Below, one piece after another: positions 1 through 64,000 of a stretch of 64,000 nucleotides of DNA. Source of the DNA: Marinospirillum alkaliphilum DSM 21637 (GTDB taxonomy: Bacteria; Pseudomonadota; Gammaproteobacteria; Pseudomonadales; Halomonadaceae); assembly GCF_900119735.1 (NCBI RefSeq), contig NZ_FPJW01000001.1, positions 282,914 through 346,913 of the forward strand, read 5' to 3'. Below the pieces are notes generated by a model, which was given only the letters and a program-made list of their open reading frames with translations, was not told where the DNA came from and made no database searches. The first letter of the stretch is position 1. Each line of letters starts with the position of its first letter. The translations under genes were made by a program, and so were the position numbers.

Positions 1-1289
<1,289 letters not shown>

Positions 1290-1293
<4 letters not shown>

Positions 1294-2387
1294 CAGGCAA
1301 ACAGCCGGTATTACTGATGGCTGGTGGAACCGGTGGTCATATTTTCCCCGCCCTGGCTGTGGCACGTTTGTTACAGCAGTCGGGATACCCGGTTGAATGG
1401 TTGGGCAGTAGTGGCAGTATGGAAGCAGAACGAGTACCTGCGGCCGGTTTACCTTTCCATGCCCTGGCGGTATCTGGTTTGCGTGGCAAGGGCTACAAAA
1501 AACTGTTTTTAGCGCCTTTTTTGCTGTTGCGAAGTGTCTGGCAGGCAATGGTTATTTTGCGGCGTGTTAAACCTTGCTGTGTTGTCGGTTTTGGTGGTTT
1601 TGCCAGTGGGCCGGGTGGTATCGCCGCCTGGCTGTTGGGTATTCCACTGAGTATCCATGAACAAAATGCCTTGCCGGGCATGACCAATCGCATTCTGGCC
1701 CGCCTGGCCCGCCACGTTTTTACTGCTTTCCCTCAGGCCTTTGCCCATTCCGGATCAATCAGGAACAAGGTGATTTGTGTCGGTAACCCGGTACGGGCCG
1801 AGTTGTTGCAACTTGCAGCCCCGACCCTGCGTTATGCGCAGCGTACGGGGCCACTGCGTTTGTTGGTGATTGGTGGTAGTTTGGGCGCTCAGGTATTCAA
1901 TGAACGCTTACCTCAGGCTTTGTCATTGTTACCACCCGATGCCCAGCTCTGGGTACGTCACCAGTGTGGTGCTGGTCGAGCAACCTCAGTGCAACAGCTC
2001 TATCAGCATGGTTGGCCAGAGGGGCAGGTTGAGGTACAGGATTTTATTGATGATATGGCAGCAGCATTTGACTGGGCTGATCTGGTTGTCTGTCGTGCGG
2101 GTGCGTTAACCGTTTCTGAGCTGGCTGCCGTCGGTGTTGCTTCGGTGTTGGTACCCTTCCCCTTTGCGGTGGATGATCATCAGACGCATAATGCCCATTT
2201 TCTTGCTGATGCAGGGGCTGCGGTTTTGTTGCCACAAAAGCAATTGAGTGCAGCCAGCCTGGCTGAGTTACTCGGTTCTTTGTGGCAGCGTGAACAACTG
2301 GTGGACATGGCGGAAAAAGCACGGCAACTGGCCAGGCCGGATGCCGGAGAACAATTGATAAAAAACCTTCTGAAGGACGTGACATGA
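1290..2387 (+). CDS. murG: MurG, UDP-GlcNAc:lipid I N-acetylglucosaminyltransferase
   Basis: Peripheral inner-membrane GT28 glycosyltransferase that adds GlcNAc to lipid I to make lipid II. The 365-residue protein starts with the glycine-rich loop [16 protein letters not shown] (residues 10-25), contains IHEQNALPG and [12 protein letters not shown] in the N-terminal lobe, and has the UDP-GlcNAc lobe motifs VIGGSLGAQ and [15 protein letters not shown] followed by DDHQTHNA. It overlaps ftsW by four bases and murC by four, consistent with one polycistronic dcw message. Confidence 0.98.
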
Positions 2388-3817
2388 CCGATTTACCCTA
2401 CCGTGTACCGACCATGCGTCGTATCTGCCATATCCATTTTGTTGGTATTGGTGGCTCTGGCATGTGTGGTATTGCCGAGGTGCTATTAACCCAGGGGTAT
2501 CAAGTCACTGGCTCTGACCTTAAGACGGGTGGTGCGATACAGCGTCTGGAGCGCCTGGGAGCCAGGGTTTATATTGGCCACGCTGCCAGTCATATTGAAG
2601 GAACCGATGTGGTGGTGGTATCCAGTGCCATCAATGAAAGCAACCCAGAGGTAAGTGCAGCATTGGAGGCACGTATTCCAGTGGTGCGACGGGCGGAAAT
2701 GCTGGCCGAGTTGATGCGTTTCCGGCATGGCATTGCAGTGGCCGGTACCCACGGTAAAACCACCACCACCAGCTTGATTGCTTCCATTCTGGCAGAGGCA
2801 GGTCAGGACCCTACTTTTGTCATCGGTGGCAAGCTGACTCAGGCAGGCACCAATGCCCGACTGGGTGAATCGCGTTATCTGGTGGCAGAGGCGGATGAGT
2901 CAGATGCCTCTTTCCTGCACTTGCAGCCGATGGTATCGATTGTCACCAACATTGATGCTGACCACATGTCCACCTATGGTGGTGATTTCGAGAAGCTGAA
3001 ACAAACCTTTATCGAGTTTCTGCATAACCTGCCATTTTATGGCCTGGCCGTGGTCTGCATTGATGATGAAGTGGTGCGTGAGTTGTTGCCAAAAATCAGC
3101 CGGCCGTTGCTGACTTATGGTTTTGCCGAGGATGCAGACTATCGTGCAGTCAACTTCAGTCAGCAGGGGCGTGAAATCAGTTTCACTGTTTTGCGGCCCG
3201 GAGAACTGCCGCCGCTGGATATTCGTCTGAAAATCCCAGGCCGTCATAACGTGTTAAATGCTCTGGCAGCCATTGCTGTTGCCACCGATGAAGGCATTGC
3301 AGATGCTGCCATAGTGCAGGGTCTGGCTGGCTTTCAGGGGGTTGGCCGCCGTTTCCAGCAGCTGGGTAACTTCCCGGTTGGGCAAGGCGAAATCATGCTG
3401 GTGGATGATTACGGTCATCACCCCAGAGAAGTTGAAGCAGTGATACAGGCTGTGCGTGAGGGTTGGCCTGATCGGCGTCTGGTGATGATTTATCAGCCAC
3501 ATCGTTACACCCGCACAAGAGATTTATATGAAGACTTTGTAAAGGTGTTATCACGTGTTGATACGCTTGTTCTGCTGGACGTTTATGCTGCCGGTGAGGC
3601 GGTGATTCCAGGTGCTGATGGTCGCAGTTTGAGTGGTTCCATTCGTCAGCGCGGCAAACTTGATCCTTTGTTTGTGGATGCTGCTGATGAGCTGGAGTCC
3701 TTGCTGGCTGACGTGTTGCGTCCTGGTGATATCCTGTTGACTCAGGGTGCCGGGGATATTGGTGGTATAGCCCAGCGTCTGGCTGCTACCCAACTTGAAT
3801 TTGTAAAAGTTGTTTGA
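2384..3817 (+). CDS. murC: MurC, UDP-N-acetylmuramate:L-alanine ligase
   Basis: Cytoplasmic ATP-dependent ligase that adds the first amino acid, L-Ala, to UDP-MurNAc. The 477 residues show the Mur-ligase order: N-terminal UDP-binding Rossmann region with [17 protein letters not shown] (residues 18-34), central P-loop [11 protein letters not shown] (near 120), the [10 protein letters not shown] segment, and the C-terminal domain with [12 protein letters not shown] and [10 protein letters not shown]. Length is typical. It starts within the murG stop (ATGA) and is followed by ddl after 12 bases. No murB lies next to it; that gene must be elsewhere. Confidence 0.98.
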
Positions 3818-3829
3818 GCCGAGGTATGC

Positions 3830-4774
3830 ATGAAGCGGACAGATCAGGAGATTCAGGCACTGGGACGTGTGGCTGTGCTGATGGGTGGCTGCTCGGCTGA
3901 ACGAGAGGTTTCTTTGCGCAGTGGCCAGGCCGTGCTTGCTGCATTATTGCGCTCGGGTGTGAATGCTTTTGGTCTGGAGCTGGGACCGGATGCCTTGGCG
4001 CAGATCATGGCTGAACCCATGGATCGGGCATTTATTGCCCTGCATGGTCGCGGTGGAGAGGACGGCAGCATTCAAGGCGTGCTGGAGTGGTTGCGCATTC
4101 CTTATACCGGTAGTGATGTGATGGCATCAGCACTGGCAATGGATAAATACAAGTGCAAACAAGTCTGGCAGGGCATGGGGCTGCCGACCCCTGCTTCGGC
4201 ATTACTGACGCCTGACATTGATGCGCAGACGTTGGTCGAGCGTTTGGGTCTGCCATTGATGGTTAAACCTTCACATGAAGGCTCCAGCATTGGCATGAGC
4301 AAGGTGACATCGGCCGAACAGCTGGCGGCAGCCTATGATGAGGCGGCACGTTATGATGACCGGATTCTGGCCGAACAGTACATTACCGGTGCCGAGTTCA
4401 CTGCCAGTATTGTTGATGACCAGGCACTACCACTGATTGGTTTAAAAACCACCCACGACTTTTATGATTTCAGTGCCAAATACATGGCTACAGATACGCG
4501 TTACCTGTTGCCTTGTGGACTGGATGCGGCGGAAGAGGCCCGCCTGCAGCAACTGGCTCTGGAGGCCTATAAGGCAGTGGGTTGTGAGGGTTGGGGGCGG
4601 GTTGACATCATGGTTGATGAACAAGGCCAGCCCTGGCTGCTGGAAGTGAATACCAGTCCGGGTATGACGGACCACAGTCTGGTACCTCAGGCAGCAGCTT
4701 ATGCCGGTGTGGATTTTGATACCCTGGTGCTCAATATTCTTGCGACAGCACGCCTGAAGGTGTTTCGTGGCTAG
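3830..4774 (+). CDS. ddl: D-alanine:D-alanine ligase (DdlB type)
   Basis: ATP-grasp enzyme that makes the D-Ala-D-Ala dipeptide used by MurF. At 314 residues it is the short B-type form usual in dcw clusters. Visible motifs are VLMGGCSAEREVSLRSG (N-terminal substrate loop), HGRGGEDGSIQG, KPSHEGSSIGMSKV (ATP-binding) and LLEVNTSPGMTDHSLVP, which supplies the Mg and D-Ala binding residues. A GAGGT ribosome site lies just upstream of the ATG. The 3' end overlaps ftsQ by eight bases. Confidence 0.97.
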   Translation: MKRTDQEIQALGRVAVLMGGCSAEREVSLRSGQAVLAALLRSGVNAFGLELGPDALAQIMAEPMDRAFIALHGRGGEDGSIQGVLEWLRIPYTGSDVMASALAMDKYKCKQVWQGMGLPTPASALLTPDIDAQTLVERLGLPLMVKPSHEGSSIGMSKVTSAEQLAAAYDEAARYDDRILAEQYITGAEFTASIVDDQALPLIGLKTTHDFYDFSAKYMATDTRYLLPCGLDAAEEARLQQLALEAYKAVGCEGWGRVDIMVDEQGQPWLLEVNTSPGMTDHSLVPQAAAYAGVDFDTLVLNILATARLKVFRG

Positions 4775-5465
4775 AATGCTGTTCTGGCTGAGGGTGATTT
4801 TACCCTTGGTGGTGCTTTTGCTACTGGTTGGCTATTGGCTGAACTGGACTCTGGCACGCCCTGTGGGTCAGGTTGCCATCTATGGCGAGGTTCGTCATAG
4901 CGATCTGGCGCAATTGCAGCAACGTGCTTTGCCCTGGTTGGAAGAGCCCTTCTGGAAAGTGGATCTGCAAGGACTCAAACAGGCACTGGAGCAGGACCCC
5001 TGGTTAAAAAAAGTGCAGATCAGTCGGCACTGGCCAGACCGGATTCAACTGGATCTGGTGGAGCGGGAAGCCTGGGCACGCTGGAATGAAACAGCGCTGA
5101 TTGATGTTGATGGTCAGGGGTTCCACCCACCAACACCTGTGCAGCCTTTACCTGCTCGCCATATTCATGCAGGCGTGGAATCCATGCCAGAAGCTGTACA
5201 GCTTTGGCATAAGCTGGAGCCTTTGCTCGAGGCGCGTGATCTGGAATTAACCGGATTACGCTATGAGGCGCGAGGTTCCTGGCAGTTAGAACTCGATGGA
5301 GCTGTCCGGGTGCTGGTTGGTCGTGATAACATGGAAGCCCGCATCAACCGTTTTTTGTGGGCCTGGACAGCTTGGCTGGCAGCAGAGTCAGAAAAAATCG
5401 AGCGGATTGATTTGCGTTATCCCAATGGTATGTCGGTTGCCTGGCTAGAGTCAGGTCGAAAATAA
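4767..5465 (+). CDS. ftsQ: FtsQ, cell division protein linking early and late divisome
   Basis: Bitopic inner-membrane divisome scaffold, 232 residues. A short cytoplasmic start is followed by one transmembrane helix (about residues 6-28), then a periplasmic POTRA domain (VAIYGEVRHSDLAQLQ from about 37) and the FtsQ beta domain with DPWLKKVQISRHWPDRIQLDLVEREAWARW. It overlaps the ddl end and sits 19 bases before ftsA. Family sequence conservation is weak in general; the assignment rests on topology, the POTRA and WP-R-L motifs, and position. Confidence 0.95.
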   Translation: MARMLFWLRVILPLVVLLLLVGYWLNWTLARPVGQVAIYGEVRHSDLAQLQQRALPWLEEPFWKVDLQGLKQALEQDPWLKKVQISRHWPDRIQLDLVEREAWARWNETALIDVDGQGFHPPTPVQPLPARHIHAGVESMPEAVQLWHKLEPLLEARDLELTGLRYEARGSWQLELDGAVRVLVGRDNMEARINRFLWAWTAWLAAESEKIERIDLRYPNGMSVAWLESGRK

Positions 5466-5484
5466 TCAAGGAGTTAGCCTGCGT

Positions 5485-6747
5485 ATGGCTCACCAATCCA
5501 ACCACGGTAATCTTGTTGTCGGCCTGGATATCGGTACATCCAAGGTGGTCGCCATTGTTGGGCAGCGTACACCGGAAGGAAAACTGGAAATCATTGGTCT
5601 GGGTTCCCACCCTTCCCGCGGTATGAAAAAAGGCGTGGTGGTTAATATTGATTCAACCGTGCAATCCATTCGTCGTGCGGTTGAAGAAGCTGAATTGATG
5701 GCTGGCTGTGAAATTCATTCTGTCTATGTGGGAATTGCCGGTAGCCACGTACACAGCATGAACTCCCATGGTATTGTTGCCATTCGAGATCGTGAAGTGC
5801 GTGAGGCAGATCTGGAGCGGGTTATTGATGCAGCTCGTGCCGTTGCCATTCCTGCTGATCAGAAAATCATTCATATTCTGCCGCAGGAATACGCGATTGA
5901 TAACCAGGAGGGTATTCGTGAACCCCTTGGTATGTCTGGTGTGCGTCTGGAAGCCAAGGTGCATCTGGTCACCTGCGCAGTTAATGCCGTTCAGAATATT
6001 GAAAAGTGTGTGCGTCGCTGTGGTCTGGAAGTTGAAGATATTATTCTGGAACAATTGGCATCCAGTTATGCAGTATTAACTGAAGATGAAAAAGAACTGG
6101 GTGTATGTATTGTTGATATCGGGGGAGGGACAACCGATATTGCTATTTTTACGGAAGGTGCCATACGTCATACTGCCGTTATTCCGATTGCCGGTGACCA
6201 GGTCACGAATGACATTGCCATGGCACTGCGTACACCAACGGTTCATGCTGAAGACATCAAGATCAAGTATGCTTGCGCCTTGACTCAGCTGGCTGGCCCA
6301 GACGAAATGCTGAAAGTCCCCAGTGTTGGTGATCGTCCGCCGCGTGACTTGTCTCGACAGGCTTTGGCTGAAGTGGTTGAGCCACGTTATGACGAGCTGT
6401 TTACACTGATTCTGGCGGAAATCCGCCGCAGTGGGTATGAGAATCTGATCCCTGCCGGTATTGTGCTGACCGGTGGCACCTCAAAAATGGAAGGTGCGGT
6501 AGATCTGGCTGAAGAAATCTTTCATGCACCGGTTCGCCTCGCCAGTCCGCAGTTTGTGGTGGGACTGGATGATGTGGTCAGTAATCCGATTCATGCAACG
6601 GGTGTGGGGCTATTGCACTATGCTTTGCAGCGCACGGTGGCTGAAGGTTTGCCAGAAGGTGGATATCGACACGAGCCGCTACGGGCTGAAATGACCCAGG
6701 AGGGGGTGATTCAGCGAGTGAAACATTGGTTTCAGCGACAGTTTTAA
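5485..6747 (+). CDS. ftsA: FtsA, actin-like FtsZ membrane anchor
   Basis: ATP-binding actin-fold protein that tethers FtsZ to the inner membrane and recruits later division proteins. The 420 residues match the usual length. They contain the phosphate-1 loop VVGLDIGTSKVVAIVG near the N-terminus, VCIVDIGGGTTDIAIF (phosphate 2) and GIVLTGGTSKMEGAVDLAEE (adenosine motif). The C-terminal amphipathic segment VIQRVKHWFQRQF is the membrane-targeting helix. The ATG follows an AAGGAG site at 5468-5473. Confidence 0.98.
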   Translation: MAHQSNHGNLVVGLDIGTSKVVAIVGQRTPEGKLEIIGLGSHPSRGMKKGVVVNIDSTVQSIRRAVEEAELMAGCEIHSVYVGIAGSHVHSMNSHGIVAIRDREVREADLERVIDAARAVAIPADQKIIHILPQEYAIDNQEGIREPLGMSGVRLEAKVHLVTCAVNAVQNIEKCVRRCGLEVEDIILEQLASSYAVLTEDEKELGVCIVDIGGGTTDIAIFTEGAIRHTAVIPIAGDQVTNDIAMALRTPTVHAEDIKIKYACALTQLAGPDEMLKVPSVGDRPPRDLSRQALAEVVEPRYDELFTLILAEIRRSGYENLIPAGIVLTGGTSKMEGAVDLAEEIFHAPVRLASPQFVVGLDDVVSNPIHATGVGLLHYALQRTVAEGLPEGGYRHEPLRAEMTQEGVIQRVKHWFQRQF

Positions 6748-6920
6748 TCGATTTGCTTTTTTCATGTAATTAAACAAGGATAGGCAGCAGATTTTTTTAT
6801 CAAATGGCTTTCAAATAGTGTTCTGTATTTGTTAGTCTAATGCAAAGTTGCGTAATCAAGCGTTTATGGGCAGTACCGCCTGGCCGCGACAAAGGTGGGC
6901 TGTTTTCAGGAGACGGGCAA

Positions 6921-8087
6921 ATGGCTTTTGAAATTGTAGATAATACGCCTTCAACATCGGCAGTCATCAAGGTGATTGGCGTGGGTGGTGGTGGTGGTAA
7001 TGCGGTCAACCACATGGTGGCCGAAAAGATTGAGGGTGTTGAGTTTATCTGTGCCAACACCGATGCCCAGGCTTTGAAAACCTATGCGGCCAGAACGGTA
7101 CTCCAGTTGGGTGGTGAAATCACCAAAGGGCTGGGAGCCGGCGCCAATCCTGAAGTGGGTCGCCAGGCAGCTCTGGAAGATCGCAAGTTGATAGAAGAGG
7201 TGTTGCAGGGAGCTGACATGGTGTTCATCACTGCCGGTATGGGTGGTGGTACGGGCACGGGTGCGGCGCCTGTGGTTGCTGAAATTGCCAAGGAGCTGGG
7301 AATTCTTTCTGTAGCGGTAGTGACCAAACCTTTTCCTTTTGAAGGTAAGAAACGCATGCGCCTGGCAGAAGAAGGGATTGAGCAACTGGTGCAGCATGTT
7401 GACTCGTTGATTACCATTCCCAATGAGCGTCTGTTGTCTGTGCTGGGCAAAAACACCTCGCTGCTGAATGCCTTTGGTATTGCCAACAACGTGCTTCTTG
7501 GCGCCGTGCAGGGCATTGCTGAACTGATAACCAACCCGGGTGTGATCAACCTTGACTTTGCCGACGTGCGCACTGTTATGTCCGAAATGGGTATGGCCAT
7601 GATGGGTGCGGGTGCAGCGAAAGGCGATCAGCGTGCACGTGAGGCGGCAGAGCAAGCCGTTCGTTCACCCCTGCTGGAGGATATTGATCTGAAAGGTGCG
7701 CGCGGTATTCTGGTGAATGTCACGGCCAACAGTGACATGACCTTGCATGAGTTCAGTGAAGTGAACGATGTTGTGGGTGAGTTTGCTTCTGAGGATGCAA
7801 CCATCATTGTCGGCACTTCGGTGGACAATAGTCTGGAAGATGAGCTGCGAGTCACTGTTGTTGCAACCGGCCTCAGTCACAAGAATCGTAAGCCGGTTGA
7901 AGCTGAAAAGCAGCAGGCTGCTGTGGTGCAGAAGCCGGTTCGCACCGTGCGCCCTTCGATGGGTGAGGTGTCTGGTGTGGAGGCTGTGGCAGCGGCGCGT
8001 GTTGCCAAGCCGGTTCCCAGCACCAAGACAGAGTCAGATATCGATTATCTGGATATCCCGGCTTTCCTTCGCCGTCAGGCTGACTAG
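6921..8087 (+). CDS. ftsZ: FtsZ, tubulin-like division ring GTPase
   Basis: Polymerising GTPase that forms the cytokinetic Z ring. The 388-residue protein carries the G1 region VIGVGGGGGNAVN (17-30), the tubulin signature GGGTGTGA (108-115), a variable linker from about 320, and the conserved C-terminal peptide DYLDIPAFLRRQAD that binds FtsA and ZipA. I chose the ATG at 6921, preceded by CAGGAGAC, because MAFEIVDN is the family start; the reading frame stays open to 6840 but that extension has no family support. A 173-base gap separates it from ftsA, enough for a separate promoter. Confidence 0.98.
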   Translation: MAFEIVDNTPSTSAVIKVIGVGGGGGNAVNHMVAEKIEGVEFICANTDAQALKTYAARTVLQLGGEITKGLGAGANPEVGRQAALEDRKLIEEVLQGADMVFITAGMGGGTGTGAAPVVAEIAKELGILSVAVVTKPFPFEGKKRMRLAEEGIEQLVQHVDSLITIPNERLLSVLGKNTSLLNAFGIANNVLLGAVQGIAELITNPGVINLDFADVRTVMSEMGMAMMGAGAAKGDQRAREAAEQAVRSPLLEDIDLKGARGILVNVTANSDMTLHEFSEVNDVVGEFASEDATIIVGTSVDNSLEDELRVTVVATGLSHKNRKPVEAEKQQAAVVQKPVRTVRPSMGEVSGVEAVAAARVAKPVPSTKTESDIDYLDIPAFLRRQAD

Positions 8088-8096
8088 GTTGCATAT

Positions 8097-8127
8097 ATCG
8101 GCGCTTCAGTAGCACTGGAGTGCCGAT
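8097..8127 (+). terminator. Long imperfect hairpin after ftsZ, candidate weak terminator or attenuator
   Basis: ATCGGC pairs with GCCGAT at the base, and an inner imperfect stem (GCTTCAGT against ACTGGAGT) closes a three-base loop. The next bases are TGCTTCACATTTTT, so the U tract is delayed. It may reduce read-through from the division operon into lpxC; it is not a textbook terminator. Confidence 0.5.
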
Positions 8128-8163
8128 TGCTTCACATTTTTACAAATATCTTTTTTGCGACAC

Positions 8164-8192
8164 TTTCCATATTTCAGAAGTTTGTTAAAATC
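8164..8192 (+). promoter_or_regulatory. Candidate sigma70 promoter of lpxC
   Basis: A TAAAAT box at 8187-8192 lies 17 bases after TTTCCA at 8164-8169. The -10 is good and the -35 poor. The 183-base gap between ftsZ and lpxC and the hairpin after ftsZ make a separate lpxC promoter reasonable. This is inference from motif spacing only. Confidence 0.3.
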
Positions 8193-8270
8193 TGATGAAT
8201 ATTATGCCCGGGAGCCAGATTTTCGGGTTCATCATGTAGCATAGTCCCGTCGGGACTGAGATGAGTGGCA

Positions 8271-9185
8271 ATGATCAAGCAATGCACCCTGAGAAATACC
8301 ATTCGAGCAACCGGTGTGGGTTTGCACTCTGGCGAGAAGGTTTACCTGACACTGCGTCCTGCTCCTGCCAACACTGGAATTGTTTTTCGACGGGTGGATC
8401 TGGAGCCGGTGGCTGAAATTCATGCTTGTGCCCAGAATGTGACAGAAACAACGCTGTCTACAACCCTTTCGGAAGGTGAGGCCAAGGTCAGTACGGTAGA
8501 GCACCTGCTCTCAGCTTTGGCTGGGTTGGGTATAGATAATCTGTATGTGGAAGTCAGTGCGCCTGAAGTCCCGATCATGGACGGCAGTGCTGGTCCATTT
8601 GTTTTCCTGATCCAGTCAGCTGGCATCCAGGAGCTTGATGCACCCAAGCAGTTTATTCGTATCAAGAAAAAGGTTGAAGTGCGTGAAGATGACAAGCTTG
8701 CCAGCTTCGAGCCTTATGATGGATTCCGCGTAGGCTTCAGCATCGACTTTGATCACCCGGTGTTTCGTGATCAGAAGCAGAATGCAGTGATTGATTTTTC
8801 AACCACTTCTTTTGTTCGTGAAGTCAGTCGTGCCCGTACCTTTGGTTTTATGCGTGATATTGAGTATTTGCGCTCACGCAACCTGGCATTGGGTGGCAGC
8901 ATGGAAAATGCCATTGTGGTTGATGACTATCGTATCCTCAATGAAGACGGCTTGCGTTATGAGGATGAGTTCGTTAAACACAAGGTTCTGGATGCCATTG
9001 GTGATCTGTACCTGCTGGGCAAGAGCCTTATTGGCGAGTTCAAGGGTCACAAGTCAGGTCATGGTTTGAACAATCGCCTGTTGCGCGAGCTGATTCGCCA
9101 GCCTGATGCCTGGGAAGTGGTGACCTTTGTGGGTGAGGAAGAGCGCTCTCCAATATCCTATTCGTCATCACCGGCTGTCGCCTAA
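8271..9185 (+). CDS. lpxC: LpxC, UDP-3-O-acyl-N-acetylglucosamine deacetylase
   Basis: Zinc deacetylase for the first committed step of lipid A synthesis, cytoplasmic. With the start at ATG 8271 the protein is 304 residues and begins [24 protein letters not shown], the family start; an in-frame GTG at 8265 would add only two residues. The zinc and catalytic signatures are present: [12 protein letters not shown] (H78), [14 protein letters not shown] and [12 protein letters not shown] (catalytic His). Position after ftsZ is the classic gammaproteobacterial arrangement. A terminator follows within 30 bases. Confidence 0.97.
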
Positions 9186-9210
9186 AATTGCCAGCAAGTC
9201 ATGACCAATA

Positions 9211-9237
9211 AAAAGGCCGACGCAAGTCGGCTTTTTT
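9211..9237. terminator. Bidirectional rho-independent terminator between lpxC and the DciA-like gene
   Basis: GCCGAC (9216-9221), loop GCAA, GTCGGC (9226-9231), with an A-rich flank on the left and six T on the right. It serves lpxC on the plus strand and overlaps the stop codon of the convergent gene, serving that one as well. Confidence 0.9.
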
Positions 9238-9700
9238 ATTGGTCGTTTTCTTCTTTGTGATTGGCAATGCGATGTAGCGAAGCTTTGAGCCTGGCGTGCT
9301 GAATTTCATTGGCAAGCTCAGCCATGACCTTGCGGGCATGGGGAGTGATGCGCGTTTTTTTTATTTTGGGTCTGGCTGGTGGAGGGTCAGGTCGAACCAG
9401 TGCTTCGATTTTTTCCAGTTCAGGTAGTTGTTTTTTCAGGCTCCTGATTAATTCCTGCTCAAGAAATCGAAGTTGTGTCAGGTTGCCGGCGCTCCCTGTT
9501 AGCAGGGTCAGGCGCTGGTTCTGGTAATTGGCAACCCGGAAAAAATCGCGCAATTCAGCAGGTAAAGCAGCTTTTACAAGTGTTTCCAATTGTTTCAAAT
9601 ATGCTGCCTTGTTTAATACCTGGCCGAAAATTGACGTATCTTTGTTAATCAGAGCATTTAGGGATTTTGTTCTGCCTGTTCTTGCCTTTATACTCACCAC
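9236..9700 (-). CDS. DciA-like protein (DUF721 family), possible helicase-loading factor
   Basis: The 154-residue protein begins SLNALINKDTSIFGQVLNKA and continues with a basic, helix-rich body containing FFRVANYQNQRLTLLTGSAG and LRFLEQELIRSLKKQLPELEKIEAL, the pattern of the DUF721/DciA family. DciA proteins help load the replicative helicase DnaB in bacteria lacking DnaC. The residues after about 95 are a proline- and lysine-rich tail. The start is a GTG doublet at 9700/9697 behind an AGGGGG site. It is convergent with lpxC and divergent from the M23 gene, the same arrangement I recall in Pseudomonas. Function is by homology only. Confidence 0.8.
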   Translation of the reverse strand: MVSIKARTGRTKSLNALINKDTSIFGQVLNKAAYLKQLETLVKAALPAELRDFFRVANYQNQRLTLLTGSAGNLTQLRFLEQELIRSLKKQLPELEKIEALVRPDPPPARPKIKKTRITPHARKVMAELANEIQHARLKASLHRIANHKEENDQ

Positions 9701-9780
9701 TGCCCCCTAGAAGTTCTGGATTATCAGAGCTTAGTCAAAAACCACCAAAACACCAAGGGGCAAGGAATGGGAAGCAATCG

Positions 9781-10710
9781 ATGAATCTGATTTTCTGCAG
9801 CAGCAAGCATAGCTCAAGCCGATCCATCAATCTTACGCCAGGGTTACTGGCAATGGTTTTTTCGGTGGTGTTCATGATTCCGGCCGCGATGGGTGGCATG
9901 TTGGTTTACTGGTGGGTGGATGCCAGTGAACGAATGATGAAGGATCAAGCCAGCTTGATGTGGACACGTGAGCTGGAGGCGCAGCGCCAGGAAGTGGAAG
10001 ACCTGAAGCGCAAATCTCTGGAGCGTATTGATGCGCTGACCCCCAAGATTGGTGAGCTGCAGGCCCGTCTGTTCCGTCTGGATGCACTGGGTAAGCGTCT
10101 TACCTCTGTTGCAAACCTCAGTGATGAATTTGATTTTGACCAGCCACCGCCACTGGGTGGTCCTGAGTATGTGTTTGAAGAAAGCTCTGGTTATACCGAT
10201 TCAGAGTTGATGGAAGCACTGGACTCACTGAATCAGAAAATTGAGCAGCGTCAGCAGCAGTTGGAGCTGATTCATTCCTTGCTGACCAATCGTAGTTTTG
10301 CTGAGCAGGTTTATATTGCTGGTCGTCCGATTGAGCGTGGTTGGATGTCTTCGCCCTTTGGTCGTCGTAGTGATCCTTTTACCGGCCGTAGCTCCTGGCA
10401 CGAAGGGATAGATTACGCCGGTAAAGAAAACTCCAATGTTATTGCTACTGGTGCTGGTGTGGTGGTGTTTGCATCGCGCCGTGGCGGTTTTGGTAAGCTG
10501 GTTGAAATTGATCATGGAGACGGTTATCTGACCCGTTATGCCCACCTGAATGACTTCAAGGTTGCTAAAGGTGACATCGTTCAGCGTGGTGACGTCATTG
10601 GACTGATGGGTTGTACCGGTCGTTGTACTGGTACCCACGTCCACTATGAAATCCTGCGTAATGGTCGTGCAGTCGATCCGGTTCGTTATGTATCTCGCGC
10701 TGCTCCCTGA
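9781..10710 (+). CDS. M23 (LytM-type) zinc endopeptidase, membrane anchored
   Basis: Probable periplasmic murein endopeptidase or amidase-activator relative, 309 residues. One transmembrane helix (about 21-45) precedes a coiled coil (about 60-110), a linker, and a C-terminal LytM domain. The zinc ligands are all present: H207 and D211 in HEGIDYAG and H286/H288 in THVHYEIL, so unlike EnvC/NlpD it looks catalytically intact. The ATG at 9781 has AAGGAATGGG upstream. It lies between lpxC and secA, as in Pseudomonas, and ends at a strong terminator. Confidence 0.9.
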   Translation: MNLIFCSSKHSSSRSINLTPGLLAMVFSVVFMIPAAMGGMLVYWWVDASERMMKDQASLMWTRELEAQRQEVEDLKRKSLERIDALTPKIGELQARLFRLDALGKRLTSVANLSDEFDFDQPPPLGGPEYVFEESSGYTDSELMEALDSLNQKIEQRQQQLELIHSLLTNRSFAEQVYIAGRPIERGWMSSPFGRRSDPFTGRSSWHEGIDYAGKENSNVIATGAGVVVFASRRGGFGKLVEIDHGDGYLTRYAHLNDFKVAKGDIVQRGDVIGLMGCTGRCTGTHVHYEILRNGRAVDPVRYVSRAAP

Positions 10711-10730
10711 TGTATCGATCGGTTGAGTAG

Positions 10731-10758
10731 AAAAACACCCGCTGCGGCGGGTGTTTTT
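10731..10758. terminator. Strong rho-independent terminator after the M23 gene
   Basis: AAAAACACCCGC, loop TGCG, GCGGGTGTTTTT: a 12-base perfectly paired stem ending in a T run. The symmetric A/T flanks make it potentially bidirectional. Confidence 0.93.
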
Positions 10759-10894
10759 ATTGGTGCACAGTAGTAAATGAAATGCTGACTCAAAAGTGCA
10801 TTGCTTACCCTTGCTGGTGCCACACTTTTGCTTGAAAACATGGTATGTTGTTGCGCTAAAACGCCCATCATCCAACCACGGGTAAGGACAGTCG

Positions 10895-13597
10895 ATGATT
10901 ACCCCCTTGTTGAAAAAAATCTTTGGCAGTAAGAACGAGCGTGAGCTGAAGCGCCTGCGTAAAATTGTTGAGCAGATTAACGCGCTTGAGCCTCAGTTGG
11001 AGAGTCTGCAGGAAGCTGATTTTAAACAGCGGACCCAGGCTTTAAAGGAGCGAGCCGCACAAGGTGAATCGCTGGATCGTTTGTTGCCTGAAAGTTTTGC
11101 CCTGGTCCGTGAAGCCAGTAAGCGGGCTTTAGGCATGCGCCATTTTGATGTGCAGCTGATCGGTGGCATGGTACTGCACGAAGGCAAGATTGCTGAAATG
11201 CGTACTGGTGAAGGTAAAACACTGGTAGCCACCCTGGCGGTTTACCTTAATGCCCTGGCAGGAAAAGGTGTTCACGTTGTTACGGTAAACGATTACCTGG
11301 CGCGTCGCGATGCGGGCTGGATGGGGCGCCTTTATAACTATCTGGGCCTGACAGTGGGTGTCATTTATTCCGGTCAAAGCCAGGAAGAGAAGCGCACGGC
11401 GTACCAGGCGGATATCACTTACGGCACCAACAACGAATTTGGTTTTGATTACCTGCGCGACAACATGGCTTTTTCGTTGCAGGACCGCGTACAGCGCGAT
11501 CTTTTTTATGCGGTGGTGGATGAGGTTGACTCCATCCTGATTGATGAAGCGCGTACCCCGCTGATTATTTCTGGTGCTGCTGAAGACAGCTCAGAGCTTT
11601 ATCGAGCAATTAATCGTTTGATGCCGTCTCTGAAGCCCTGGGATGAAGAAGCAGAGGTAGGCGATTTTATTGTTGATGAAAAACAACGCAGCATTGAACT
11701 GACGGAACAAGGCCACCAGTTGGTTGAAGAGTTGCTGACCAAAGAAGGCCTGTTGAAAGAGGGTGATAGCCTCTACGCAGCAGGTAATCTGAATCTGCTG
11801 CACCATGTGCATTCAGCGCTGCGTGCACACCAGATGTTCCATAAAGATGTGGACTATATCGTCAGCGAAGGTCAGGTGGTCATTGTTGATGAGCACACTG
11901 GACGCACGATGCCGGGCCGTCGTTGGGGCGAGGGACTGCATCAGGCCGTTGAGGCAAAAGAAGGCCTGCGTATTCAGGCAGAAAGCCAGACTCTTGCTTC
12001 CACTACCTTCCAGAACTATTTCCGTATTTACGAAAAACTCTCTGGTATGACCGGTACGGCTGATACGGAAGCCTATGAGTTTAATCACATCTACGGTCTT
12101 GATGTGGTGGTCATTCCTACCAACCGTCCGGTACAGCGTATTGACCTGAACGACCTGGTCTACATGACTGCTGAAGAGAAATACGCAGCCATTATTGAAG
12201 ACGTTCGTTACTGTGTTGAGAAGGGTCAACCAGTACTGGTGGGTACGGCATCCATCGAAACCTCTGAATATGTCAGTCGCTTGCTGAAAAAAGCAGGTGT
12301 CCAGCATAAAGTACTGAATGCCAAGCAGCATGAAAGTGAAGCGGAAATCATTGCTCAGGCAGGACGTCCGGGTGCTGTGACGCTGGCTACCAACATGGCC
12401 GGTCGTGGTACAGACATCATGCTGGGTGGCAACTGGGAAGCTGAAGCGGCCAAGCTGGCAGATGCCACCCCTGAGAAGCTCGAAAAACTCAAGAGTGAGT
12501 GGCAGCAACGTCATGATGCGGTGTTGGAAGCTGGTGGCCTGCATGTCATCGGTACAGAGCGCCATGAATCACGCCGTATTGATAATCAGCTGCGAGGCCG
12601 CTCTGGTCGCCAGGGTGATCCTGGCAGTACCCGCTTCTTCTTGTCGCTTGAAGATAACTTGATGCGGATTTTTGCATCAGAGCGCGTCAAGAACATGATG
12701 TCCATGCTTGGCATGAAAGAAGGTGAGGCCATTGAACACAAGATGGTCACCAATGCCGTTGAAAAAGCACAGCGTAAGGTTGAAAGTCGTAACTTTGACA
12801 TCCGTAAACAGCTGCTGGAATACGATGATGTCAATAACGATCAGCGCCGTGTTGTGTACAGCCAGCGTCGTGAAATTCTGGAAGCAGAGGAAATTGCAGA
12901 AGAAGTAACGCTGATGCGTCAGGACGTGCTGGATGATGCAGTTTCACAGTTTATACCACCTCAATCGATGCCCGAACAGTGGCGCATTGCCGAGTTGGAA
13001 AAACATCTGGAAGCAGAGTTTAATCTGTCAGTCCCTGTTCAGCAGTGGCTGGATGAAGACAAGCAACTGCATGAAGAAAGTCTGCGTGAGAAGTTGCAGC
13101 AGGCATTGCAGGATGCTTATGCTGAAAAGGAGCAGCAGGCTGGTGCAGAACTGCTTCGCAAGTTTGAGCAGCAGGTGATGCTACAGGTACTGGATACCCG
13201 CTGGAAAGAGCACCTGCAAAGCATGGATCAGTTGCGACAGGGTATCCATCTGCGTGGTTATGCTCAGAAGAATCCGAAACAGGAATACAAGCGTGAAGCT
13301 TATGGGCTGTTTGAGCACTTCCTTGGTAATGTACGCAAGGATGTGGTGCGTATTCTCAGCCACGTTAAGATTCGTACACCAGAGGAAGTTGAAGCGCTGG
13401 AACGGCAGCGCCGAGCGGAATCTGAGCTGTTGATGCAGCGTCAGAATGCTCGCCACGAAAACCCGGACGCAGCTTCAGGGCAGCAGGATGGCAGTGCACA
13501 GCCGTTCAAGCGTGATTTTCCAAAGGTAGGGCGTAACGATCCTTGTCCTTGTGGTTCAGGCAAAAAATTCAAGCAGTGTCATGGCAAGCTCAGTTGA
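10895..13597 (+). CDS. secA: SecA, preprotein translocase ATPase
   Basis: Motor that pushes unfolded preproteins through SecYEG. The 900-residue protein has NBD1 with [11 protein letters not shown] (Walker A, near 105) and [19 protein letters not shown] (Walker B and the following motif), the preprotein cross-linking domain, NBD2 with [15 protein letters not shown] and [20 protein letters not shown], and a C-terminal zinc motif [17 protein letters not shown] that binds SecB and phospholipid. Length is typical of gammaproteobacteria. A 184-base leader separates it from the M23 gene; no SecM-like leader peptide was recognised. Confidence 0.99.
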
Positions 13598-13634
13598 GTA
13601 AGCTGCAATTACCTGATTAAACAGGAAGATTGAT

Positions 13635-13659
13635 ACCCCTGGCTCGATTGAGCCGGGGT
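13635..13659. repeat. Perfect hairpin with one bulge between secA and argJ
   Basis: ACCCC-T-GGCTC, loop GATT, GAGCC-GGGGT. Ten base pairs with a single bulged T, 38 bases after the secA stop. No T tract follows in either direction, so it may be a weak terminator or an RNA 3'-end stabiliser. Confidence 0.5.
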
Positions 13660-13719
13660 GAAAGGAAGCTTTGGGATAGTCCAAATCGTTAGAATTGAAT
13701 AGCGCTGGGGTGGAGTGTT

Positions 13720-14937
13720 ATGGCCGTTGGTGAGCTGGTGTTGCCTGAGTTTGAAACAATTGATGGTGTCAGGATCGGTACGGCCAGTGCAGGCATTAAA
13801 AAGCCGGGCCGCAAGGACTTGGTGATCTTTGAGCTGGCTGAAGGCAGCAGTGTTGCCGGTGTATTCACTCTCAATGCTTTTTGTGCTGCTCCAGTACAGG
13901 TTTCTCGTGAACACCTGCAAAAGAGTGCGCCGCGCTTTTTTCTGATCAATACCGGTAATGCCAATGCTGGAACAGGTGTGTCGGGCCTGGAAAATGCACG
14001 CCAAAGCTGTCAAGCCGTTGCAGATCTGGCTGGTGTAACAGCAAGTGCAGTACTGCCATTTTCAACGGGTGTGATTGGTGAACCCCTGCCGATGGATCGA
14101 CTGCTGTCAGCCTTGCCGGCTGCCCTCGAGGCCTTGTCGGAAAAAGGTTGGGCTGATGCCGCCGCTGGTATCATGACCACAGACACCAAGCCCAAGGGTG
14201 CTACGGCCAGCTGCATGATTAATGGACAGCCGGTTAAAATCAGTGGCATCGCAAAGGGTGCGGGCATGATTCGACCCAACATGGCCACCATGCTGGGTTT
14301 TGTTGCCACGGATGCTGCCATTGCCCAGCCACTGTTAAAACAGTTGCTGAGTGAAGCTGCAGACGCCAGTTTCAACCGTATTACCATTGATGGTGACACC
14401 TCCACCAATGATTGCTGCATGTTGGTTGCCACCGGACGTTCTGCCGAAATTAATGCTGCAGATCATCAAGCCGTGGAGGCTTTCCGCACTTGCCTGAAGC
14501 AAGTGATGACTCAACTGGCTCATACCATCGTCCGTGATGGTGAAGGGGCGACCAAATTTGTTACCGTCAAGGTAGAACAGGCAGGCTGCCGTGAAGAAGC
14601 ACTGGAAGCTGCTTTTACTGTTGCTCACTCCCCGCTGGTTAAAACAGCGCTGTATGCCAGTGATGCCAACTGGGGACGCATTCTGGCGGCAGTAGGGCGT
14701 GCACCAGGCCTGGAAAACCTGGATGTATCTGGTGTGACGGTTTATCTGGGTGATGTGTTGCTGGTGGAAAAGGGTGGCCGTGCAGCCAGTTACACGGAAG
14801 CAGCAGGCTCAGCAGTGATGAAGCAGGCAGAAATCACTTTCCGCATTCTGCTGGGACGCGGTGAAATCAGCGAAACCGTGTGGACCTGCGACTTCTCGCA
14901 CGATTACGTCACCATCAACGCTGACTATCGCACTTGA
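13720..14937 (+). CDS. argJ: ArgJ, glutamate N-acetyltransferase / ornithine acetyltransferase
   Basis: Transfers the acetyl group from N-acetylornithine to glutamate (and can use acetyl-CoA) in arginine synthesis. The 405-residue precursor self-cleaves before the threonine of the ATML motif, here IRPNMATMLGFVATD, to give alpha and beta chains. Other conserved blocks are NTGNANAGTG, TTDTKPKGA and ITIDGDTSTND. The C-terminal half contains ASDANWGRILAAVGRA. It follows secA after 122 bases and is followed by the Nudix gene after 13 bases, so the two are likely co-transcribed. Confidence 0.97.
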   Translation: MAVGELVLPEFETIDGVRIGTASAGIKKPGRKDLVIFELAEGSSVAGVFTLNAFCAAPVQVSREHLQKSAPRFFLINTGNANAGTGVSGLENARQSCQAVADLAGVTASAVLPFSTGVIGEPLPMDRLLSALPAALEALSEKGWADAAAGIMTTDTKPKGATASCMINGQPVKISGIAKGAGMIRPNMATMLGFVATDAAIAQPLLKQLLSEAADASFNRITIDGDTSTNDCCMLVATGRSAEINAADHQAVEAFRTCLKQVMTQLAHTIVRDGEGATKFVTVKVEQAGCREEALEAAFTVAHSPLVKTALYASDANWGRILAAVGRAPGLENLDVSGVTVYLGDVLLVEKGGRAASYTEAAGSAVMKQAEITFRILLGRGEISETVWTCDFSHDYVTINADYRT

Positions 14938-14950
14938 GGTTTTTCTAACC

Positions 14951-15892
14951 ATGCCACAACCCTTACTGGTTGCTGCTGCTGCCATTATCAATGAGCAAGG
15001 CCAGGTGCTGATTGCACGTCGGCCTGTTAATGCAGATCAGGGCGGGTTGTGGGAGTTCCCCGGCGGCAAGTTGGCACCTTATGAGACAGGATTGCAGGCC
15101 CTGAAGCGGGAAATACATGAGGAGCTCGGCATTGAAATACAAAAAGCCAGGCCGTTGATCCGGGTGCGTCATGAATACCCGGGAAAAACCGTGCTACTGG
15201 ATGTATGGAAAGTGCTGGACTTCTCGGGAGAACCCTGGGGGCGTGAAGGACAGCCAGTACGCTGGGTGGATATGCAGGACTTGGGTGATTACTCCTTTCC
15301 TGCAGCCAATCGCCCGATTCTGAATGCCATACGTTTGCCAGATCAATATATGGTGACTGGTGATTTTGCATCGCCAGAAATGGCGTTGCAGCGACTCCAT
15401 CAAGCGCTGGAACAAGGCATCCGGTTGGTGCAACTGCGCGCCCCGCAACTGGATGCTGAAGCCTATCGCTTGGTGGCGCAGCAGTTTCTGGAGGCCTGTC
15501 GCAAAGCCAATGCCCAGTTATTGCTGAATGCTGATCCAGCATTGCTGGAACAAGTGGATGCTGATGGTGTGCACCTGAATTCAGCTCGCCTGGCAGCCTT
15601 CCATCATCGCCCGGTGAGCAGTAACAAGTGGCTGTCTGTTGCTTGCCATGACCTGGCCAGCTTGAAAAAGGCTGAAACCTTGCAGGCTGATCTGGCGACC
15701 TTGTCACCGATACAAGTAACAAGCTGTCATCCAGATGTGGCACCGTTAGGTTGGCAAGCGTTTCAGGAGCTGATTAAACAGGTCCGCATGCCGGTCTATG
15801 CGCTGGGAGGGATGTCGCCCACCGACCGTGACAGGGTTTTTGGTCTGGGTGGGCAGGGTGTTGCTGGTATCAGCTGTTACTGGTCTTCCTGA
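14951..15892 (+). CDS. Nudix (MutT-like) hydrolase fused to a thiamine-phosphate-synthase-like domain
   Basis: Two-domain protein of 313 residues. The N-terminal domain (about 1-130) is MutT-like, beginning [20 protein letters not shown] and carrying a full Nudix box: GGKL....E then REIHEELGI, with all acidic residues in place. The C-terminal domain (about 135-313) is a TIM-barrel related to ThiE, with [28 protein letters not shown] and VYALGGMSP. The fusion is known from Pseudomonas next to argJ. The likely activity is hydrolysis of oxidised dGTP; the second domain's substrate is unknown and no thi gene is nearby. The ATG at 14951 follows GAGGT overlapping the argJ stop. Confidence 0.88.
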
Positions 15893-16071
15893 TCATCCAG
15901 ATCGGTGATGGCTGGTTCACCGGGAATCTTGTGTTCTTCAGCAGCCCATTCACCCAAATCGATCAGTTTGCAGCGTTCGCTGCAAAAGGGCCGCCAGGGG
16001 TTTTCTTTGCCAAGGATGGAGGGTTTGCCACAGGTTGGGCAGGGAAAAATCCGGGTTGGTTCACCTTTCAT
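15877..16071 (-). CDS. yacG: YacG, DNA gyrase inhibitor zinc protein
   Basis: Small 64-residue zinc-finger protein. Cysteines occur as CPTCG (residues 11-14) and FCSERCK (about 29-33), the four ligands of the YacG zinc ribbon, followed by [16 protein letters not shown] and an acidic tail. In E. coli the protein binds GyrB and blocks its DNA binding. It overlaps coaE by four bases (ATGA) and its end overlaps the tail of the convergent Nudix gene by 16 bases. Confidence 0.92.
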
Positions 16072-16709
16072 GCGCTTTTTTCTTCAGCCAGTTTTAAATA
16101 GTGTTGATGCAGGCATTCTACCTGTTGTTGCAGCTCACTCAAGCTCCCGGTGTTGTTAATCACATCATCGGCTCGTTTGATTCGGTCTTCCCTTTTGATC
16201 TGCTGGGCAAGAATACGCTCGACTAATTCTGGCGTGTTGCCATCACGTTGGCAGGTGCGCTCTATTTGCATTGCTTCAGGCACGTCAATCACCAGTACGC
16301 GGTCCACGTGCTGATGCTGTGCGGTTTCCAATAACAGTGGGGAAGACAGGATGCTATAAATTGACTGATTCTGTTTTAATGCCCTTGACACCTGCTCAGC
16401 AACCCAGGGATGGATTAACTGTTCAAGCCAGATGCGTGCCTGCTGATTATTAAAAACCAGTTCCCTCAGTTGGGCGCGGTCAAGGCTGCCGTCGTCGTTT
16501 TGAAGTTGATAACCAAAATGCAAGAAGACCTGATCAAGCAAAGGCGAGCCTGAAGCCAGTGCCTGACGGGCAAGAACATCAGTATCAATCACATTGATGC
16601 CAAGTTTTTCAAAGATATTTGATGCGGCTGTTTTCCCTGATCCAATTCCGCCAGTTAAACCAACAATTAATCGGGGCTTCTGCTGATCTATAATATCGTT
16701 GCCAGTCAT
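16068..16709 (-). CDS. coaE: CoaE, dephospho-CoA kinase
   Basis: Last step of coenzyme A synthesis: phosphorylates the ribose 3'-OH of dephospho-CoA. The 213-residue protein has a P-loop [22 protein letters not shown] near the N-terminus, [17 protein letters not shown] (substrate site), and [28 protein letters not shown] with [17 protein letters not shown] near the end, the standard CoaE blocks. It is co-transcribed with yacG. In Pseudomonas pilD normally precedes it; here pilD is about 20 kb away. Confidence 0.95.
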
Positions 16710-16739
16710 TTGAAAGCTTTGTGCCTCGGTTTCATGAAA

Positions 16740-16810
16740 CTAAAAATAAAATTATATTGATTTGAATGTCAGGCTTGCGTAAAAAATTTTTTTGTATAAA
16801 AATTACTCCG
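16740..16810 (+). promoter_or_regulatory. A/T-rich divergent control region between coaE and the mvaT homologue
   Basis: The gap between the two divergent genes is strongly A/T rich and contains a run of six A and seven T at 16781-16793 followed by TATAAA at 16795-16800. TTGCGT at 16775-16780 is too close to TATAAA (14 bases) for a canonical promoter. MvaT-type proteins bind such A/T-rich, flexible DNA, so autoregulation is plausible but inferred. Confidence 0.35.
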
Positions 16811-16837
16811 CCTGTTGAAATTCCCCTGGAGAAAAAT

Positions 16838-17206
16838 ATGTCTATTTTAGCATCCTACCGTGAAAAAGAAGAGTTACTGCGCAAGCTTCAGGATGAACTT
16901 AAAAAAATGGAAGAAAACCAGCAATTAAAGAAAGAGCTGGATTTCAAAAGTGAAGTGGAAGCACTGCTGGATAAACACCAGCGCTCTGTAGCCGACCTGC
17001 TCGAAATTTTTGGCCTGAATGCTTCAACATCCACTAAAGTTTCTGGTCGTGGCAACCGTCGTAGCCGCAAGATGAAGGTGTATCAGAACCCCAAAACGGG
17101 CGAAAAGATTGAAACCCGTGGTGGTAACCACAAGATTCTGAAAGAGTGGAAAAAAGAGCACGGTTCAGAGACGGTTGAAGGCTGGCTGGTAGAAGAAAAG
17201 GATTAA
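16838..17206 (+). CDS. mvaT: MvaT/MvaU-family H-NS-like xenogeneic silencer
   Basis: Nucleoid protein that coats and silences A/T-rich foreign DNA. The 122-residue product has an N-terminal coiled coil (about 1-60, rich in E, K and L) for oligomerisation, a basic linker (GRGNRRSRKMK), and a C-terminal DNA-binding domain with YQNPKTGEKIETRGGNHK and LKEWKKEHGSETVEGW, which matches MvaT rather than enterobacterial H-NS. The start is the ATG at 16838 after CTGGAG; an in-frame upstream extension of 24 residues lacks family support. A terminator follows directly. Distinguishing MvaT from MvaU is not possible by eye. Confidence 0.9.
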   Translation: MSILASYREKEELLRKLQDELKKMEENQQLKKELDFKSEVEALLDKHQRSVADLLEIFGLNASTSTKVSGRGNRRSRKMKVYQNPKTGEKIETRGGNHKILKEWKKEHGSETVEGWLVEEKD

Positions 17207-17220
17207 CTGTCTGCAGCTCA

Positions 17221-17252
17221 AAAAAAGCCCTGACTAAGATCAGGGCTTTTTT
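17221..17252. terminator. Rho-independent terminator after the mvaT homologue (bidirectional)
   Basis: AAAAAAGCCCTGA, six-base loop, TCAGGGCTTTTTT: a 13-base perfect stem with A/T flanks on both sides. It can also serve the convergent gene ending at 17276. Confidence 0.93.
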
Positions 17253-17275
17253 ATATCCGTGACGGAACTTATAAA

Positions 17276-17851
17276 TCAAATGGTGTTGCTTACCAAACTC
17301 ACATGGTTTGCCGGGATATCTCTATCGATATATGCCATGCCCAGCAGTTTTAAATATTCCATGCGATCAGCTTTCATCAGGTCGATGACCGGTAGGTTGA
17401 ATCCGTTATCCTGATAGATCTCAGCCAGGTATGCCAGGTAGTGCTCACCTGCTTCCAGCAATAACAGGCTGGCAGCGCCTACATCCGGCCTTATCTCGGC
17501 GTTCAGGTTTTCAGGGAGCTGCACTGCAAACACAACCGGTTCCTCCTTGCCCTCAAAGCGTACGCTGCGATTGCGAACAGTTTGTCTGGCCCAATACCAG
17601 GCCAAGGCTTTACTTTGAGTGAGGAAAACAGGTTCGGTGGTGTCTGTATAACCATCATCACCAATGGTTGCCATGGTTTTTCTGGTGGCTTCTCTCAGGG
17701 CTTGATCACCAGAGCGCAGTATCCCTTGCTGCTGAATGGACTCAATCAGCGCCGAGGAGGTGCCGTGGTACCAGACATTGCTGGTGGCAAAACCCTGTTC
17801 AGTTAATAAATCTTTGGAGTCTTTCAGAAAAGCCGGTGTGTCAGTCATCAT
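17276..17851 (-). CDS. Conserved hypothetical protein with ADP-ribosyltransferase-like motifs
   Basis: A 191-residue soluble protein with no signal peptide or membrane segment that I cannot assign to a named family with certainty. Its N-terminal half has VWYHGTSSALIESIQQQGI (about 26-44), then EPVFLTQSKALAWYWARQTV (about 73-92) and EPVVFAVQLPE. The pattern Y-H-G-T/S with a following helix, then a (V/I)F(L/V)T-x3-A-x2-(Y/W) strand-helix, is that of the PARP/ART fold as in Tpt1 and related NAD-dependent enzymes. A glutamate at the usual catalytic place cannot be fixed by eye. It stands alone between two terminators, convergent with mvaT, and shares no operon. Function unknown. Confidence 0.7.
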   Translation of the reverse strand: MMTDTPAFLKDSKDLLTEQGFATSNVWYHGTSSALIESIQQQGILRSGDQALREATRKTMATIGDDGYTDTTEPVFLTQSKALAWYWARQTVRNRSVRFEGKEEPVVFAVQLPENLNAEIRPDVGAASLLLLEAGEHYLAYLAEIYQDNGFNLPVIDLMKADRMEYLKLLGMAYIDRDIPANHVSLVSNTI

Positions 17852-17965
17852 TGAGCCACTTATTCAGTTTGCAGTAGAAATCAGCCTGGAAGCCTCTGAT
17901 TGACTATTGTGCTTGCCCTTGCCTGCACTCATTGCGCTAATCAAAAGTTTCCTTGTCATTCTAAC

Positions 17966-18002
17966 AAAAAAAGGCGACACCTTCTGGAAGGGTCGCCTTT
18001 TT
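17966..18002. terminator. Rho-independent terminator downstream of aceA
   Basis: Outer stem AAAGGCGAC / GTCGCCTTT with an inner CCTT-CTGG-AAGG hairpin and one bulged A, flanked by A on the left and T on the right. Read on the minus strand it terminates aceA; the symmetry would also work for plus-strand transcripts. Confidence 0.88.
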
Positions 18003-18057
18003 ATCAGGATGCTTCTGACACGATGCTAAGATGAGTCAGAACACGTCCCTTGTCAGC

Positions 18058-19653
18058 TTAGCTGAACTGGTTGGAGGTGTTTTTGGCACCACCGGCTTTC
18101 AGAGCCGCTTCACCAGCGTAGTATTCCTTGTGGTCGTCACCGATGTCAGAACCAGACATGTTCTGGTGCTTCACACAGGCGATGCCCTGACGGATTTCCT
18201 TACGCTGTACGCCTTCCACGTAGCCCAGCATACCTGCTTCACCGAAGTACTCTTTCGCCAGGTTGTCTACAGACAAGGCAGTGGTGTGGTAAGTCGGCAG
18301 TGTAATCAGGTGGTGGAACACGTTGGCTTCACGTGAACAATCGGCCTGGAAGGTGCGAACACGTGCATCAGCTTCAGCAGACAGTTCAGAGTCGTCGTAC
18401 TTGGCGTTCATCAGGTCGGCACGGTCATAGGCAGAAACGTCTTTGCCTTGCTCAACCCAGGAGTCAAACACCTGCTGACGGAAGTTCAGTGTCCAGTTGA
18501 AAGAAGGCGAGTTGTTGTAAACCAGTTTGGCATCCGGGTGTACTTTGCGCACTTCATTCATCATGTCACGGATTTCGTGAACAGTCGGAACAGCAGTTTC
18601 GATCCACAGCAGGTCGGCACCGGCATTGATGGCTTCAACACAGTCGAATACACAACGCTCGTGACCAGTGCCTTCGCGGAACTGGTACAGGCCGGAAGCC
18701 AGACGCTTCGGACGAACCAGTTTGCCGTTACGGCTGATCAGTACGTCACCTTCAGAGGTTTGCTCAGGAGTGACTTCTTCACAATCCAGGTAGGAGTTGT
18801 AAACGTCACCCTGGTCGCCTGGCTCGCGCACTACAGCGATTTCCTTGGTCAGACCAGCGCCTTCAGAGTCGGTACGGGCAACAATCACACCGTCATCCAC
18901 ACCCAGCTCCAGGAAAGCGTAACGCAGGGCACGCAGTTTGGCGTGGAAGTCGTTGTGAGGAACGGTCACTTTACCGTCCTGGTGACCGCACTGCTTCTCG
19001 TCAGCCACCTGGTTTTCGATCTGCAGACAGCAGGCGCCGGCTTCGATCATTTTCTTGGCCAGCAGGTAGGTCGCTTCAGCGTTACCAAAACCAGCGTCGA
19101 TGTCGGCAATGATTGGCACTACGTGAGTCTGGTGGTTGTCGATCTGCTTCTGAACTTCGGCTTCTTTAGCCTTGTCGCCAGCTTCGCGGGCTTTGTCCAG
19201 TTCACGGAACAGGCCACCCAGTTCACGGGCATCAGCCTGGCGCAGGAATTTGTAGAGTTCTTCAACCAGGTTGGCAACAACGGTTTTTTCGTGCATGGAC
19301 TGGTCAGGCAGTGGACCGAACTCGGAACGCAGGGCAGCAACCATCCAGCCAGACAGGTAGAGGTACTTGCGCTCGGTGGTGCCGAAGTGCTTCTTGATGG
19401 AGATCAGCTTCTGCTGACCTACAAAACCGTGCCAGCAGCCCAGGGACTGGGTGTATTTGGTTTTGTCCTTGTCGAACTCAGCCATGTCACGGCGCATGAT
19501 GCCAGCGGTGTAACGCGCAATGTCCAGGCCGGTCTTGAATTTGTTCTGAGCGCGCATACGAGCGACATATTCAGGATTGATCGCATCCCATGCAGAACCA
19601 TTTTTGGCTTTCAGTGTTGCGACTGCATCGATGTCTTTCTGATAAGTTGACAT
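18058..19653 (-). CDS. aceA: Isocitrate lyase, 531-residue Pseudomonas-type
   Basis: Cleaves isocitrate to glyoxylate and succinate in the glyoxylate shunt. The 531 residues belong to the longer subfamily seen in Pseudomonas, not the 430-residue E. coli form. The catalytic loop is DEKQCGHQDGKV with the active cysteine at about 222; Mg and substrate contacts lie in IADIDAGFGNAEATYLLAKK, ARTDSEGA and YNNSPSFNW. It is transcribed alone, with a terminator downstream. Expression is probably controlled from the upstream gap, which contains a perfect palindrome at 19787-19818. Strong codon bias suggests high expression. Confidence 0.97.
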   Translation of the reverse strand: MSTYQKDIDAVATLKAKNGSAWDAINPEYVARMRAQNKFKTGLDIARYTAGIMRRDMAEFDKDKTKYTQSLGCWHGFVGQQKLISIKKHFGTTERKYLYLSGWMVAALRSEFGPLPDQSMHEKTVVANLVEELYKFLRQADARELGGLFRELDKAREAGDKAKEAEVQKQIDNHQTHVVPIIADIDAGFGNAEATYLLAKKMIEAGACCLQIENQVADEKQCGHQDGKVTVPHNDFHAKLRALRYAFLELGVDDGVIVARTDSEGAGLTKEIAVVREPGDQGDVYNSYLDCEEVTPEQTSEGDVLISRNGKLVRPKRLASGLYQFREGTGHERCVFDCVEAINAGADLLWIETAVPTVHEIRDMMNEVRKVHPDAKLVYNNSPSFNWTLNFRQQVFDSWVEQGKDVSAYDRADLMNAKYDDSELSAEADARVRTFQADCSREANVFHHLITLPTYHTTALSVDNLAKEYFGEAGMLGYVEGVQRKEIRQGIACVKHQNMSGSDIGDDHKEYYAGEAALKAGGAKNTSNQFS

Positions 19654-19786
19654 GCTATTTCCTCAAAACAGGTGCTGGTTTATTGACGTCCACGGTTAAC
19701 ATCTCGGGTTGCCAACCGTTTGGTGCAGTGCATCATGCACCAGCATCCATCGAGATACAAATAGGCATTAGTCGGGGGGTTTTGGT

Positions 19787-19818
19787 TGTAATTTGACTAC
19801 AGTGGTAGTCAAATTACA
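19787..19818. promoter_or_regulatory. Perfect 14-base inverted repeat upstream of aceA, candidate operator
   Basis: TGTAATTTGACTAC (19787-19800), spacer AGTG, then the exact reverse complement at 19805-19818. It lies about 135-165 bases upstream of the aceA start and just after the stop of the GNAT gene, in the same direction. No T run follows, which argues against a terminator. Each arm, with its flanking base, also looks like a TGTA-N7-TACA half-symmetric site. A regulator of the glyoxylate shunt is the simplest binder. Confidence 0.6.
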
Positions 19819-19841
19819 GGATCATGACGGGAAGTGATTTA

Positions 19842-20825
19842 TCAGAGTTGCTGGGTCTGCAAATGCCTGGATACCTCGGCCTTGCTCCAGTTGACTTTGA
19901 ATGCCTGCGCTGCCCGGTAGGCCTCGCGATGCTCTGCGGTGTAAAGCTCGGCGCGGGATTCGCGGTAGTGAGGCCACCACAGCAGATGACGTTCATCAAT
20001 CAATAGCAAGGCTTGTTGTGCCGGACGATAGAGTGCATGCGACTGGCGGATTTCGATATGACTGGGTGCACGCTGGTAAAGTTTTAACAAGGCGCCACCC
20101 TGGCGTGCAAACTGACGGGTTTCCCCCAATAAACACTGCACACGGCTATGTTGATGACGGCGTGCCAGAGATAACAAGGGAGATAAAGTATCTTCCGAGA
20201 ACCATTGATCGATGTAAGCCGGAGTTTCCAAAGCAAAACTGCGGCTGGCCTGTTTGATCAGTGTGGTGATGCAAAGGCGTAATTGTTCGTGGCCTTGAAT
20301 ACGCAGCTGATTGGTCGTCGGAAGTGAATCAAGTATGTCTGACTCAGTCAGTTGGCTATCTTGCTGCTGCTCGGTAGTGAGCTCCAGTTCCATCGGTAGA
20401 TGGGGAATGCCGACTTCCATGTATTCCTCACCGGCAGCCTTGAAACCGAGTTTCTGATACAGCCCCAATGCGCTGATCTGGGCATTCAGGCCAACTTTTT
20501 TCAAACCGATGCGGCGACAGTGTTCAATGGCCCGCTGCATGATCTTTTCGCCCAGGCCTTTGCCGCGCAGGGGCTGCAGCACGGCAAGTCGACCAATCTT
20601 GCCATCGGGTGTGACACGGGCTGTGGCAACCGGACGATCATTAACCAGTAACAGGAAGTGTTCGCTGACAGCATCCTGTTCATCCCATTCTTCATCAGCT
20701 GGAATTTGTTGTTCTGCTACAAAAACCTTGTGACGGATCAGGCGGCAATCTTCCCCTAGCTGTTCCCAACTACCTTGCCGTGCTACAAGGCGGGCTCGGC
20801 TGCTCTGCGTGGCCGTATCAGTCAT
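19842..20825 (-). CDS. GNAT acetyltransferase with an extra C-terminal domain
   Basis: A 327-residue protein. Residues 1-150 form an ElaA-like GNAT domain: IRHKVFVAEQQIPADEEWDEQD, the acetyl-CoA loop LQPLRGKGLGEKIMQRAIEHC (R-G-x-G-L-G), and ALGLYQKLGFKAAGEEYMEVGIPHLPM. Residues about 170-327 are a separate domain with RRHQHSRVQCLLGETRQFARQGG and ALLLIDERHLLWWP, which looks like a degenerate PLD-type fold lacking an HKD motif (inference). Substrate unknown. It precedes aceA and follows roxA on the same strand with a 35-base gap, the order I recall for P. aeruginosa PA2631-PA2630. Confidence 0.85.
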   Translation of the reverse strand: MTDTATQSSRARLVARQGSWEQLGEDCRLIRHKVFVAEQQIPADEEWDEQDAVSEHFLLLVNDRPVATARVTPDGKIGRLAVLQPLRGKGLGEKIMQRAIEHCRRIGLKKVGLNAQISALGLYQKLGFKAAGEEYMEVGIPHLPMELELTTEQQQDSQLTESDILDSLPTTNQLRIQGHEQLRLCITTLIKQASRSFALETPAYIDQWFSEDTLSPLLSLARRHQHSRVQCLLGETRQFARQGGALLKLYQRAPSHIEIRQSHALYRPAQQALLLIDERHLLWWPHYRESRAELYTAEHREAYRAAQAFKVNWSKAEVSRHLQTQQL

Positions 20826-20860
20826 CGGGAACTCCTGTTGGTTGGATTGAAAGGTTTCCT

Positions 20861-22078
20861 TCAGTGCAGTGCCTGGCCCCTTTCATCTGCTTCATCGGGG
20901 AGATACAGGCTGCCCTGGTTGATCAATTGCAGTAACAAGGCCGTTGATTCAGGGCTTTGTAACGCCAGTTTAATGAATTGTGTGTCAAAGGTGAACTGCT
21001 GGCACAGGTTTTCAATCCAGCCCTGCAGGCTTGCCGGGTAGCACCAGGCTTCACCGTCTGCAAATAACCAGCGCCCTTCTGCTGCGGCACGAAACGCCAG
21101 TCGACTGCCTTCGGCAACAGCCAGTAACACCTGGTTAGGTGCTGCAAAACGCAGCAGGGCTTCCAGTTGTTCCTGCTGCCAGGGTTGTTCCGGTGGCAGT
21201 AGCTGGTCTTCATACTTGGTCTGGGTTATGGCACGACCAAACCATTCACTCAGTGCCGCCGGGTTGTCCAGTGCGGTTTGCAGCAGGTTTTTCAGGCGCT
21301 GGATGGCCGCATCATCCATTTCGGCAGGATGGCGAGGAAGTGTCAGGTCAGCATCGGTGTAGCGCTGATCTTCTTTCAGGCGTTCACCGATGAAATCTGC
21401 AGCACCGCAGAGGGCTTCTTCGGCGCTGGGAGCACGGAAACCGACAGACCAGGTGGTACAGTCCTCACTGAGCGAGGTGCCCCAGTGTGCCAGCTGTGGT
21501 GGCAGGTACAACAGGTCACCGGGTTCCAGTACCCAGTCCATCTCCGGACTGGCCTGAAACTCGGTGAGAATTTTCAGGCGGGTATCAGTGCGCAGCGGGG
21601 TGGATTCATCACAGAACTGACCCAACTGCCAGCGGCGCTGACCGGATGCCTGGAGTAAAAATACATCATAATAATCGATGTGTGGACCAACACTGCCGCC
21701 GGGTGGTGCATAACTGATCATGATGTCATCGACCCGCCAGCGTGGCAGAAAGTCAAAGTGTTGCAGCAGTTCACCGACCTCTGGCAGCAGATGATCTACA
21801 GCCTGCACCAGCAGGGTCCAGTTGGTTGCGGGCAACTGGTCAAAAAACGCTTCTTCAAAAGGGCCGTTGAACAGCTGCCAGGGCGCTTCAGGCCCTTGCT
21901 CCATCACAATCCTCGACTCCACGGTTTCTTCCAGCGCCAGCCCCGCCAGCTCGTCAATGTCCAGCGGCGGTGTAAAACCGGGCAGTGCCTGGCGGATCAG
22001 CAATGGTTTTTTCTGCCAGTAGTCACGCAGAAAGTCTTCACGACTGATGGAGCCCAGAATCGAGATGGATGAGGTCAT
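20861..22078 (-). CDS. roxA: RoxA-type ribosomal oxygenase (JmjC/cupin 2-oxoglutarate hydroxylase)
   Basis: Fe(II)/2-oxoglutarate oxygenase; the E. coli homologue YcfD hydroxylates Arg81 of ribosomal protein L16. The 405-residue protein starts FLRDYWQKKPLLIRQALP, the family start, and the JmjC core shows the iron triad: H133 and D135 in VGPHIDYYDVF and H198 in LPPQLAHWGTSLSEDC. A winged-helix-like C-terminal dimerisation domain follows. I set the start at ATG 22078, one base after the purB stop, instead of an earlier in-frame codon inside purB. Co-transcribed with purB. Confidence 0.92.
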   Translation of the reverse strand: MTSSISILGSISREDFLRDYWQKKPLLIRQALPGFTPPLDIDELAGLALEETVESRIVMEQGPEAPWQLFNGPFEEAFFDQLPATNWTLLVQAVDHLLPEVGELLQHFDFLPRWRVDDIMISYAPPGGSVGPHIDYYDVFLLQASGQRRWQLGQFCDESTPLRTDTRLKILTEFQASPEMDWVLEPGDLLYLPPQLAHWGTSLSEDCTTWSVGFRAPSAEEALCGAADFIGERLKEDQRYTDADLTLPRHPAEMDDAAIQRLKNLLQTALDNPAALSEWFGRAITQTKYEDQLLPPEQPWQQEQLEALLRFAAPNQVLLAVAEGSRLAFRAAAEGRWLFADGEAWCYPASLQGWIENLCQQFTFDTQFIKLALQSPESTALLLQLINQGSLYLPDEADERGQALH

Positions 22079-22079
22079 G

Positions 22080-24117
<2,038 letters not shown>

Positions 24118-24121
<4 letters not shown>

Positions 24122-25254
24122 GCAGTTTTTCCGCTTTCCAGTAAAAAGGTTGTTTCAATCACACCGCCACCCAGGCAGATATCACCCTGGTAAAAAACCA
24201 CTGACTGCCCTGGTGTCACGGCCCGCTGAGGTTCACTGAACACCACGCGGCAGCGGCCTTCATCGAGTAGTTGTACCACACACTGCTGATCTCCCTGGCG
24301 GTAACGCACCTTGGCGGTACATTGGAAATCCGTGGCAGGTGGATGGCCAGCAACCCAGTCCGGGGCAGCACTGATCAATCCGTTGGTGAACAGCAAGGGG
24401 TGGTCCTCACCCTGAACCACCGTCAGGCGGTTGTTTTCCAGATCCTTGCCAGCCACAAACCAGGGCGCTTCCGGGTAACCCTTGACGCCACCAATGCCCA
24501 GGCCCTGACGCTGGCCGAGGGTGTAATACATGAGTCCGGCATGCTGACCGATAACTTCGCCCTGATCAGTGACCATCTCACCCGGCTGCGCGGGCAGGTA
24601 ACGCTTGAGGAAATCACTGAAGCGCCGCTCACCGATGAAGCAGATGCCGGTGGAATCCTTTTTCTTTGCCGTAACCAATCCGTGTGCTTCGGCCAGACGC
24701 CGTACTTCCGGCTTGGCCAGCTCACCCACCGGGAAAAAGGTCAGGCCGATCTCACGGTGCCCCACGGCATGCAGGAAATAACTCTGATCCTTGTTGTTGT
24801 CCAGCCCGCGCAGCAGCAGAGCCTGGCCGTTTTCATCCTGGCCACGGCGTACATAATGGCCGGTGGCAATGTAATCGGCACCCAACAAGCGGGCGTAGTC
24901 CAGAAAGGCCTTGAACTTGATTTCGCGGTTACAGAGGATGTCCGGGTTGGGGGTGCGTCCGGCCTGGTATTCAGCCAGAAAATGCTCAAACACATGATCC
25001 CAGTACTCGGCAGCAAAATTGGCTGCGTGGAGTTTGATCCCCAGCTTGTCACACACCGCCTGGGCATCGGCATAATCTTCCTTGGCGGTACAGTATTCGG
25101 TGTTGTCGTCCTCTTCCCAGTTCTTCATGAACAGCCCTTCCACCTGATACCCCTGCTGCAGCAACAGCAGGGCAGAAACAGAAGAATCCACACCGCCGGA
25201 CATGCCGACAATCACGCGGGTGGATGCAGGGTCAGGTAAGGTGGCAACAGGCAC
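24118..25254 (-). CDS. mnmA: MnmA, tRNA-specific 2-thiouridylase
   Basis: ATP-dependent enzyme that makes 2-thiouridine at wobble U34 of tRNA Lys, Glu and Gln, receiving sulfur from the TusBCD/TusE relay encoded at 43756-45135 in this window. The PP-loop SGGVDSS sits near residues 19-25; the catalytic cysteines are in [12 protein letters not shown] and [13 protein letters not shown] prefer the GTG at 25254, six bases after GGAG, over an in-frame TTG at 25275 with no ribosome site. The 378-residue length fits. It heads the mnmA-hflD-purB-roxA-GNAT group. Confidence 0.95.
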
Positions 25255-25328
25255 TGGTGGCTCCGGGCTCGACAAGGATCAAGTTAAATAAAACAGTGGC
25301 CGATTATACATGAAATGGTGGTTTTATT

Positions 25329-26483
25329 TTAAGGGGAATCGTTTGAGTGCCTTTGATCAAGACGATAAACCCTGAATACCTGCCAGCCGGTCAGCAGCGT
25401 CATCAGTATGAAAAATACCTGCAGCAGTTGGTATTGCAGCAGGAGTCCGGCCAGTAGTGCACCAAGTGCGGCAGCAACATCGCGCCAGAAGGTGAAACTG
25501 TTCAATTGCTGTTGGCGTTCAGTGGTGTCAGGAGTCAGGTCAGCCAGTTTTCTGGGTAACAACAGCATGAATAACCCATGACCGAGGATGGCCAGCAGGC
25601 TGCCGATCAGTATGCCGGGTCCGGGCAGCAGCAATCCGGCAGGCAGAAGTAGCAGCAGGGCGGCATACAGCCAGGGGTCTTCCTGTTGAAACAGGGAAAA
25701 ACGCACGCTGATGATGCCCAGCAGCAGATTGAACAGGCGTTTGCCCACCATCAGCAGTGACGCCAGTGCCAGAGCTTCGGGCAGTCCCCAGCCGAGCTGA
25801 CGTAACTGGGGAGCCAGCATCACCAGCCACAGGCCATCAAACAGCAGGCAGACCAGCAGTGTCAGTTGTTGCCAGGCACCGGGCCAGGGCAGGGTGAAAC
25901 GAAACGCCGCCTGATTGTTGCCGGATTGGCTGGGTGGCAGGGCCAGTGCTGGAATGAAAGCCACCAGGCACAGGCCGCTGGCCAGCAGTAGCACTGCCTG
26001 GGTGGAAAACAGCCCGGTAAGCCAAGGGGCAGCCAGTAACACCAGCAGTGGGCCAACCTCCTGCAGGGTGGTGAACCAGCCAAGATTCTGCATGCGTTGT
26101 TGAGGGTGTTCGGTTGCATAGTGCAGGCAGGCCTGACGCATCAGGGCATAAGCAGCCCCCCACAGGCAGCGGGCCAGCAGCAATATCCAGATCTGATGGA
26201 TGAAAACAAAGGCCAGGCTGGCCAGCGTGGCGAGCGTTACCGCAATAATCACCGAGTGACGTGGACCCAGCAGCAGGAAGTAGTGCATCACCCAGGGGTT
26301 GATGGCCAGGCGGATCAGGCGGTTGGCAGCAAGCAGAATACCAACCCAGATCAGCGTCAGGCCAAAGGACTCAAAATAAAGCGGTAGCAGCAGGTAAAGT
26401 ACTGCATCCGAAACCAGGGTCAGTGTCAGTACCAGGCTGGCCAGTACCGTAGGGCGACTCTTGGCCGGGATGTGCACTTTCAT
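25329..26483 (-). CDS. Major facilitator superfamily transporter
   Basis: A 384-residue inner-membrane protein with about twelve hydrophobic segments and the usual central loop. The N-terminal half contains LTLVSDAVLYLLLPLYFESFGLT and, after helix 2, NRLIRLAINPWVMHYFLLLGPR, in the position of MFS motif A but degenerate. ALMRQACLHYATEHPQQRMQN follows helix 4-5. Substrate is unknown. It lies three bases after the nudJ gene on the same strand and 74 bases before mnmA, so it may be co-transcribed with rluE-nudJ. Confidence 0.85.
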   Translation of the reverse strand: MKVHIPAKSRPTVLASLVLTLTLVSDAVLYLLLPLYFESFGLTLIWVGILLAANRLIRLAINPWVMHYFLLLGPRHSVIIAVTLATLASLAFVFIHQIWILLLARCLWGAAYALMRQACLHYATEHPQQRMQNLGWFTTLQEVGPLLVLLAAPWLTGLFSTQAVLLLASGLCLVAFIPALALPPSQSGNNQAAFRFTLPWPGAWQQLTLLVCLLFDGLWLVMLAPQLRQLGWGLPEALALASLLMVGKRLFNLLLGIISVRFSLFQQEDPWLYAALLLLLPAGLLLPGPGILIGSLLAILGHGLFMLLLPRKLADLTPDTTERQQQLNSFTFWRDVAAALGALLAGLLLQYQLLQVFFILMTLLTGWQVFRVYRLDQRHSNDSP

Positions 26484-26486
26484 TTT

Positions 26487-26951
26487 TCAGCGAAAATCCC
26501 GGATCAACTCCAGTGGATAACGTTTACCGGCCAGAAAATCTTCGCAGCAGGGGCGTACCATTGGGCTGCGCAGCCGGTCTGCCGCTTCAGCGGCAAGGAT
26601 TTCCGCAAAGGTCATCCAGCGTGGACCAAGAATGCCTTCATCCAGCGGTGCGTTCGGCACTTCGGCCACCGGGCTGGCAATGAAGCAGTGGCGGTGATAG
26701 GTGATGCCATTGGGTGCAATGTTGATGTACAACCCCAGATAGGCTTCCACCTTCACCTGCCAGCCGGTTTCTTCCAAGGTTTCACGCTCTGCCGCAGTCA
26801 TCAGGTCTTCATCCAGCTCCAGGTGTCCTGCGGGCTGATTGAGTACCGGTGTACCGGGGCGTGCCATCTGATCCAGCTCTTCCACCAGCAGAAAACGCTC
26901 ACCATCAAAGACCAGGGTGGCCACGGTAGAATTGGGGGTCCAGCGACTCAT
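26487..26951 (-). CDS. nudJ: NudJ-like Nudix phosphatase
   Basis: A 154-residue Nudix hydrolase. The Nudix box reads GHLELDED....[12 protein letters not shown] with all conserved acidic residues. The preceding [23 protein letters not shown] and the following [20 protein letters not shown] match the NudJ (YmfB) subgroup, which hydrolyses thiamine-type and nucleoside di/triphosphates. In E. coli nudJ lies between mnmA and rluE, and the same neighbours are present here apart from the MFS gene. It overlaps rluE by four bases. Confidence 0.92.
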
Positions 26952-27556
26952 GGTTGCTCCTTTTTCACGCCTTTTTTACGGGGCTTGAGTGCCACCTTGT
27001 GCGCTTTGGTGGGCAGGTGCACCTGGGTTTGTCTGATCTGGCCCGGTTTCATGCCTTCCAGCGTCCAGGTGCCGATGGACCAGCGAATCAATCGCAGGGT
27101 CGGGAAACCGACATGGGCCGTCATGCGCCGGACCTGGCGGTTGCGTCCTTCAATCAGGGTGATTTCCAGCCAGCTGGTGCCCTTGCCGGGCCGAGGGCTC
27201 ACCGGTTCTGAACGAGGCGGCAGTTTGGGTTCTTTCATATGACGCGCACGCGCCGGGCGTGTTTTGCCATCATTCAGTTCGACACCGTTGCTCAGTGCGG
27301 TCAGGGCTTCATCGGTGATCTGACCTTCCACCTGCACCCAGTAGGTTTTTGGCAGTTTGAACTCAGGATGGGTGATGCGGGCCTGCAGTTCCCCATCCCC
27401 TGTCAGCAGTAATAAACCTTCAGAGTCATAGTCCAGGCGACCGGCAGGATAAATGCCTTCGGTCTTGATGTATTCAGCCAGGGTGGTACGGCCTTTGTCA
27501 TCCGTGAACTGGGATAACACCTGATAAGGCTTGTAAAACAGAAAAAGGTCACTCAT
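26948..27556 (-). CDS. rluE: RluE-type 23S rRNA pseudouridine synthase
   Basis: RsuA-family pseudouridine synthase, 202 residues; in E. coli RluE modifies U2457 of 23S rRNA. The catalytic aspartate is D42 in [18 protein letters not shown]. Other family blocks are [16 protein letters not shown] and [23 protein letters not shown]. It has no S4 domain, which fits RluE, and a lysine-rich tail. It is divergent from clpS across a 191-base gap. Confidence 0.93.
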
Positions 27557-27747
27557 GACTGTCTCATGGTATCAGTTGGTGGGCTGCTGGAAGGGGCAAG
27601 CAGGTCCCAGATGGTTGGCGCAGCAGGTTTTTTTGCTGGCTTCCCTTGTGATTTTGCTGATTTATCCCTATGTTCTAGTGAAAGGCTTATGCCTTCTGTC
27701 GAGGGAATTATTTGCACCGGCAGGAGACTAAGTGGTCAGGAGCGTTG

Positions 27748-28140
27748 ATGCAAGAGGGTTGGACGTTGAAGTCACAGATGGTTGCCACCACCCCAGTCCG
27801 CTGTTCGGGCGGCCCCGGTGAGGATGAGCACGAAAGGCAGGGCGATGGAGGCCTTGCCACGGTTGAGGCTAAGCCAAAGCTGAAAATGCCGCCGCTGTAT
27901 AAGGTTGTAATGCTGAATGATGATTTTACTCCGATGGAGTTTGTGATTGAGGTATTGATGAAGTTTTTTCATATGGACATGGAAAAAGCCTCGCAGATCA
28001 TGCTGGCTGTGCATACACAGGGGCGTGCAGTCTGCGGAGTGTTCACCAGGGATGTGGCTGAAACAAAAGCAGCCCTGGTTGTGGACTTTGCCCGTGAGAA
28101 TCAGCATCCCCTCATGTGCAATGTGGAAGTAGCGGAGTAA
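27748..28140 (+). CDS. clpS: ClpS, N-degron adaptor for ClpAP
   Basis: Delivers substrates with destabilising N-terminal residues to ClpA. The 130-residue protein has a longer, poorly conserved N-terminus (about 45 residues) and a typical core: [20 protein letters not shown] and [22 protein letters not shown], containing the N-degron binding pocket residues. The ATG at 27748 has AGGAG five bases upstream. It precedes clpA by 54 bases. The N-degron transferases bpt and aat lie 3 kb away on the opposite strand, so adaptor, protease and tagging enzymes are clustered. Confidence 0.93.
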
Positions 28141-28194
28141 TCGGCCTGTAACGGGTCATTAATGGTTCCCAGGCGGGTAAGTGAGGGTAGGCTC

Positions 28195-30477
28195 ATGCTT
28201 AGCAAAGATCTTGAACACACGCTGAATGAGGCGTTCACCCTGGCAAGGCGCCAACGCCATGAATTCATGACCGTCGAACACCTGCTGCTGGCCCTGCTGG
28301 ATAATGAGTCTGCTGCTCAGGTATTGAAGGCATGTGGTGCAGATCTTGGCAATATACGTCGAGATCTTGGTGATTTCATTCAGGCCACCACCCCGGTAAT
28401 CCCGGATGACAATCTGGAACGGGAAACTCAACCAACACTTGGCTTCCAGCGCGTGTTGCAACGTGCCGTATTTCATGTGCAGTCTTCCGGCAAGAGTGAG
28501 GTGACCGGTGCCAATGTACTGGTGGCCATCTTCAGTGAGCAGGAAAGCCAGGCCGTTTATTTCCTCAAACAACAGGATATTGCCCGTGTGGATGTGGTGA
28601 ATTACATCTCTCACGGTATTTCCAAGGTATCAGACAACTCCGAGCAACATGGCAACCTGTTTGGTCAGGAGCAGGAAGAGGCAGAAGGTGTCAGCACCAA
28701 TCATCCGTTGCACAGCTTTGCCACCAACCTGAATGAACAGGCCCGCATCGGACGCATTGATCCGCTGGTGGGTCGTGACCATGAAATTGAACGGGTCATT
28801 CAGGTGCTGGCGCGGCGTCGCAAGAACAACCCGCTGCTGGTGGGTGAAGCCGGTGTCGGTAAAACCGCCATTGCTGAAGGCCTGGCCAAGCGCATTGTGG
28901 ATGGTGAAGTACCGGAAGTGATTGCTGATGCCATCGTTTATTCGCTGGATCTGGGTGCGTTGCTGGCAGGCACCAAATATCGGGGCGATTTTGAAAAACG
29001 CCTCAAGGCGCTGCTGCATGAACTGAAAAAGCAGGACAATGCCATCCTGTTCATTGATGAAATCCACACCATCATTGGTGCCGGTGCGGCTTCCGGCGGT
29101 GTGATGGATGCCTCCAATCTGTTGAAACCCATGTTGTCCAGTGGCGAGCTGCGCTGCATCGGTTCAACGACCTTCCAGGAGTTTCGTGGCATCTTTGAAA
29201 AGGATCGTGCTTTGGCGCGGCGCTTCCAGAAGATTGATGTGATGGAGCCGAGTGTTGAAGACACCATTGCCATTCTGAAAGGCTTGAAGAGTCGTTTTGA
29301 GCAGCACCACAAGCTGCGTTATGACGATCATGCGCTGGAAACAGCGGCACGCCTGGCTGCTCGTTACATCAACGACCGCCACCTGCCGGACAAGGCCATC
29401 GATGTGGTGGATGAAGCCGGTGCTTATCAGCAACTGCTGCCGGAAGGGCAGCGGGTACAGGTGATTGGTGTCAGTGAAGTGGAAGCCATTGTCGCGAAGA
29501 TTGCCCGGATTCCGCCAAAAACCGTGTCCAGCAACGATAAGGAAGTGCTGCGCAATGTTGAGCGCGATCTCAAAATGCTGGTGTTTGGTCAGGATGAAGG
29601 TATTGGTGCACTGGCCAATGCCATCAAGCTGTCCCGTGCCGGTTTAAAGGCCCCGGAAAAACCCATTGGTGCTTTCCTGTTTGCCGGTCCTACCGGGGTG
29701 GGTAAAACCGAGGTCACCAAACAGTTGGCGCGTACACTGGGTATTGAGCTGGTGCGGTTTGACATGTCCGAGTACATGGAACGGCACACCGTGTCACGCT
29801 TGATTGGTGCACCGCCCGGTTATGTCGGTTATGACCAGGGCGGCCTGTTGACTGAGGCCATCACCAAAAATCCGCATTGTGTGCTGCTGCTGGATGAAAT
29901 TGAAAAAGCCCACCCGGAAGTCTTTAACCTGCTGCTGCAGGTGATGGACCACGGCACTTTAACGGACAACAATGGCCGCAAGGCAGATTTCCGCAATGTG
30001 ATTCTGGTGATGACCACCAATGCCGGCGCAGAAGTCATGAGTCGCCGTTCCATCGGCTTTCAACATCAGGACCACAGCACTGACGGAATGGAAGCCATCC
30101 GTAAGCTGTTCACACCGGAGTTCCGTAACCGGCTGGATGCCATCATCCAGTTCAAGGCGCTGGATACCGAAGTCATCAAGAGTGTGGTGGACAAGTTCCT
30201 GGTCGAGCTTCAAGCCCAGTTGGATGACAAGCGGGTGGTGCTGGAGGTGGACGCTAAAGCGCGTGCCTGGTTGGCTGAAAAAGGTTATGACGAAGCCATG
30301 GGGGCTCGCCCAATGGCGCGTTTGATCCAGGAACAGATCAAGAAGCCGATGGCTGAAGCGATTCTCTTTGGTGAGCTGGCCGCCAACGGTGGTACGGTGC
30401 ATGTCAGCGTGGATAAGGATGGGCTGGCGCTGGAGTTTGAACCGGCAGCACAAGCAGAAGAGGAAGGCGCCGTTTAA
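28195..30477 (+). CDS. clpA: ClpA, AAA+ unfoldase of the ClpAP protease
   Basis: Hexameric ATP-dependent unfoldase, 760 residues. The N-domain begins [19 protein letters not shown] and binds ClpS. AAA-1 has [15 protein letters not shown] and [17 protein letters not shown]-2 has [15 protein letters not shown] and [19 protein letters not shown]. The ClpP-docking loop is the IGF tripeptide in RRSIGFQHQ. The ATG at 28195 follows GAGGG and matches the family start; upstream in-frame codons add eleven unconserved residues. No M-domain is present, separating it from ClpB. Confidence 0.98.
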
Positions 30478-30490
30478 CGGCGGGGCCTTC
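30463..30490 (+). repeat. Hairpin across the clpA stop codon
   Basis: GAAGGC-GCCG, loop TTTAA (containing the stop codon), CGGC-GGG-GCCTTC. The stem includes the last clpA codons. The following bases are TTCAGG, not a T run, so it may be a weak terminator or a 3'-end stabiliser. Confidence 0.45.
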
Positions 30491-30534
30491 TTCAGGTGAT
30501 TCGAGCCAGCAGATGATTCGAGTCGGGGAAAGCC

Positions 30535-30554
30535 GGGGCGAAGGGAGTCGCCCC
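30535..30554. repeat. G/C-rich hairpin between convergent clpA and infA
   Basis: GGGGCGA, loop AGGGAG, TCGCCCC, with AAGCC/GGCTT able to extend it outside. No T tract on either side, so its termination strength is uncertain; it ends ten bases from the infA stop. Confidence 0.45.
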
Positions 30555-30564
30555 AGGTCTGGCT

Positions 30565-30783
30565 TCAGCGCGCGCGGTAGGTGATGCGGCCTTTGGTCAG
30601 GTCATAGGGAGACAGCTCAACCTTGACCTTGTCACCGGTCAGAATGCGGATGTAGTTCTTGCGCATCTTGCCGGAAATGTGAGCAGTCAGCACATGGCCG
30701 TTTTCCAGCTCAACGCGGAACATGGTATTTGGCAGGGTATCGATCACCACGCCTTCCATTTCAATATGATCTTCTTTTGCCAT
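30565..30783 (-). CDS. infA: Translation initiation factor IF-1
   Basis: A 72-residue S1/OB-fold protein that binds the A site of the 30S subunit. The sequence [20 protein letters not shown] and the end [12 protein letters not shown] are diagnostic, and the length is exact for gammaproteobacteria. The ATG at 30783 is chosen on that basis; the frame stays open 22 codons upstream without family support. It follows bpt on the same strand after 89 bases. Confidence 0.98.
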
Positions 30784-30872
30784 TCGGCATAAACCTCTGA
30801 TGTCGGAAAAAACCGCCAGCATTCTGCCTGATTTTTCGACAAAGCGCAAAGGAAAGCAGGATTGGAAGGCTT

Positions 30873-31613
30873 TTATTTATCGCGCGCCGGGAAGGGTTGC
30901 CATTCCTGCTGTTGCAGAATTTCCAGTGGCTGGTAGTTTTCCTTGTAGCTCATCTTGCGGCACTCACTGATCCAGTAGCCCAGGTAAACATGGGGCAGAT
31001 CTTGTTGACGGGCTTCTTCAATTTGCCAGAGTACGGCATAAACCCCAAGACTGCGGCGTTTCTGTTCCGGATCATAAAAGGTATAAATTGCAGACAAGCC
31101 ATCCGACAGGCGATCCACAGCCGCTACAGCGAGAAGCTGGCCGTGTGCATCACGGAACTCGACCAGTCTTGCCCAGGATTCACTTAACAGCAAAAAGCTG
31201 CGGAATTGTTCTTCGCTGGGTGGGAACATGTCGCCATCGGCATGGCGACTTTCCAGATAACGCCGGTAGAGTTGGTAGTATTCATCGGTGAAGCGAGTGG
31301 GGGTGACCAGCCAGCTCAAGTCCTGGTTGCGATTCCAGATTTTGCGTTGCTGGCGGTTAAAGCGGAAGCCCTGCACTTGTACGCGCACGGACTGGCAGGC
31401 ATTGCACCCCTGACAGTGAGGGCGATAGAGGTGGCGACCACTGCGACGAAAGCCCACCTGAGTGAGTGCATCATAGATGGCTGGTGTCAGGGGTTGTTGT
31501 GGGTCCAGAAACAGGGTGGTGGCTTCTCGCTCCGCCAGATAACTGCAGCGGTGTGGCATGGTCTGGTAAAAACGCAGTGCCACTGCCTGTGAGCCGGGAT
31601 TGTTAATGGTCAC
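30873..31613 (-). CDS. bpt: Bpt, aspartate/glutamate leucyltransferase (N-degron pathway)
   Basis: Transfers leucine from Leu-tRNA to N-terminal Asp or Glu, producing ClpS/ClpAP substrates. The 246 residues have the conserved N-terminal cysteine region PHRCSYL and [15 protein letters not shown], and the GNAT-like C-terminal half with [19 protein letters not shown] place the start at GTG 31613 because AGGAGG lies six bases upstream; the in-frame ATG at 31619 directly abuts that AGGAGG, too close for initiation. It overlaps aat by eleven bases and is functionally paired with it and with clpS-clpA opposite. Confidence 0.93.
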
Positions 31614-32322
31614 TTGCATCCTCCTGCTGTACAGGGGCTTTTAAAGCATCCAGAAATTGCAGTTGACTGGCAGTATGCAGTTGCAGCGCCTGCAAAAAGG
31701 TTTCGCGGGGTATTTCACGTGCTCCAAGGCTTGCCAGGTGGTTTGAATGCACCTGGCAGTCAATCAGATGGAAGCCTTGCCGTTGCAGGTGTTGTGCCAG
31801 AAACACCAGCGCTGCTTTGGATGCATCAGTGGCGGTGCTGAACATCGACTCGCCAAAAAAGATACCACCGAGTGCCAGTCCATAAAGCCCTCCCACCAGC
31901 TTACCCTCTTGCCAGGCTTCCACCGAATGGGCATAACCCCGCTGATGCAATACATTATAGGCACTTTCCATCTCCGGTGTAATCCAGGTACCGGTGCTGT
32001 GTTCACGCAGGCTGGCGCATTGATGAATGACTTGTGAAAAGGCCAGGTCGAGGGTCAGTTCAAAGTCACCGCGCTTCAGGCGTTTACTCAGGCTGCGACT
32101 GATTTTGACCTCCTCAGGATAAAGCACCATGCGAGGTGCCGGTGACCACCAGAGGGGCGGCTCACCTTCACTGAACCAGGGGAAAATACCCATACGATAG
32201 GCTGTCAGCAGGCGCTCGGGAGATAGATCACCACCAAAGGCCAGTAAGCCATTGGGCTCCTTGAGCGCACGGTGGGGAGAGGGGAACCAGAGGGTTTCAT
32301 CCAGTTGCCAGATTTCAAGCAT
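31603..32322 (-). CDS. aat: Aat, leucyl/phenylalanyl-tRNA-protein transferase
   Basis: Transfers Leu or Phe from tRNA to N-terminal Lys or Arg, creating N-degrons. The 239-residue protein contains [20 protein letters not shown], the diagnostic [31 protein letters not shown]-like [29 protein letters not shown] and [21 protein letters not shown]. Length is normal. Divergent from ftsK. In P. aeruginosa trxB lies between aat and ftsK; here it is absent. Confidence 0.96.
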
Positions 32323-32432
32323 GTCGGAGCCTGCAAGCTGTTATACAATGGCGACAAACCGGCCGATCTGCCATCAGGCTTTATCATAAGATTTTTGAAC
32401 AACCTGCAGCAAATGCTGAGTGAAGCCAGACC

Positions 32433-34826
32433 ATGAATGAACAGGACAACCGACTTGCCGCAAGATTGAGAAAAGCCACCCAGGAAGCGGGTGTGCTGCT
32501 GCTGGCATTGGTGGCATTGATGCTGCTGCTGGCGCTGTTCAGTTTTAATGCAGCAGATCCCGGATGGAACCGGGTATCCACCGCAGCGCCAACCAACCTG
32601 ATGGGCCTGTCCGGTGCCTGGTTGGCCGATGTGCTTTTTTCCCTGATGGGCTTTGCAGCCTGGTTATTACCGGCCGCGCTGCTGCATCTGTCCATTCAGT
32701 TATTGCGTCGCCCCTGGCAGCAGGAAGACTGGGACCCATTCATTCCTTCATTGCGTTTTCTGGGGCTGGTGTTGTTGCTGATCGGGGTTTCCGGTATTGC
32801 CGCTCGGCATTTCCATGCGCTTGAAACCAGCCTGCCTTACGGTGCCGGTGGCATTCTGGGAGAAAGCCTCTCCAGTCTGGCAGGTCCTCTGTTAGGGCAC
32901 CTGGGCAGCACTTTGATTTTTCTGACGGCCTGTTTTGCCGGTTTTTCGCTGATCACCGGCTGGTCCTGGCTGACCATCATGGATGAAATCGGTCATCTGC
33001 TGGTGCGTCTGGCAGAGCGGGCCAGAAATGCCTGGCAGGATGCGGATCAACTGCGGCGCGAAGAAAAGCAGCGTTATCAGGATGAAATGGCCTATGCCGC
33101 TGAGCTTCCCGGTTCAGAAAAATCTCAGCCAGAAGAACCTCAAGAAGGTTGGCTGCCACGGCTGCGTGAACGCTTGCCCAAACTTGAATCCACTCCGGTG
33201 CGTACTGACATTGAACGCGCAGAGCCGCGTCTGGGCGATTTTTCTGACGACTTGCCAGAACCGGAAGAAGGCCCGGCACCTCGCCTGTTGACTTTAAAAG
33301 ACCTGCAGCCGGAACGTAATCAACAGCCCCAGTCTCTGGAAGGTGATCGCCCGGGACTGAATCTGCTGGATGCTCCCAAACCCCAGAAGGTTGGTTTCAC
33401 CGCTCAGGAGCTGGAAAGCCTGGCCCTGTTGCTGCAGCAGAAGTTAAAAGAATTCGGTGTGCAGGCGGAAGTGGTGGATGTGCACCCCGGACCGGTGATC
33501 ACCCGTTTTGAGCTGGAGCTGGCTGCTGGTGTCAAGTCGTCCAAGGTTGCCAATCTGGCACTGGACCTGGCTCGCGCCCTGCGGGTGCCCAGTGTGCGGG
33601 TGGTGGAGGTGATTGCCGGTAAATCCACCATTGGCATTGAATTGCCCAACAGCCAGCGTGCCTTGATCCGTTTGCTGGAAGTGCTGAATCATGATGACTT
33701 CCTGCAGGACCGACATCCTTTGCCCTTGGCACTGGGGCAGGACATCTCCGGGCGACCGGTGGTGGTTAACCTGGCCAAAATGCCTCACCTGCTGGTGGCC
33801 GGTACCACAGGTTCGGGTAAATCGGTGGGTGTGAATGCCATGCTGCTGTCACTCTTGTTGCAGCGTAGCCCCGAAGAACTGCGGTTGATCATGATTGATC
33901 CGAAGATGCTGGAGTTGTCGGTGTATGAAGGCATTCCGCATCTGCTGGCTCCGGTGGTCACGGATATGAAAGAGGCCGCCAATGCGCTACGTTGGTGTGT
34001 GGCGGAAATGGAGCGGCGTTACCAGTTGATGGCAGCCATGGGTGTGCGCAACATCGCCGGTTTTAATGAAAAACTGGCCGAGGCTGAGGCTCAGGGTGCA
34101 CGGGTGGCTGATCCGTTAAAAGAGCCGGTACCCGGTGCTCAGCCTGCTTATCTGGAAAAACTGCCCTATGTGGTGGTGGTGATTGATGAATTTGCCGACA
34201 TGATGATGCTGGTTGGCAAAAAGGTTGAAGAGTTGATTGCACGTCTGGCCCAGAAGGCCCGTGCAGCGGGTATTCATCTGATTCTGGCCACCCAGCGGCC
34301 ATCAGTGGATGTCATCACCGGGTTGATCAAGGCCAATATTCCCACACGCGTGGCCTTCCAGGTGTCCAGCAAAATTGATTCACGCACCATTCTTGATCAG
34401 GGTGGGGCGGAGCAGTTGCTGGGTAATGGCGACATGCTTTATCTGCCGACCGGTGCGCCTCAGCCGGAGCGCATCCACGGTGCGTTTGTAGCCGATGATG
34501 AAGTGCATCGTATTGTTGAGAACTGGAAATTGCGTGGTGAACCGGATTATGAGGAATCCATTCTCTCCGGTGATGTCGAAGCTCAGGCATTGGCCGGTCT
34601 GGAAGCCGAGGGCATGGAGGGCAATGACGATGAAAATGACCCGCTGTACGATGAAGCAGTGGCATTTGTGATCGAATCCCGGCGTGCATCCACCTCTTCG
34701 GTGCAGCGACGCTTCAAGATCGGATACAACCGTGCAGCTCGGCTGGTGGATGCCATGGAAAGGGCTGGGCTGGTGTCTCCACTGCAATCCAATGGACAGC
34801 GTGAACTGCTGATCCCTGAACGTTAA
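32433..34826 (+). CDS. ftsK: FtsK, septal DNA translocase
   Basis: Couples chromosome dimer resolution to division. The 797-residue protein has four N-terminal transmembrane helices (about residues 20-175), an acidic/proline linker (about 190-310), and the motor with Walker [18 protein letters not shown], Walker [20 protein letters not shown] and [18 protein letters not shown]. The C-terminal gamma domain (about 735-797: [20 protein letters not shown]) reads KOPS. The linker is short compared with the 1329-residue E. coli protein, as in most Pseudomonads. Followed closely by lolA. Confidence 0.97.
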
Positions 34827-34836
34827 GGAAGCTTTG

Positions 34837-35490
34837 ATGGCATTTTTTGATCGCTGGAAGGGTACGCAAGGGTTATTCCGTTCACTGATGATCAGTGGCT
34901 TGTTGTTGCTGGCTTTGCCCTTGCAAGCTGACCCGGCCGTTAAGCGTCTGCATGATTTGTTGCAGCAGATGCAAAGTCTGGAAGGGCGTTTTGAACAGTT
35001 GACTCAGGATGCCCGTGGTCAGCGGTTACAGGAATCCAGCGGCGTGATGCGCCTGCAGAAGCCAGGGCGTTTTTTCTGGGAAACCGAACGTCCCTACCCA
35101 CAAGTACTGGTATCCGATGGATCAACCCTGTGGGTTTATGATCCCGACCTGGAGCAAGTCACGGTACAAGCGCTGGACCAGCGTGTGGCCAGCACTCCGG
35201 CGTTGATTCTGTCCGGGGAAAGCACTGATCTGACCGAACACTTTCGCATCAACCAGACCCGCAGTGGCACCGATGAAGAGTTCCGGTTGGTGCCGCGTGG
35301 CGCTGACAGTCTGTTTGAAGTGCTGAGACTGTATTTTGTTGATGGTCGCATCCGTGCCCTGCAACTGGAAGATAGCCTGGGGCAGAGCACTCGTGTTGAG
35401 CTGTATATTGAACAATACAACCAGCCAATGGCTGCCCACCACTTCACCTTCGAAATCCCTGCCGGGGTGGATGTGATCCAGGAGCAATGA
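34837..35490 (+). CDS. lolA: LolA, periplasmic lipoprotein chaperone
   Basis: Carries lipoproteins from LolCDE to LolB across the periplasm. The 217-residue precursor has a signal peptide (LMISGLLLLALPLQA, cleaved before D near residue 31) and the LolA fold: FEQLTQDARGQRLQESSGVM, RLQKPGRFFWETERPYPQVLVSDGSTLWVYDPDLEQVTVQ. The ATG at 34837 is preceded by AAGGA. It is ten bases after ftsK and overlaps rarA by four, the order ftsK-lolA-rarA found widely in gammaproteobacteria. Confidence 0.96.
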   Translation: MAFFDRWKGTQGLFRSLMISGLLLLALPLQADPAVKRLHDLLQQMQSLEGRFEQLTQDARGQRLQESSGVMRLQKPGRFFWETERPYPQVLVSDGSTLWVYDPDLEQVTVQALDQRVASTPALILSGESTDLTEHFRINQTRSGTDEEFRLVPRGADSLFEVLRLYFVDGRIRALQLEDSLGQSTRVELYIEQYNQPMAAHHFTFEIPAGVDVIQEQ

Positions 35491-36857
35491 TGGTCAGCGA
35501 CCTGTTTGCCGGTGCATCTCATCACGCTGCAACCCGTGGTTGGCAGCCACTGGCAGCACGCATGCGCCCTCGAAACCTGGATGAGTATCTGGGGCAGGAG
35601 CATCTGCTGGGGCGGGATAAATCCCTGCGCCAGGCGCTGGAAGCCGGTCAGTTGCACTCGATGATCCTGTGGGGGCCACCCGGTGTTGGCAAGACCACCC
35701 TGGCGCGCTTGCTGGCTGAACAGGGGCAGTTGCGGTACATCAGCCTGTCGGCAGTGATGAGTGGTGTGAAGGAAATCCGTGCTGCGGTTGCCGAGGCACA
35801 GGAACAGCAGCAGTTCAACGGCAAACCCACACTGCTGTTTGTGGATGAAGTGCATCGCTTCAATAAATCCCAGCAGGATGCCTTTCTGCCTTATATCGAA
35901 GATGGCACCTTTGTGTTTATTGGTGCCACCACCGAAAACCCTTCTTTTGAACTCAATTCGGCACTGTTATCGCGTGCTCGGGTTTATCTGCTGAAATCCC
36001 TGCAACCGGAAGTGTTGCAAGGGCTGCTGGAAAAGGCCCTGCAGGATGAAGCCCGGGGATTGGGGAAGATGCAATTGCAGGCAACGGATAACAGCTTGCA
36101 GTTACTGGCACGCGCCGCAGATGGTGATGCCCGCCGGGCACTTAATTTTCTGGAAATAGCTGCTGATCTGGCACAGCAAGGACAGATCACTCCGGACACT
36201 GTGGCTGAAGTGGTGCAGGAAAGCCTGCGCCGCTTTGACAAGGGTGGGGAGCAGTTTTACGACCAGATTTCAGCGCTGCATAAAGCGGTACGAGGTTCAT
36301 CACCGGATGCCACCCTCTACTGGTTCTGTCGCATGCTGGATGGTGGCTGCGATCCACTTTACATTGCCCGCCGGGCGGTGCGCATGGCCAGTGAAGACAT
36401 AGGTAATGCTGACCCACGTGGTTTACAGCTGGCGCTGAATGCCTGGGATGTACAGACCCGACTGGGTAGTCCGGAAGGTGAGCTGGCAATTGCCCATGCA
36501 CTGGTATATCTGGCAGTGGCCCCAAAATCCAATGCGGTTTACATGGCCTTTAAATCAGCCATGAAGGCGGTAAAAAGCACCCCGAGTTACGAAGTGCCGC
36601 TGCATTTGCGTAATGCGCCGACTGGCTTGATGGAAGAGCTGGGTTATGGTGATGGATACCGCTATGCCCATGATGAACCAGAGGCTTATGCTGCCGGTGA
36701 GGTTTATCTCCCCGATGCCCTGCAGAAGGCTGTAGAAGATCAGGCCTGGTATCAACCGGTTGAAAGGGGACTGGAAATTCGCATTGCCGAAAAACTGCGT
36801 CACCTGCGGAAGCAGGATGAAGTGGCCCGGCGATCCGGTACCAGCCGCACCAGGTGA
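35487..36857 (+). CDS. rarA: RarA (MgsA), AAA+ replication-recombination ATPase
   Basis: Clamp-loader-related ATPase acting at stalled forks. The 456 residues include PLAARMRPRNLDEYLGQEHLL at the N-terminus, Walker A WGPPGVGKTTLARLLA, Walker B LLFVDEVHRFNKSQQDAFLP, sensor motif IGATTENPSFELN, and the C-terminal tetramerisation domain with RMASEDIGNADPRGLQLA and NAVYMAFKSAMKAV. Two adjacent ATG codons (35487 and 35490) are possible; the second has the better spacing from GGAG. The end is two bases from the convergent pilD. Confidence 0.96.
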   Translation: MMVSDLFAGASHHAATRGWQPLAARMRPRNLDEYLGQEHLLGRDKSLRQALEAGQLHSMILWGPPGVGKTTLARLLAEQGQLRYISLSAVMSGVKEIRAAVAEAQEQQQFNGKPTLLFVDEVHRFNKSQQDAFLPYIEDGTFVFIGATTENPSFELNSALLSRARVYLLKSLQPEVLQGLLEKALQDEARGLGKMQLQATDNSLQLLARAADGDARRALNFLEIAADLAQQGQITPDTVAEVVQESLRRFDKGGEQFYDQISALHKAVRGSSPDATLYWFCRMLDGGCDPLYIARRAVRMASEDIGNADPRGLQLALNAWDVQTRLGSPEGELAIAHALVYLAVAPKSNAVYMAFKSAMKAVKSTPSYEVPLHLRNAPTGLMEELGYGDGYRYAHDEPEAYAAGEVYLPDALQKAVEDQAWYQPVERGLEIRIAEKLRHLRKQDEVARRSGTSRTR

Positions 36858-36859
36858 AC

Positions 36860-37726
36860 CTATGGCAGAATAAATGCCCAGTTGGTGATGAGTAACCAGT
36901 CATCCAGAAACGCGAGGCTGGTTAACTCACGACCCCCCACTAACAGCAGCAGCGCTGCAATCACCAGATGGGGACCAAAAGGCAGTGCCTGACCTTGCCA
37001 CTCAGCCCGCAGTTTCAATACCAGTGCCACCAGCAACCCTGACACAGACGATAGCAGAATCACTGGCAGCAGTGCCGGTGCCCCCAGCCAGGCCCCCAGC
37101 GCAGCCAGCAGCTTGAAGTCACCGTAGCCCATGCCTTCGCGACCGGTCAGCAGTTTAAACAGCCAGTAAAGACTCCAGAGCGACAGGTAACCGATGATGG
37201 CACCGAGAAAAGCCTGGTTAAACAGTGCCTCAGAAGAAAACAACCAGTGCCAGGTCAGGCCTGTCCACAGCAGCGGCAGTGTCAGTCGATCCGGTAATAA
37301 TCGGGTCTGGGTATCAATCACTGCAAGTGCCAGCAGTGTCCAGGCAAATCCCATCAATGCCAGGGTTTGCAGGTTCATGCCATAACGCCAGGCCAGCAAC
37401 AGGCTCAGCAGAGCGGCGGTCAGTTCCACCAGTGGATACAGCCGGGAGATGGGTGTGGCACAACTGGCACAGCGACCGCGAAGCAGCAGCCAACTGATCA
37501 ATGGCAGGTTTTGCCACCAGCGCACCGGTGCCTGACAACTGGGGCAGTGAGAACCTGGCCAACTGAGCGTCAGCTCCGGCAAGTGCTCTTCGCCCCATTC
37601 ACGTCGCAGCATCAGTGGCAGGCGGTAAATCACCACGTTCAGGAAGCTGCCGATCACCAGTCCCAGCAAGGTTGCCAGTGTCAGCCACAGGGGTAGCGGC
37701 CAATCAGCAGTCTCCCATAATGGCAT
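36860..37726 (-). CDS. pilD: PilD, type IV prepilin peptidase / N-methyltransferase
   Basis: Bifunctional inner-membrane aspartyl protease that cleaves and N-methylates type IV pilins and type II pseudopilins. The 288 residues have about eight membrane segments. The cytoplasmic loop holds the zinc cysteines C61/C64 (HCPSCQ) and C86/C89 (CASC). The catalytic aspartates are in VIDTQTRLLPDRLT and GMGYGDFKLLAALGAW (GxGD). Its substrate PilA is encoded at 40889. It overlaps pilC by one base. Confidence 0.97.
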   Translation of the reverse strand: MPLWETADWPLPLWLTLATLLGLVIGSFLNVVIYRLPLMLRREWGEEHLPELTLSWPGSHCPSCQAPVRWWQNLPLISWLLLRGRCASCATPISRLYPLVELTAALLSLLLAWRYGMNLQTLALMGFAWTLLALAVIDTQTRLLPDRLTLPLLWTGLTWHWLFSSEALFNQAFLGAIIGYLSLWSLYWLFKLLTGREGMGYGDFKLLAALGAWLGAPALLPVILLSSVSGLLVALVLKLRAEWQGQALPFGPHLVIAALLLLVGGRELTSLAFLDDWLLITNWAFILP

Positions 37727-38943
37727 CAGAGGATGTCACCCATCATGAAGATTGGCAGGTACATGGCAATAACCAGGCTGCCGACAATGATACCGAGTAC
37801 GGCAATCACCAGCGGCTCCAGCAGGCTGGTCATGCTGTCGACCATGGTGTTGACTTCTTCTTCATAGAAGTCTGCCACCTTCGTCAGCATGGTATCCAGT
37901 GCGCCAGACTCTTCTCCGATAGCCACCATCTGGTTAACCATGGTTGGAAAGAGTTTGCCGTTGCGCATGGTGAAATGCAGTTGCTGACCGGTGGAAACAT
38001 CATCTTTCATCTTGTCGACCTGGCGTTTGTATACCAGGTTGCCCGCTGAGTTGCCCGCTGAGTCCAGTGAGTCCACCAGAGTAACACCGGCTGCAAAGGC
38101 AGTAGCCAATGTGCGTGAAAAGCGTGCCACGGCAGATTTGTGTAGCAGCTCACCCATGATAGGAAGACGCAAAAAAAGTTTGGTTAGCCGGTAGTCAAAG
38201 GCTTCTGAGCGTTTGCGAAGCCACAAGACAGAATATACCGCAGCCAGCAGGGCACCAAATACCAGATACCACCAGTCCTGCATAAAACGCGAGATGTTTA
38301 AAACCAGTTGGGTGAAGGCAGGCAGTTCAGCACCAAAGCTGGCAAACATGCTTTCAAACTCTGGCACCACCTTGACCAGTAGCAGCGCAGATACCACCAG
38401 GCCGATAATCATGACAAAAATCGGGTAATAGAGCGCTTTTTTGATCTTGTTTTTCAGGGATTCCATGCGCTCCTTGTAAGTGGCGACTCGCTCCAGCATC
38501 ACTTCGAGTGAACCGGAGTTTTCACCAGCCTCCACCAGGCTGCAGAACAACTCATCAAATACCTTGGGGTGACGGCGCAAAGCCTGAGCAACGGGCGTAC
38601 CGGCTGAAATCTGATCACGGATATCAACCATCATTTTTCGCAGGGCAGGTTTGGTCTGGCCTTCAATACAAATGGAAAAAGCCTGAACGATCGGTACCCC
38701 GGCCTTGATCATGGTGGCCAGCTGGCGTGAAAAGATGGTGATGTCCCTCGCATTGATGCCACCACCCAAACGGATGGCCAGTGAGGATTTTTTGTGAATT
38801 CGTCTGGGCGTTACACCCTGTTCACGCAGGCGTGCCCGCACCAGGTTGATGTCTTCGGACTCCATTTCGCCCTTGACCTTTTCGCGTCGGGCGTTGGTGC
38901 CTTCCCAGGCAAAAATGTAAACCTTGCTTTCTTTGTTAGCCAT
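37726..38943 (-). CDS. pilC: PilC, type IV pilus inner-membrane platform protein
   Basis: Platform that couples the PilB motor to pilus assembly. The 405-residue protein has two repeated GspF/PilC domains: the first around ISIFSRQLATMIKAGVPIVQAF, the second around ARFSRTLATAFAAGVTLVDSL, with three membrane helices (about 170-195, 220-240, 375-398). The N-terminal KVKGEMESEDINLVRARLREQGVTP is typical. Nine bases separate it from pilB and it overlaps pilD by one base, so pilBCD form one operon. Confidence 0.97.
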   Translation of the reverse strand: MANKESKVYIFAWEGTNARREKVKGEMESEDINLVRARLREQGVTPRRIHKKSSLAIRLGGGINARDITIFSRQLATMIKAGVPIVQAFSICIEGQTKPALRKMMVDIRDQISAGTPVAQALRRHPKVFDELFCSLVEAGENSGSLEVMLERVATYKERMESLKNKIKKALYYPIFVMIIGLVVSALLLVKVVPEFESMFASFGAELPAFTQLVLNISRFMQDWWYLVFGALLAAVYSVLWLRKRSEAFDYRLTKLFLRLPIMGELLHKSAVARFSRTLATAFAAGVTLVDSLDSAGNSAGNLVYKRQVDKMKDDVSTGQQLHFTMRNGKLFPTMVNQMVAIGEESGALDTMLTKVADFYEEEVNTMVDSMTSLLEPLVIAVLGIIVGSLVIAMYLPIFMMGDIL

Positions 38944-38952
38944 GATTCAGGG

Positions 38953-40674
38953 TTACTCCATGGTGACGCGGGTCAGTTCAGCCAGGCTGGTCGTACCGGC
39001 CAGCACCTTTTTGCGACCTGACATGCGCAGGTCATCAAAACCCAGTTCGCGAGCTTTGCGGTTCAGATCGAGGGCTCCAGCACCATGCATGATCATATCA
39101 GCCAGCTCCGGTGTTATTTTAACGGTTTCGTAGATGCCCACGCGCCCCTTGTAGCCATTGGTGCAATGGCTGCAGCCAACAGCCTTGTAGAGAGTACGGC
39201 CTTCCAGTTGCGCTGGAGTAAAACCGATGGATTCCAGCACATCAGCAGGCGTTTCATCTGGGATCTTGCAGCGTGGACAGAGTTTGCGGGCCAGTCGCTG
39301 GGCAATGATCAGCTGCACGGATGCAGCCAGGTTGTAGGGTGGAACCCCCATGTTCATCAAGCGGTTCAGGGTGGCTGATGCCGAGTTGGTGTGCAGGGTG
39401 GACAGCACCAGGTGACCGGTTTGTGCAGCCTTGACAGCCACTTCGGCGGTTTCCAGATCGCGGATCTCACCCACCATCACCACGTCGGGATCCTGACGCA
39501 GGAAAGCACGTAGGGCGGTGGCAAAGTCCAGTCCAACCTTGGGGTTGACGTTGACCTGGTTGATGCCTTCCATGTTGATTTCAACCGGGTCTTCGGCACT
39601 GGAAATGTTGCGCTCCGGGATGTTGAGGATATTCAGCCCGGTATAAAGGGTCACGGTTTTACCGCTACCAGTTGGACCGGTGACCAGAATCATGCCTTGA
39701 GGATGAGACAGGGCTTCCTCATAGAGTCGTTGCTGCTCTGGCTCAAAACCCAGTTGTTCAATCCCGATTTTGGTGCTGCTGGCATCCAGAATACGCAATA
39801 CAATTTTTTCACCCCAGAGGGTCGGCAGGGTGTTGACACGAAAATCGATGGTGCGGGTCTGGGATAAACGCAGTTTGATGGCACCGTCTTGCGGAATGCG
39901 TCTTTCCGAAATGTTCATCTTGGCCATGACTTTTAAACGAGCGGCCAAACGACCCCGCAGTGATAACGGGGGGCGTGTCACTTCGTGCAACATGCCATCA
40001 ATACGAAAGCGGATGCGGTAACTGTGTTCAAAGGGTTCAAAGTGAATGTCTGAGGCACCCTTGCGCATGGCATCCAGCAGCACCTTGTTGACAAATTTGA
40101 CGATAGGCGCATCTTCAGCTCCCCCCTCAGCCCCTACCGTTTCATCATCGGGTAACTGATCTTCAGTGACTTCCAGCCCTGCCAGATCATCACCATCCAG
40201 ATCACCCAGTGCGGCAATGTCGGTTTCAAGTGAGCTTTCCAGCACGCTGTGCAGCTTGTCTTCAGCAACAATCACCGGATGGATGATCAGCCCAGACTGG
40301 AACTGGATTTCATCCATTGCCGCCAGATTGGTTGGCGTGGACATGCCCAGACTGAGAATGTTGCCGCGCACAAGCAGTGGCATGACCTGGTGTTTACGCA
40401 GCAGCTTTTCATCCACCAGTTTTTTGGGAAACTGCTTGGGGTCAAAGGCATCCAGATCCAGATAAGGCAAACCAAACTCTTCGGCAACCACTGAAGCCAG
40501 AAGATCAGGCTCAATGCGCCCGGTGCTGGCCAGGTAATGGATAAAGGGTTCATTTTTGTTGCGTGCATCAGCCTGGGCAGAAAGTGCCTCACCCTCATCC
40601 ATCAAGCCTTCTCGAACAAGGCGACGGGATAGGGAGCTCATGACGTTTGGGTTGGATGTATCCACCATCTGCAC
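38953..40674 (-). CDS. pilB: PilB, type IV pilus assembly ATPase
   Basis: Hexameric secretion ATPase powering pilus extension. The 573-residue protein has N-terminal MshEN-like domains (LVREGLMDEGEALSAQA; FGLPYLDLDAFDP), Walker A ILVTGPTGSGKTVTLYTGL, Asp box RKGASDIHFEPFEHSYRIRFRIDG, Walker B-like DPDVVMVGEIRDLETAEVAVKAAQTGH, and a tetracysteine zinc site (CPRC and CSHC). I kept the GTG at 40674 (AAGGA four bases upstream); ATG 40668 and ATG 40641 are alternatives. Divergent from pilA across 214 bases. Confidence 0.97.
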   Translation of the reverse strand: MQMVDTSNPNVMSSLSRRLVREGLMDEGEALSAQADARNKNEPFIHYLASTGRIEPDLLASVVAEEFGLPYLDLDAFDPKQFPKKLVDEKLLRKHQVMPLLVRGNILSLGMSTPTNLAAMDEIQFQSGLIIHPVIVAEDKLHSVLESSLETDIAALGDLDGDDLAGLEVTEDQLPDDETVGAEGGAEDAPIVKFVNKVLLDAMRKGASDIHFEPFEHSYRIRFRIDGMLHEVTRPPLSLRGRLAARLKVMAKMNISERRIPQDGAIKLRLSQTRTIDFRVNTLPTLWGEKIVLRILDASSTKIGIEQLGFEPEQQRLYEEALSHPQGMILVTGPTGSGKTVTLYTGLNILNIPERNISSAEDPVEINMEGINQVNVNPKVGLDFATALRAFLRQDPDVVMVGEIRDLETAEVAVKAAQTGHLVLSTLHTNSASATLNRLMNMGVPPYNLAASVQLIIAQRLARKLCPRCKIPDETPADVLESIGFTPAQLEGRTLYKAVGCSHCTNGYKGRVGIYETVKITPELADMIMHGAGALDLNRKARELGFDDLRMSGRKKVLAGTTSLAELTRVTME

Positions 40675-40888
40675 TGAATCCTTAACGCAGGGTTACAAAA
40701 CGCAAAGTATGATTATGACACTGTCTCACAGGGCTGTGCGAGTTACAAAAATATCTTTTTTTGTCCTGGATCATAAGAAATGCAGTTGCTTTTGGTAACG
40801 GAGTGTTTCATAGTTAACAGTGAAGCTCAAGCCATCCCGGCAGGGAGGCTGGCAAATCAGCAGGACATACCCTAAGGAGACGTTTATC

Positions 40889-41287
40889 ATGAAATCTGCA
40901 CAACAAGGTTTTACCCTGATTGAACTGCTGGTGGTTATTGCCATCATCGGTATTCTGGCTGCAGTAGCAGTACCGCAGTATCAGAACTATGTAACCCGAG
41001 CTAATGCTAATGCAGCTTATGCTGAAGCTTCTGCAGTTCGCACCCCAATTGATGCCCTGATTTTTGATAATACAGCAACTAAGGCTGCGGATATTGCTGC
41101 AATTGCAACTCCTATTGCTACTTTAGCGATTACTTACACAAGTGATACTAACGTTGTTGTTGCTTCAACCAAACCTGTTGGTGGCTCAACTGTTACGTTC
41201 ACACGTGGCGCAACAGGCTGGACTTGTGCGCACACTTTTGCTGACGTAACGCTGCAAAACTGCACTTATACTGCCCCTGGTGGTTGA
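40889..41287 (+). CDS. pilA: PilA, type IVa major pilin
   Basis: A 132-residue prepilin with a short leader MKSAQQG cut before [18 protein letters not shown]; the +5 glutamate and hydrophobic alpha-1 helix are intact. The C-terminal half is alanine/threonine rich and ends with a disulfide loop, [16 protein letters not shown] 40889 lies ten bases after AAGGAG. The mature-domain bases are clearly richer in A and T than flanking genes and the codon choice differs, as expected for a diversifying surface antigen. A terminator follows. No tfpO/pilO glycosyltransferase or minor pilin is adjacent. Confidence 0.95.
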
Positions 41288-41314
41288 GATTGATTTCTAA
41301 AGCATGAAACTTTA

Positions 41315-41338
41315 AAAAGGCTCCTGCGGGGGCCTTTT
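41315..41338 (+). terminator. Rho-independent terminator after pilA
   Basis: AAAAGGCTCC, loop TGCG, GGGGCCTTTT; one G-T wobble in a ten-base stem followed by T. Located 28 bases after the pilA stop. Confidence 0.88.
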
Positions 41339-41724
41339 CCTTATGTGGGTGCGCTGTGACAGGCGCTGCTCCTGTCACACGTGATGGCGGTCAGATGACC
41401 AGTGGGGCATGTTCACTTCTGTTATTACTAGGCTCGCTGAGCCAGATATCCATTCTTTCTGTGGTATCCCGGTTCACCTGAGCGCTCCACCTTGCAGTAA
41501 AGGCATGTTTGAATACATAACCATTCCTGGGGTGGGCTGTAGCAGAGTGGTTGATTTGTCCATCGCTGATCAAACTTCACGCAATTATTTTGCTTTTGCC
41601 TTTATAGCAAAAATTTACATATCCCAACATTTGTTACATTCTAGAGTAAAGTTTCTGCAATTTTGGTCGATAATTGATCTATCGCTATTGATTTTTTATC
41701 TTTCACCCTGTGAGGGTAGTGACC
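41339..41724. other. Gene-free gap between pilA and the DUF5610 gene
   Basis: No convincing gene was found in these 386 bases, with or without an antisense reading. A frame on the plus strand (41409-41735) and one on the minus strand (41391-41573) translate to sequences without family features. The first part holds a perfect inverted repeat (41355-41379); the part after about 41570 is A/T rich and probably contains the promoter of the next gene. Confidence 0.6.
41355..41379. repeat. Perfect nine-base inverted repeat
   Basis: TGTGACAGG, seven-base loop, CCTGTCACA. There is no T run after it. It lies 17 bases after the pilA terminator. It could be an operator or an RNA hairpin; TGTGA/TCACA is also the half-site pattern of CRP-family regulators, though the seven-base inner spacing plus AGG/CCT makes the match imperfect. 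Confidence 0.5.
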
Positions 41725-42435
41725 ATGAGTTCTGAAAACCTTTCATTTTCCAATGCCTTGCATCTGACTACCCCCGGTCAGGCGAATCCTGCCAAGGCGC
41801 GTGCTGTTGAAATGCAGGCGCTGAATAAACCTGAAGGCAATAAAGCTGAACAGAACAAGGATGAGGACGGCCGTAAAGCCTGGCCTTCCAATGCTGCTGA
41901 AGCGCGGCTGGAAGCCAATAAAGGCCTGTTGCAGGCGATGTTTGGCAAGGCGGGTGCACGTGACTCCAATGCCATGCGGATTTTTTATCAGGAAGTGGTC
42001 AGCAAGCTGGAAGAGGTGCTGAAAAAAGAGCTGGGTGATGAAGAATTCAGCCTGCAGAAGCTGGCAGAAAAAACTTCCGGTGTGGAAGGTCAGGAAGACT
42101 ACTGGTCACCAGAGCAGACGGCCAATCGCATTGTGGCCGGTGCCACAGGTTATTTTGAGGCGTTTAAAAAGCAGAACCCTAACCTGAGTGATGAAGAGCA
42201 GGTCGAAAAATTCCTCAGCATCATCAGTCCGGCTGTGGACAAGGGAATTGGTGAAGCCATCACCATTCTGGACGGTTTTGGTGTGTTTGACGGAGCCATC
42301 AAGGACAATGCCCTGAAAACCCAGGAGTTTGTGCATGAAAAACTGGAAGCCTTCCGTCAGCGCATGCTGGGTCTGGACCAGCAACAGGAAAAGCCCCTGT
42401 TTGATGACAGCAATGTGGAACAGGACCAGGCCTGA
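41725..42435 (+). CDS. DUF5610 domain protein, function unknown
   Basis: A 236-residue soluble, charged protein with no signal peptide. A low-complexity N-terminus (about 1-60, rich in A, N, E, K) precedes a helical domain whose block DYWSPEQTANRIVAGATGYFEAFKKQNP is the hallmark I associate with DUF5610; the C-terminal part contains GIGEAITILDGFGVFDGAIKDN. The start at ATG 41725 follows GAGGGT. It is a single-gene unit with a terminator 85 bases downstream. No function is known to me for this family. Confidence 0.75.
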   Translation: MSSENLSFSNALHLTTPGQANPAKARAVEMQALNKPEGNKAEQNKDEDGRKAWPSNAAEARLEANKGLLQAMFGKAGARDSNAMRIFYQEVVSKLEEVLKKELGDEEFSLQKLAEKTSGVEGQEDYWSPEQTANRIVAGATGYFEAFKKQNPNLSDEEQVEKFLSIISPAVDKGIGEAITILDGFGVFDGAIKDNALKTQEFVHEKLEAFRQRMLGLDQQQEKPLFDDSNVEQDQA

Positions 42436-42520
42436 GTTCATCTGACAAGGTTGATCTGATGACATAGGCCAGTAAAAAGCTGACCTGTTAAGGTCTGATG
42501 TGTTAAGAATATCTTGATTA

Positions 42521-42555
42521 AAAAGGCGCTGCCGGTAACGGTCAGCGCCTTTTTT
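42521..42555. terminator. Bidirectional terminator between DUF5610 gene and DAHP synthase
   Basis: AAAAGGCGCTG pairs with CAGCGCCTTTT around an inner CCG-GTAA-CGG hairpin; T run on the right and A run on the left. It serves both convergent genes. Confidence 0.92.
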
Positions 42556-42586
42556 CATTCATTCAGAATATGCTGAAAAATTCAGC

Positions 42587-43675
42587 TTAACCCCTGGCTT
42601 GCTGGCGGCGTGGTTCCAGTACCGGGCGCAGTTTGTCAGCCATTTCGGTCAGGGCTTTTTCGGTGGTATCCCAGTCGATACAGGCATCCGTGACGGACAC
42701 ACCGTATTTCAGCTGGCTCTTGTCGGCAGGGATGGACTGATTGCCCCAGCCGATGTGGGATTCGATCATCAGGCCAACAATGGATTCATTGCCATCCAGA
42801 ATCTGGTGGGTGACGTTGTCCAGCACCAGTGGCTGCAGGCCAGGGTCCTTGTTGGAGTTGGCGTGGCTGCAGTCAATCATGATGTTGTTGGACAGACCGG
42901 CCTTGCTCAGATCCTTTTCACAGAGTTTGACACTGACGGAGTCATAATTGGGTTTGCCATTGCCACCGCGCAGTACCACATGGCCATACTGGTTGCCACG
43001 GGTGCGGATGATCGCAACCTGGCCTTCACTGTTGATGCCGAGGAAGTTGTGCGGATGGGCCATGGATTTCAGGGCGTTAACGGCAACTTCCAGGCCGCCG
43101 TCAGTGCCGTTTTTGAAACCGACCGGGCAGGACAGGCCGCTGGACATTTCGCGGTGGGTCTGGGATTCAGTGGTGCGGGCACCAATGGCACTCCAGGCAA
43201 TGCAATCCTGCAGGTACTGGGGTGAAATCGGGTCAAGCGCTTCAGTGGCCAGCGGCAGGCCCATTTCGGACAGTTCCACCAGCAGCTTGCGGCCAATGTG
43301 CAGGCCCTCTTCGATCTGGAAGGAATCGTCCATGTGCGGGTCGTTGATCAGGCCTTTCCAGCCCACGGTGGTACGGGGTTTTTCAAAATAAACACGCATC
43401 ACCAGGTACAGGGTGTCACCCACCTTGTCGGCCAGCACTTTCAGGCGGCGGGCGTAATCCTTGGCGGCTTCCACGTCGTGAATGGAGCAGGGGCCCACCA
43501 CAATGAACAGGCGCGGATCTTCACGATCAAGAATGCGCTGAATCACCTGACGACCTTCATACACGGTTTTTTCAGCGGCGGGTGTCAGGGGAATCTTGTC
43601 TTTCAGGCGATCCGGGGTGATCAGAATTTCCTGAGCGGCCACGTTCAGGTTGTCAACGCGCTTGTTATCGGACAT
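42587..43675 (-). CDS. 3-deoxy-7-phosphoheptulonate (DAHP) synthase, class I AroFGH type
   Basis: First step of the shikimate pathway: condenses phosphoenolpyruvate with erythrose 4-phosphate. The 362-residue protein contains VVGPCSIHDVEAA, MRVYFEKPRTTVGWKGLINDP, GARTTESQTHREMSSGLSCPVGFKNGTDG and IMIDCSHANSNKDP, the class I AroG/F/H blocks including metal ligands. The ATG at 43675 follows AGGAAA; an upstream in-frame extension is not conserved. Which amino acid inhibits it (Phe, Tyr or Trp) cannot be told by eye, so no letter is assigned. Confidence 0.95.
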   Translation of the reverse strand: MSDNKRVDNLNVAAQEILITPDRLKDKIPLTPAAEKTVYEGRQVIQRILDREDPRLFIVVGPCSIHDVEAAKDYARRLKVLADKVGDTLYLVMRVYFEKPRTTVGWKGLINDPHMDDSFQIEEGLHIGRKLLVELSEMGLPLATEALDPISPQYLQDCIAWSAIGARTTESQTHREMSSGLSCPVGFKNGTDGGLEVAVNALKSMAHPHNFLGINSEGQVAIIRTRGNQYGHVVLRGGNGKPNYDSVSVKLCEKDLSKAGLSNNIMIDCSHANSNKDPGLQPLVLDNVTHQILDGNESIVGLMIESHIGWGNQSIPADKSQLKYGVSVTDACIDWDTTEKALTEMADKLRPVLEPRRQQARG

Positions 43676-43755
43676 CGGGGTTTCCTGTTCTCTGGAGTCG
43701 GTGCAATAAGAAATGCCACACATTGTATGTGATCGTGGGAGTGAATGAAACGCTG

Positions 43756-44094
43756 TTACAGGCAGTTATCGGGCTTGGGCAGCCCGGCATAACGTGCAGC
43801 AATTCTTGCCGGGCTTTCGCCGAACAGTTGCATCAGGTAGATGCTGCTGGCCTTGTCGGCTCCCAGATGCTGGCGAAGGTATTTCACCAGTGGGCGCATG
43901 GCAGGGGAGAGTTGAAACTCCTGATGAAACTGTCTCAGCAGGGTCAGAATTTCGTGGTGAGCCGGTGTTAACTCGCGGTCGTCCAGTGCCGCCAGCCGGG
44001 CAGCAACTTCCGGCGTCCAGTCCGCCAGGTTTTGCAGATGGCCTTCCGGGTCCAGCTGGGGCAGGTCGGGGAGCTGGTCACCAACTGATGACAC
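43756..44094 (-). CDS. tusE: TusE/DsrC-family sulfur carrier
   Basis: Accepts sulfur from TusD and hands it to MnmA for tRNA 2-thiolation. The 112-residue protein has the DsrC core (LTPAHHEILTLLRQFHQEFQLSPAMRPLVKYLRQHLG, seen as HQEFQLSPAMRPL) and the flexible C-terminal arm GLPKPDNCL with the active penultimate cysteine. The start is best at GTG 44094, about six bases after GGAGG; it overlaps tusB by 17 bases. A single C-terminal cysteine fits TusE rather than a dissimilatory DsrC, which has two. Confidence 0.9.
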   Translation of the reverse strand: MSSVGDQLPDLPQLDPEGHLQNLADWTPEVAARLAALDDRELTPAHHEILTLLRQFHQEFQLSPAMRPLVKYLRQHLGADKASSIYLMQLFGESPARIAARYAGLPKPDNCL

Positions 44095-44356
44095 GCTCGA
44101 CCTCCAGAGAAAGGCTGACCCATTGTTCATCGCTGATGCTGCTCACTGCTGTCGGCAAATGCTGTTGCAAACCCCGCGCCTGCAGGTCTTGCGCCAGTGC
44201 GAGTAGCTGCACGCCTTCGGGTAAGGCCAGCAGGAAGTCTCTGGACGCCGCCAGCGCCACGGCAGACTCGATCAACAGTAAACGATCACCGGTTGCCAGT
44301 AACGGCAGGCAGGTATTGAGCTTGCCTGGGTGATTGAGTTGATGCAGGGTGCTCAT
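44078..44356 (-). CDS. tusB: TusB, sulfur relay subunit (DsrH family)
   Basis: Subunit of the TusBCD hexamer. The 92-residue product begins MSTLHQLNHPGK, the family start, followed by LLLIESAVALAASRD and the conserved LLALAQDLQARGL. It lies four bases after tusC and overlaps tusE. The order tusD-tusC-tusB-tusE matches the gammaproteobacterial operon. Confidence 0.9.
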   Translation of the reverse strand: MSTLHQLNHPGKLNTCLPLLATGDRLLLIESAVALAASRDFLLALPEGVQLLALAQDLQARGLQQHLPTAVSSISDEQWVSLSLEVERVISW

Positions 44357-44360
44357 GGTT

Positions 44361-44729
44361 TCAGTGACTCAGCAGATGGCGACTGCGCTGAAGCAGTTGC
44401 TGCAGTTCAACGTTATTCAGCGGCTGTACCGGCAGCAGCAGCTTGTCCGCTGACAGCCCATAACGCAACAGTGCCGCTTCTTCAACATAAACCTGATCCA
44501 GGTCGTAGAGGGGCAGGGCTTTTAACATCGCCTGAGTGCCTTTTAACTGCAGGCAGTCGGGTTGCTGATCCGGCAGCAGTTGCAGCACGCCTTCACCCAT
44601 GAAAAGCAGAGCGGTGTTCTGGTCAAAGGTGCTGCTGACCAGTGCCACATCCAGGCCTTCGCGGCCACGCAGGCCGGTCAGGGGGGGATGACTGAAGATG
44701 ACCAGCAGATCCAGTGTTGAAGTGCTCAT
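44361..44729 (-). CDS. tusC: TusC, sulfur relay subunit (DsrF family)
   Basis: Structural subunit of TusBCD, 122 residues. VIFSHPPLTGLRGREGLDVALVSSTFD is the DsrE/F fold N-terminus: strand, P-P-(x)-G turn, and the A-L-(x)-(x)-(A/S)-(x)-F-(D/E) helix that is followed by LLFMGEGVLQLL. It lacks the active cysteine seen in TusD, as expected. Ten bases separate it from tusD. Confidence 0.9.
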   Translation of the reverse strand: MSTSTLDLLVIFSHPPLTGLRGREGLDVALVSSTFDQNTALLFMGEGVLQLLPDQQPDCLQLKGTQAMLKALPLYDLDQVYVEEAALLRYGLSADKLLLPVQPLNNVELQQLLQRSRHLLSH

Positions 44730-44739
44730 CGTTTTAAAG

Positions 44740-45135
44740 TCATCCGCTGAAGGTCATCAGGCGATCAGTGCTGCTCATGCCATCGACCAGTTGTCCCAGT
44801 CCGGCGAGCGTGAAACCTTCTGCCAGATTGTGGTGGGCCAGACCATGACGGGCGGCCTCTTTCTGATCGAGGATACCGCGTCTCAGTGCTGCAGCCACAC
44901 AGACCAGCAGTTCCAGTTGATGGTTGGCAGCCAGTTGTTGCCATTCACGGGTCAGATGGGTTTCATCCTGCGGAGGGCAGGTCAGCGCATTGGCCAGCAA
45001 CACACCATCCTGATAAAAAAACACCCGCTGAATCTGATGGCCCGCAGCCAGGGCTGCACGAGCAAAACGCAAAGCAGAAAGGGGCGCCTGACTGGTGTAA
45101 GGCGCCCCACAGATGTTCAGCACAAAACCGGCCAC
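44740..45135 (-). CDS. tusD: TusD, catalytic sulfurtransferase subunit (DsrE family)
   Basis: Receives persulfide sulfur from TusA and passes it to TusE. The 131 residues begin VLNICGAPYTSQAPLSALRFARA, contain VFFYQDGVLLANALTCPP, and carry the active cysteine at C79 in LLVCVAAALRRGI, matching C78 of E. coli TusD. It starts with GTG at 45135. The complete relay (tusDCB, tusE) and its end user mnmA at 24118 are both in this window. Confidence 0.92.
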   Translation of the reverse strand: MAGFVLNICGAPYTSQAPLSALRFARAALAAGHQIQRVFFYQDGVLLANALTCPPQDETHLTREWQQLAANHQLELLVCVAAALRRGILDQKEAARHGLAHHNLAEGFTLAGLGQLVDGMSSTDRLMTFSG

Positions 45136-45153
45136 GGAAAAGGGTTTTCCGGA

Positions 45154-45813
45154 TCAGTCGTTGCTCATGCCCAGCAGGGCGAGCAGGCTGACAAACAGGT
45201 TGTAGATGGCAACAAACAGGCCAACTGTGGCACGGATGTAGTTGGTTTCACCGCCATGCACAATTTCACTGGTCTGGAAGAGGATCAGCGCCGAGGCAAA
45301 GATCACAAAACCGGCGCTCAGTGCCAGGTGCAGGCCAGCCATGCCAAGGAACAGGTTGGCCACAATACCGGCAATCAGCACCAGGCCACCAACCAGCAGG
45401 AATTTACCCAGGAAGCTGAAATCCTTTTTGGTCACCAGTGCCACAGCAGACAGACCAAAAAACACCAGCGCGGTCATACTCAGTGCAGAAACCACCACGT
45501 TGCCCATGCCAGCACCCAGATAGGCACTCAGAATCGGGCCCAGCGACAGTCCCATAAAGCCGGTGAAACCAAACACACTCAACAGGCCCCAGGCGGAATC
45601 AGCCAGCTTGTGAGTCAGGAACATCAGGCCATAGGCGCCGATGAAAAATACAAAAATATTCAGACGCAGGCCGGTGGCCAAGGCAAAAAAAGCAGCCAGG
45701 GCACTGAAGGCAAGCGTCATGCCCAGCAGCATGTAGGTGTTGCGCAGAACTTTATGCGCTTCAGCGCTGAGGGTGCGTGAACCTGTTTGTGCAGTGGAAG
45801 CGTCGTAACGCAT
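45154..45813 (-). CDS. Bax inhibitor-1 family membrane protein (YccA-like)
   Basis: A 219-residue inner-membrane protein with seven hydrophobic segments. Family features are VLRNTYMLLGMTLAFSALAAF in helix 1 and GFTGFMGLSLGPILSAYL in the middle, ending with NLFVSLLALLGMSND. In E. coli YccA interacts with the FtsH protease and protects SecY. The gene commonly precedes the tus cluster in Pseudomonas and relatives, as here (18 bases upstream of tusD). Start at ATG 45813 after AGGAGA; an earlier in-frame ATG is less well placed. Confidence 0.92.
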   Translation of the reverse strand: MRYDASTAQTGSRTLSAEAHKVLRNTYMLLGMTLAFSALAAFFALATGLRLNIFVFFIGAYGLMFLTHKLADSAWGLLSVFGFTGFMGLSLGPILSAYLGAGMGNVVVSALSMTALVFFGLSAVALVTKKDFSFLGKFLLVGGLVLIAGIVANLFLGMAGLHLALSAGFVIFASALILFQTSEIVHGGETNYIRATVGLFVAIYNLFVSLLALLGMSND

Positions 45814-45891
45814 GTCTGTTTCTCCTGACAGGGTTGAGGTCTGTAACATGAAGGCCATGAAAAGCCAGCGAAAATTTGACAGTGCCTAAGC

Positions 45892-46932
45892 TTACGGGTT
45901 CCGTCGCAGAATGGCAAAGCCCTGTTTATAACCCAGTCCGCCATTGCCATGCACGCCGCCCAGGGTGACACGGTTGTGGTGCAGTGCCTGGGTCATTTCA
46001 ATCAGTGCACGCAATGCCGGCAGGTTCCAGGGCGCACGGTTCAGGTTCATGCCTCCCTTGAGGGTCAGCAGGTGCCATTGCAGCCAGTCTTCGATTTCAT
46101 TGATGTCATTGACAAAACCGCCCCGCAGCAGCAGTGCCATGGGCACCACCGGGTAACAGGTATAGGCTTCCAGCAGGGCATGACCAGCGTTGAAGTGTTC
46201 GGCAAACTCCATTTCGGCTTGCAGGTTGGCATAGTGCACGGCTTTTTCCAGATGCCAGTAACCGGCCAGTTCATCCAGATGATCCGGCCCATCACCCTGT
46301 GCATAACCGATACCGACCCCTGCAACCTGAATCGGTGGGTGGGGTAAATCAAAGCTGCCCAACAGGTCTTCACGGGTCAGCAGCAAGCCACCTGCGTAAT
46401 CAACATAAGGATTGGCACAATCAACGCCGCGGAATAACTCGGTCAGAGGCTGCAGCCAGGTGTCACTGACGGGTGCATCCGCTGCAGAGCGGCGATAATT
46501 TTCAAACAGGGCGTCCCGCAGGTGCCGGAAGCCATCAAAATCCAGCCCCTGTTCACGACAGAAATGACGCGCCAGGTCGGTGTAGGCTTCGGTCAGCGGG
46601 TAGTCCTCACCATACACCTGCAGCATCAACTGGCTGCGTTCTTCACGATTGTAACCGGTGCGGATGGCATCCTTGCCTTCAATCAGCACTGCCTCAAAAG
46701 CCCCTTCACGCAACTGGGTGTGGGCATAAGCCAGTGCTTCCAGCGGGCCACAGCCAGAGCGAAAGTGGTTACGGGCCAGGGGTGCATCCCAGGGGGTGCT
46801 GAGTGGGTCAATCACCAGCCGCTCCAGCTTCAACCCGGCCTGAGTGACCTGTTCACGGATGTCATGCAGGGCATCCAGATTGCCTTCACCATCCTGAACA
46901 CCTGCTGCTGCAATAATATAAGCCTGTTGCAT
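45892..46932 (-). CDS. Divergent thiolase-fold protein, function unknown
   Basis: A 346-residue soluble protein. Its N-terminal block SGCGPLEALAYAHTQLREGAFEAVLIEGKDA (key residues C61, G62, A66, A70, G77, G85) lines up with the nucleophile region of thiolases. LKGGMNLNRAPWNLPALRALIEMTQAL (near 290-315) aligns with the segment that normally reads N-x-x-GG...GHPxGxxG, but the GHP histidine is replaced (NRAPWN). The end GVHGNGGLGYKQGFAIL resembles the closing thiolase strand. It may be a pseudo-thiolase or an enzyme with changed chemistry. No fatty-acid gene is nearby; the next gene is a separate DUF2442 gene. Confidence 0.65.
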   Translation of the reverse strand: MQQAYIIAAAGVQDGEGNLDALHDIREQVTQAGLKLERLVIDPLSTPWDAPLARNHFRSGCGPLEALAYAHTQLREGAFEAVLIEGKDAIRTGYNREERSQLMLQVYGEDYPLTEAYTDLARHFCREQGLDFDGFRHLRDALFENYRRSAADAPVSDTWLQPLTELFRGVDCANPYVDYAGGLLLTREDLLGSFDLPHPPIQVAGVGIGYAQGDGPDHLDELAGYWHLEKAVHYANLQAEMEFAEHFNAGHALLEAYTCYPVVPMALLLRGGFVNDINEIEDWLQWHLLTLKGGMNLNRAPWNLPALRALIEMTQALHHNRVTLGGVHGNGGLGYKQGFAILRRNP

Positions 46933-46964
46933 GATGCTGACCTGTATGGAGAATTGATGGCGGT

Positions 46965-47249
46965 TTAAAGATGAGCCCTGCTGCTGGTTTCAGGTGTTGT
47001 TGCTGACTCCAGTACGTTGGGTTCTGGTACCCAGCGTGCCAACAGCGTGTCTGCTGAAAGATCAGCACCGCAAGGCCATTCAATAAAATACCCGCCGTTG
47101 TAAACCTGTTCAAATACAGACTGGGATTTCAGAGATTGAAAGGCTTCGTATTCCAGATAGGGTTTCACATCAAATTGCCCGCTACGACCATCCTCGGTTC
47201 TCAGAAGCAGACAATGGTTATCCAGTGGTGTCACTTCAATCAGTTTCAT
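46965..47249 (-). CDS. DUF2442 family protein
   Basis: A 94-residue protein. VTPLDNHCLLLRTEDGRSGQFDVKPYLEYEAFQSLKS and GGYFIEWPCGADLSADTLLARW (seen as FIEWPCGADLSADTL) are the DUF2442 core. The C-terminal twenty residues are low complexity. It overlaps the DUF4160 gene by four bases (ATGA), so the two are co-translated. DUF2442 proteins are small, often paired with DUF4160, and have been discussed as toxin-antitoxin-like; no biochemical role is known to me. Confidence 0.85.
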   Translation of the reverse strand: MKLIEVTPLDNHCLLLRTEDGRSGQFDVKPYLEYEAFQSLKSQSVFEQVYNGGYFIEWPCGADLSADTLLARWVPEPNVLESATTPETSSRAHL

Positions 47250-47518
47250 TGGTCTAGTCCTCTGATGGGGAAGGGCTTTTTACCATTAACGGCCAGTTGC
47301 CAGTCCGCTTGCAACTCATCCTTATGAATTTCCATCCAGGCAATCACCAGTTTGTGTTTTCCGGGTGGCAAACTGCCAGCCAGTAAACGCCCATCTTCTA
47401 TGGCATAAACAGCGAACTGGCCTTGATACTCAGCATGGATGTGTGGTGACTTATGCTTGTCAGTATCAAAAAAGAACATCCTGATCAAAATGCCATAGAA
47501 CATAGAGATGGTTGGAAT
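47246..47518 (-). CDS. DUF4160 family protein, probably starting with an ATT codon
   Basis: The family core is PTISMFYGILIRMFFFDTDK, then HKSPHIHAEYQGQFAVYAIEDGRLLAG. Family members start MPTIS; here the residue in the Met position is encoded by ATT (47518-47516), with AAGGAG exactly six bases upstream. The next ATG (47503) is 15 bases further and lacks a ribosome site; an upstream in-frame ATG (47575) would run into the YkgJ-type gene. The ATT start gives 90 residues, the family length. It forms a pair with the downstream DUF2442 gene. Confidence 0.75.
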   Translation of the reverse strand: MPTISMFYGILIRMFFFDTDKHKSPHIHAEYQGQFAVYAIEDGRLLAGSLPPGKHKLVIAWMEIHKDELQADWQLAVNGKKPFPIRGLDQ

Positions 47519-47547
47519 TGCGGTCTCCTTTCCGGCTTTGTCATGAA

Positions 47548-47859
47548 TTATAGTCTGGTTGCTTCTTCCAGCCATTGCAATCGCTGCAGGGCTTCATCAC
47601 GGCAATTGCCACAGACGGCCGGGTCAAAGCTGAAGTCACTGCAAACCCCGGGCCGGCCGGGTTGACCAAAAATACCGCAGAGGTGATCCGGGGTCAGATG
47701 GATGCAGGCTACACCAGCCGGTTTGCCGTTTGGCATGCCGGTGATCGGCGAGCTGATGGAGGGGGCAATGCAGCAGGCACCGCAACCGGGGCGACAGCCG
47801 TGTTCCAGGTCATTCAGGTGGTTTTCATTCAGATCATGTAATGCAATGCCAGGCATCAT
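47548..47859 (-). CDS. YkgJ-family cysteine cluster protein
   Basis: A 103-residue protein with nine cysteines: CRPGCGACC (22-30), then C52, C61, C73, C83 and C86. The spacing CxxxCxxCC ... C ... C ... C fits the YkgJ/UPF0153 zinc- or iron-binding cluster family. GVACIHLTPDHLCGIFGQPGRPGVC is the family's central block. Molecular function is unknown. It is divergent from trhP with 72 bases between, and 29 bases upstream of the DUF4160 start. Confidence 0.88.
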   Translation of the reverse strand: MMPGIALHDLNENHLNDLEHGCRPGCGACCIAPSISSPITGMPNGKPAGVACIHLTPDHLCGIFGQPGRPGVCSDFSFDPAVCGNCRDEALQRLQWLEEATRL

Positions 47860-47931
47860 GGTGTTTTACTCGGTCGCCTCTGTGCTAAGATACGCGGTTA
47901 TTCCCAGTTCAATAGTCAGGTATTCAGGCTG

Positions 47932-49311
47932 ATGAAATCCCCAGAGTTACTTTCTCCCGCGGGCACCTTCCGCAACATGCAGTATGCCTTTGCTTACGGT
48001 GCTGACGCCGTTTATGCCGGTCAACCGCGCTACAGTCTGCGCGTGCGCAATAATGACTTCAAGCTCGAAAAGCTGGCTGAAGGCATAGAGTATGCCCATC
48101 AGCGCGGCAAGCTGTTTTTTGTGGCCAGCAACATCGCACCCCACAACAGCAAGGTGCGCAGCTACCTGAAAGACATGGAACCGGTCATCGAAATGAAACC
48201 CGATGCATTGATCATGTCTGATCCCGGCCTGATCATGATGGTGCGTGAAAAGTGGCCGGATCAGGTGATCCATCTGTCGGTACAGGCCAACGTGGTCAAC
48301 TATGCTGCTGTGCGTTTCTGGGAGAAGCTGGGTATCCAGCGCATCATTTTATCGCGGGAACTGTCGCTGGACGAGATTGCTGAAATCCGTCAGGAATGCC
48401 CGACCATGGAGCTGGAAACCTTTGTTCATGGTGCCCTGTGCATTGCTTATTCCGGTCGTTGCCTGCTGTCCGGTTATTTTAATCACCGTGATCCGAACCA
48501 GGGCACCTGCACCAATGCCTGCCGCTGGAAATACAACACCGTGCAGACCACCACTGATGCAACCGGTGACCTGATTCCTCTGGCGCAGGCCGAAGCTCAG
48601 GGTATCTGGACGCCGCAGCAGGGTCTGGCAAGCAGCAGTAAAACGGCTGGTGGTACAGAAGGCCAGGAAGAACTGTCTGCGCTGATTGAAGAGGCCACGC
48701 GACCCGGTGAGTTCATGCCTATATATGAAGATGAGCATGGCACCTACATCATGAACTCCAAGGACCTGCGAGCTGTTCAGCACGTGGCTAAACTGGCAGA
48801 AATGGGCATTGACTCCCTCAAGATTGAAGGCCGCACGAAAAGCCACTATTACGTCGCGCGTACCGCACAGGTATATCGTCGGGCGATTGATGATGCCGTG
48901 GCCGGTCGTCCGTTTGACATGGATCTGATGAACGCGCTGGAAAACCTGGCCAGCCGCGGTTACACCGAAGGTTTTTACCGCCGTCATGTGCATGATGAAT
49001 ACCAGAATTATGAAAGCGGTAACTCCGTAGGTGTGCATCAGCAGTTTGTTGGTGAAGTGCTGGCTGCCGATGATCGTGGCTGGATCGACATCGAAGTGAA
49101 AAACAAGTTTGAGTTGGGTGACTTCCTGGAAGTGATCACGCCCACCGGTAATCGCCGTTTTAAACTGGATGCCATGGAAAACATCAAAAATGGACAGGCG
49201 GTGAGTGTGGCACCGGGAACCGGGCATTTTGTACGCATTCCACTGCCGGGTGAGGCGCTTGACGGGGAAAGTTTGAAGTATGCTATGGTGTGTCGCGATC
49301 TTCCCCAATAA
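47932..49311 (+). CDS. trhP: TrhP (YegQ), U32-family tRNA U34 hydroxylase component
   Basis: Peptidase-U32-type protein required, in E. coli, for prephenate-dependent formation of 5-hydroxyuridine at tRNA U34. The 459-residue protein begins PELLSPAGTFRNMQYAFAYGADAVYAG, and has SVQANVVNYAAVRFWEKLG, HGALCIAYSGRCLLSGYFN, the cysteines of NQGTCTNACRWKY (probable iron-sulfur ligands) and MNSKDLRAVQHVAKLAEMGI. This is the YegQ rather than the YhbU/V (UbiU/V) branch, judging by length and C-terminal domain. The hydrophobic prenyltransferase gene follows after nine bases. Confidence 0.93.
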   Translation: MKSPELLSPAGTFRNMQYAFAYGADAVYAGQPRYSLRVRNNDFKLEKLAEGIEYAHQRGKLFFVASNIAPHNSKVRSYLKDMEPVIEMKPDALIMSDPGLIMMVREKWPDQVIHLSVQANVVNYAAVRFWEKLGIQRIILSRELSLDEIAEIRQECPTMELETFVHGALCIAYSGRCLLSGYFNHRDPNQGTCTNACRWKYNTVQTTTDATGDLIPLAQAEAQGIWTPQQGLASSSKTAGGTEGQEELSALIEEATRPGEFMPIYEDEHGTYIMNSKDLRAVQHVAKLAEMGIDSLKIEGRTKSHYYVARTAQVYRRAIDDAVAGRPFDMDLMNALENLASRGYTEGFYRRHVHDEYQNYESGNSVGVHQQFVGEVLAADDRGWIDIEVKNKFELGDFLEVITPTGNRRFKLDAMENIKNGQAVSVAPGTGHFVRIPLPGEALDGESLKYAMVCRDLPQ

Positions 49312-49320
49312 GGAAACACC

Positions 49321-50244
49321 ATGACGGAAACGTTTGACAGTCCTTCGGCTTTTCACCGCATCTGGTCGGTGGATAAATACCGTTTTCGGGCTGCCTTGCG
49401 TCCTTTTTCGCTGGTGGTGGGGGTGATGAGCTGCAGTCTTGGCCTGGTGCTGGGTTGGCAGTCTGCAGCTTCCCCCTGGTTGCCCGCCCTGCTGGCGCTG
49501 CTGGCCAGTGTGCTGCTGCAGTCCGGTGTGAATCTGATCAATGATTATGGTGACCGGGATCTGGTGAGTGAACGCTTCGGGCACCTGAGTCTTGCCCAGC
49601 AACAGCAGATCTCAGCCAGCATCCGCCTGAACTTCAATTACGGACTGGTGGCCATCCTGCTGGGGGTGTTGCTGGGGTTGTGGCTGGTGTGGTTGTCCGG
49701 GCCGTTGCTGATCTGGATCGGATTGGTGGGTGTGATCGGTGTGTTTTGTTACTCCCAGCCGCCAGTGGATTTCAAGCGCCGTGGCCTGGGTGCGCTGGCT
49801 GTGTTTCTGTTGATGGGCCTGCTGATGGTGCAAGGCGGCTATTATGTGATGGCCGGTCAGCTCAGCCTGGATGTGCTGTGGTTATCCCTGCCGCTAAGCC
49901 TGTTGGTGGCCCTGTTGTTGCTGGCCAATGAACTGCGGGATTTTGAACTGGATCGCCTCGAAGGTCAGCGTACCCTGACGGTTCGCCTGGGTTACCAGCG
50001 GGTGTCCCAACTCTACCGCCTGTTGTTACTGACGGTGTTTGCGCTCCCCCTCTTGCTCTGGTGGCAGGGTTTGGCTCCAGGCATCTGGTTAACCTTGCTG
50101 GCTTTGCCTCTGATCACTCATCCGCTGCAGTTGTTGCAAGCGGATGCTGCCGCCCGTAAACCCCTGACGCCCCTGACTGGTCGCCTGCTGGCAGGATTTG
50201 GTCTGTTGCAGGTCATTGGTCACCTGGTGTTTGCGGTGAGCTGA
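49321..50244 (+). CDS. UbiA-superfamily prenyltransferase (MenA-like)
   Basis: A 307-residue inner-membrane protein with about eight or nine helices. The first aspartate motif is NLINDYGDRD (N-x3-D-x3-D) and the second NELRDFELDRLEGQRTL. VDKYRFRAALRPFSLVVGVMS at the start and the two motifs resemble MenA (DHNA octaprenyltransferase) more than UbiA, but no men gene is nearby, so the acceptor is uncertain. It ends in TGATG, overlapping the TatD gene by one base. Confidence 0.85.
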   Translation: MTETFDSPSAFHRIWSVDKYRFRAALRPFSLVVGVMSCSLGLVLGWQSAASPWLPALLALLASVLLQSGVNLINDYGDRDLVSERFGHLSLAQQQQISASIRLNFNYGLVAILLGVLLGLWLVWLSGPLLIWIGLVGVIGVFCYSQPPVDFKRRGLGALAVFLLMGLLMVQGGYYVMAGQLSLDVLWLSLPLSLLVALLLLANELRDFELDRLEGQRTLTVRLGYQRVSQLYRLLLLTVFALPLLLWWQGLAPGIWLTLLALPLITHPLQLLQADAAARKPLTPLTGRLLAGFGLLQVIGHLVFAVS

Positions 50245-51026
50245 TGCACCTCTTTGATGCCCACTGCCACCTGGATCTTGCTGCTTTTGATGCCGATCGG
50301 GACGAGGTTTTGCAGCGGGCCAGGGCAGTGGGTGTGCAGGAAATGCTGCTACCGGGTGTCAGTGCCGCAAGCTGGCCTCGCCTGCTGCAATTGAGTGACC
50401 GTGATCCCCTGCTGTTTCCCTGCCTGGGTTTACATCCCCTGTTCATTCATGAGCATCAGCCGCAACACCTGCAGCAATTGCAGGACCTGTTGCAGCAACG
50501 TACTGATGTGGTGGCGGTAGGTGAAATTGGTGTGGATTTCTGGAGCCCTGCCTTACAGGCACAGGCAACAGTCCAGTGGCAATTGCTGGATGCTCAACTG
50601 GCGCTGGCGCATCAATTTGATCTGCCAGTGGTGCTGCATGTACGCAAGGGCATGGATCTGCTGATTCAACGCCTGAAAAAAGCTCGTTTGCCACGCGGCG
50701 GGTTAGTGCATGCTTTCTCCGGTAGTCTGCAGCAGGCAGAGCAATTGGTGGACCTGGGTTTTTGCATCGGCCTGGGTGGCGCGCTGACCTACCCACGTGC
50801 ACAGCGTCTGCGACAGGTGGCCGGCAAGTTGCCGCTCACCGCACTGCTGCTGGAAACAGACAGCCCGGATATGCCGCTGGCCGGTTTTCAGGGGCAGCGT
50901 AACGAACCCTCCCGTATTCCGCTGGTGTTGAATTGCCTGGCTGAAATCCGGCAAATGGAGCCGGCCACACTGGCTGAAATTCTGTATGAAAACCTGCAGC
51001 GAGTATTTCCCCGCATCAGTTGTTAA
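50244..51026 (+). CDS. TatD-family metal-dependent hydrolase (YjjV-like)
   Basis: A 260-residue TIM-barrel amidohydrolase/DNase. Metal ligands are visible: DAHCHLDLAAFDADRDEV (H-x-H), GEIGVDF, LPVVLHVRKG, HAFSGSLQQAEQLVDLGFCIGLGGALTYP and LLLETDSPDMPLAG. TatD-family proteins are 3'-5' exonucleases or deaminating/deacylating hydrolases; the YjjV subgroup has no firm role. It starts in the stop codon of the prenyltransferase gene. Confidence 0.9.
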   Translation: MHLFDAHCHLDLAAFDADRDEVLQRARAVGVQEMLLPGVSAASWPRLLQLSDRDPLLFPCLGLHPLFIHEHQPQHLQQLQDLLQQRTDVVAVGEIGVDFWSPALQAQATVQWQLLDAQLALAHQFDLPVVLHVRKGMDLLIQRLKKARLPRGGLVHAFSGSLQQAEQLVDLGFCIGLGGALTYPRAQRLRQVAGKLPLTALLLETDSPDMPLAGFQGQRNEPSRIPLVLNCLAEIRQMEPATLAEILYENLQRVFPRISC

Positions 51027-51085
51027 TAAAAAGTTATTCCGGGAGCCGCTGCTTAACGTCATGATCTAGCGTAATAGATAAGCTG

Positions 51086-51105
51086 AGGTTCCCTAACCTT
51101 AGGGA
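51086..51105. promoter_or_regulatory. Overlapping palindromes upstream of the NarL-type regulator
   Basis: TCCCTAA-CC-TTAGGGA (51090-51105) is a perfect seven-base inverted repeat, and AGGTT-CCCT-AACCT (51086-51099) is a second, overlapping one. They lie about 70-85 bases upstream of the response regulator start, where an operator or autoregulatory site would be expected. No T run follows. Confidence 0.45.
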
Positions 51106-51172
51106 TAGGCAATAGTTACAATTTGTTGCACACTGGACTGCATGAAAAATTTGGCTGGAAGCAGGGAATCCA

Positions 51173-51862
51173 ATGAACAGAGCAAAAATCACCGTGGTGC
51201 TGGTTGAGGATGATCCGGCAGTCCGTCAGCGTTTTAAAGCCTCCATCAATCGCCACCCAGAGCTGGAGTGGGTTGGTGAGGCAGCCAATGTGCGCGATGG
51301 TAAAGCGCTGGTGCTGGAAGCTTGCCCGCGTGTGTTGTTGGTGGATCTGGGGTTGCCGGATGGTTCAGGTCTGGAAGTGATCAGTGAAGTGGCACGCAAA
51401 CTGCCGGAAACGGAAATCATGGTGGTCAGCATGTTTGGTGATGAAGGCCATGTGATCCAGGCCATTGAGGCAGGGGCCAGTGGTTATATCCTGAAGGACA
51501 CGGATGATGCCAGCCTGGCTGAACACATCATCCAGCTGTGTGATGGTGGCAGCCCGATGAGTCCGATGATTGCCCGCCACCTGCTGAAGCGCATGCATCA
51601 GGGCAGTCAGAGCAGCAGTTACACCACCACCAGTGGTGAGCAGTTGGATGGTATTGCACTGACGCCAAGAGAAATGCAGCTGTTAAAACTTTTGGCACGG
51701 GGTTACACCTATCGTGAAGTGGCTGAAGATCTGGCGGTATCCAGTCACACGGTTAACTCCCACATCAAAAACCTCTATCGCAAGCTGTCGGTGAATACCA
51801 AAAACGAAGCGGTTTATGAGGCGACCCGCCAGGGGTTGTTGGATATCAGGACGCTGGGCTGA
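51173..51862 (+). CDS. NarL/LuxR-type response regulator
   Basis: A 229-residue two-component regulator. The receiver has E12/D13/D14, the phosphoacceptor D58 in VLLVDLGLPDGSG, and a conserved lysine in GYILKDTDD. The output domain is a LuxR/GerE HTH: LTPREMQLLKLLARGYTYREVAEDLAVSSHTVNSHIKNLYRKL. The partner kinase starts six bases after the stop, so they are co-transcribed. Targets are unknown; the membrane-protein genes just downstream are candidates. Confidence 0.93.
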   Translation: MNRAKITVVLVEDDPAVRQRFKASINRHPELEWVGEAANVRDGKALVLEACPRVLLVDLGLPDGSGLEVISEVARKLPETEIMVVSMFGDEGHVIQAIEAGASGYILKDTDDASLAEHIIQLCDGGSPMSPMIARHLLKRMHQGSQSSSYTTTSGEQLDGIALTPREMQLLKLLARGYTYREVAEDLAVSSHTVNSHIKNLYRKLSVNTKNEAVYEATRQGLLDIRTLG

Positions 51863-51867
51863 TACCC

Positions 51868-53073
51868 ATGGCTGGCAGCACATCACCAACCTTGAGCCGT
51901 ATCAATCACTACTGGCAGCGTTTTGTCAGTTGTAATGGCATTTTTACGCCTGAGCACCGGGATTACCGCCGTGCTTACCTGATTAATGCCATGTTGCTCG
52001 CTTCACTGTGCAATTTTGGTACTTTTGTACTGCTCAACTTTCTGGTGTTTGATCTGCTGGCGCCGGGCTTGTTGAATCTGGTTGCTTTCATTGGTGCCGC
52101 ATTCACCCTGCTTTATTTTCAGCGCAGCCGTAACATCATCCGGGGTGGTTTTTACACCACCCTGATCATCGGTTTGGCGCTGGTTGCTTACCTCTATATC
52201 GAACAGCATTATCAGTACAGCCTGTTCTGGCTGGCCACTTTCCCACCTTTTGCCTACTTTCTGAACGGCCTCAAACGCGGCAGCTGGTCTATTCTGCTGG
52301 TGTTTCTACCGGTTTACCTGCTGATGCTGACGGGGTTGGATCGCTGGGAGGCTGCACCCTGGACGATTGTTTCCCTGGCCAATGTTGTGATTGCTTCTTT
52401 TGCTTTAACCGCACTGGTGTTTTTTTATGAAAAAAGCCGCCACCAGGCCAGTAGTCAGTTACAACGCAGCAAGGAAAGAGAAGCTACCGCACGGGAACGC
52501 AATCGTCTGCTGCGAGAGATGCATGATGGTCTTGGCGCACAGCTGACCTCAGCGCTTTATGCGGCTCGCAGTCAGCAAGTCAGTGTGGAGGAGATGGCTG
52601 ATTATTTGCAGTTGGCGCTGGAAGACCTGCGCATGATGATGGACTCCTTGCAGACCTTTGATGGCGATGTGGCCACCCTGCTGGGACAGTTGCGCTATCG
52701 CATGGAGCGCCGTTTGCAGGCGGCTGGACTAAAGCTGGTATGGAAGGTTGATGACCTGCCAGACTTGCCTGAAATGACTCCCCAGAATGCATTGAACCTG
52801 CAGCGCATTGTTCAGGAATCACTGATCAACGTGATCAAACATGCCCAGGCCAGTGAAGTGGAGCTGGTGGCACGGTTAAAGGATCGTCAGACACTGCAGA
52901 TCAGTATCACCGATAATGGCTGTGGTTTTAACCTTCAGGATGATGCCAGCGGCCGGGGATTAAGTAACCTGCATCACCGGGCGACTGAACTCCAGGCTGA
53001 ACTCAGCATTCGGACAGCAACAACTGGCAAGGGCACCCGTGTGCTGCTTACAATACCGGTCCGACGCCCCTGA
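51868..53073 (+). CDS. Membrane histidine kinase (HisKA_3 family)
   Basis: A 401-residue sensor. The N-terminal 180 residues contain about six hydrophobic helices in closely spaced pairs with little periplasmic sequence, suggesting sensing within the membrane (compare the DesK or 7TMR types). A coiled linker follows, then the HisKA_3 phosphorylation site H219 in LREMHDGLGAQLTSALYAARS and an HATPase domain with LQRIVQESLINVIKHAQASE, ITDNGCGF and GRGLSNLHHRATELQAE. It pairs with the upstream NarL-type regulator. Ligand unknown. Confidence 0.92.
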   Translation: MAGSTSPTLSRINHYWQRFVSCNGIFTPEHRDYRRAYLINAMLLASLCNFGTFVLLNFLVFDLLAPGLLNLVAFIGAAFTLLYFQRSRNIIRGGFYTTLIIGLALVAYLYIEQHYQYSLFWLATFPPFAYFLNGLKRGSWSILLVFLPVYLLMLTGLDRWEAAPWTIVSLANVVIASFALTALVFFYEKSRHQASSQLQRSKEREATARERNRLLREMHDGLGAQLTSALYAARSQQVSVEEMADYLQLALEDLRMMMDSLQTFDGDVATLLGQLRYRMERRLQAAGLKLVWKVDDLPDLPEMTPQNALNLQRIVQESLINVIKHAQASEVELVARLKDRQTLQISITDNGCGFNLQDDASGRGLSNLHHRATELQAELSIRTATTGKGTRVLLTIPVRRP

Positions 53074-53090
53074 CACGGATGTATTTTGCA

Positions 53091-53122
53091 CATGAGTAAA
53101 CAACAGCATGAGTAAACAACAG
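53091..53122 (+). repeat. Sixteen-base tandem duplication covering the start codon of the next gene
   Basis: CATGAGTAAACAACAG occurs twice in direct succession (53091-53106 and 53107-53122). The unit contains ATG-AGT-AAA-CAA-CAG, so the start codon is duplicated 16 bases apart, in a different frame. The first copy opens a seven-codon frame (MSKQQHE) that ends at TAA 53113-53115, overlapping the second ATG. Confidence 0.9.
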
Positions 53123-53464
53123 AAAGACACTGCCTCCGGTTACACACCAACCTTTACCTCTTCCGGTTCAGCCTTGCGCACCCTGCGCACTGGCAAGAGC
53201 AATCCTAACTGGCAAGCGGCTGCTGAGTTCCTGCTGGAGCGGGCAGCACCAGATGTAAGGTTATTGGTGGAGGCGGCAACCCAGATCCAGATGGAAAAGG
53301 ATGGCTTAAAAACCGATCGTCGTGAACTGGCGGTACGTAAAAAAAGTTTCAGCCTGAACCTTAATCTGGGTTGGCTGCAATGGCTGTTGATTGCTGCGGC
53401 TGGGGTGGGGTTTATCGCCCTGCTAGCCTGGATTGCCCAGAATGCAACGCTCAGGGCCTGCTAG
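53108..53464 (+). CDS. Small membrane protein with one C-terminal helix, function unknown
   Basis: A 118-residue protein of no family I recognise. Residues 1-85 are polar, with FLLERAAPDVRLLVEAATQIQMEKDGLKTDRRELAVRKKS forming a probable helix and basic stretch (key residues E44, R45, D49, K68, R71, R72). One hydrophobic helix follows at about 93-112 (LQWLLIAAAGVGFIALLAWI), so it is probably tail-anchored in the inner membrane with its N-terminus in the cytoplasm. It lies 34 bases after the kinase gene. The start lies in the second copy of a 16-base duplication and has no clear ribosome site of its own. Confidence 0.7.
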   Translation: MSKQQKDTASGYTPTFTSSGSALRTLRTGKSNPNWQAAAEFLLERAAPDVRLLVEAATQIQMEKDGLKTDRRELAVRKKSFSLNLNLGWLQWLLIAAAGVGFIALLAWIAQNATLRAC

Positions 53465-53490
53465 GAAACCGCTGATTAACTACTTTGCTG

Positions 53491-53538
53491 GCTTATGCCG
53501 TCTTGCACGCTTCTAGTGCATGATTTTGCAAGATAAGC
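53491..53538 (+). repeat. Bulged hairpin between the small membrane protein gene and the Slam-like gene
   Basis: GCTTA (53491-53495) and TCTTGCA (53501-53507) pair with TGCAAGA (53527-53533) and TAAGC (53534-53538): a twelve-base-pair stem with a five-base bulge on one side. A second small repeat (TGCAC/GTGCA) overlaps. It is followed 22 bases later by TTTTTATT. It may terminate the kinase operon or control the next one. Confidence 0.45.
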
Positions 53539-53691
53539 TGCGTATTAAAAGAGTGTTTTTATTCTCCAACTGCGTCACATAACTTTTCATTGCCCCGCTA
53601 TTTCTGCTCCACTATCCTTTCAGTCAAGTGCGAGTTTATCGCCAGTATTATGGATCTATTCTCATCGCTGATCAGGGTTGCAGGGGGCAGC

Positions 53692-55032
53692 ATGCTCGTT
53701 CGAAACACACTTTCAGCAGCATCCGGGTTGAGTGGCAGGTTGCTGTTTTGTCTGGTTTTGCTTTTTTCGGTACAGGTCCAGGCTGATGCTGCCAGGGCCC
53801 TGCAGCAATTGAACCAGGAGCAACAGTTTCAGGCAGCTTATGAGCTGGGCTTGAGGCAGCTTGCCCACGAAGCTGGACGACCAGCATTCGACATGGCGTT
53901 TGGTGTGGCGGCACTGGAAAGTGGTCATTACGATCAGGCGTTGTTTGCCTTTGAACGGGTGTTGATGGTTAACCGCAATGCGCCCTTGCCACGCCTGGAG
54001 CTGGCACGCACTCATTTTATGATGGGTAACCTGATTGCCGCCCGCCGTCACTTCAACCAGGTCCTTGAACAAGATCCACCCCCACCACCAGCCGTTGCTC
54101 GACGTATTCAGTGGTTTCTGAACGCTATAGATCAGCGTGAAGCAGGGCGTGCCGTGGCGGCCAGCGATATGTCAGCGCGTTTTCATCTGGGTATTCGATT
54201 GGGTCATGATAGTAATCCGCGCAATATGACCCATCAGGATGTGCTTTTATTTGGTGCTTTGTTATTGGATTTGCCGGAACCTGAATCAGATACCTTTCAC
54301 GAGGTTTTTGGTGGTGTCACCTTCTTTCAACAAAGAGCGGAAAGCTGGGGCTGGTTTATGGGTGGTGATTTGAGTTTGCGCACCTATCACGACCAATCAG
54401 AAATGAATGCCACCAATTTTAATCTGCGTGGCGGCCCGATTTTTCTGGGCACCCATTGGCGCTTGGTGTTACCGCTGCAGCTGGGTTTTCAGGTGCGCAG
54501 TGATGACAACCGTACCGAGTTAAAGTCTCTTGCCGCCGAATACACCCGACGGATCGATGCTGCACGCGATTACACCCTGTTCGGGCAATTAGCGAAAGTG
54601 GATCATGAGCCGGGTGGTGCTTTGCGTGATGTAGACACCTTTACTGCTGGTTTTATCTATTCACTGCGCCCCATGGAGCAACTGAGACTTTATTTGGGCC
54701 CGGTGTATGGTAATGAAAACGCCAGTGATGAAGGTCCACACTTTGGGCGTAGCTGGTATGGCCTGCGATCAGGTGCAGGATATGCCCTGAATGAACAACA
54801 GCGACTGGATTTCAACCTCAGCCACATCCGTGCCCGGCATAAAGCCGAAGACCCCGTTTTTCTTGAGCGGCGCACTGACAACCAGACCAGTTACGGTGTG
54901 AATTTTACTCATCGAGCTGCCAATAACATGCAACTGGAACTTGGCTTACAGCAAAGTGGAAACGACTCGAACATGAATCTTTATACTTATAACCGTACCC
55001 AACTGACAGCGGGTATCAGGAAAGAGTGGTGA
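53692..55032 (+). CDS. Slam-like outer-membrane protein: TPR region plus beta barrel (DUF560 type)
   Basis: A 446-residue exported protein. A signal peptide (LLFCLVLLFSVQVQA, cleaved before D near 32) precedes two or three TPR-like helix pairs (about 35-140: ALFAFERVLMVNRNAPLPRLELARTHFMMGN), then a C-terminal region (about 165-446) of alternating strands ending in TQLTAGIRKEW, with the terminal aromatic typical of outer-membrane barrels. The order TPR then barrel, and the length, fit the Slam (surface lipoprotein assembly modifier) family, which moves specific proteins across the outer membrane. ATG 53692 follows AGGGGG. Its stop is 5 bases before the FecR gene, the likely cargo. Confidence 0.75.
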   Translation: MLVRNTLSAASGLSGRLLFCLVLLFSVQVQADAARALQQLNQEQQFQAAYELGLRQLAHEAGRPAFDMAFGVAALESGHYDQALFAFERVLMVNRNAPLPRLELARTHFMMGNLIAARRHFNQVLEQDPPPPPAVARRIQWFLNAIDQREAGRAVAASDMSARFHLGIRLGHDSNPRNMTHQDVLLFGALLLDLPEPESDTFHEVFGGVTFFQQRAESWGWFMGGDLSLRTYHDQSEMNATNFNLRGGPIFLGTHWRLVLPLQLGFQVRSDDNRTELKSLAAEYTRRIDAARDYTLFGQLAKVDHEPGGALRDVDTFTAGFIYSLRPMEQLRLYLGPVYGNENASDEGPHFGRSWYGLRSGAGYALNEQQRLDFNLSHIRARHKAEDPVFLERRTDNQTSYGVNFTHRAANNMQLELGLQQSGNDSNMNLYTYNRTQLTAGIRKEW

Positions 55033-55037
55033 GCAGT

Positions 55038-56426
55038 ATGAACAAATTTTATAAGCATTATGGGCTGACTTTGCTATTGCTGATACTGCTGGCCTGCTCA
55101 GGATCCGTACTGGCCCAGCCGCAGGAGGTTGGGCGTATTCTGATGGCCACCACTGGTGTGACGGCCCAGCAACCGGGGCAGGCACAGCGTGAGCTGGCAC
55201 GCCGCTCCCCGGTGTTTGTGGGTGATACCCTTCGCACCCCGGAAGGTGGGCGTGCCCAGTTGCGTATGGCTGATGGCGAAATGATCTCTTTGACGGCCAA
55301 CAGCCAGTTGGTGATTGAAGCCTTCAAACACCAGCCTGATGCACCGGCTGCCGATGATGCCAGCGTCAAGCGTCTGGTCACCGGAGGCCTGCGCACCATC
55401 ACCGGTGCTGTGGGTGGTGAAGGCTACCGGGTGGAAAGCCGGGCAGGGACCATCGGCATCCGGGGCACCGCCTTTGAAGTGTTCAGTGAACAGGGTAATA
55501 ACCTGTTTGTCAGAACCCAGCGCGGCAATATTTATGTTCAGAACCGTTTTGGTCGGGTAGAAATCGGGGTGGATATGCCGCAGCGGGCTGCACAGATCCT
55601 GAGTGTCAACCAGCCACCGGTAGCCATTCCGCAGCGTGATTTACCAGACTTCTTTGACAATGCCTTTGAAGAAGACGTGACTTTAGGGCTGGCAGGAGAG
55701 CAGGAAGAGCAACCCGCTGATCGGGTGGAAACGCCAGTGCCGAGAACACCGGGGCCGATGTTGGCATCATTGCTGACTGGGGATACAGAGAATTACGCGG
55801 GCTTGGTGGCTGTTATCTCGCCTGGGCCTTATGGTTTTGTGGTTGGAGGTGGTTATGGTGGGGCTTTTTTCAGTAGCTCAATAACCAGTACTGAGAATCA
55901 GGTTTCAGGCTCTGGTGGCACTGACATATTCAATTTACAGTCAGTCAACAGCTTTGATTTGTGGGTGGAATCACGTGAGCCCAGGCTTATTGGGGACTCG
56001 CAAGTCGAGTGGGGAAACTGGGCAACGGGTACAATTAACGGTCAGCAGGAAGAAAACTTCTCGTTTGCCTGGGTAACAGCAACACAGGTACATACCACTT
56101 TAGCTACCTTACCTTCTGTCGGGTCTTATGAGTACACGCTTGTTTCTAGTGGATATATTGTTGATGGCACATTAGATGTTAATTTTCTAACGGGATCCAT
56201 TGATGTTTTTCTTCAGGAAGATGGTGGTGAGTGGAAGGGGCTTGGTACAGTCAGGCAGTTTTATGGTAGCGGTATCCAGCTAACAAGTGGTGATGGTAGC
56301 GGCATGATTACTGGCCGTTTTGTTGGCTCTAATGCGGAGGGTGCTATTGCTGCTTATGACCTTGCAGGTGAGCAGGGTATAGCTGTATTCGATCGCACTG
56401 AATCAGGTGCAGCAACAGGCCCATGA
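55038..56426 (+). CDS. Secreted FecR-domain protein with a TbpB-like C-terminal barrel
   Basis: A 462-residue exported protein. The signal region LLLLILLACSGSVLAQPQ allows a lipoprotein reading (LLAC box, lipidated at C20) or cleavage after VLA. Residues about 30-150 are a FecR domain: VFVGDTLRTPEGGRAQLRMADG and YRVESRAGTIGIRGTAFEV. A proline/glutamate linker (about 210-245) leads to a strand-rich, glycine-rich C-terminus whose end, SGMITGRFVGSNAEGAIAAY then EQGIAVFDR, resembles the closing strands of TbpB/fHbp-type barrels, the usual Slam cargo fold. It overlaps the cyclase gene by four bases. FecR domains normally act in periplasmic signalling, yet no sigma factor is present here. Confidence 0.78.
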   Translation: MNKFYKHYGLTLLLLILLACSGSVLAQPQEVGRILMATTGVTAQQPGQAQRELARRSPVFVGDTLRTPEGGRAQLRMADGEMISLTANSQLVIEAFKHQPDAPAADDASVKRLVTGGLRTITGAVGGEGYRVESRAGTIGIRGTAFEVFSEQGNNLFVRTQRGNIYVQNRFGRVEIGVDMPQRAAQILSVNQPPVAIPQRDLPDFFDNAFEEDVTLGLAGEQEEQPADRVETPVPRTPGPMLASLLTGDTENYAGLVAVISPGPYGFVVGGGYGGAFFSSSITSTENQVSGSGGTDIFNLQSVNSFDLWVESREPRLIGDSQVEWGNWATGTINGQQEENFSFAWVTATQVHTTLATLPSVGSYEYTLVSSGYIVDGTLDVNFLTGSIDVFLQEDGGEWKGLGTVRQFYGSGIQLTSGDGSGMITGRFVGSNAEGAIAAYDLAGEQGIAVFDRTESGAATGP

Positions 56427-58639
56427 GCCCTCGTAACGCTCACCTTTTTGCCACGCTGGCTGGTCTGTTACTGACCGGCCTGTTGTTGCTTGCCCAGTCC
56501 GGCTTTTTGCCCACCTTCACCCGCTTGTATGAACGTTTTGAGCTGCTGGCTTATGACCTGCGCATGCAGTGGCATTTACCGAGTGAGGTGGCACCGGCTG
56601 CTGCATCCATTGTTATTGTGGATATTGATGAGGCGTCACTGGGGGTGGAGGGGCGTTGGCCCTGGTCACGGGCACGCATTGCAGACCTGGTCATGGCTTT
56701 GCATGAAGCCGGTGCCGCAGTGGTTGCCTTTGACGTGCTGTTTGGTGAGCCGGAGCGTAATCCGGCTGTGGAAGTGCTGGCCGGGCTGGAAGGTCAGGAT
56801 GTAGCGGAGCTGCAACAGCAGTTGAAGGCATTGCTTCCCCGTTATGATGCCGATTTGCGTCTAGCGGAAGCCTTACAACAGGCTGAAGTGGTGCTGGGTT
56901 ACGTGTTTCATCATCAGGAGTCCAGCGGGACTGGCCAATTACCCGAATCGCTGCAGCTGGCTGAAGTGGATCCTGCCCGGCTTGTATTACCGCAGTTGCC
57001 GGGTTATGCCGCTCCATTAGCGGTGTTGATGGAACAGGCTGCCGGTGCCGGTTTTTTCAGTCTGGCACCGGATGCTGATGGTGTGGTTCGTCGGGCACCG
57101 ATGCTGGCACGCCATGAAGATCAGTTGTATCCATCTCTTTCCCTGCAGACCTTGCGACAATTCATGTTTCTGGAAGAAGTGGCATTGCGTACCGCACGCA
57201 TTGCTGATCGGGATCACATTGAACACATTCTTCTGGATAATGCCCTGGCATTACCAACCGACAGCAGTGGCCAGCTATTAATTCCCTATCGTGGGCCTGC
57301 AGGAAGTTTCCCGTATCTACCCGCCTGGGAGGTTCTGGCTGGTATCACTGATCCCGATCTGCTGGAGGGAGCAATCGTGCTGGTGGGTACCAGTGCTCCT
57401 GGCCTGTTTGATCTGCGCAGCACACCGGTGGATGCGGTTTATCCCGGTGTCGAAGTGCATGCCAATCTGTTGGCTGCCATGCTGGATCAGCAATTTCTGC
57501 AACAGCCTTCCTGGGCTCCGGGAGCCAATCTGATGATCACCCTGGTGGCTGGATTACTGCTGGCTTTGTTGTTGCCCTGGTTAAATCCGGTCTGGCAGCT
57601 GTTGAGTGGTTTGATGGTGGCAGGTGTGTTGCTGGGATGGGTGAGTTGGTTGTGGGTGGAGCAGGGTGTGGTGCTGGCACTGGCAGGCCCCTTGTTCATG
57701 GTGCTGGTCCTTTCAACGTTCAACTTTGTCTGGGGCTTCTTTTATGAGTTCATGACTCATCACCGCCTGGCAAACATGTTTGGCCAGTATGTGCCGCCAC
57801 AACTGGTGGAGGAGATGAGTCGTCATCCTGCCGCTTTTAATTTTGACGGCGAGTCTCGGGAGATGAGTGTGCTGTTTTCCGATATTCGCGGATTCACCAC
57901 CTTGTCAGAATCTCTGGCAGCCGATGAGCTGAAGCGCCTGCTGAACCGTTACTTTACACCCATCACCGGCATCATTTTTGATCACCGGGGTACCATCGAC
58001 AAGTACATTGGTGATCTGGTGATGGCTTTCTGGGGTGCGCCAATCAATGATCCCGAGCATGCCCGTCATTCCATTGAGGCTGCCATGGATATGCTGCAAG
58101 CGACGGAACGACTGAGTGCTGAGTTTGTCGCTGAAGGGCTACCGGCGATCAGTGTTGGTGTTGGTATCAATTCCGGTGTGATGAATGTGGGTGACATGGG
58201 CTCAACCTACCGCCGCGCTTATACAGTGCTGGGTGATGCCGTGAATCTGGCATCACGCCTGGAAGGCACCACCAAGTATTATGGTGTCAGTCTGGTGGTG
58301 GGTGAGCGTACCCGCGAACTGGCACTGGAACATTTTGTCTGGCGCGAGCTGGATCTGGTGAAGGTGAAGGGCAAGGTGCATCCGGTGCGGGTGTATCAGC
58401 CGGTATGCCCGGTGGCTCAGGCCACTCCGGAACTGGAGCAGGAGCTGCAGCAGTTGGATCAAGCCTTGAAGCTATTTCGTTCCAGGGAGTGGGATCAGGC
58501 CGAGCTGGCTTTCAGTGCATTGCAGCAGCAGCACCCGAAAGAGCATCAGTATGTGCTGTACCTGGAGCGCATCGCCCAGCTGCGCAGTGAACCGCCTGCT
58601 GAAGACTGGGACGGCAGTTGGGTCAGAACAGAGAAATAA
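56423..58639 (+). CDS. CHASE2-domain class III adenylate cyclase
   Basis: A 738-residue inner-membrane protein. One N-terminal helix (about 8-28), a large periplasmic CHASE2 sensor (about 40-345: VIVDIDEASLGVEGRWPWSR, VAFDVLFGEPER, GAIVLVGTSAPGLFDLRSTPVDAVYPGVEVHAN), three helices (about 370-440), and a catalytic domain (about 465-650). Metal aspartates are D487 in VLFSDIRGFT and D531 in IDKYIGDLVMAFWG; K527 and the threonine of YTVLGDAVNLASRLEG fit ATP rather than GTP, and the Asn and Arg of NLASR stabilise the transition state. It should therefore be an active cAMP producer. It is translationally coupled to the FecR gene. Confidence 0.93.
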   Translation: MSPRNAHLFATLAGLLLTGLLLLAQSGFLPTFTRLYERFELLAYDLRMQWHLPSEVAPAAASIVIVDIDEASLGVEGRWPWSRARIADLVMALHEAGAAVVAFDVLFGEPERNPAVEVLAGLEGQDVAELQQQLKALLPRYDADLRLAEALQQAEVVLGYVFHHQESSGTGQLPESLQLAEVDPARLVLPQLPGYAAPLAVLMEQAAGAGFFSLAPDADGVVRRAPMLARHEDQLYPSLSLQTLRQFMFLEEVALRTARIADRDHIEHILLDNALALPTDSSGQLLIPYRGPAGSFPYLPAWEVLAGITDPDLLEGAIVLVGTSAPGLFDLRSTPVDAVYPGVEVHANLLAAMLDQQFLQQPSWAPGANLMITLVAGLLLALLLPWLNPVWQLLSGLMVAGVLLGWVSWLWVEQGVVLALAGPLFMVLVLSTFNFVWGFFYEFMTHHRLANMFGQYVPPQLVEEMSRHPAAFNFDGESREMSVLFSDIRGFTTLSESLAADELKRLLNRYFTPITGIIFDHRGTIDKYIGDLVMAFWGAPINDPEHARHSIEAAMDMLQATERLSAEFVAEGLPAISVGVGINSGVMNVGDMGSTYRRAYTVLGDAVNLASRLEGTTKYYGVSLVVGERTRELALEHFVWRELDLVKVKGKVHPVRVYQPVCPVAQATPELEQELQQLDQALKLFRSREWDQAELAFSALQQQHPKEHQYVLYLERIAQLRSEPPAEDWDGSWVRTEK

Positions 58640-58647
58640 CCTGGTGA

Positions 58648-59325
58648 CTAGTTTTCCTGCCAGGCATCGGTGTTAAACCCGGCAGCCTGGGTTGGTCCTA
58701 CAACCTTGACTTTGGTCCATAACCCGGTTGATTCCGGGAAGGCAAAGCTGCCATCGGGCTTGAGCATTTTCCAGTAGGATATGACGGTGCATGGAATACT
58801 GGGGGTGGTGAAAGTCACTGAAAGATCAACCGTCTGACCGGGTTGGGTCTCCGGTATGGCAAGTCGCTCCATGTCGGGTTTTAATCGTTCAGCGAGCTTT
58901 AATTGTTCGCCTTTGCCATAAAAAACCAGCAGGTCATCATCCTGGCAGGCCAACTGGCGATCAACCCAGGGGACGGTGCCGACATTCTGCAAGCGCCAGG
59001 TTTTGGTGAAGCGTTGTCCGGTGAGGAGCTTTTCACCATCTGGGACGGTGACATCATCTACAAAAGCACTTTGATCACCTGGCAGGGCGTGATGGGCTGC
59101 AGGTAGTTCTGTGCGTTGAAAAACCAACTGCAGCAGACGTAACGGATGGACTTCCAGCACCTGAGACAAGGCTACCAGTGTGCTCAGACTGGGATAGCTC
59201 TGGTTATTGGACCAGCATTCATACAGCGTCTGACGGCTGATGCCCGCTTGCCGGGAAAGATCCGATAGGCTCAGTTTCAGTTTTCGGCAGCGTTGCCGGA
59301 TATAGGCTTCCAGATCCTGTTCCAT
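58648..59325 (-). CDS. XRE-type HTH regulator fused to an NBR1-like Ig domain
   Basis: A 225-residue protein. Residues about 8-66 form an XRE HTH (LKLSLSDLSRQAGISRQTLY, then YPSLSTLVALSQVLEVHPLRLLQL). Residues about 80-210 resemble the NBR1 four-tryptophan Ig-like domain: FTKTWRLQNVGTVPW, then IPETQPGQTVDLSVTFTTPS, SYWKMLKPDG and GLWTKVKV. In eukaryotic NBR1 and ILRUN this domain binds proteins; in a bacterial regulator it could sense a protein partner or ligand. It is convergent with the cyclase gene, eight bases apart, and precedes nothing on its strand, so it stands alone. Confidence 0.82.
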   Translation of the reverse strand: MEQDLEAYIRQRCRKLKLSLSDLSRQAGISRQTLYECWSNNQSYPSLSTLVALSQVLEVHPLRLLQLVFQRTELPAAHHALPGDQSAFVDDVTVPDGEKLLTGQRFTKTWRLQNVGTVPWVDRQLACQDDDLLVFYGKGEQLKLAERLKPDMERLAIPETQPGQTVDLSVTFTTPSIPCTVISYWKMLKPDGSFAFPESTGLWTKVKVVGPTQAAGFNTDAWQEN

Positions 59326-59390
59326 GGTGTATTTCTCCCTTTAATTCGTGAACCTTCTGCTTGGTTAATGTCAGCACCAAGCATAAAACC

Positions 59391-60227
59391 TCAGCTGCTT
59401 GCCATGTAAATGCCTTCTATCAGCCTGATCTTATGTTGTGCAAGATTAAGATGCAAATTTTTTCCCATCTTAAGAAAACGAGGTCCAAAAATGAGTTGTG
59501 GTGTGAGAATACCCGTTTGGCCGCGAGCTTCCCGTTCGGTGTGTTTTTCACGCCAGTGAATGGCTTGCTCGGAAATGTCCTGGTGACTGTGGAGCCTGAA
59601 TCCAGCTTGTTGCAGTGCGCTGGTCAGTGCATCCGGGCTGTGTAAATGGCTGTTGTTGCCTTCATCACTCCAGGGAACCGGGTAGGCAAGTGGTTCGTTA
59701 TTTTCACCCCGCAGGATTTCATGCAGCAGTAATTTGCCGCCGGGTTTTAATACCCGGTGAATTTCCTGTAATGCCCGGTGTAAATCAGGAAGGTTCATCA
59801 GGGTGTGCTGACACCACACGGCATCAAAATGCTGGTCTGGTAAAGGCAGGTTCAGCGCATCTGCTTGCAGGAAGTGGCAGCGGGGCGTCAGCCCGGTGGC
59901 CGAAGTTAACCATTCAGCCACCTGCACAAAAGCCTGGGTGATATCCACACCCACCACTTGCACACCGTATTCAGCCACCAGTAACCGACTGGCACCACCG
60001 GTGCCACAGCCCAGATCGAGCACTTGTTGGCCCGGTAAAAATTCGGCCTGGTCTGCCAGCTCGCGACTGGCCTTACGGCCACCGACATGCAGTTGATCGA
60101 TTGCGGCAATATTATCCAGCGTCAGCTGTTCAGGGTTGAGCCCTTCAGCAATCAGTGCTTCCCGCAGTCGTGCGGCCAGATGATCATCGGCATAGTGGTG
60201 ATTGAGTTGTTTGGCATAATCACTCAT
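59391..60227 (-). CDS. SAM-dependent methyltransferase (Methyltransf_11-like)
   Basis: A 278-residue class I methyltransferase. Motif I is VLDLGCGTGGASRLLVAEYG (about 69-88), followed by VVGVDITQAFVQVAEW and the motif DAVWCQHTLMNLPDLHRALQEIHRVLKPGGKLLLHEIL (shown by CQHTLMNLPD and RVLKPGGKLLLHEIL). The N-terminal LNHHYADDHLAARLREALIAEGLN resembles sarcosine/glycine- and sterol-type enzymes. The C-terminal tail is specific. Substrate unknown. It lies three bases after gabD on the same strand and is probably co-transcribed with it. Confidence 0.85.
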   Translation of the reverse strand: MSDYAKQLNHHYADDHLAARLREALIAEGLNPEQLTLDNIAAIDQLHVGGRKASRELADQAEFLPGQQVLDLGCGTGGASRLLVAEYGVQVVGVDITQAFVQVAEWLTSATGLTPRCHFLQADALNLPLPDQHFDAVWCQHTLMNLPDLHRALQEIHRVLKPGGKLLLHEILRGENNEPLAYPVPWSDEGNNSHLHSPDALTSALQQAGFRLHSHQDISEQAIHWREKHTEREARGQTGILTPQLIFGPRFLKMGKNLHLNLAQHKIRLIEGIYMASS

Positions 60228-60230
60228 CAG

Positions 60231-61688
60231 TTAAACGCTCATGCAGAGGTATTTCATTTCCAGATACTCCTCGATGCCGTGGTGGGAACCTTCGCGACCC
60301 AGTCCTGAAGATTTAACACCACCAAAGGGTGCAACTTCAGTGGAGATGATGCCAGTGTTGATACCTACCATACCGTATTCGAGTGCTTCTGCCACTTTCC
60401 AGACCCGGCTCAGGTCTTTGGCATAAAAATAAGCAGCTAAACCGAACTCAGTGTCATTGGCATGACGGATCACTTCATCTTCGTCAGTGAAACGGAATAG
60501 CGGAGCCAGTGGTCCGAAGGTTTCCTCACGAGCCAACAACATGTCCTGATGGGCGTCAGTGATGATGGTTGGTGTCACAAAGGTGCCACCGCTGGGGTGT
60601 TCCTGTCCGCCACTGAGAATCCGGGCACCCTTGCTGATGGCATCCTGCAAATGACGTTTGACCTTTTCAACGGCGCGCTGATCTATCAATGGGCCGATGG
60701 TGACACCTTCTTCAAAACCATCACCGACCTTAAGCTGGCTAACGGCAGCCTGGAGTTTTTCTGCAAAGGCATCATAAACACCCGCCTGGACATAAATGCG
60801 GTTGGCACAGACACAGGTCTGCCCGGCATTGCGGTACTTGGACAACATGGCACCTTCCACCGCAGCATCCAGATCGGCGTCATCAAACACAATAAAAGGT
60901 GCGTTGCCGCCCAGCTCCAGTGACAGCTTTTTAATGCTGGGCGCACACTGTTCCATCAGTTTGACACCCACGGCTGTAGAACCCGTGAAGGAGAGTTTAC
61001 GAACAATGGGGTTGGCACACATTTCAGCACCGACCTCGATGGAGTTGTTCACATCAGCCGGGAGGATGTTCAGTACACCCGCCGGAATACCGGCACGATC
61101 AGCCAGCTCCGCCAGTGCCAGCGCCGAGAAGGGTGTCTGGGGTGCCGGTTTGACAACCACCGTGCAACCAGCTGCCAGTGCAGGTGCCACTTTGCGTGTG
61201 ATCATGGCGGCCGGGAAGTTCCAGGGGGTGATGGCTGCCGCTACTCCAATGGGTTGTTTGATCACCACAATGCGCTTGTCTGCCTGATGTCCCGGCAGGG
61301 TTTCGCCATAAACACGCTTGGCTTCTTCAGCAAACCACTCCACAAATGAAGCAGCATAAGCAATTTCGCCCTTGGCTTCGGCCAGGGGTTTGCCTTGTTC
61401 GCTGGTCATGATCCGCGCCAGGTCGTCTTGGTGCTGCATCATCAGGTTGAACCAGTTTCTCAGTTTCTGGCTGCGCTCTTTGGCTGTTAAAGCTCTCCAG
61501 GCGGGTAGGGCCGCATTGGCTGCATCAATCGCACGACGGGTTTCCTCTTTACCAAGATTGGGCACACTGCCCAGCAGCTGACCGTTGGCGGGGTTATGGA
61601 TTTGTGTGGTGCTGTTTGAGTCAGCATTTGTCCATGCACCATTAATCCAGGCCTGCTGACGGAAGAGTTTGCTGTCTTGTAATTGCAT
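60231..61688 (-). CDS. gabD: NADP-dependent succinate-semialdehyde dehydrogenase
   Basis: Oxidises succinate semialdehyde to succinate, the last step of GABA breakdown. The 485-residue aldehyde dehydrogenase has ITPWNFPAAMITRKVAPALAAG, SFTGSTAVG, the catalytic glutamate in LELGGNAPFIVFDDAD and the catalytic cysteine in RNAGQTCVCANRIYVQ (the GQTC-V-C pattern of GabD). ATG 61688 follows AGGAGA; a long in-frame upstream extension has no family support. No gabT is adjacent. The polyamine/arginine link to the decarboxylase at 63610 is only suggestive. Confidence 0.93.
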   Translation of the reverse strand: MQLQDSKLFRQQAWINGAWTNADSNSTTQIHNPANGQLLGSVPNLGKEETRRAIDAANAALPAWRALTAKERSQKLRNWFNLMMQHQDDLARIMTSEQGKPLAEAKGEIAYAASFVEWFAEEAKRVYGETLPGHQADKRIVVIKQPIGVAAAITPWNFPAAMITRKVAPALAAGCTVVVKPAPQTPFSALALAELADRAGIPAGVLNILPADVNNSIEVGAEMCANPIVRKLSFTGSTAVGVKLMEQCAPSIKKLSLELGGNAPFIVFDDADLDAAVEGAMLSKYRNAGQTCVCANRIYVQAGVYDAFAEKLQAAVSQLKVGDGFEEGVTIGPLIDQRAVEKVKRHLQDAISKGARILSGGQEHPSGGTFVTPTIITDAHQDMLLAREETFGPLAPLFRFTDEDEVIRHANDTEFGLAAYFYAKDLSRVWKVAEALEYGMVGINTGIISTEVAPFGGVKSSGLGREGSHHGIEEYLEMKYLCMSV

Positions 61689-62118
61689 CGGTGTTTTCTC
61701 CTGGCCCTGATGGCTTTGAATAGCGTTATTGAGTCCAGAATAGCAGGCTGTTGAAGGACTTGTCATGGGTGAACCTGTCATCTTGCTGACGTCAAGTGTC
61801 CACAGGAAAAAAATGGATCTTTTTGCATCATGCAAGACTTATGGCACTGTGTTGGTGCGATGGGATTTTAGTTGCCTTCTGATGACTGAGATGTCAACCC
61901 CTGGGTGTTAATTTTTTATAAAAATCTATATTTATCAATGATATGGTGTTTTTTGTTGCTATGGATCAAGAAGGTCTATGGTTGGGGTGCTGCCTTTTTA
62001 GCCAATCTGAACAGAGGCTAGGGATGATCAGTTGATGGGGCTGTTGCCACAGGTTTTTTAACAGACTTATCCACAGGAAATGTTGATAACTGAATGATGA
62101 GAACGGCTGGAAAAGAGG
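61689..62118. other. Gene-free region upstream of gabD
   Basis: No gene found in these 430 bases. The region is A/T rich around 61900-61960. It contains one perfect DnaA-type nonamer TTATCCACA at 62067-62075 and a near match TGTTGATAA in the opposite sense at 62081-62089. The gabD promoter must lie in the first part but no canonical -35/-10 pair stood out. Confidence 0.6.
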
Positions 62119-62120
62119 TA

Positions 62121-62147
62121 AAAAAAAGGGCAGCTATTCAGCTGCCC
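62121..62147 (-). terminator. Rho-independent terminator of the LRV-repeat gene
   Basis: On the minus strand GGGCAGCT, loop, AGCTGCCC (positions 62147-62128) is followed by seven T (62127-62121). The plus strand has no T run, so it is directional. It lies 67 bases after the stop of the upstream gene. Confidence 0.9.
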
Positions 62148-62213
62148 GTCAGTGCAAAAGACGCACTCAGTCAATCGACGAAGGAAAAATTTAAAACTTG
62201 TTTAGAAGCCTCT

Positions 62214-62630
62214 TTACCAACCACTGGCCATGGCCAGTGGTTGTTGCTGGTAGAGCTGTGCAGCAAGGCTGACAGCCAGATCGGAATCCTGTTGCAGTTG
62301 CTCGATCAAGGCATTATCCAGGTCGTCACGTTTGGCAACAGCAAGTCTGACGGCTGCTTCCGGGTCCTGGCTCAGTTGCAGCAAGGCGATATAACCGGGT
62401 TTGCCGCGCCTGGCGATCATCAGGCGTACCCTGCTGTCTGGATGTGCTGCCAGCTCATCTGCCAGGTCTGTCGGCAGGCTGGGGTTCTGTGCCAGTACAA
62501 AGGCCAGTTCTGGATGGCGTGCATGGATGCTGCGCCAGGTTTCGGGGCGAGCCGAAAGGCTGAGCACCAGTTGCTGTTCCAGGTGTTCTTTACTTTGAAG
62601 CAGGGTTTTCAGCTGTTGGGTATCAATCAT
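62214..62630 (-). CDS. LRV/HEAT-like repeat protein, function unknown
   Basis: A 138-residue soluble helical protein. Repeated units of about 24 residues can be seen: HPELAFVLAQNPSLPTDLADEL, HPDSRVRLMIARRGKPGYIALLQL, DPEAAVRLAVAKRDDLDNALIEQL, DSDLAVSLAAQL. The D-x-x-V-R-x-x-(V/I)-A pattern is that of leucine-rich-variant (LRV) repeats found in nitrogenase-associated and other bacterial proteins. No iron-sulfur cysteines are present. ATG 62630 follows GGAGG by five bases. It is a single gene with its own terminator and divergent from the OmpR-type regulator. Confidence 0.8.
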   Translation of the reverse strand: MIDTQQLKTLLQSKEHLEQQLVLSLSARPETWRSIHARHPELAFVLAQNPSLPTDLADELAAHPDSRVRLMIARRGKPGYIALLQLSQDPEAAVRLAVAKRDDLDNALIEQLQQDSDLAVSLAAQLYQQQPLAMASGW

Positions 62631-62827
62631 GCTGGCCTCCGAAATGCTGCGCTTGCTTGCTATACGAAAGTATAAAGCATTCGGTAGTAAAATTACAAGG
62701 TGTTGGGCGTTTATAAGACCTTGGCGATTTGTCTTGGTTTTCTGACAGCATTTATTTTGTGTTTTGTTAATCTTTACTTAATGATGTAATCTTTTCTTGA
62801 TTAGGGTTGGCGGAAGTTGGGGGCTTT

Positions 62828-63526
62828 ATGCGAGATAACTGCATCTATAACGTCCTCATCGCATCGGAAGATGAAGACTTTTCAAGACAGCTGGAGGAAG
62901 CCTTGGGTGAGTTCAGCATCCAGGGATACAAGGCTGCCGGGGCACGCGACTTTTATAGTCTGTTGGAGTACCAGCCTTACGACCTGCTGTTGCTGGATCG
63001 GGACTTGGGTGAAGAGGATGGTTTGGTGGTGCTCAGGCGTCTGCGACAGCATCAGGATCTACCGGTGTTTGTGTTATCCGGCGACCAGGATTGCCGTAGT
63101 CAGCTGGCGGTACTGGAAATGGGGGCTGATGATTGCATTGGCAAGCCTGTTTCTCCTGACCTGGTTGCAGCCAAGACCCGTAATTTTCTCAAGCGCATCG
63201 GGTTTCGTGATCATGGCAGCAAACCCAGTGCGCAGCGCTGGCACTTTTCCGGCTGGACCCTGGATGCAACAACACGCATGGTGACCGGCACAGAAGGAAA
63301 AAGCATCAAGCTGACCCGCGCCGAATTTGATCTGTTACATGCCCTTCTGCACGCCGAAGGGCAGCCCTTGTCAAAGATGCAACTGGCTGATGCGGTGAGT
63401 AAAGGCAGTGTACAGGCCAGCGTGGATACCATTGCGGTTCTGGTGCATCGTCTGCGCCGTAAGCTGGGTGGCAAGGATGTGATTCAGACCTTCTCCGGTG
63501 TGGGTTATCGCATTTGTACGACGTAA
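62828..63526 (+). CDS. OmpR/PhoB-type response regulator without an adjacent kinase
   Basis: A 232-residue regulator. The receiver contains D-E-D near residues 15-17 (ASEDEDF), the phosphoacceptor in LLLLDRDLGEEDGLVVL and the conserved lysine in DDCIGKPVSPDLV. A winged-helix output follows: LTRAEFDLLHALLHAEGQPLSKMQLADAV and VHRLRRKLGGKDVIQTFSGVGYRI. ATG 62828 follows a G-rich site (TTGGGGG). The following gene is a decarboxylase 83 bases away, a candidate target; the cognate kinase is not in the window. Confidence 0.9.
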   Translation: MRDNCIYNVLIASEDEDFSRQLEEALGEFSIQGYKAAGARDFYSLLEYQPYDLLLLDRDLGEEDGLVVLRRLRQHQDLPVFVLSGDQDCRSQLAVLEMGADDCIGKPVSPDLVAAKTRNFLKRIGFRDHGSKPSAQRWHFSGWTLDATTRMVTGTEGKSIKLTRAEFDLLHALLHAEGQPLSKMQLADAVSKGSVQASVDTIAVLVHRLRRKLGGKDVIQTFSGVGYRICTT

Positions 63527-63609
63527 CAGAAATTCATTGGTTTTCAGCAGGTGGATGCGTTAGATTGCGCACTTTGTCCACCTATTGAAAATCAGGCAGG
63601 CCAGCACGC

Positions 63610-64000
63610 ATGAAATTCCGCTTTCCCGTTGTAGTTGTTGATGAAGATTTCCGCTCTGAAAACATCTCCGGTTCCGGTATCCGGGATCTTGCAGAGGCCA
63701 TCAGCAAGGAAGGCATGGAGGTGGTGGGGTACACCAGTTATGGTGACCTGACTGCCTTTGCCCAGCAGGCCAGTCGTGCCTCCTGCTTCATTGTGTCGAT
63801 TGATGATGAAGAATTTAACGATGCTGTTGATGGTGTAGACCGTGCCGTTGAAGTCATCGGCAGCTTCATCCGTGAAGTGCGCAAGCGCAATCACGACATC
63901 CCGATTTTCCTTTACGGTGAAACCCGTACCTCGCGCCATATTCCCAACGATATCCTGCGTGAACTGCATGGCTTTATTCACATGTTTGAGGACACGCCGG
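63610..64000 (+). CDS. Orn/Lys/Arg decarboxylase, N-terminal part, cut by the window end
   Basis: The first 130 codons of a longer gene, open to the last base. The peptide starts MKFRFPVVVVDEDFRSEN and continues VGYTSYGDLTAFAQQASR, FIVSIDDEEF, and IPIFLYGETRTSRHIPNDIL: the response-regulator-like wing domain at the N-terminus of fold I PLP decarboxylases for arginine, lysine or ornithine. Such enzymes are about 750 residues, so about 600 are outside. The substrate cannot be read from this domain; the Pseudomonas relatives are annotated as arginine decarboxylases. It follows an OmpR-type regulator. Confidence 0.85.
   Translation, partial: MKFRFPVVVVDEDFRSENISGSGIRDLAEAISKEGMEVVGYTSYGDLTAFAQQASRASCFIVSIDDEEFNDAVDGVDRAVEVIGSFIREVRKRNHDIPIFLYGETRTSRHIPNDILRELHGFIHMFEDTP

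Follow-up and report, generated by a model that had tools for sequence, protein, structure and literature searches.

In type XI secretion (Slam/DUF560, PF04575), outer-membrane proteins composed of an N-terminal TPR part and a 14-strand barrel go together with cargo proteins such as TbpB, fHbp, hemophilin, HrpC and NilC, which are encoded next door and carry a C-terminal barrel of the 8-strand type; the Sec signal peptide of this cargo is of type SPII in surface lipoproteins and SPI in soluble cargo. Adhesins of the LapA/MpAFP type are secreted by type I systems, contain a LapG cleavage site and are controlled by c-di-GMP via LapD, and in FecA-FecR signaling the FecR domain relays between the outer membrane and the interior.

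A FecR gene beside a CHASE2 gene has been published for Campylobacterota, where a TPR protein is also part of the CHASE2 cyclase cluster (PMC9239204), and for the Burkholderia BiofilmReg operon, in which the FecR gene lies directly before that of a CHASE2 receptor (PMC5192318). The accessible part of the latter source describes what CHASE2 recognises as not known. In magnetotactic bacteria a CHASE2 cyclase gene follows mtxA, and no FecR is mentioned (PMC4439547).

Here we analysed a window (the whole stretch of DNA, 64,000 nucleotides) containing three adjacent genes that combine elements of these systems. Like type XI secretion, the unit has a predicted TPR-plus-barrel outer-membrane protein and, next to it, a protein with a cargo-like C-terminal barrel, but this putative cargo has an N-terminal FecR/retention-like domain and there is a CHASE2 cyclase in the neighborhood; neither FecR nor cyclase was found by term searches in the main texts of PMC8406197 and PMC12282271. 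The FecR part of gene 2 resembles the N-terminal domain of the retained adhesins LapA/MpAFP (NF033682, PDB 5ix9) in sequence and fold, whereas the unit has a Slam-like barrel and cAMP instead of the LapA/MpAFP machinery, and it differs from FecA-FecR by its cyclase output and by having neither a sigma factor nor a TonB receptor. As in BiofilmReg, the FecR protein gene immediately precedes that of the CHASE2 receptor; as far as the accessible part of PMC5192318 goes, however, BiofilmReg has a LysM-FecR protein and a histidine kinase output, and no exporter or barrel. Unlike here, no Slam or barrel-cargo reading is given for the Campylobacterota cluster in the accessible part of PMC9239204. The first-pass annotation held that no such system was known to have been described, which stands for the link to Slam/T11SS, no paper having been found that unites it with the FecR-CHASE2 pairing, but not for the pairing itself (PMC9239204 and PMC5192318, as accessible). 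We give roughly even credence to the view that the locus encodes a Slam/T11SS-like exporter and its cognate cargo with a signaling domain of its own, tied to a CHASE2 adenylate cyclase.

Domain architecture of the three genes

The features of the locus, as identified by computation, are as follows:

51173-51862, + strand: LuxR-type response regulator (context gene)
51868-53073, + strand: MASE6 histidine kinase (context gene)
53108-53464, + strand: 118-aa membrane protein (context gene)
53692..55032, + strand: gene 1, member of a family related to Slam/T11SS, predicted to lie in the outer membrane
Gene 1, residues ~33-153: periplasmic TPR helices (predicted model)
Gene 1, residues 161-445: 14-strand barrel (predicted model)
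55038..56426, + strand: gene 2, predicted gene 1 cargo composed of FecR domain, linker and TbpB-type barrel at the C-terminus
55038..55115, + strand: gene 2 signal peptide (residues 1-26), read by eye, with probable cleavage by signal peptidase I after VLA
55119..55667, + strand: gene 2 FecR/LapA-retention-like domain (residues 28-210)
55671..55877, + strand: gene 2 disordered linker (residues 212-280, pLDDT <50)
55821..56408, + strand: gene 2 TbpB/NHBA/fHbp-like barrel region (residues 262-457, most confident at 361-450; beginning within the disordered linker)
56423..58639, + strand: gene 3, CHASE2 adenylate cyclase

Rechecking of the coordinates confirmed that genes 1 and 2 are 5 bases apart and that genes 2 and 3 overlap by 4 bases. 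Gene 1 runs from an ATG at 53692 (alternative in-frame TTG at 53590) to the stop at 55032, gene 2 starts with the ATG at 55038 (the in-frame GTG at 55026 being another possible start) and gene 3 with the ATG at 56423. The order upstream of gene 1 in the same-genus loci L067 and L068 resembles that of the LuxR regulator, MASE6 kinase and membrane protein, and it is uncertain whether these context genes (51173..53464) belong to the unit. A promoter and terminator scan of the locus performed no better than on shuffled sequences.

The three proteins had been described in the first-pass annotation as a TPR-plus-barrel protein, a FecR protein with a TbpB-like C-terminus and a cyclase with an intact active site and a CHASE2 domain, and all three descriptions agree with what follows. 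For gene 3, the Pfam matches to CHASE2 (1.1e-64, residues 27-379) and Guanylate_cyc (4.2e-21, residues 479-652) are over the cut-off, and reading of the sequence located FSDI, DKYIGD and LGDAVNLASR, which we take to be the class III active-site positions. Judged by its sequence, gene 3 appears to be an inner-membrane CHASE2 adenylate cyclase of class III with intact catalytic residues.

The predicted structure of gene 1 (pLDDT 91.5) combines TPR helices with 14 strands, a count in which strands 256-259 and 262-269 are merged into one, and thus has the N-terminal TPR plus 14-strand barrel architecture of Slam/T11SS proteins; like these, gene 1 adjoins a barrel-bearing, cargo-type gene. Its TPR part is matched in Pfam by TPR_2 (1.1e-8) and TPR_19 (7.1e-9). 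Gene 1 of the window itself is under the curated Slam cut-offs (TPR_Slam 0.023, SlipAM, PF04575, 0.081), and among 69 homologues SlipAM is matched by 41 (E <=0.01, best 8.9e-13) and TPR_Slam by 16 (E <=0.01); BBP2_2 is matched by 39, with a best value (1.3e-8) weaker than that of SlipAM. These data support kinship between the gene 1 family and the barrels of Slam/T11SS proteins. The PDB matches listed for gene 1 include no Slam entry, which is not evidence against a Slam family. According to VIA, the closest full barrels are CymA (Z 23.6) and OmpG (Z 22.3), both presumably 14-strand barrels, and BcsC is at the top of the Foldseek list. An exporter of the cellulose/PNAG type is the less likely reading because of the 14 strands, the first ranks of CymA and OmpG in VIA and the lack of polysaccharide genes among the nine recurrent neighbor families scanned. 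A tblastn search of gene 1 against plasmids gave no match.

Gene 2 matches Pfam FecR (4e-12, residues 63-162). The retention_LapA model (NF033682) is matched by 33 of 43 members of its family (E <=0.01), gene 2 of the window scoring 18.3 bits against a curated cut-off of 50; the family profile finds 5ix9 at E 2.6e-5, and the FecR part fits the 5ix9 fold with Z 10.1 across 75 residues. A role as an anti-sigma factor was rejected, given that a Pfam scan of the seven main genes at 51173-59325 detected no sigma factor. Against plasmids, tblastn of gene 2 gave only weak FecR-region matches in six Ensifer records.

Structure prediction and comparison support a TbpB-type barrel at the C-terminus of gene 2, its best solved matches being TbpB, NHBA, fHbp and hemophilin. 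The best 50 Foldseek matches listed are all TbpB, LbpB, hemophilin/HphA or fHbp, VIA gives NHBA at Z 11.5 (2.5 A over 129) and TbpB at Z ~11, and a search with the family profile retrieves TbpB 5kkx (3.7e-4); similarity to TbpB-type domains is present in all three comparisons. The motif GRFVGSNAEG..., to which the first-pass annotation had drawn attention, begins at residue 426; it covers strands 420-429 and 435-442 of the predicted C-terminal barrel, which closes with a further strand at 445-453. Among 43 family members, TbpB_B_D is detected in seven (E <=0.1, best 4.9e-6) and slam_lipo in 11 (E <=0.01), and no Pfam barrel model is matched by gene 2 of the window alone. A barrel HMM matches gene 2 at 3e-16, a value that is not independent since the HMM was iterated on FecR proteins including same-genus relatives; this dependence does not touch the matches in PDB, Pfam and NCBIfam.

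The proposal that the FecR protein is a Slam-type cargo is favored by this barrel and by the linkage to gene 1 described below, but the protein does not have the appearance of a surface lipoprotein. With a type I signal peptide as read by eye and a lipobox-like pattern in just three of 63 barrel-bearing relatives, gene 2 looks like a soluble-type cargo; the same-genus homologues have no signal-peptide Cys.

Barrel, putative exporter and FecR across genomes

The order 1-2-3 on one strand recurs in the same-genus loci L068 and L069, the latter with a FecR protein without barrel, and in the distant L117, and gene 1 occurs together with FecR in 73 of 80 FecR-seeded loci. In loci found via the FecR part alone, the barrel is present on 55 of 64 full-length FecR proteins encoded directly downstream of gene 1 versus one of 17 others (Fisher, 9e-10, or 2e-4 without ten FecR genes located upstream of gene 1). 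In control loci the corresponding numbers are 4/8 versus 2/35, both exceptions having gene 1 nearby, and of the 37 FecR proteins there that lack a neighboring gene 1, none carries the barrel. These computed counts support the conclusion that a FecR protein hardly ever carries the TbpB-type barrel unless a gene-1 homologue lies next to it. By hand count, at least 29 of 31 strong gene-1 matches have a FecR match within 1.6 kb.

Adjacency in a single genome proves nothing by itself, and three unrelated genes might simply lie close together. The barrel-exporter linkage, the recurrence of the loci (gene 1 with FecR in 73 of 80, CHASE2 in 33) and the co-occurrence at genome level contradict such chance neighborhood, to which we assign a negligible probability.

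Some loci also allow another reading. L048 and L056 have FecR and the TPR-barrel in one fused protein, which fits the exporter-cargo-cyclase reading as well, CHASE2 cyclases are adjoined by FecR-TPR proteins 972-1184 aa in length, and a short barrel-less FecR follows gene 1 in ten loci, with CHASE2 nearby in seven and not in L038, L072 and L073 (a hand count that leaves out L059, with a broken gene 1, and L094, with the same genes as L047); barrel export is thus not the sole role in these ten loci. Such arrangements would fit a sensor without export, in which gene 1 serves as a receptor or channel in the outer membrane and its TPR part passes the signal to a gene 2 product that stays entirely in the periplasm and acts on CHASE2, as FecA signals through FecR. 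We consider this improbable, since it gives no account of a Slam-cargo barrel that FecR proteins carry almost only beside gene 1.

Linkage to CHASE2 cyclases

Besides the 33 FecR-seeded loci with CHASE2, gene 1 was found in 7 of 40 CHASE2-seeded loci. CHASE2 is present in 105 of 184 class-level genomes, comprising all 26 with a strong gene-1 match and 79 of the 158 others; G377 (E 9.4e-57), the genome ranked just under the gene-1 threshold, lacks a CHASE2 match. The association therefore extends beyond close relatives, as seen in L117, in the 33 of 80 loci and in the 26 genomes, and these computations support a link of the gene 1/gene 2 pair to CHASE2 cyclases outside the genus.

Physical proximity is looser, with CHASE2 within 8 kb of gene 1 in at least 9 of the 26 genomes (hand count), compared with the 1.6 kb of the gene 1-FecR pairing, and in 42 of 73 gene-1 loci, including betaproteobacterial ones, the locus DNA examined contains no CHASE2, many loci ending at contig ends. 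Both observations would be expected if a T11SS-like pair fully secreted the FecR-barrel protein and the cyclase were a co-regulated neighbor that makes no contact with it, sharing its regulon or controlling its expression. This explanation is nevertheless rather unlikely in our estimate. FecR pairs with CHASE2 in the absence of a nearby exporter too, with cyclase as well as non-cyclase outputs; pairs without gene 1 occur in the same genome as the unit (C16) and in L165, L189 and L192. The type of partner follows the CHASE2 tree: 10/10 long FecR-protein partners fall in one clade and 39 of 40 gene-1-linked cyclases in another. The 26/26 co-occurrence also argues against it. Those CHASE2 proteins that pair with FecR but are not cyclases make up a separate clade (11/14), and the single FecR partner of this clade that was scanned (L205) is a LysM-FecR protein.

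A possible route from export to cAMP

For the exporter-cargo-cyclase reading, we postulate that gene 1 would reside in the outer membrane with its TPR helices on the periplasmic side, recognise the C-terminal TbpB-type barrel of gene 2 and carry it to the surface, while the N-terminal FecR domain would remain in the periplasm, or leave last, and contact CHASE2 on the periplasmic side of gene 3. When the barrel captures a ligand or a surface, or when export is completed or fails, the position or release of FecR could shift, and this change would set cAMP synthesis by gene 3. Resemblance of the FecR part to the LapA-type retention domain favors a sensor displayed at the surface and held in the periplasm. 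We tentatively suggest, as a possibility, a secretion system that reports its own surface product via cAMP, with the barrel outside and the FecR/retention plug read by CHASE2, which would amount to a counterpart of the LapA-LapD logic assembled from T11SS components and cAMP. In six of 63 relatives of gene 2 the linker is shorter than 30 residues, so that spanning the pore with FecR kept inside would be hard. Further points against the exporter-cargo-cyclase reading are the 4/8 barrel count in the control loci, the scores of gene 1 of the window below the Slam cut-offs, the gene-1 loci and genome G377 in which CHASE2 was not seen, the barrel-less FecR proteins beside gene 1 and the CHASE2-FecR pairs without gene 1.

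Should CHASE2 have as its partner a FecR domain carried by an exported surface protein, what feeds into many bacterial cyclases and kinases could be put to the test. Related gene sets are found in many other bacteria, in which export and internal signaling may be linked in a way undescribed so far. In favor of the exporter-cargo-cyclase reading, other genes of the 80 loci have a relation to cAMP: there are MBL-fold proteins in 14, one of the two scanned matching class-II cAMP phosphodiesterase, and a cNMP-binding protein in six.

Composition of the three-gene unit

The three genes lie as the first-pass annotation had placed them, with a 5-base gap followed by a 4-base overlap, in a genome of 3.14 Mb on 22 contigs:

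53692-55032 (+), gene 1, predicted TPR and barrel outer-membrane protein, related to Slam/T11SS
55038-56426 (+), gene 2, FecR domain, linker and C-terminal TbpB-type barrel
56423-58639 (+), gene 3, CHASE2 class III adenylate cyclase

Taken alone, gene 1 of the window gave TPR repeats and only sub-cut-off matches to the Pfam Slam models. Among 34 homologues, the window protein included, SlipAM and TPR_Slam each matched 12 at E ≤0.01, and in a second set of 69 homologues they matched 41 and 16, respectively; BBP2_2 matched 39 of these 69, its best match being weaker than the best of SlipAM. The AlphaFold2 model of gene 1 (pLDDT 91.5, pTM 0.69) comprises TPR helices followed by 14 strands, counting 256-259 and 262-269 as one. 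Its top VIA-align matches were CymA (Z 23.6, 3.1 Å over 273) and OmpG (Z 22.3), and its N-terminal part matched TPR proteins.

In the predicted model of gene 2 (pLDDT 78.3, pTM 0.48), the FecR part is mostly confident (10-residue means of 68-97 over residues 31-210), residues 212-280 are disordered, and the C-terminal barrel reaches pLDDT 91-96 over residues 361-450. Foldseek comparison with solved structures gave 48 matches at E 0.001 or better, and all 50 matches listed were to TbpB, LbpB, hemophilin/HphA or factor H binding protein, including some chimeras; whole-chain TM-scores were low (0.18-0.24 by query) because a loose linker joins two domains. VIA matched gene 2 to NHBA at Z 11.5 (129 residues at 2.5 Å) and to TbpB at Z about 11, and a sequence search with the family profile retrieved 5ix9 (2.6e-5), the TbpB C-lobe 5kkx (3.7e-4) and GNA2132 (NHBA; 0.087). 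The TbpB-type barrel first proposed from the closing strand of gene 2 is supported by predicted structure and family profile. No Pfam barrel model matched the window's gene 2 on its own, and retention_LapA matched it weakly, under the cut-off (E 0.002). Across 43 family members, TbpB_B_D matched seven at E ≤0.1 (best 4.9e-6), and at E ≤0.01 the NCBIfam models for Slam-dependent surface lipoprotein, retention_LapA and leptospiral Lsa33 matched 11, 33 and 41, respectively; the FecR part appears to resemble the retention domain of LapA-type adhesins. With the FecR end estimated from a motif, the linker has a median of 95 residues across 63 barrel-bearing relatives and is shorter than 30 residues in six.

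Upstream of the unit (51173-53464) there are genes for a response regulator, a MASE6 histidine kinase and a 118-aa membrane protein; similar-sized genes precede gene 1 in the same order in the homologous locus L067, with a similar arrangement in L068. Adjoining the cyclase gene, 58648-59325 (-) encodes a small protein with an HTH and an NBR1-type Ig domain (N_BRCA1_IG, 1.7e-20).

Association of the barrel with gene 1

When named genomes were scanned with just the FecR part (alignment A4), 482 relatives were found and the best 80 loci kept; 73 of these 80 contain a gene-1 homologue. The 80 include near relatives (several Neptuniibacter, Bermanella), so that independent events are fewer than the counts. 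By HMM, the barrel was found on 55 of 64 full-length FecR proteins encoded immediately after gene 1 versus one of 17 others (Fisher 9e-10), that one (L121) lying at a contig end; proteins cut by locus ends were excluded (with gene 1, six with barrel and five without; without gene 1, one with barrel). Nine loci contribute ten of the 17: short FecR genes that closely precede gene 1, with a second, longer FecR gene following it in every one of these loci. Leaving these ten out gives 55/64 versus 1/7 (p 2e-4). In one of the nine barrel-less downstream cases (L113), the barrel sits on the next ORF.

The control comprised 40 CHASE2-seeded and 40 FecR-seeded loci, ranked by family score and mostly one per genome per set. 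Of its eight full-length FecR proteins encoded immediately after gene 1, four bear the barrel and four do not (those of L166, L193 and L231 and the first of two in L156), and two cut ones in this position also lack it; among the remaining FecR proteins, two have the barrel and 37 lack it (33 full-length, 4 cut). These two are the second FecR of L156, separated from gene 1 by the first, and the FecR of L160, with gene 1 just downstream. Therefore, gene 1 lies in the same cluster for all six barrel-bearing FecR proteins, and gene 1 is not always accompanied by a barrel. These counts omit FecR genes missed by the FecR model in several FecR-seeded loci, in which no barrel was found.

The association fits export of barrel-tagged cargo, and we consider it likely that genes 1 and 2 are exporter and cargo, as had been suggested. 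Within the mainly open-access literature covered, no paper pairing FecR with DUF560 or "surface lipoprotein assembly modifier" was found, and none among the papers listed joined CHASE2 or FecR with Slam/T11SS, which is weak evidence of absence; Slam reconstitution is described in PMC9090332.

At L061:8358-10421, a gene-1 homologue is followed by a 687-aa barrel protein (9.8e-11) without a FecR domain by the FecR model. At L072:8195-12489 and L073:1368-7135, a gene-1 homologue and a barrel-less FecR precede two large proteins (681-963 aa) without Pfam matches, three of the four reading as lipoproteins, which are possibly other cargo.

Linkage to CHASE2 cyclases

Within stretches reaching up to 9 kb on each side, CHASE2 occurs in 33 of the 80 FecR-seeded loci, and 31 of these also have gene 1; the cyclase is visible in 32, the remaining one being cut by the locus end. 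All 33 are gammaproteobacterial or unspecified by title, and betaproteobacterial-titled loci had gene 1 and FecR with no CHASE2 in up to 9 kb either side. The 40 CHASE2-seeded loci contained gene 1 and FecR in seven cases (five with barrel), FecR without gene 1 in nine and neither in 24.

Among 184 class-level genomes, 105 have CHASE2 and 82 have FecR. Gene 1 (E <1e-70, a threshold chosen after the list was viewed) occurs in 26 including the window's own, and CHASE2 in 26/26 of these versus 79/158 others (p 1.2e-7); the next match below (9.4e-57, genome G377) lacks CHASE2. At E ≤1e-15, a hand count gave 42/46 versus 63/138 (p 1.3e-8); both p values ignore relatedness and genome size. Also by hand count, FecR lies within 1.6 kb of at least 29 of 31 strong gene-1 matches, and CHASE2 within 8 kb of gene 1 in at least nine of the 26 genomes. 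The link of genes 1 and 2 to CHASE2 cyclases extends outside the genus.

A midpoint-rooted tree built from 106 CHASE2 regions places 39 of the 40 cyclases linked to gene 1 in a single clade of 68 members (support 0.989), which also holds unlinked and FecR-only cyclases. All ten cyclases with a nearby FecR protein >900 aa form one clade (support 1.0), and another (1.0) holds 11 of 14 non-cyclase FecR-paired members.

At L048:6769-8814 and L056:6733-8709, a gene-1-type TPR-barrel protein bears a FecR domain at its N-terminus, and a free-standing FecR protein comes next; such fusions show that FecR can work together with the TPR part in a single chain. Proteins of 972-1184 aa beside CHASE2 cyclases (L201-L204, L207, L214, L216, L221-L223) carry FecR and many TPRs, with no Pfam barrel match (four of ten scanned); one read by eye has a long beta-rich C-terminus, and these proteins seem to unite the same modules in a single chain. 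A second pair in the window's genome, on contig C16 (about 41.1-43.9 kb; L002, L074), consists of a barrel-less 267-aa FecR and a CHASE2 cyclase. It closely follows a gene reading by eye as an EAL-type protein, and the search for gene 1 gave no match for it.

Published accounts describe a CHASE2 cyclase, a phosphodiesterase, a FecR outer-membrane protein and a TPR protein in Campylobacterota (PMC9239204), mtxA followed by a CHASE2-cyclase gene (PMC4439547), and a Burkholderia operon in which a FecR protein gene immediately precedes that of a CHASE2 receptor (PMC5192318). The targets of the cAMP regulator Clr include proteins with FecR domains and TPR proteins (PMC5498481), and the main texts of the T11SS papers PMC12282271 and PMC8406197 mention neither FecR nor cyclase.

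A possible arrangement and its cAMP context

The component identities and linkages are solid, and genes 1 and 2 quite probably have some functional link to the cyclase. FecR-CHASE2 pairs without barrel or exporter nearby fit a periplasmic FecR-CHASE2 contact; this pairing and the tie between barrel and gene 1 pull apart. Both facts would be satisfied if the FecR part of gene 2 stayed inside while the barrel lay outside, a picture favoured by the disordered linker of gene 2, the median linker length in the 63 relatives and the apparent likeness to LapA-type retention domains. Against this as a universal rule speak the six short linkers, FecR proteins that lie next to gene 1 yet lack the barrel, and loci with no cyclase close by. 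The specific mechanism, with a surface barrel and CHASE2 reading a periplasmic FecR, is tentative and might well prove otherwise.

The window's genome has four class III cyclase and nine cNMP-binding matches. Recurrent neighbour families in the 80 FecR-seeded loci, identified from one or two scanned members each, include an MBL-fold family (14 loci; one of two scanned members matched class-II cAMP phosphodiesterase, 5.8e-17), a GAF-HD family (10) and a cyclic-nucleotide-binding protein (6). In 11 of the 80 (L083, L085, L096, L101, L105, L128, L130, L139, L141, L147 and L152), large proteins of a cadherin/Big-type repeat family (one scanned) are encoded after the FecR gene, with a CHASE2 gene further on in ten; they are possibly adhesins under the same control.
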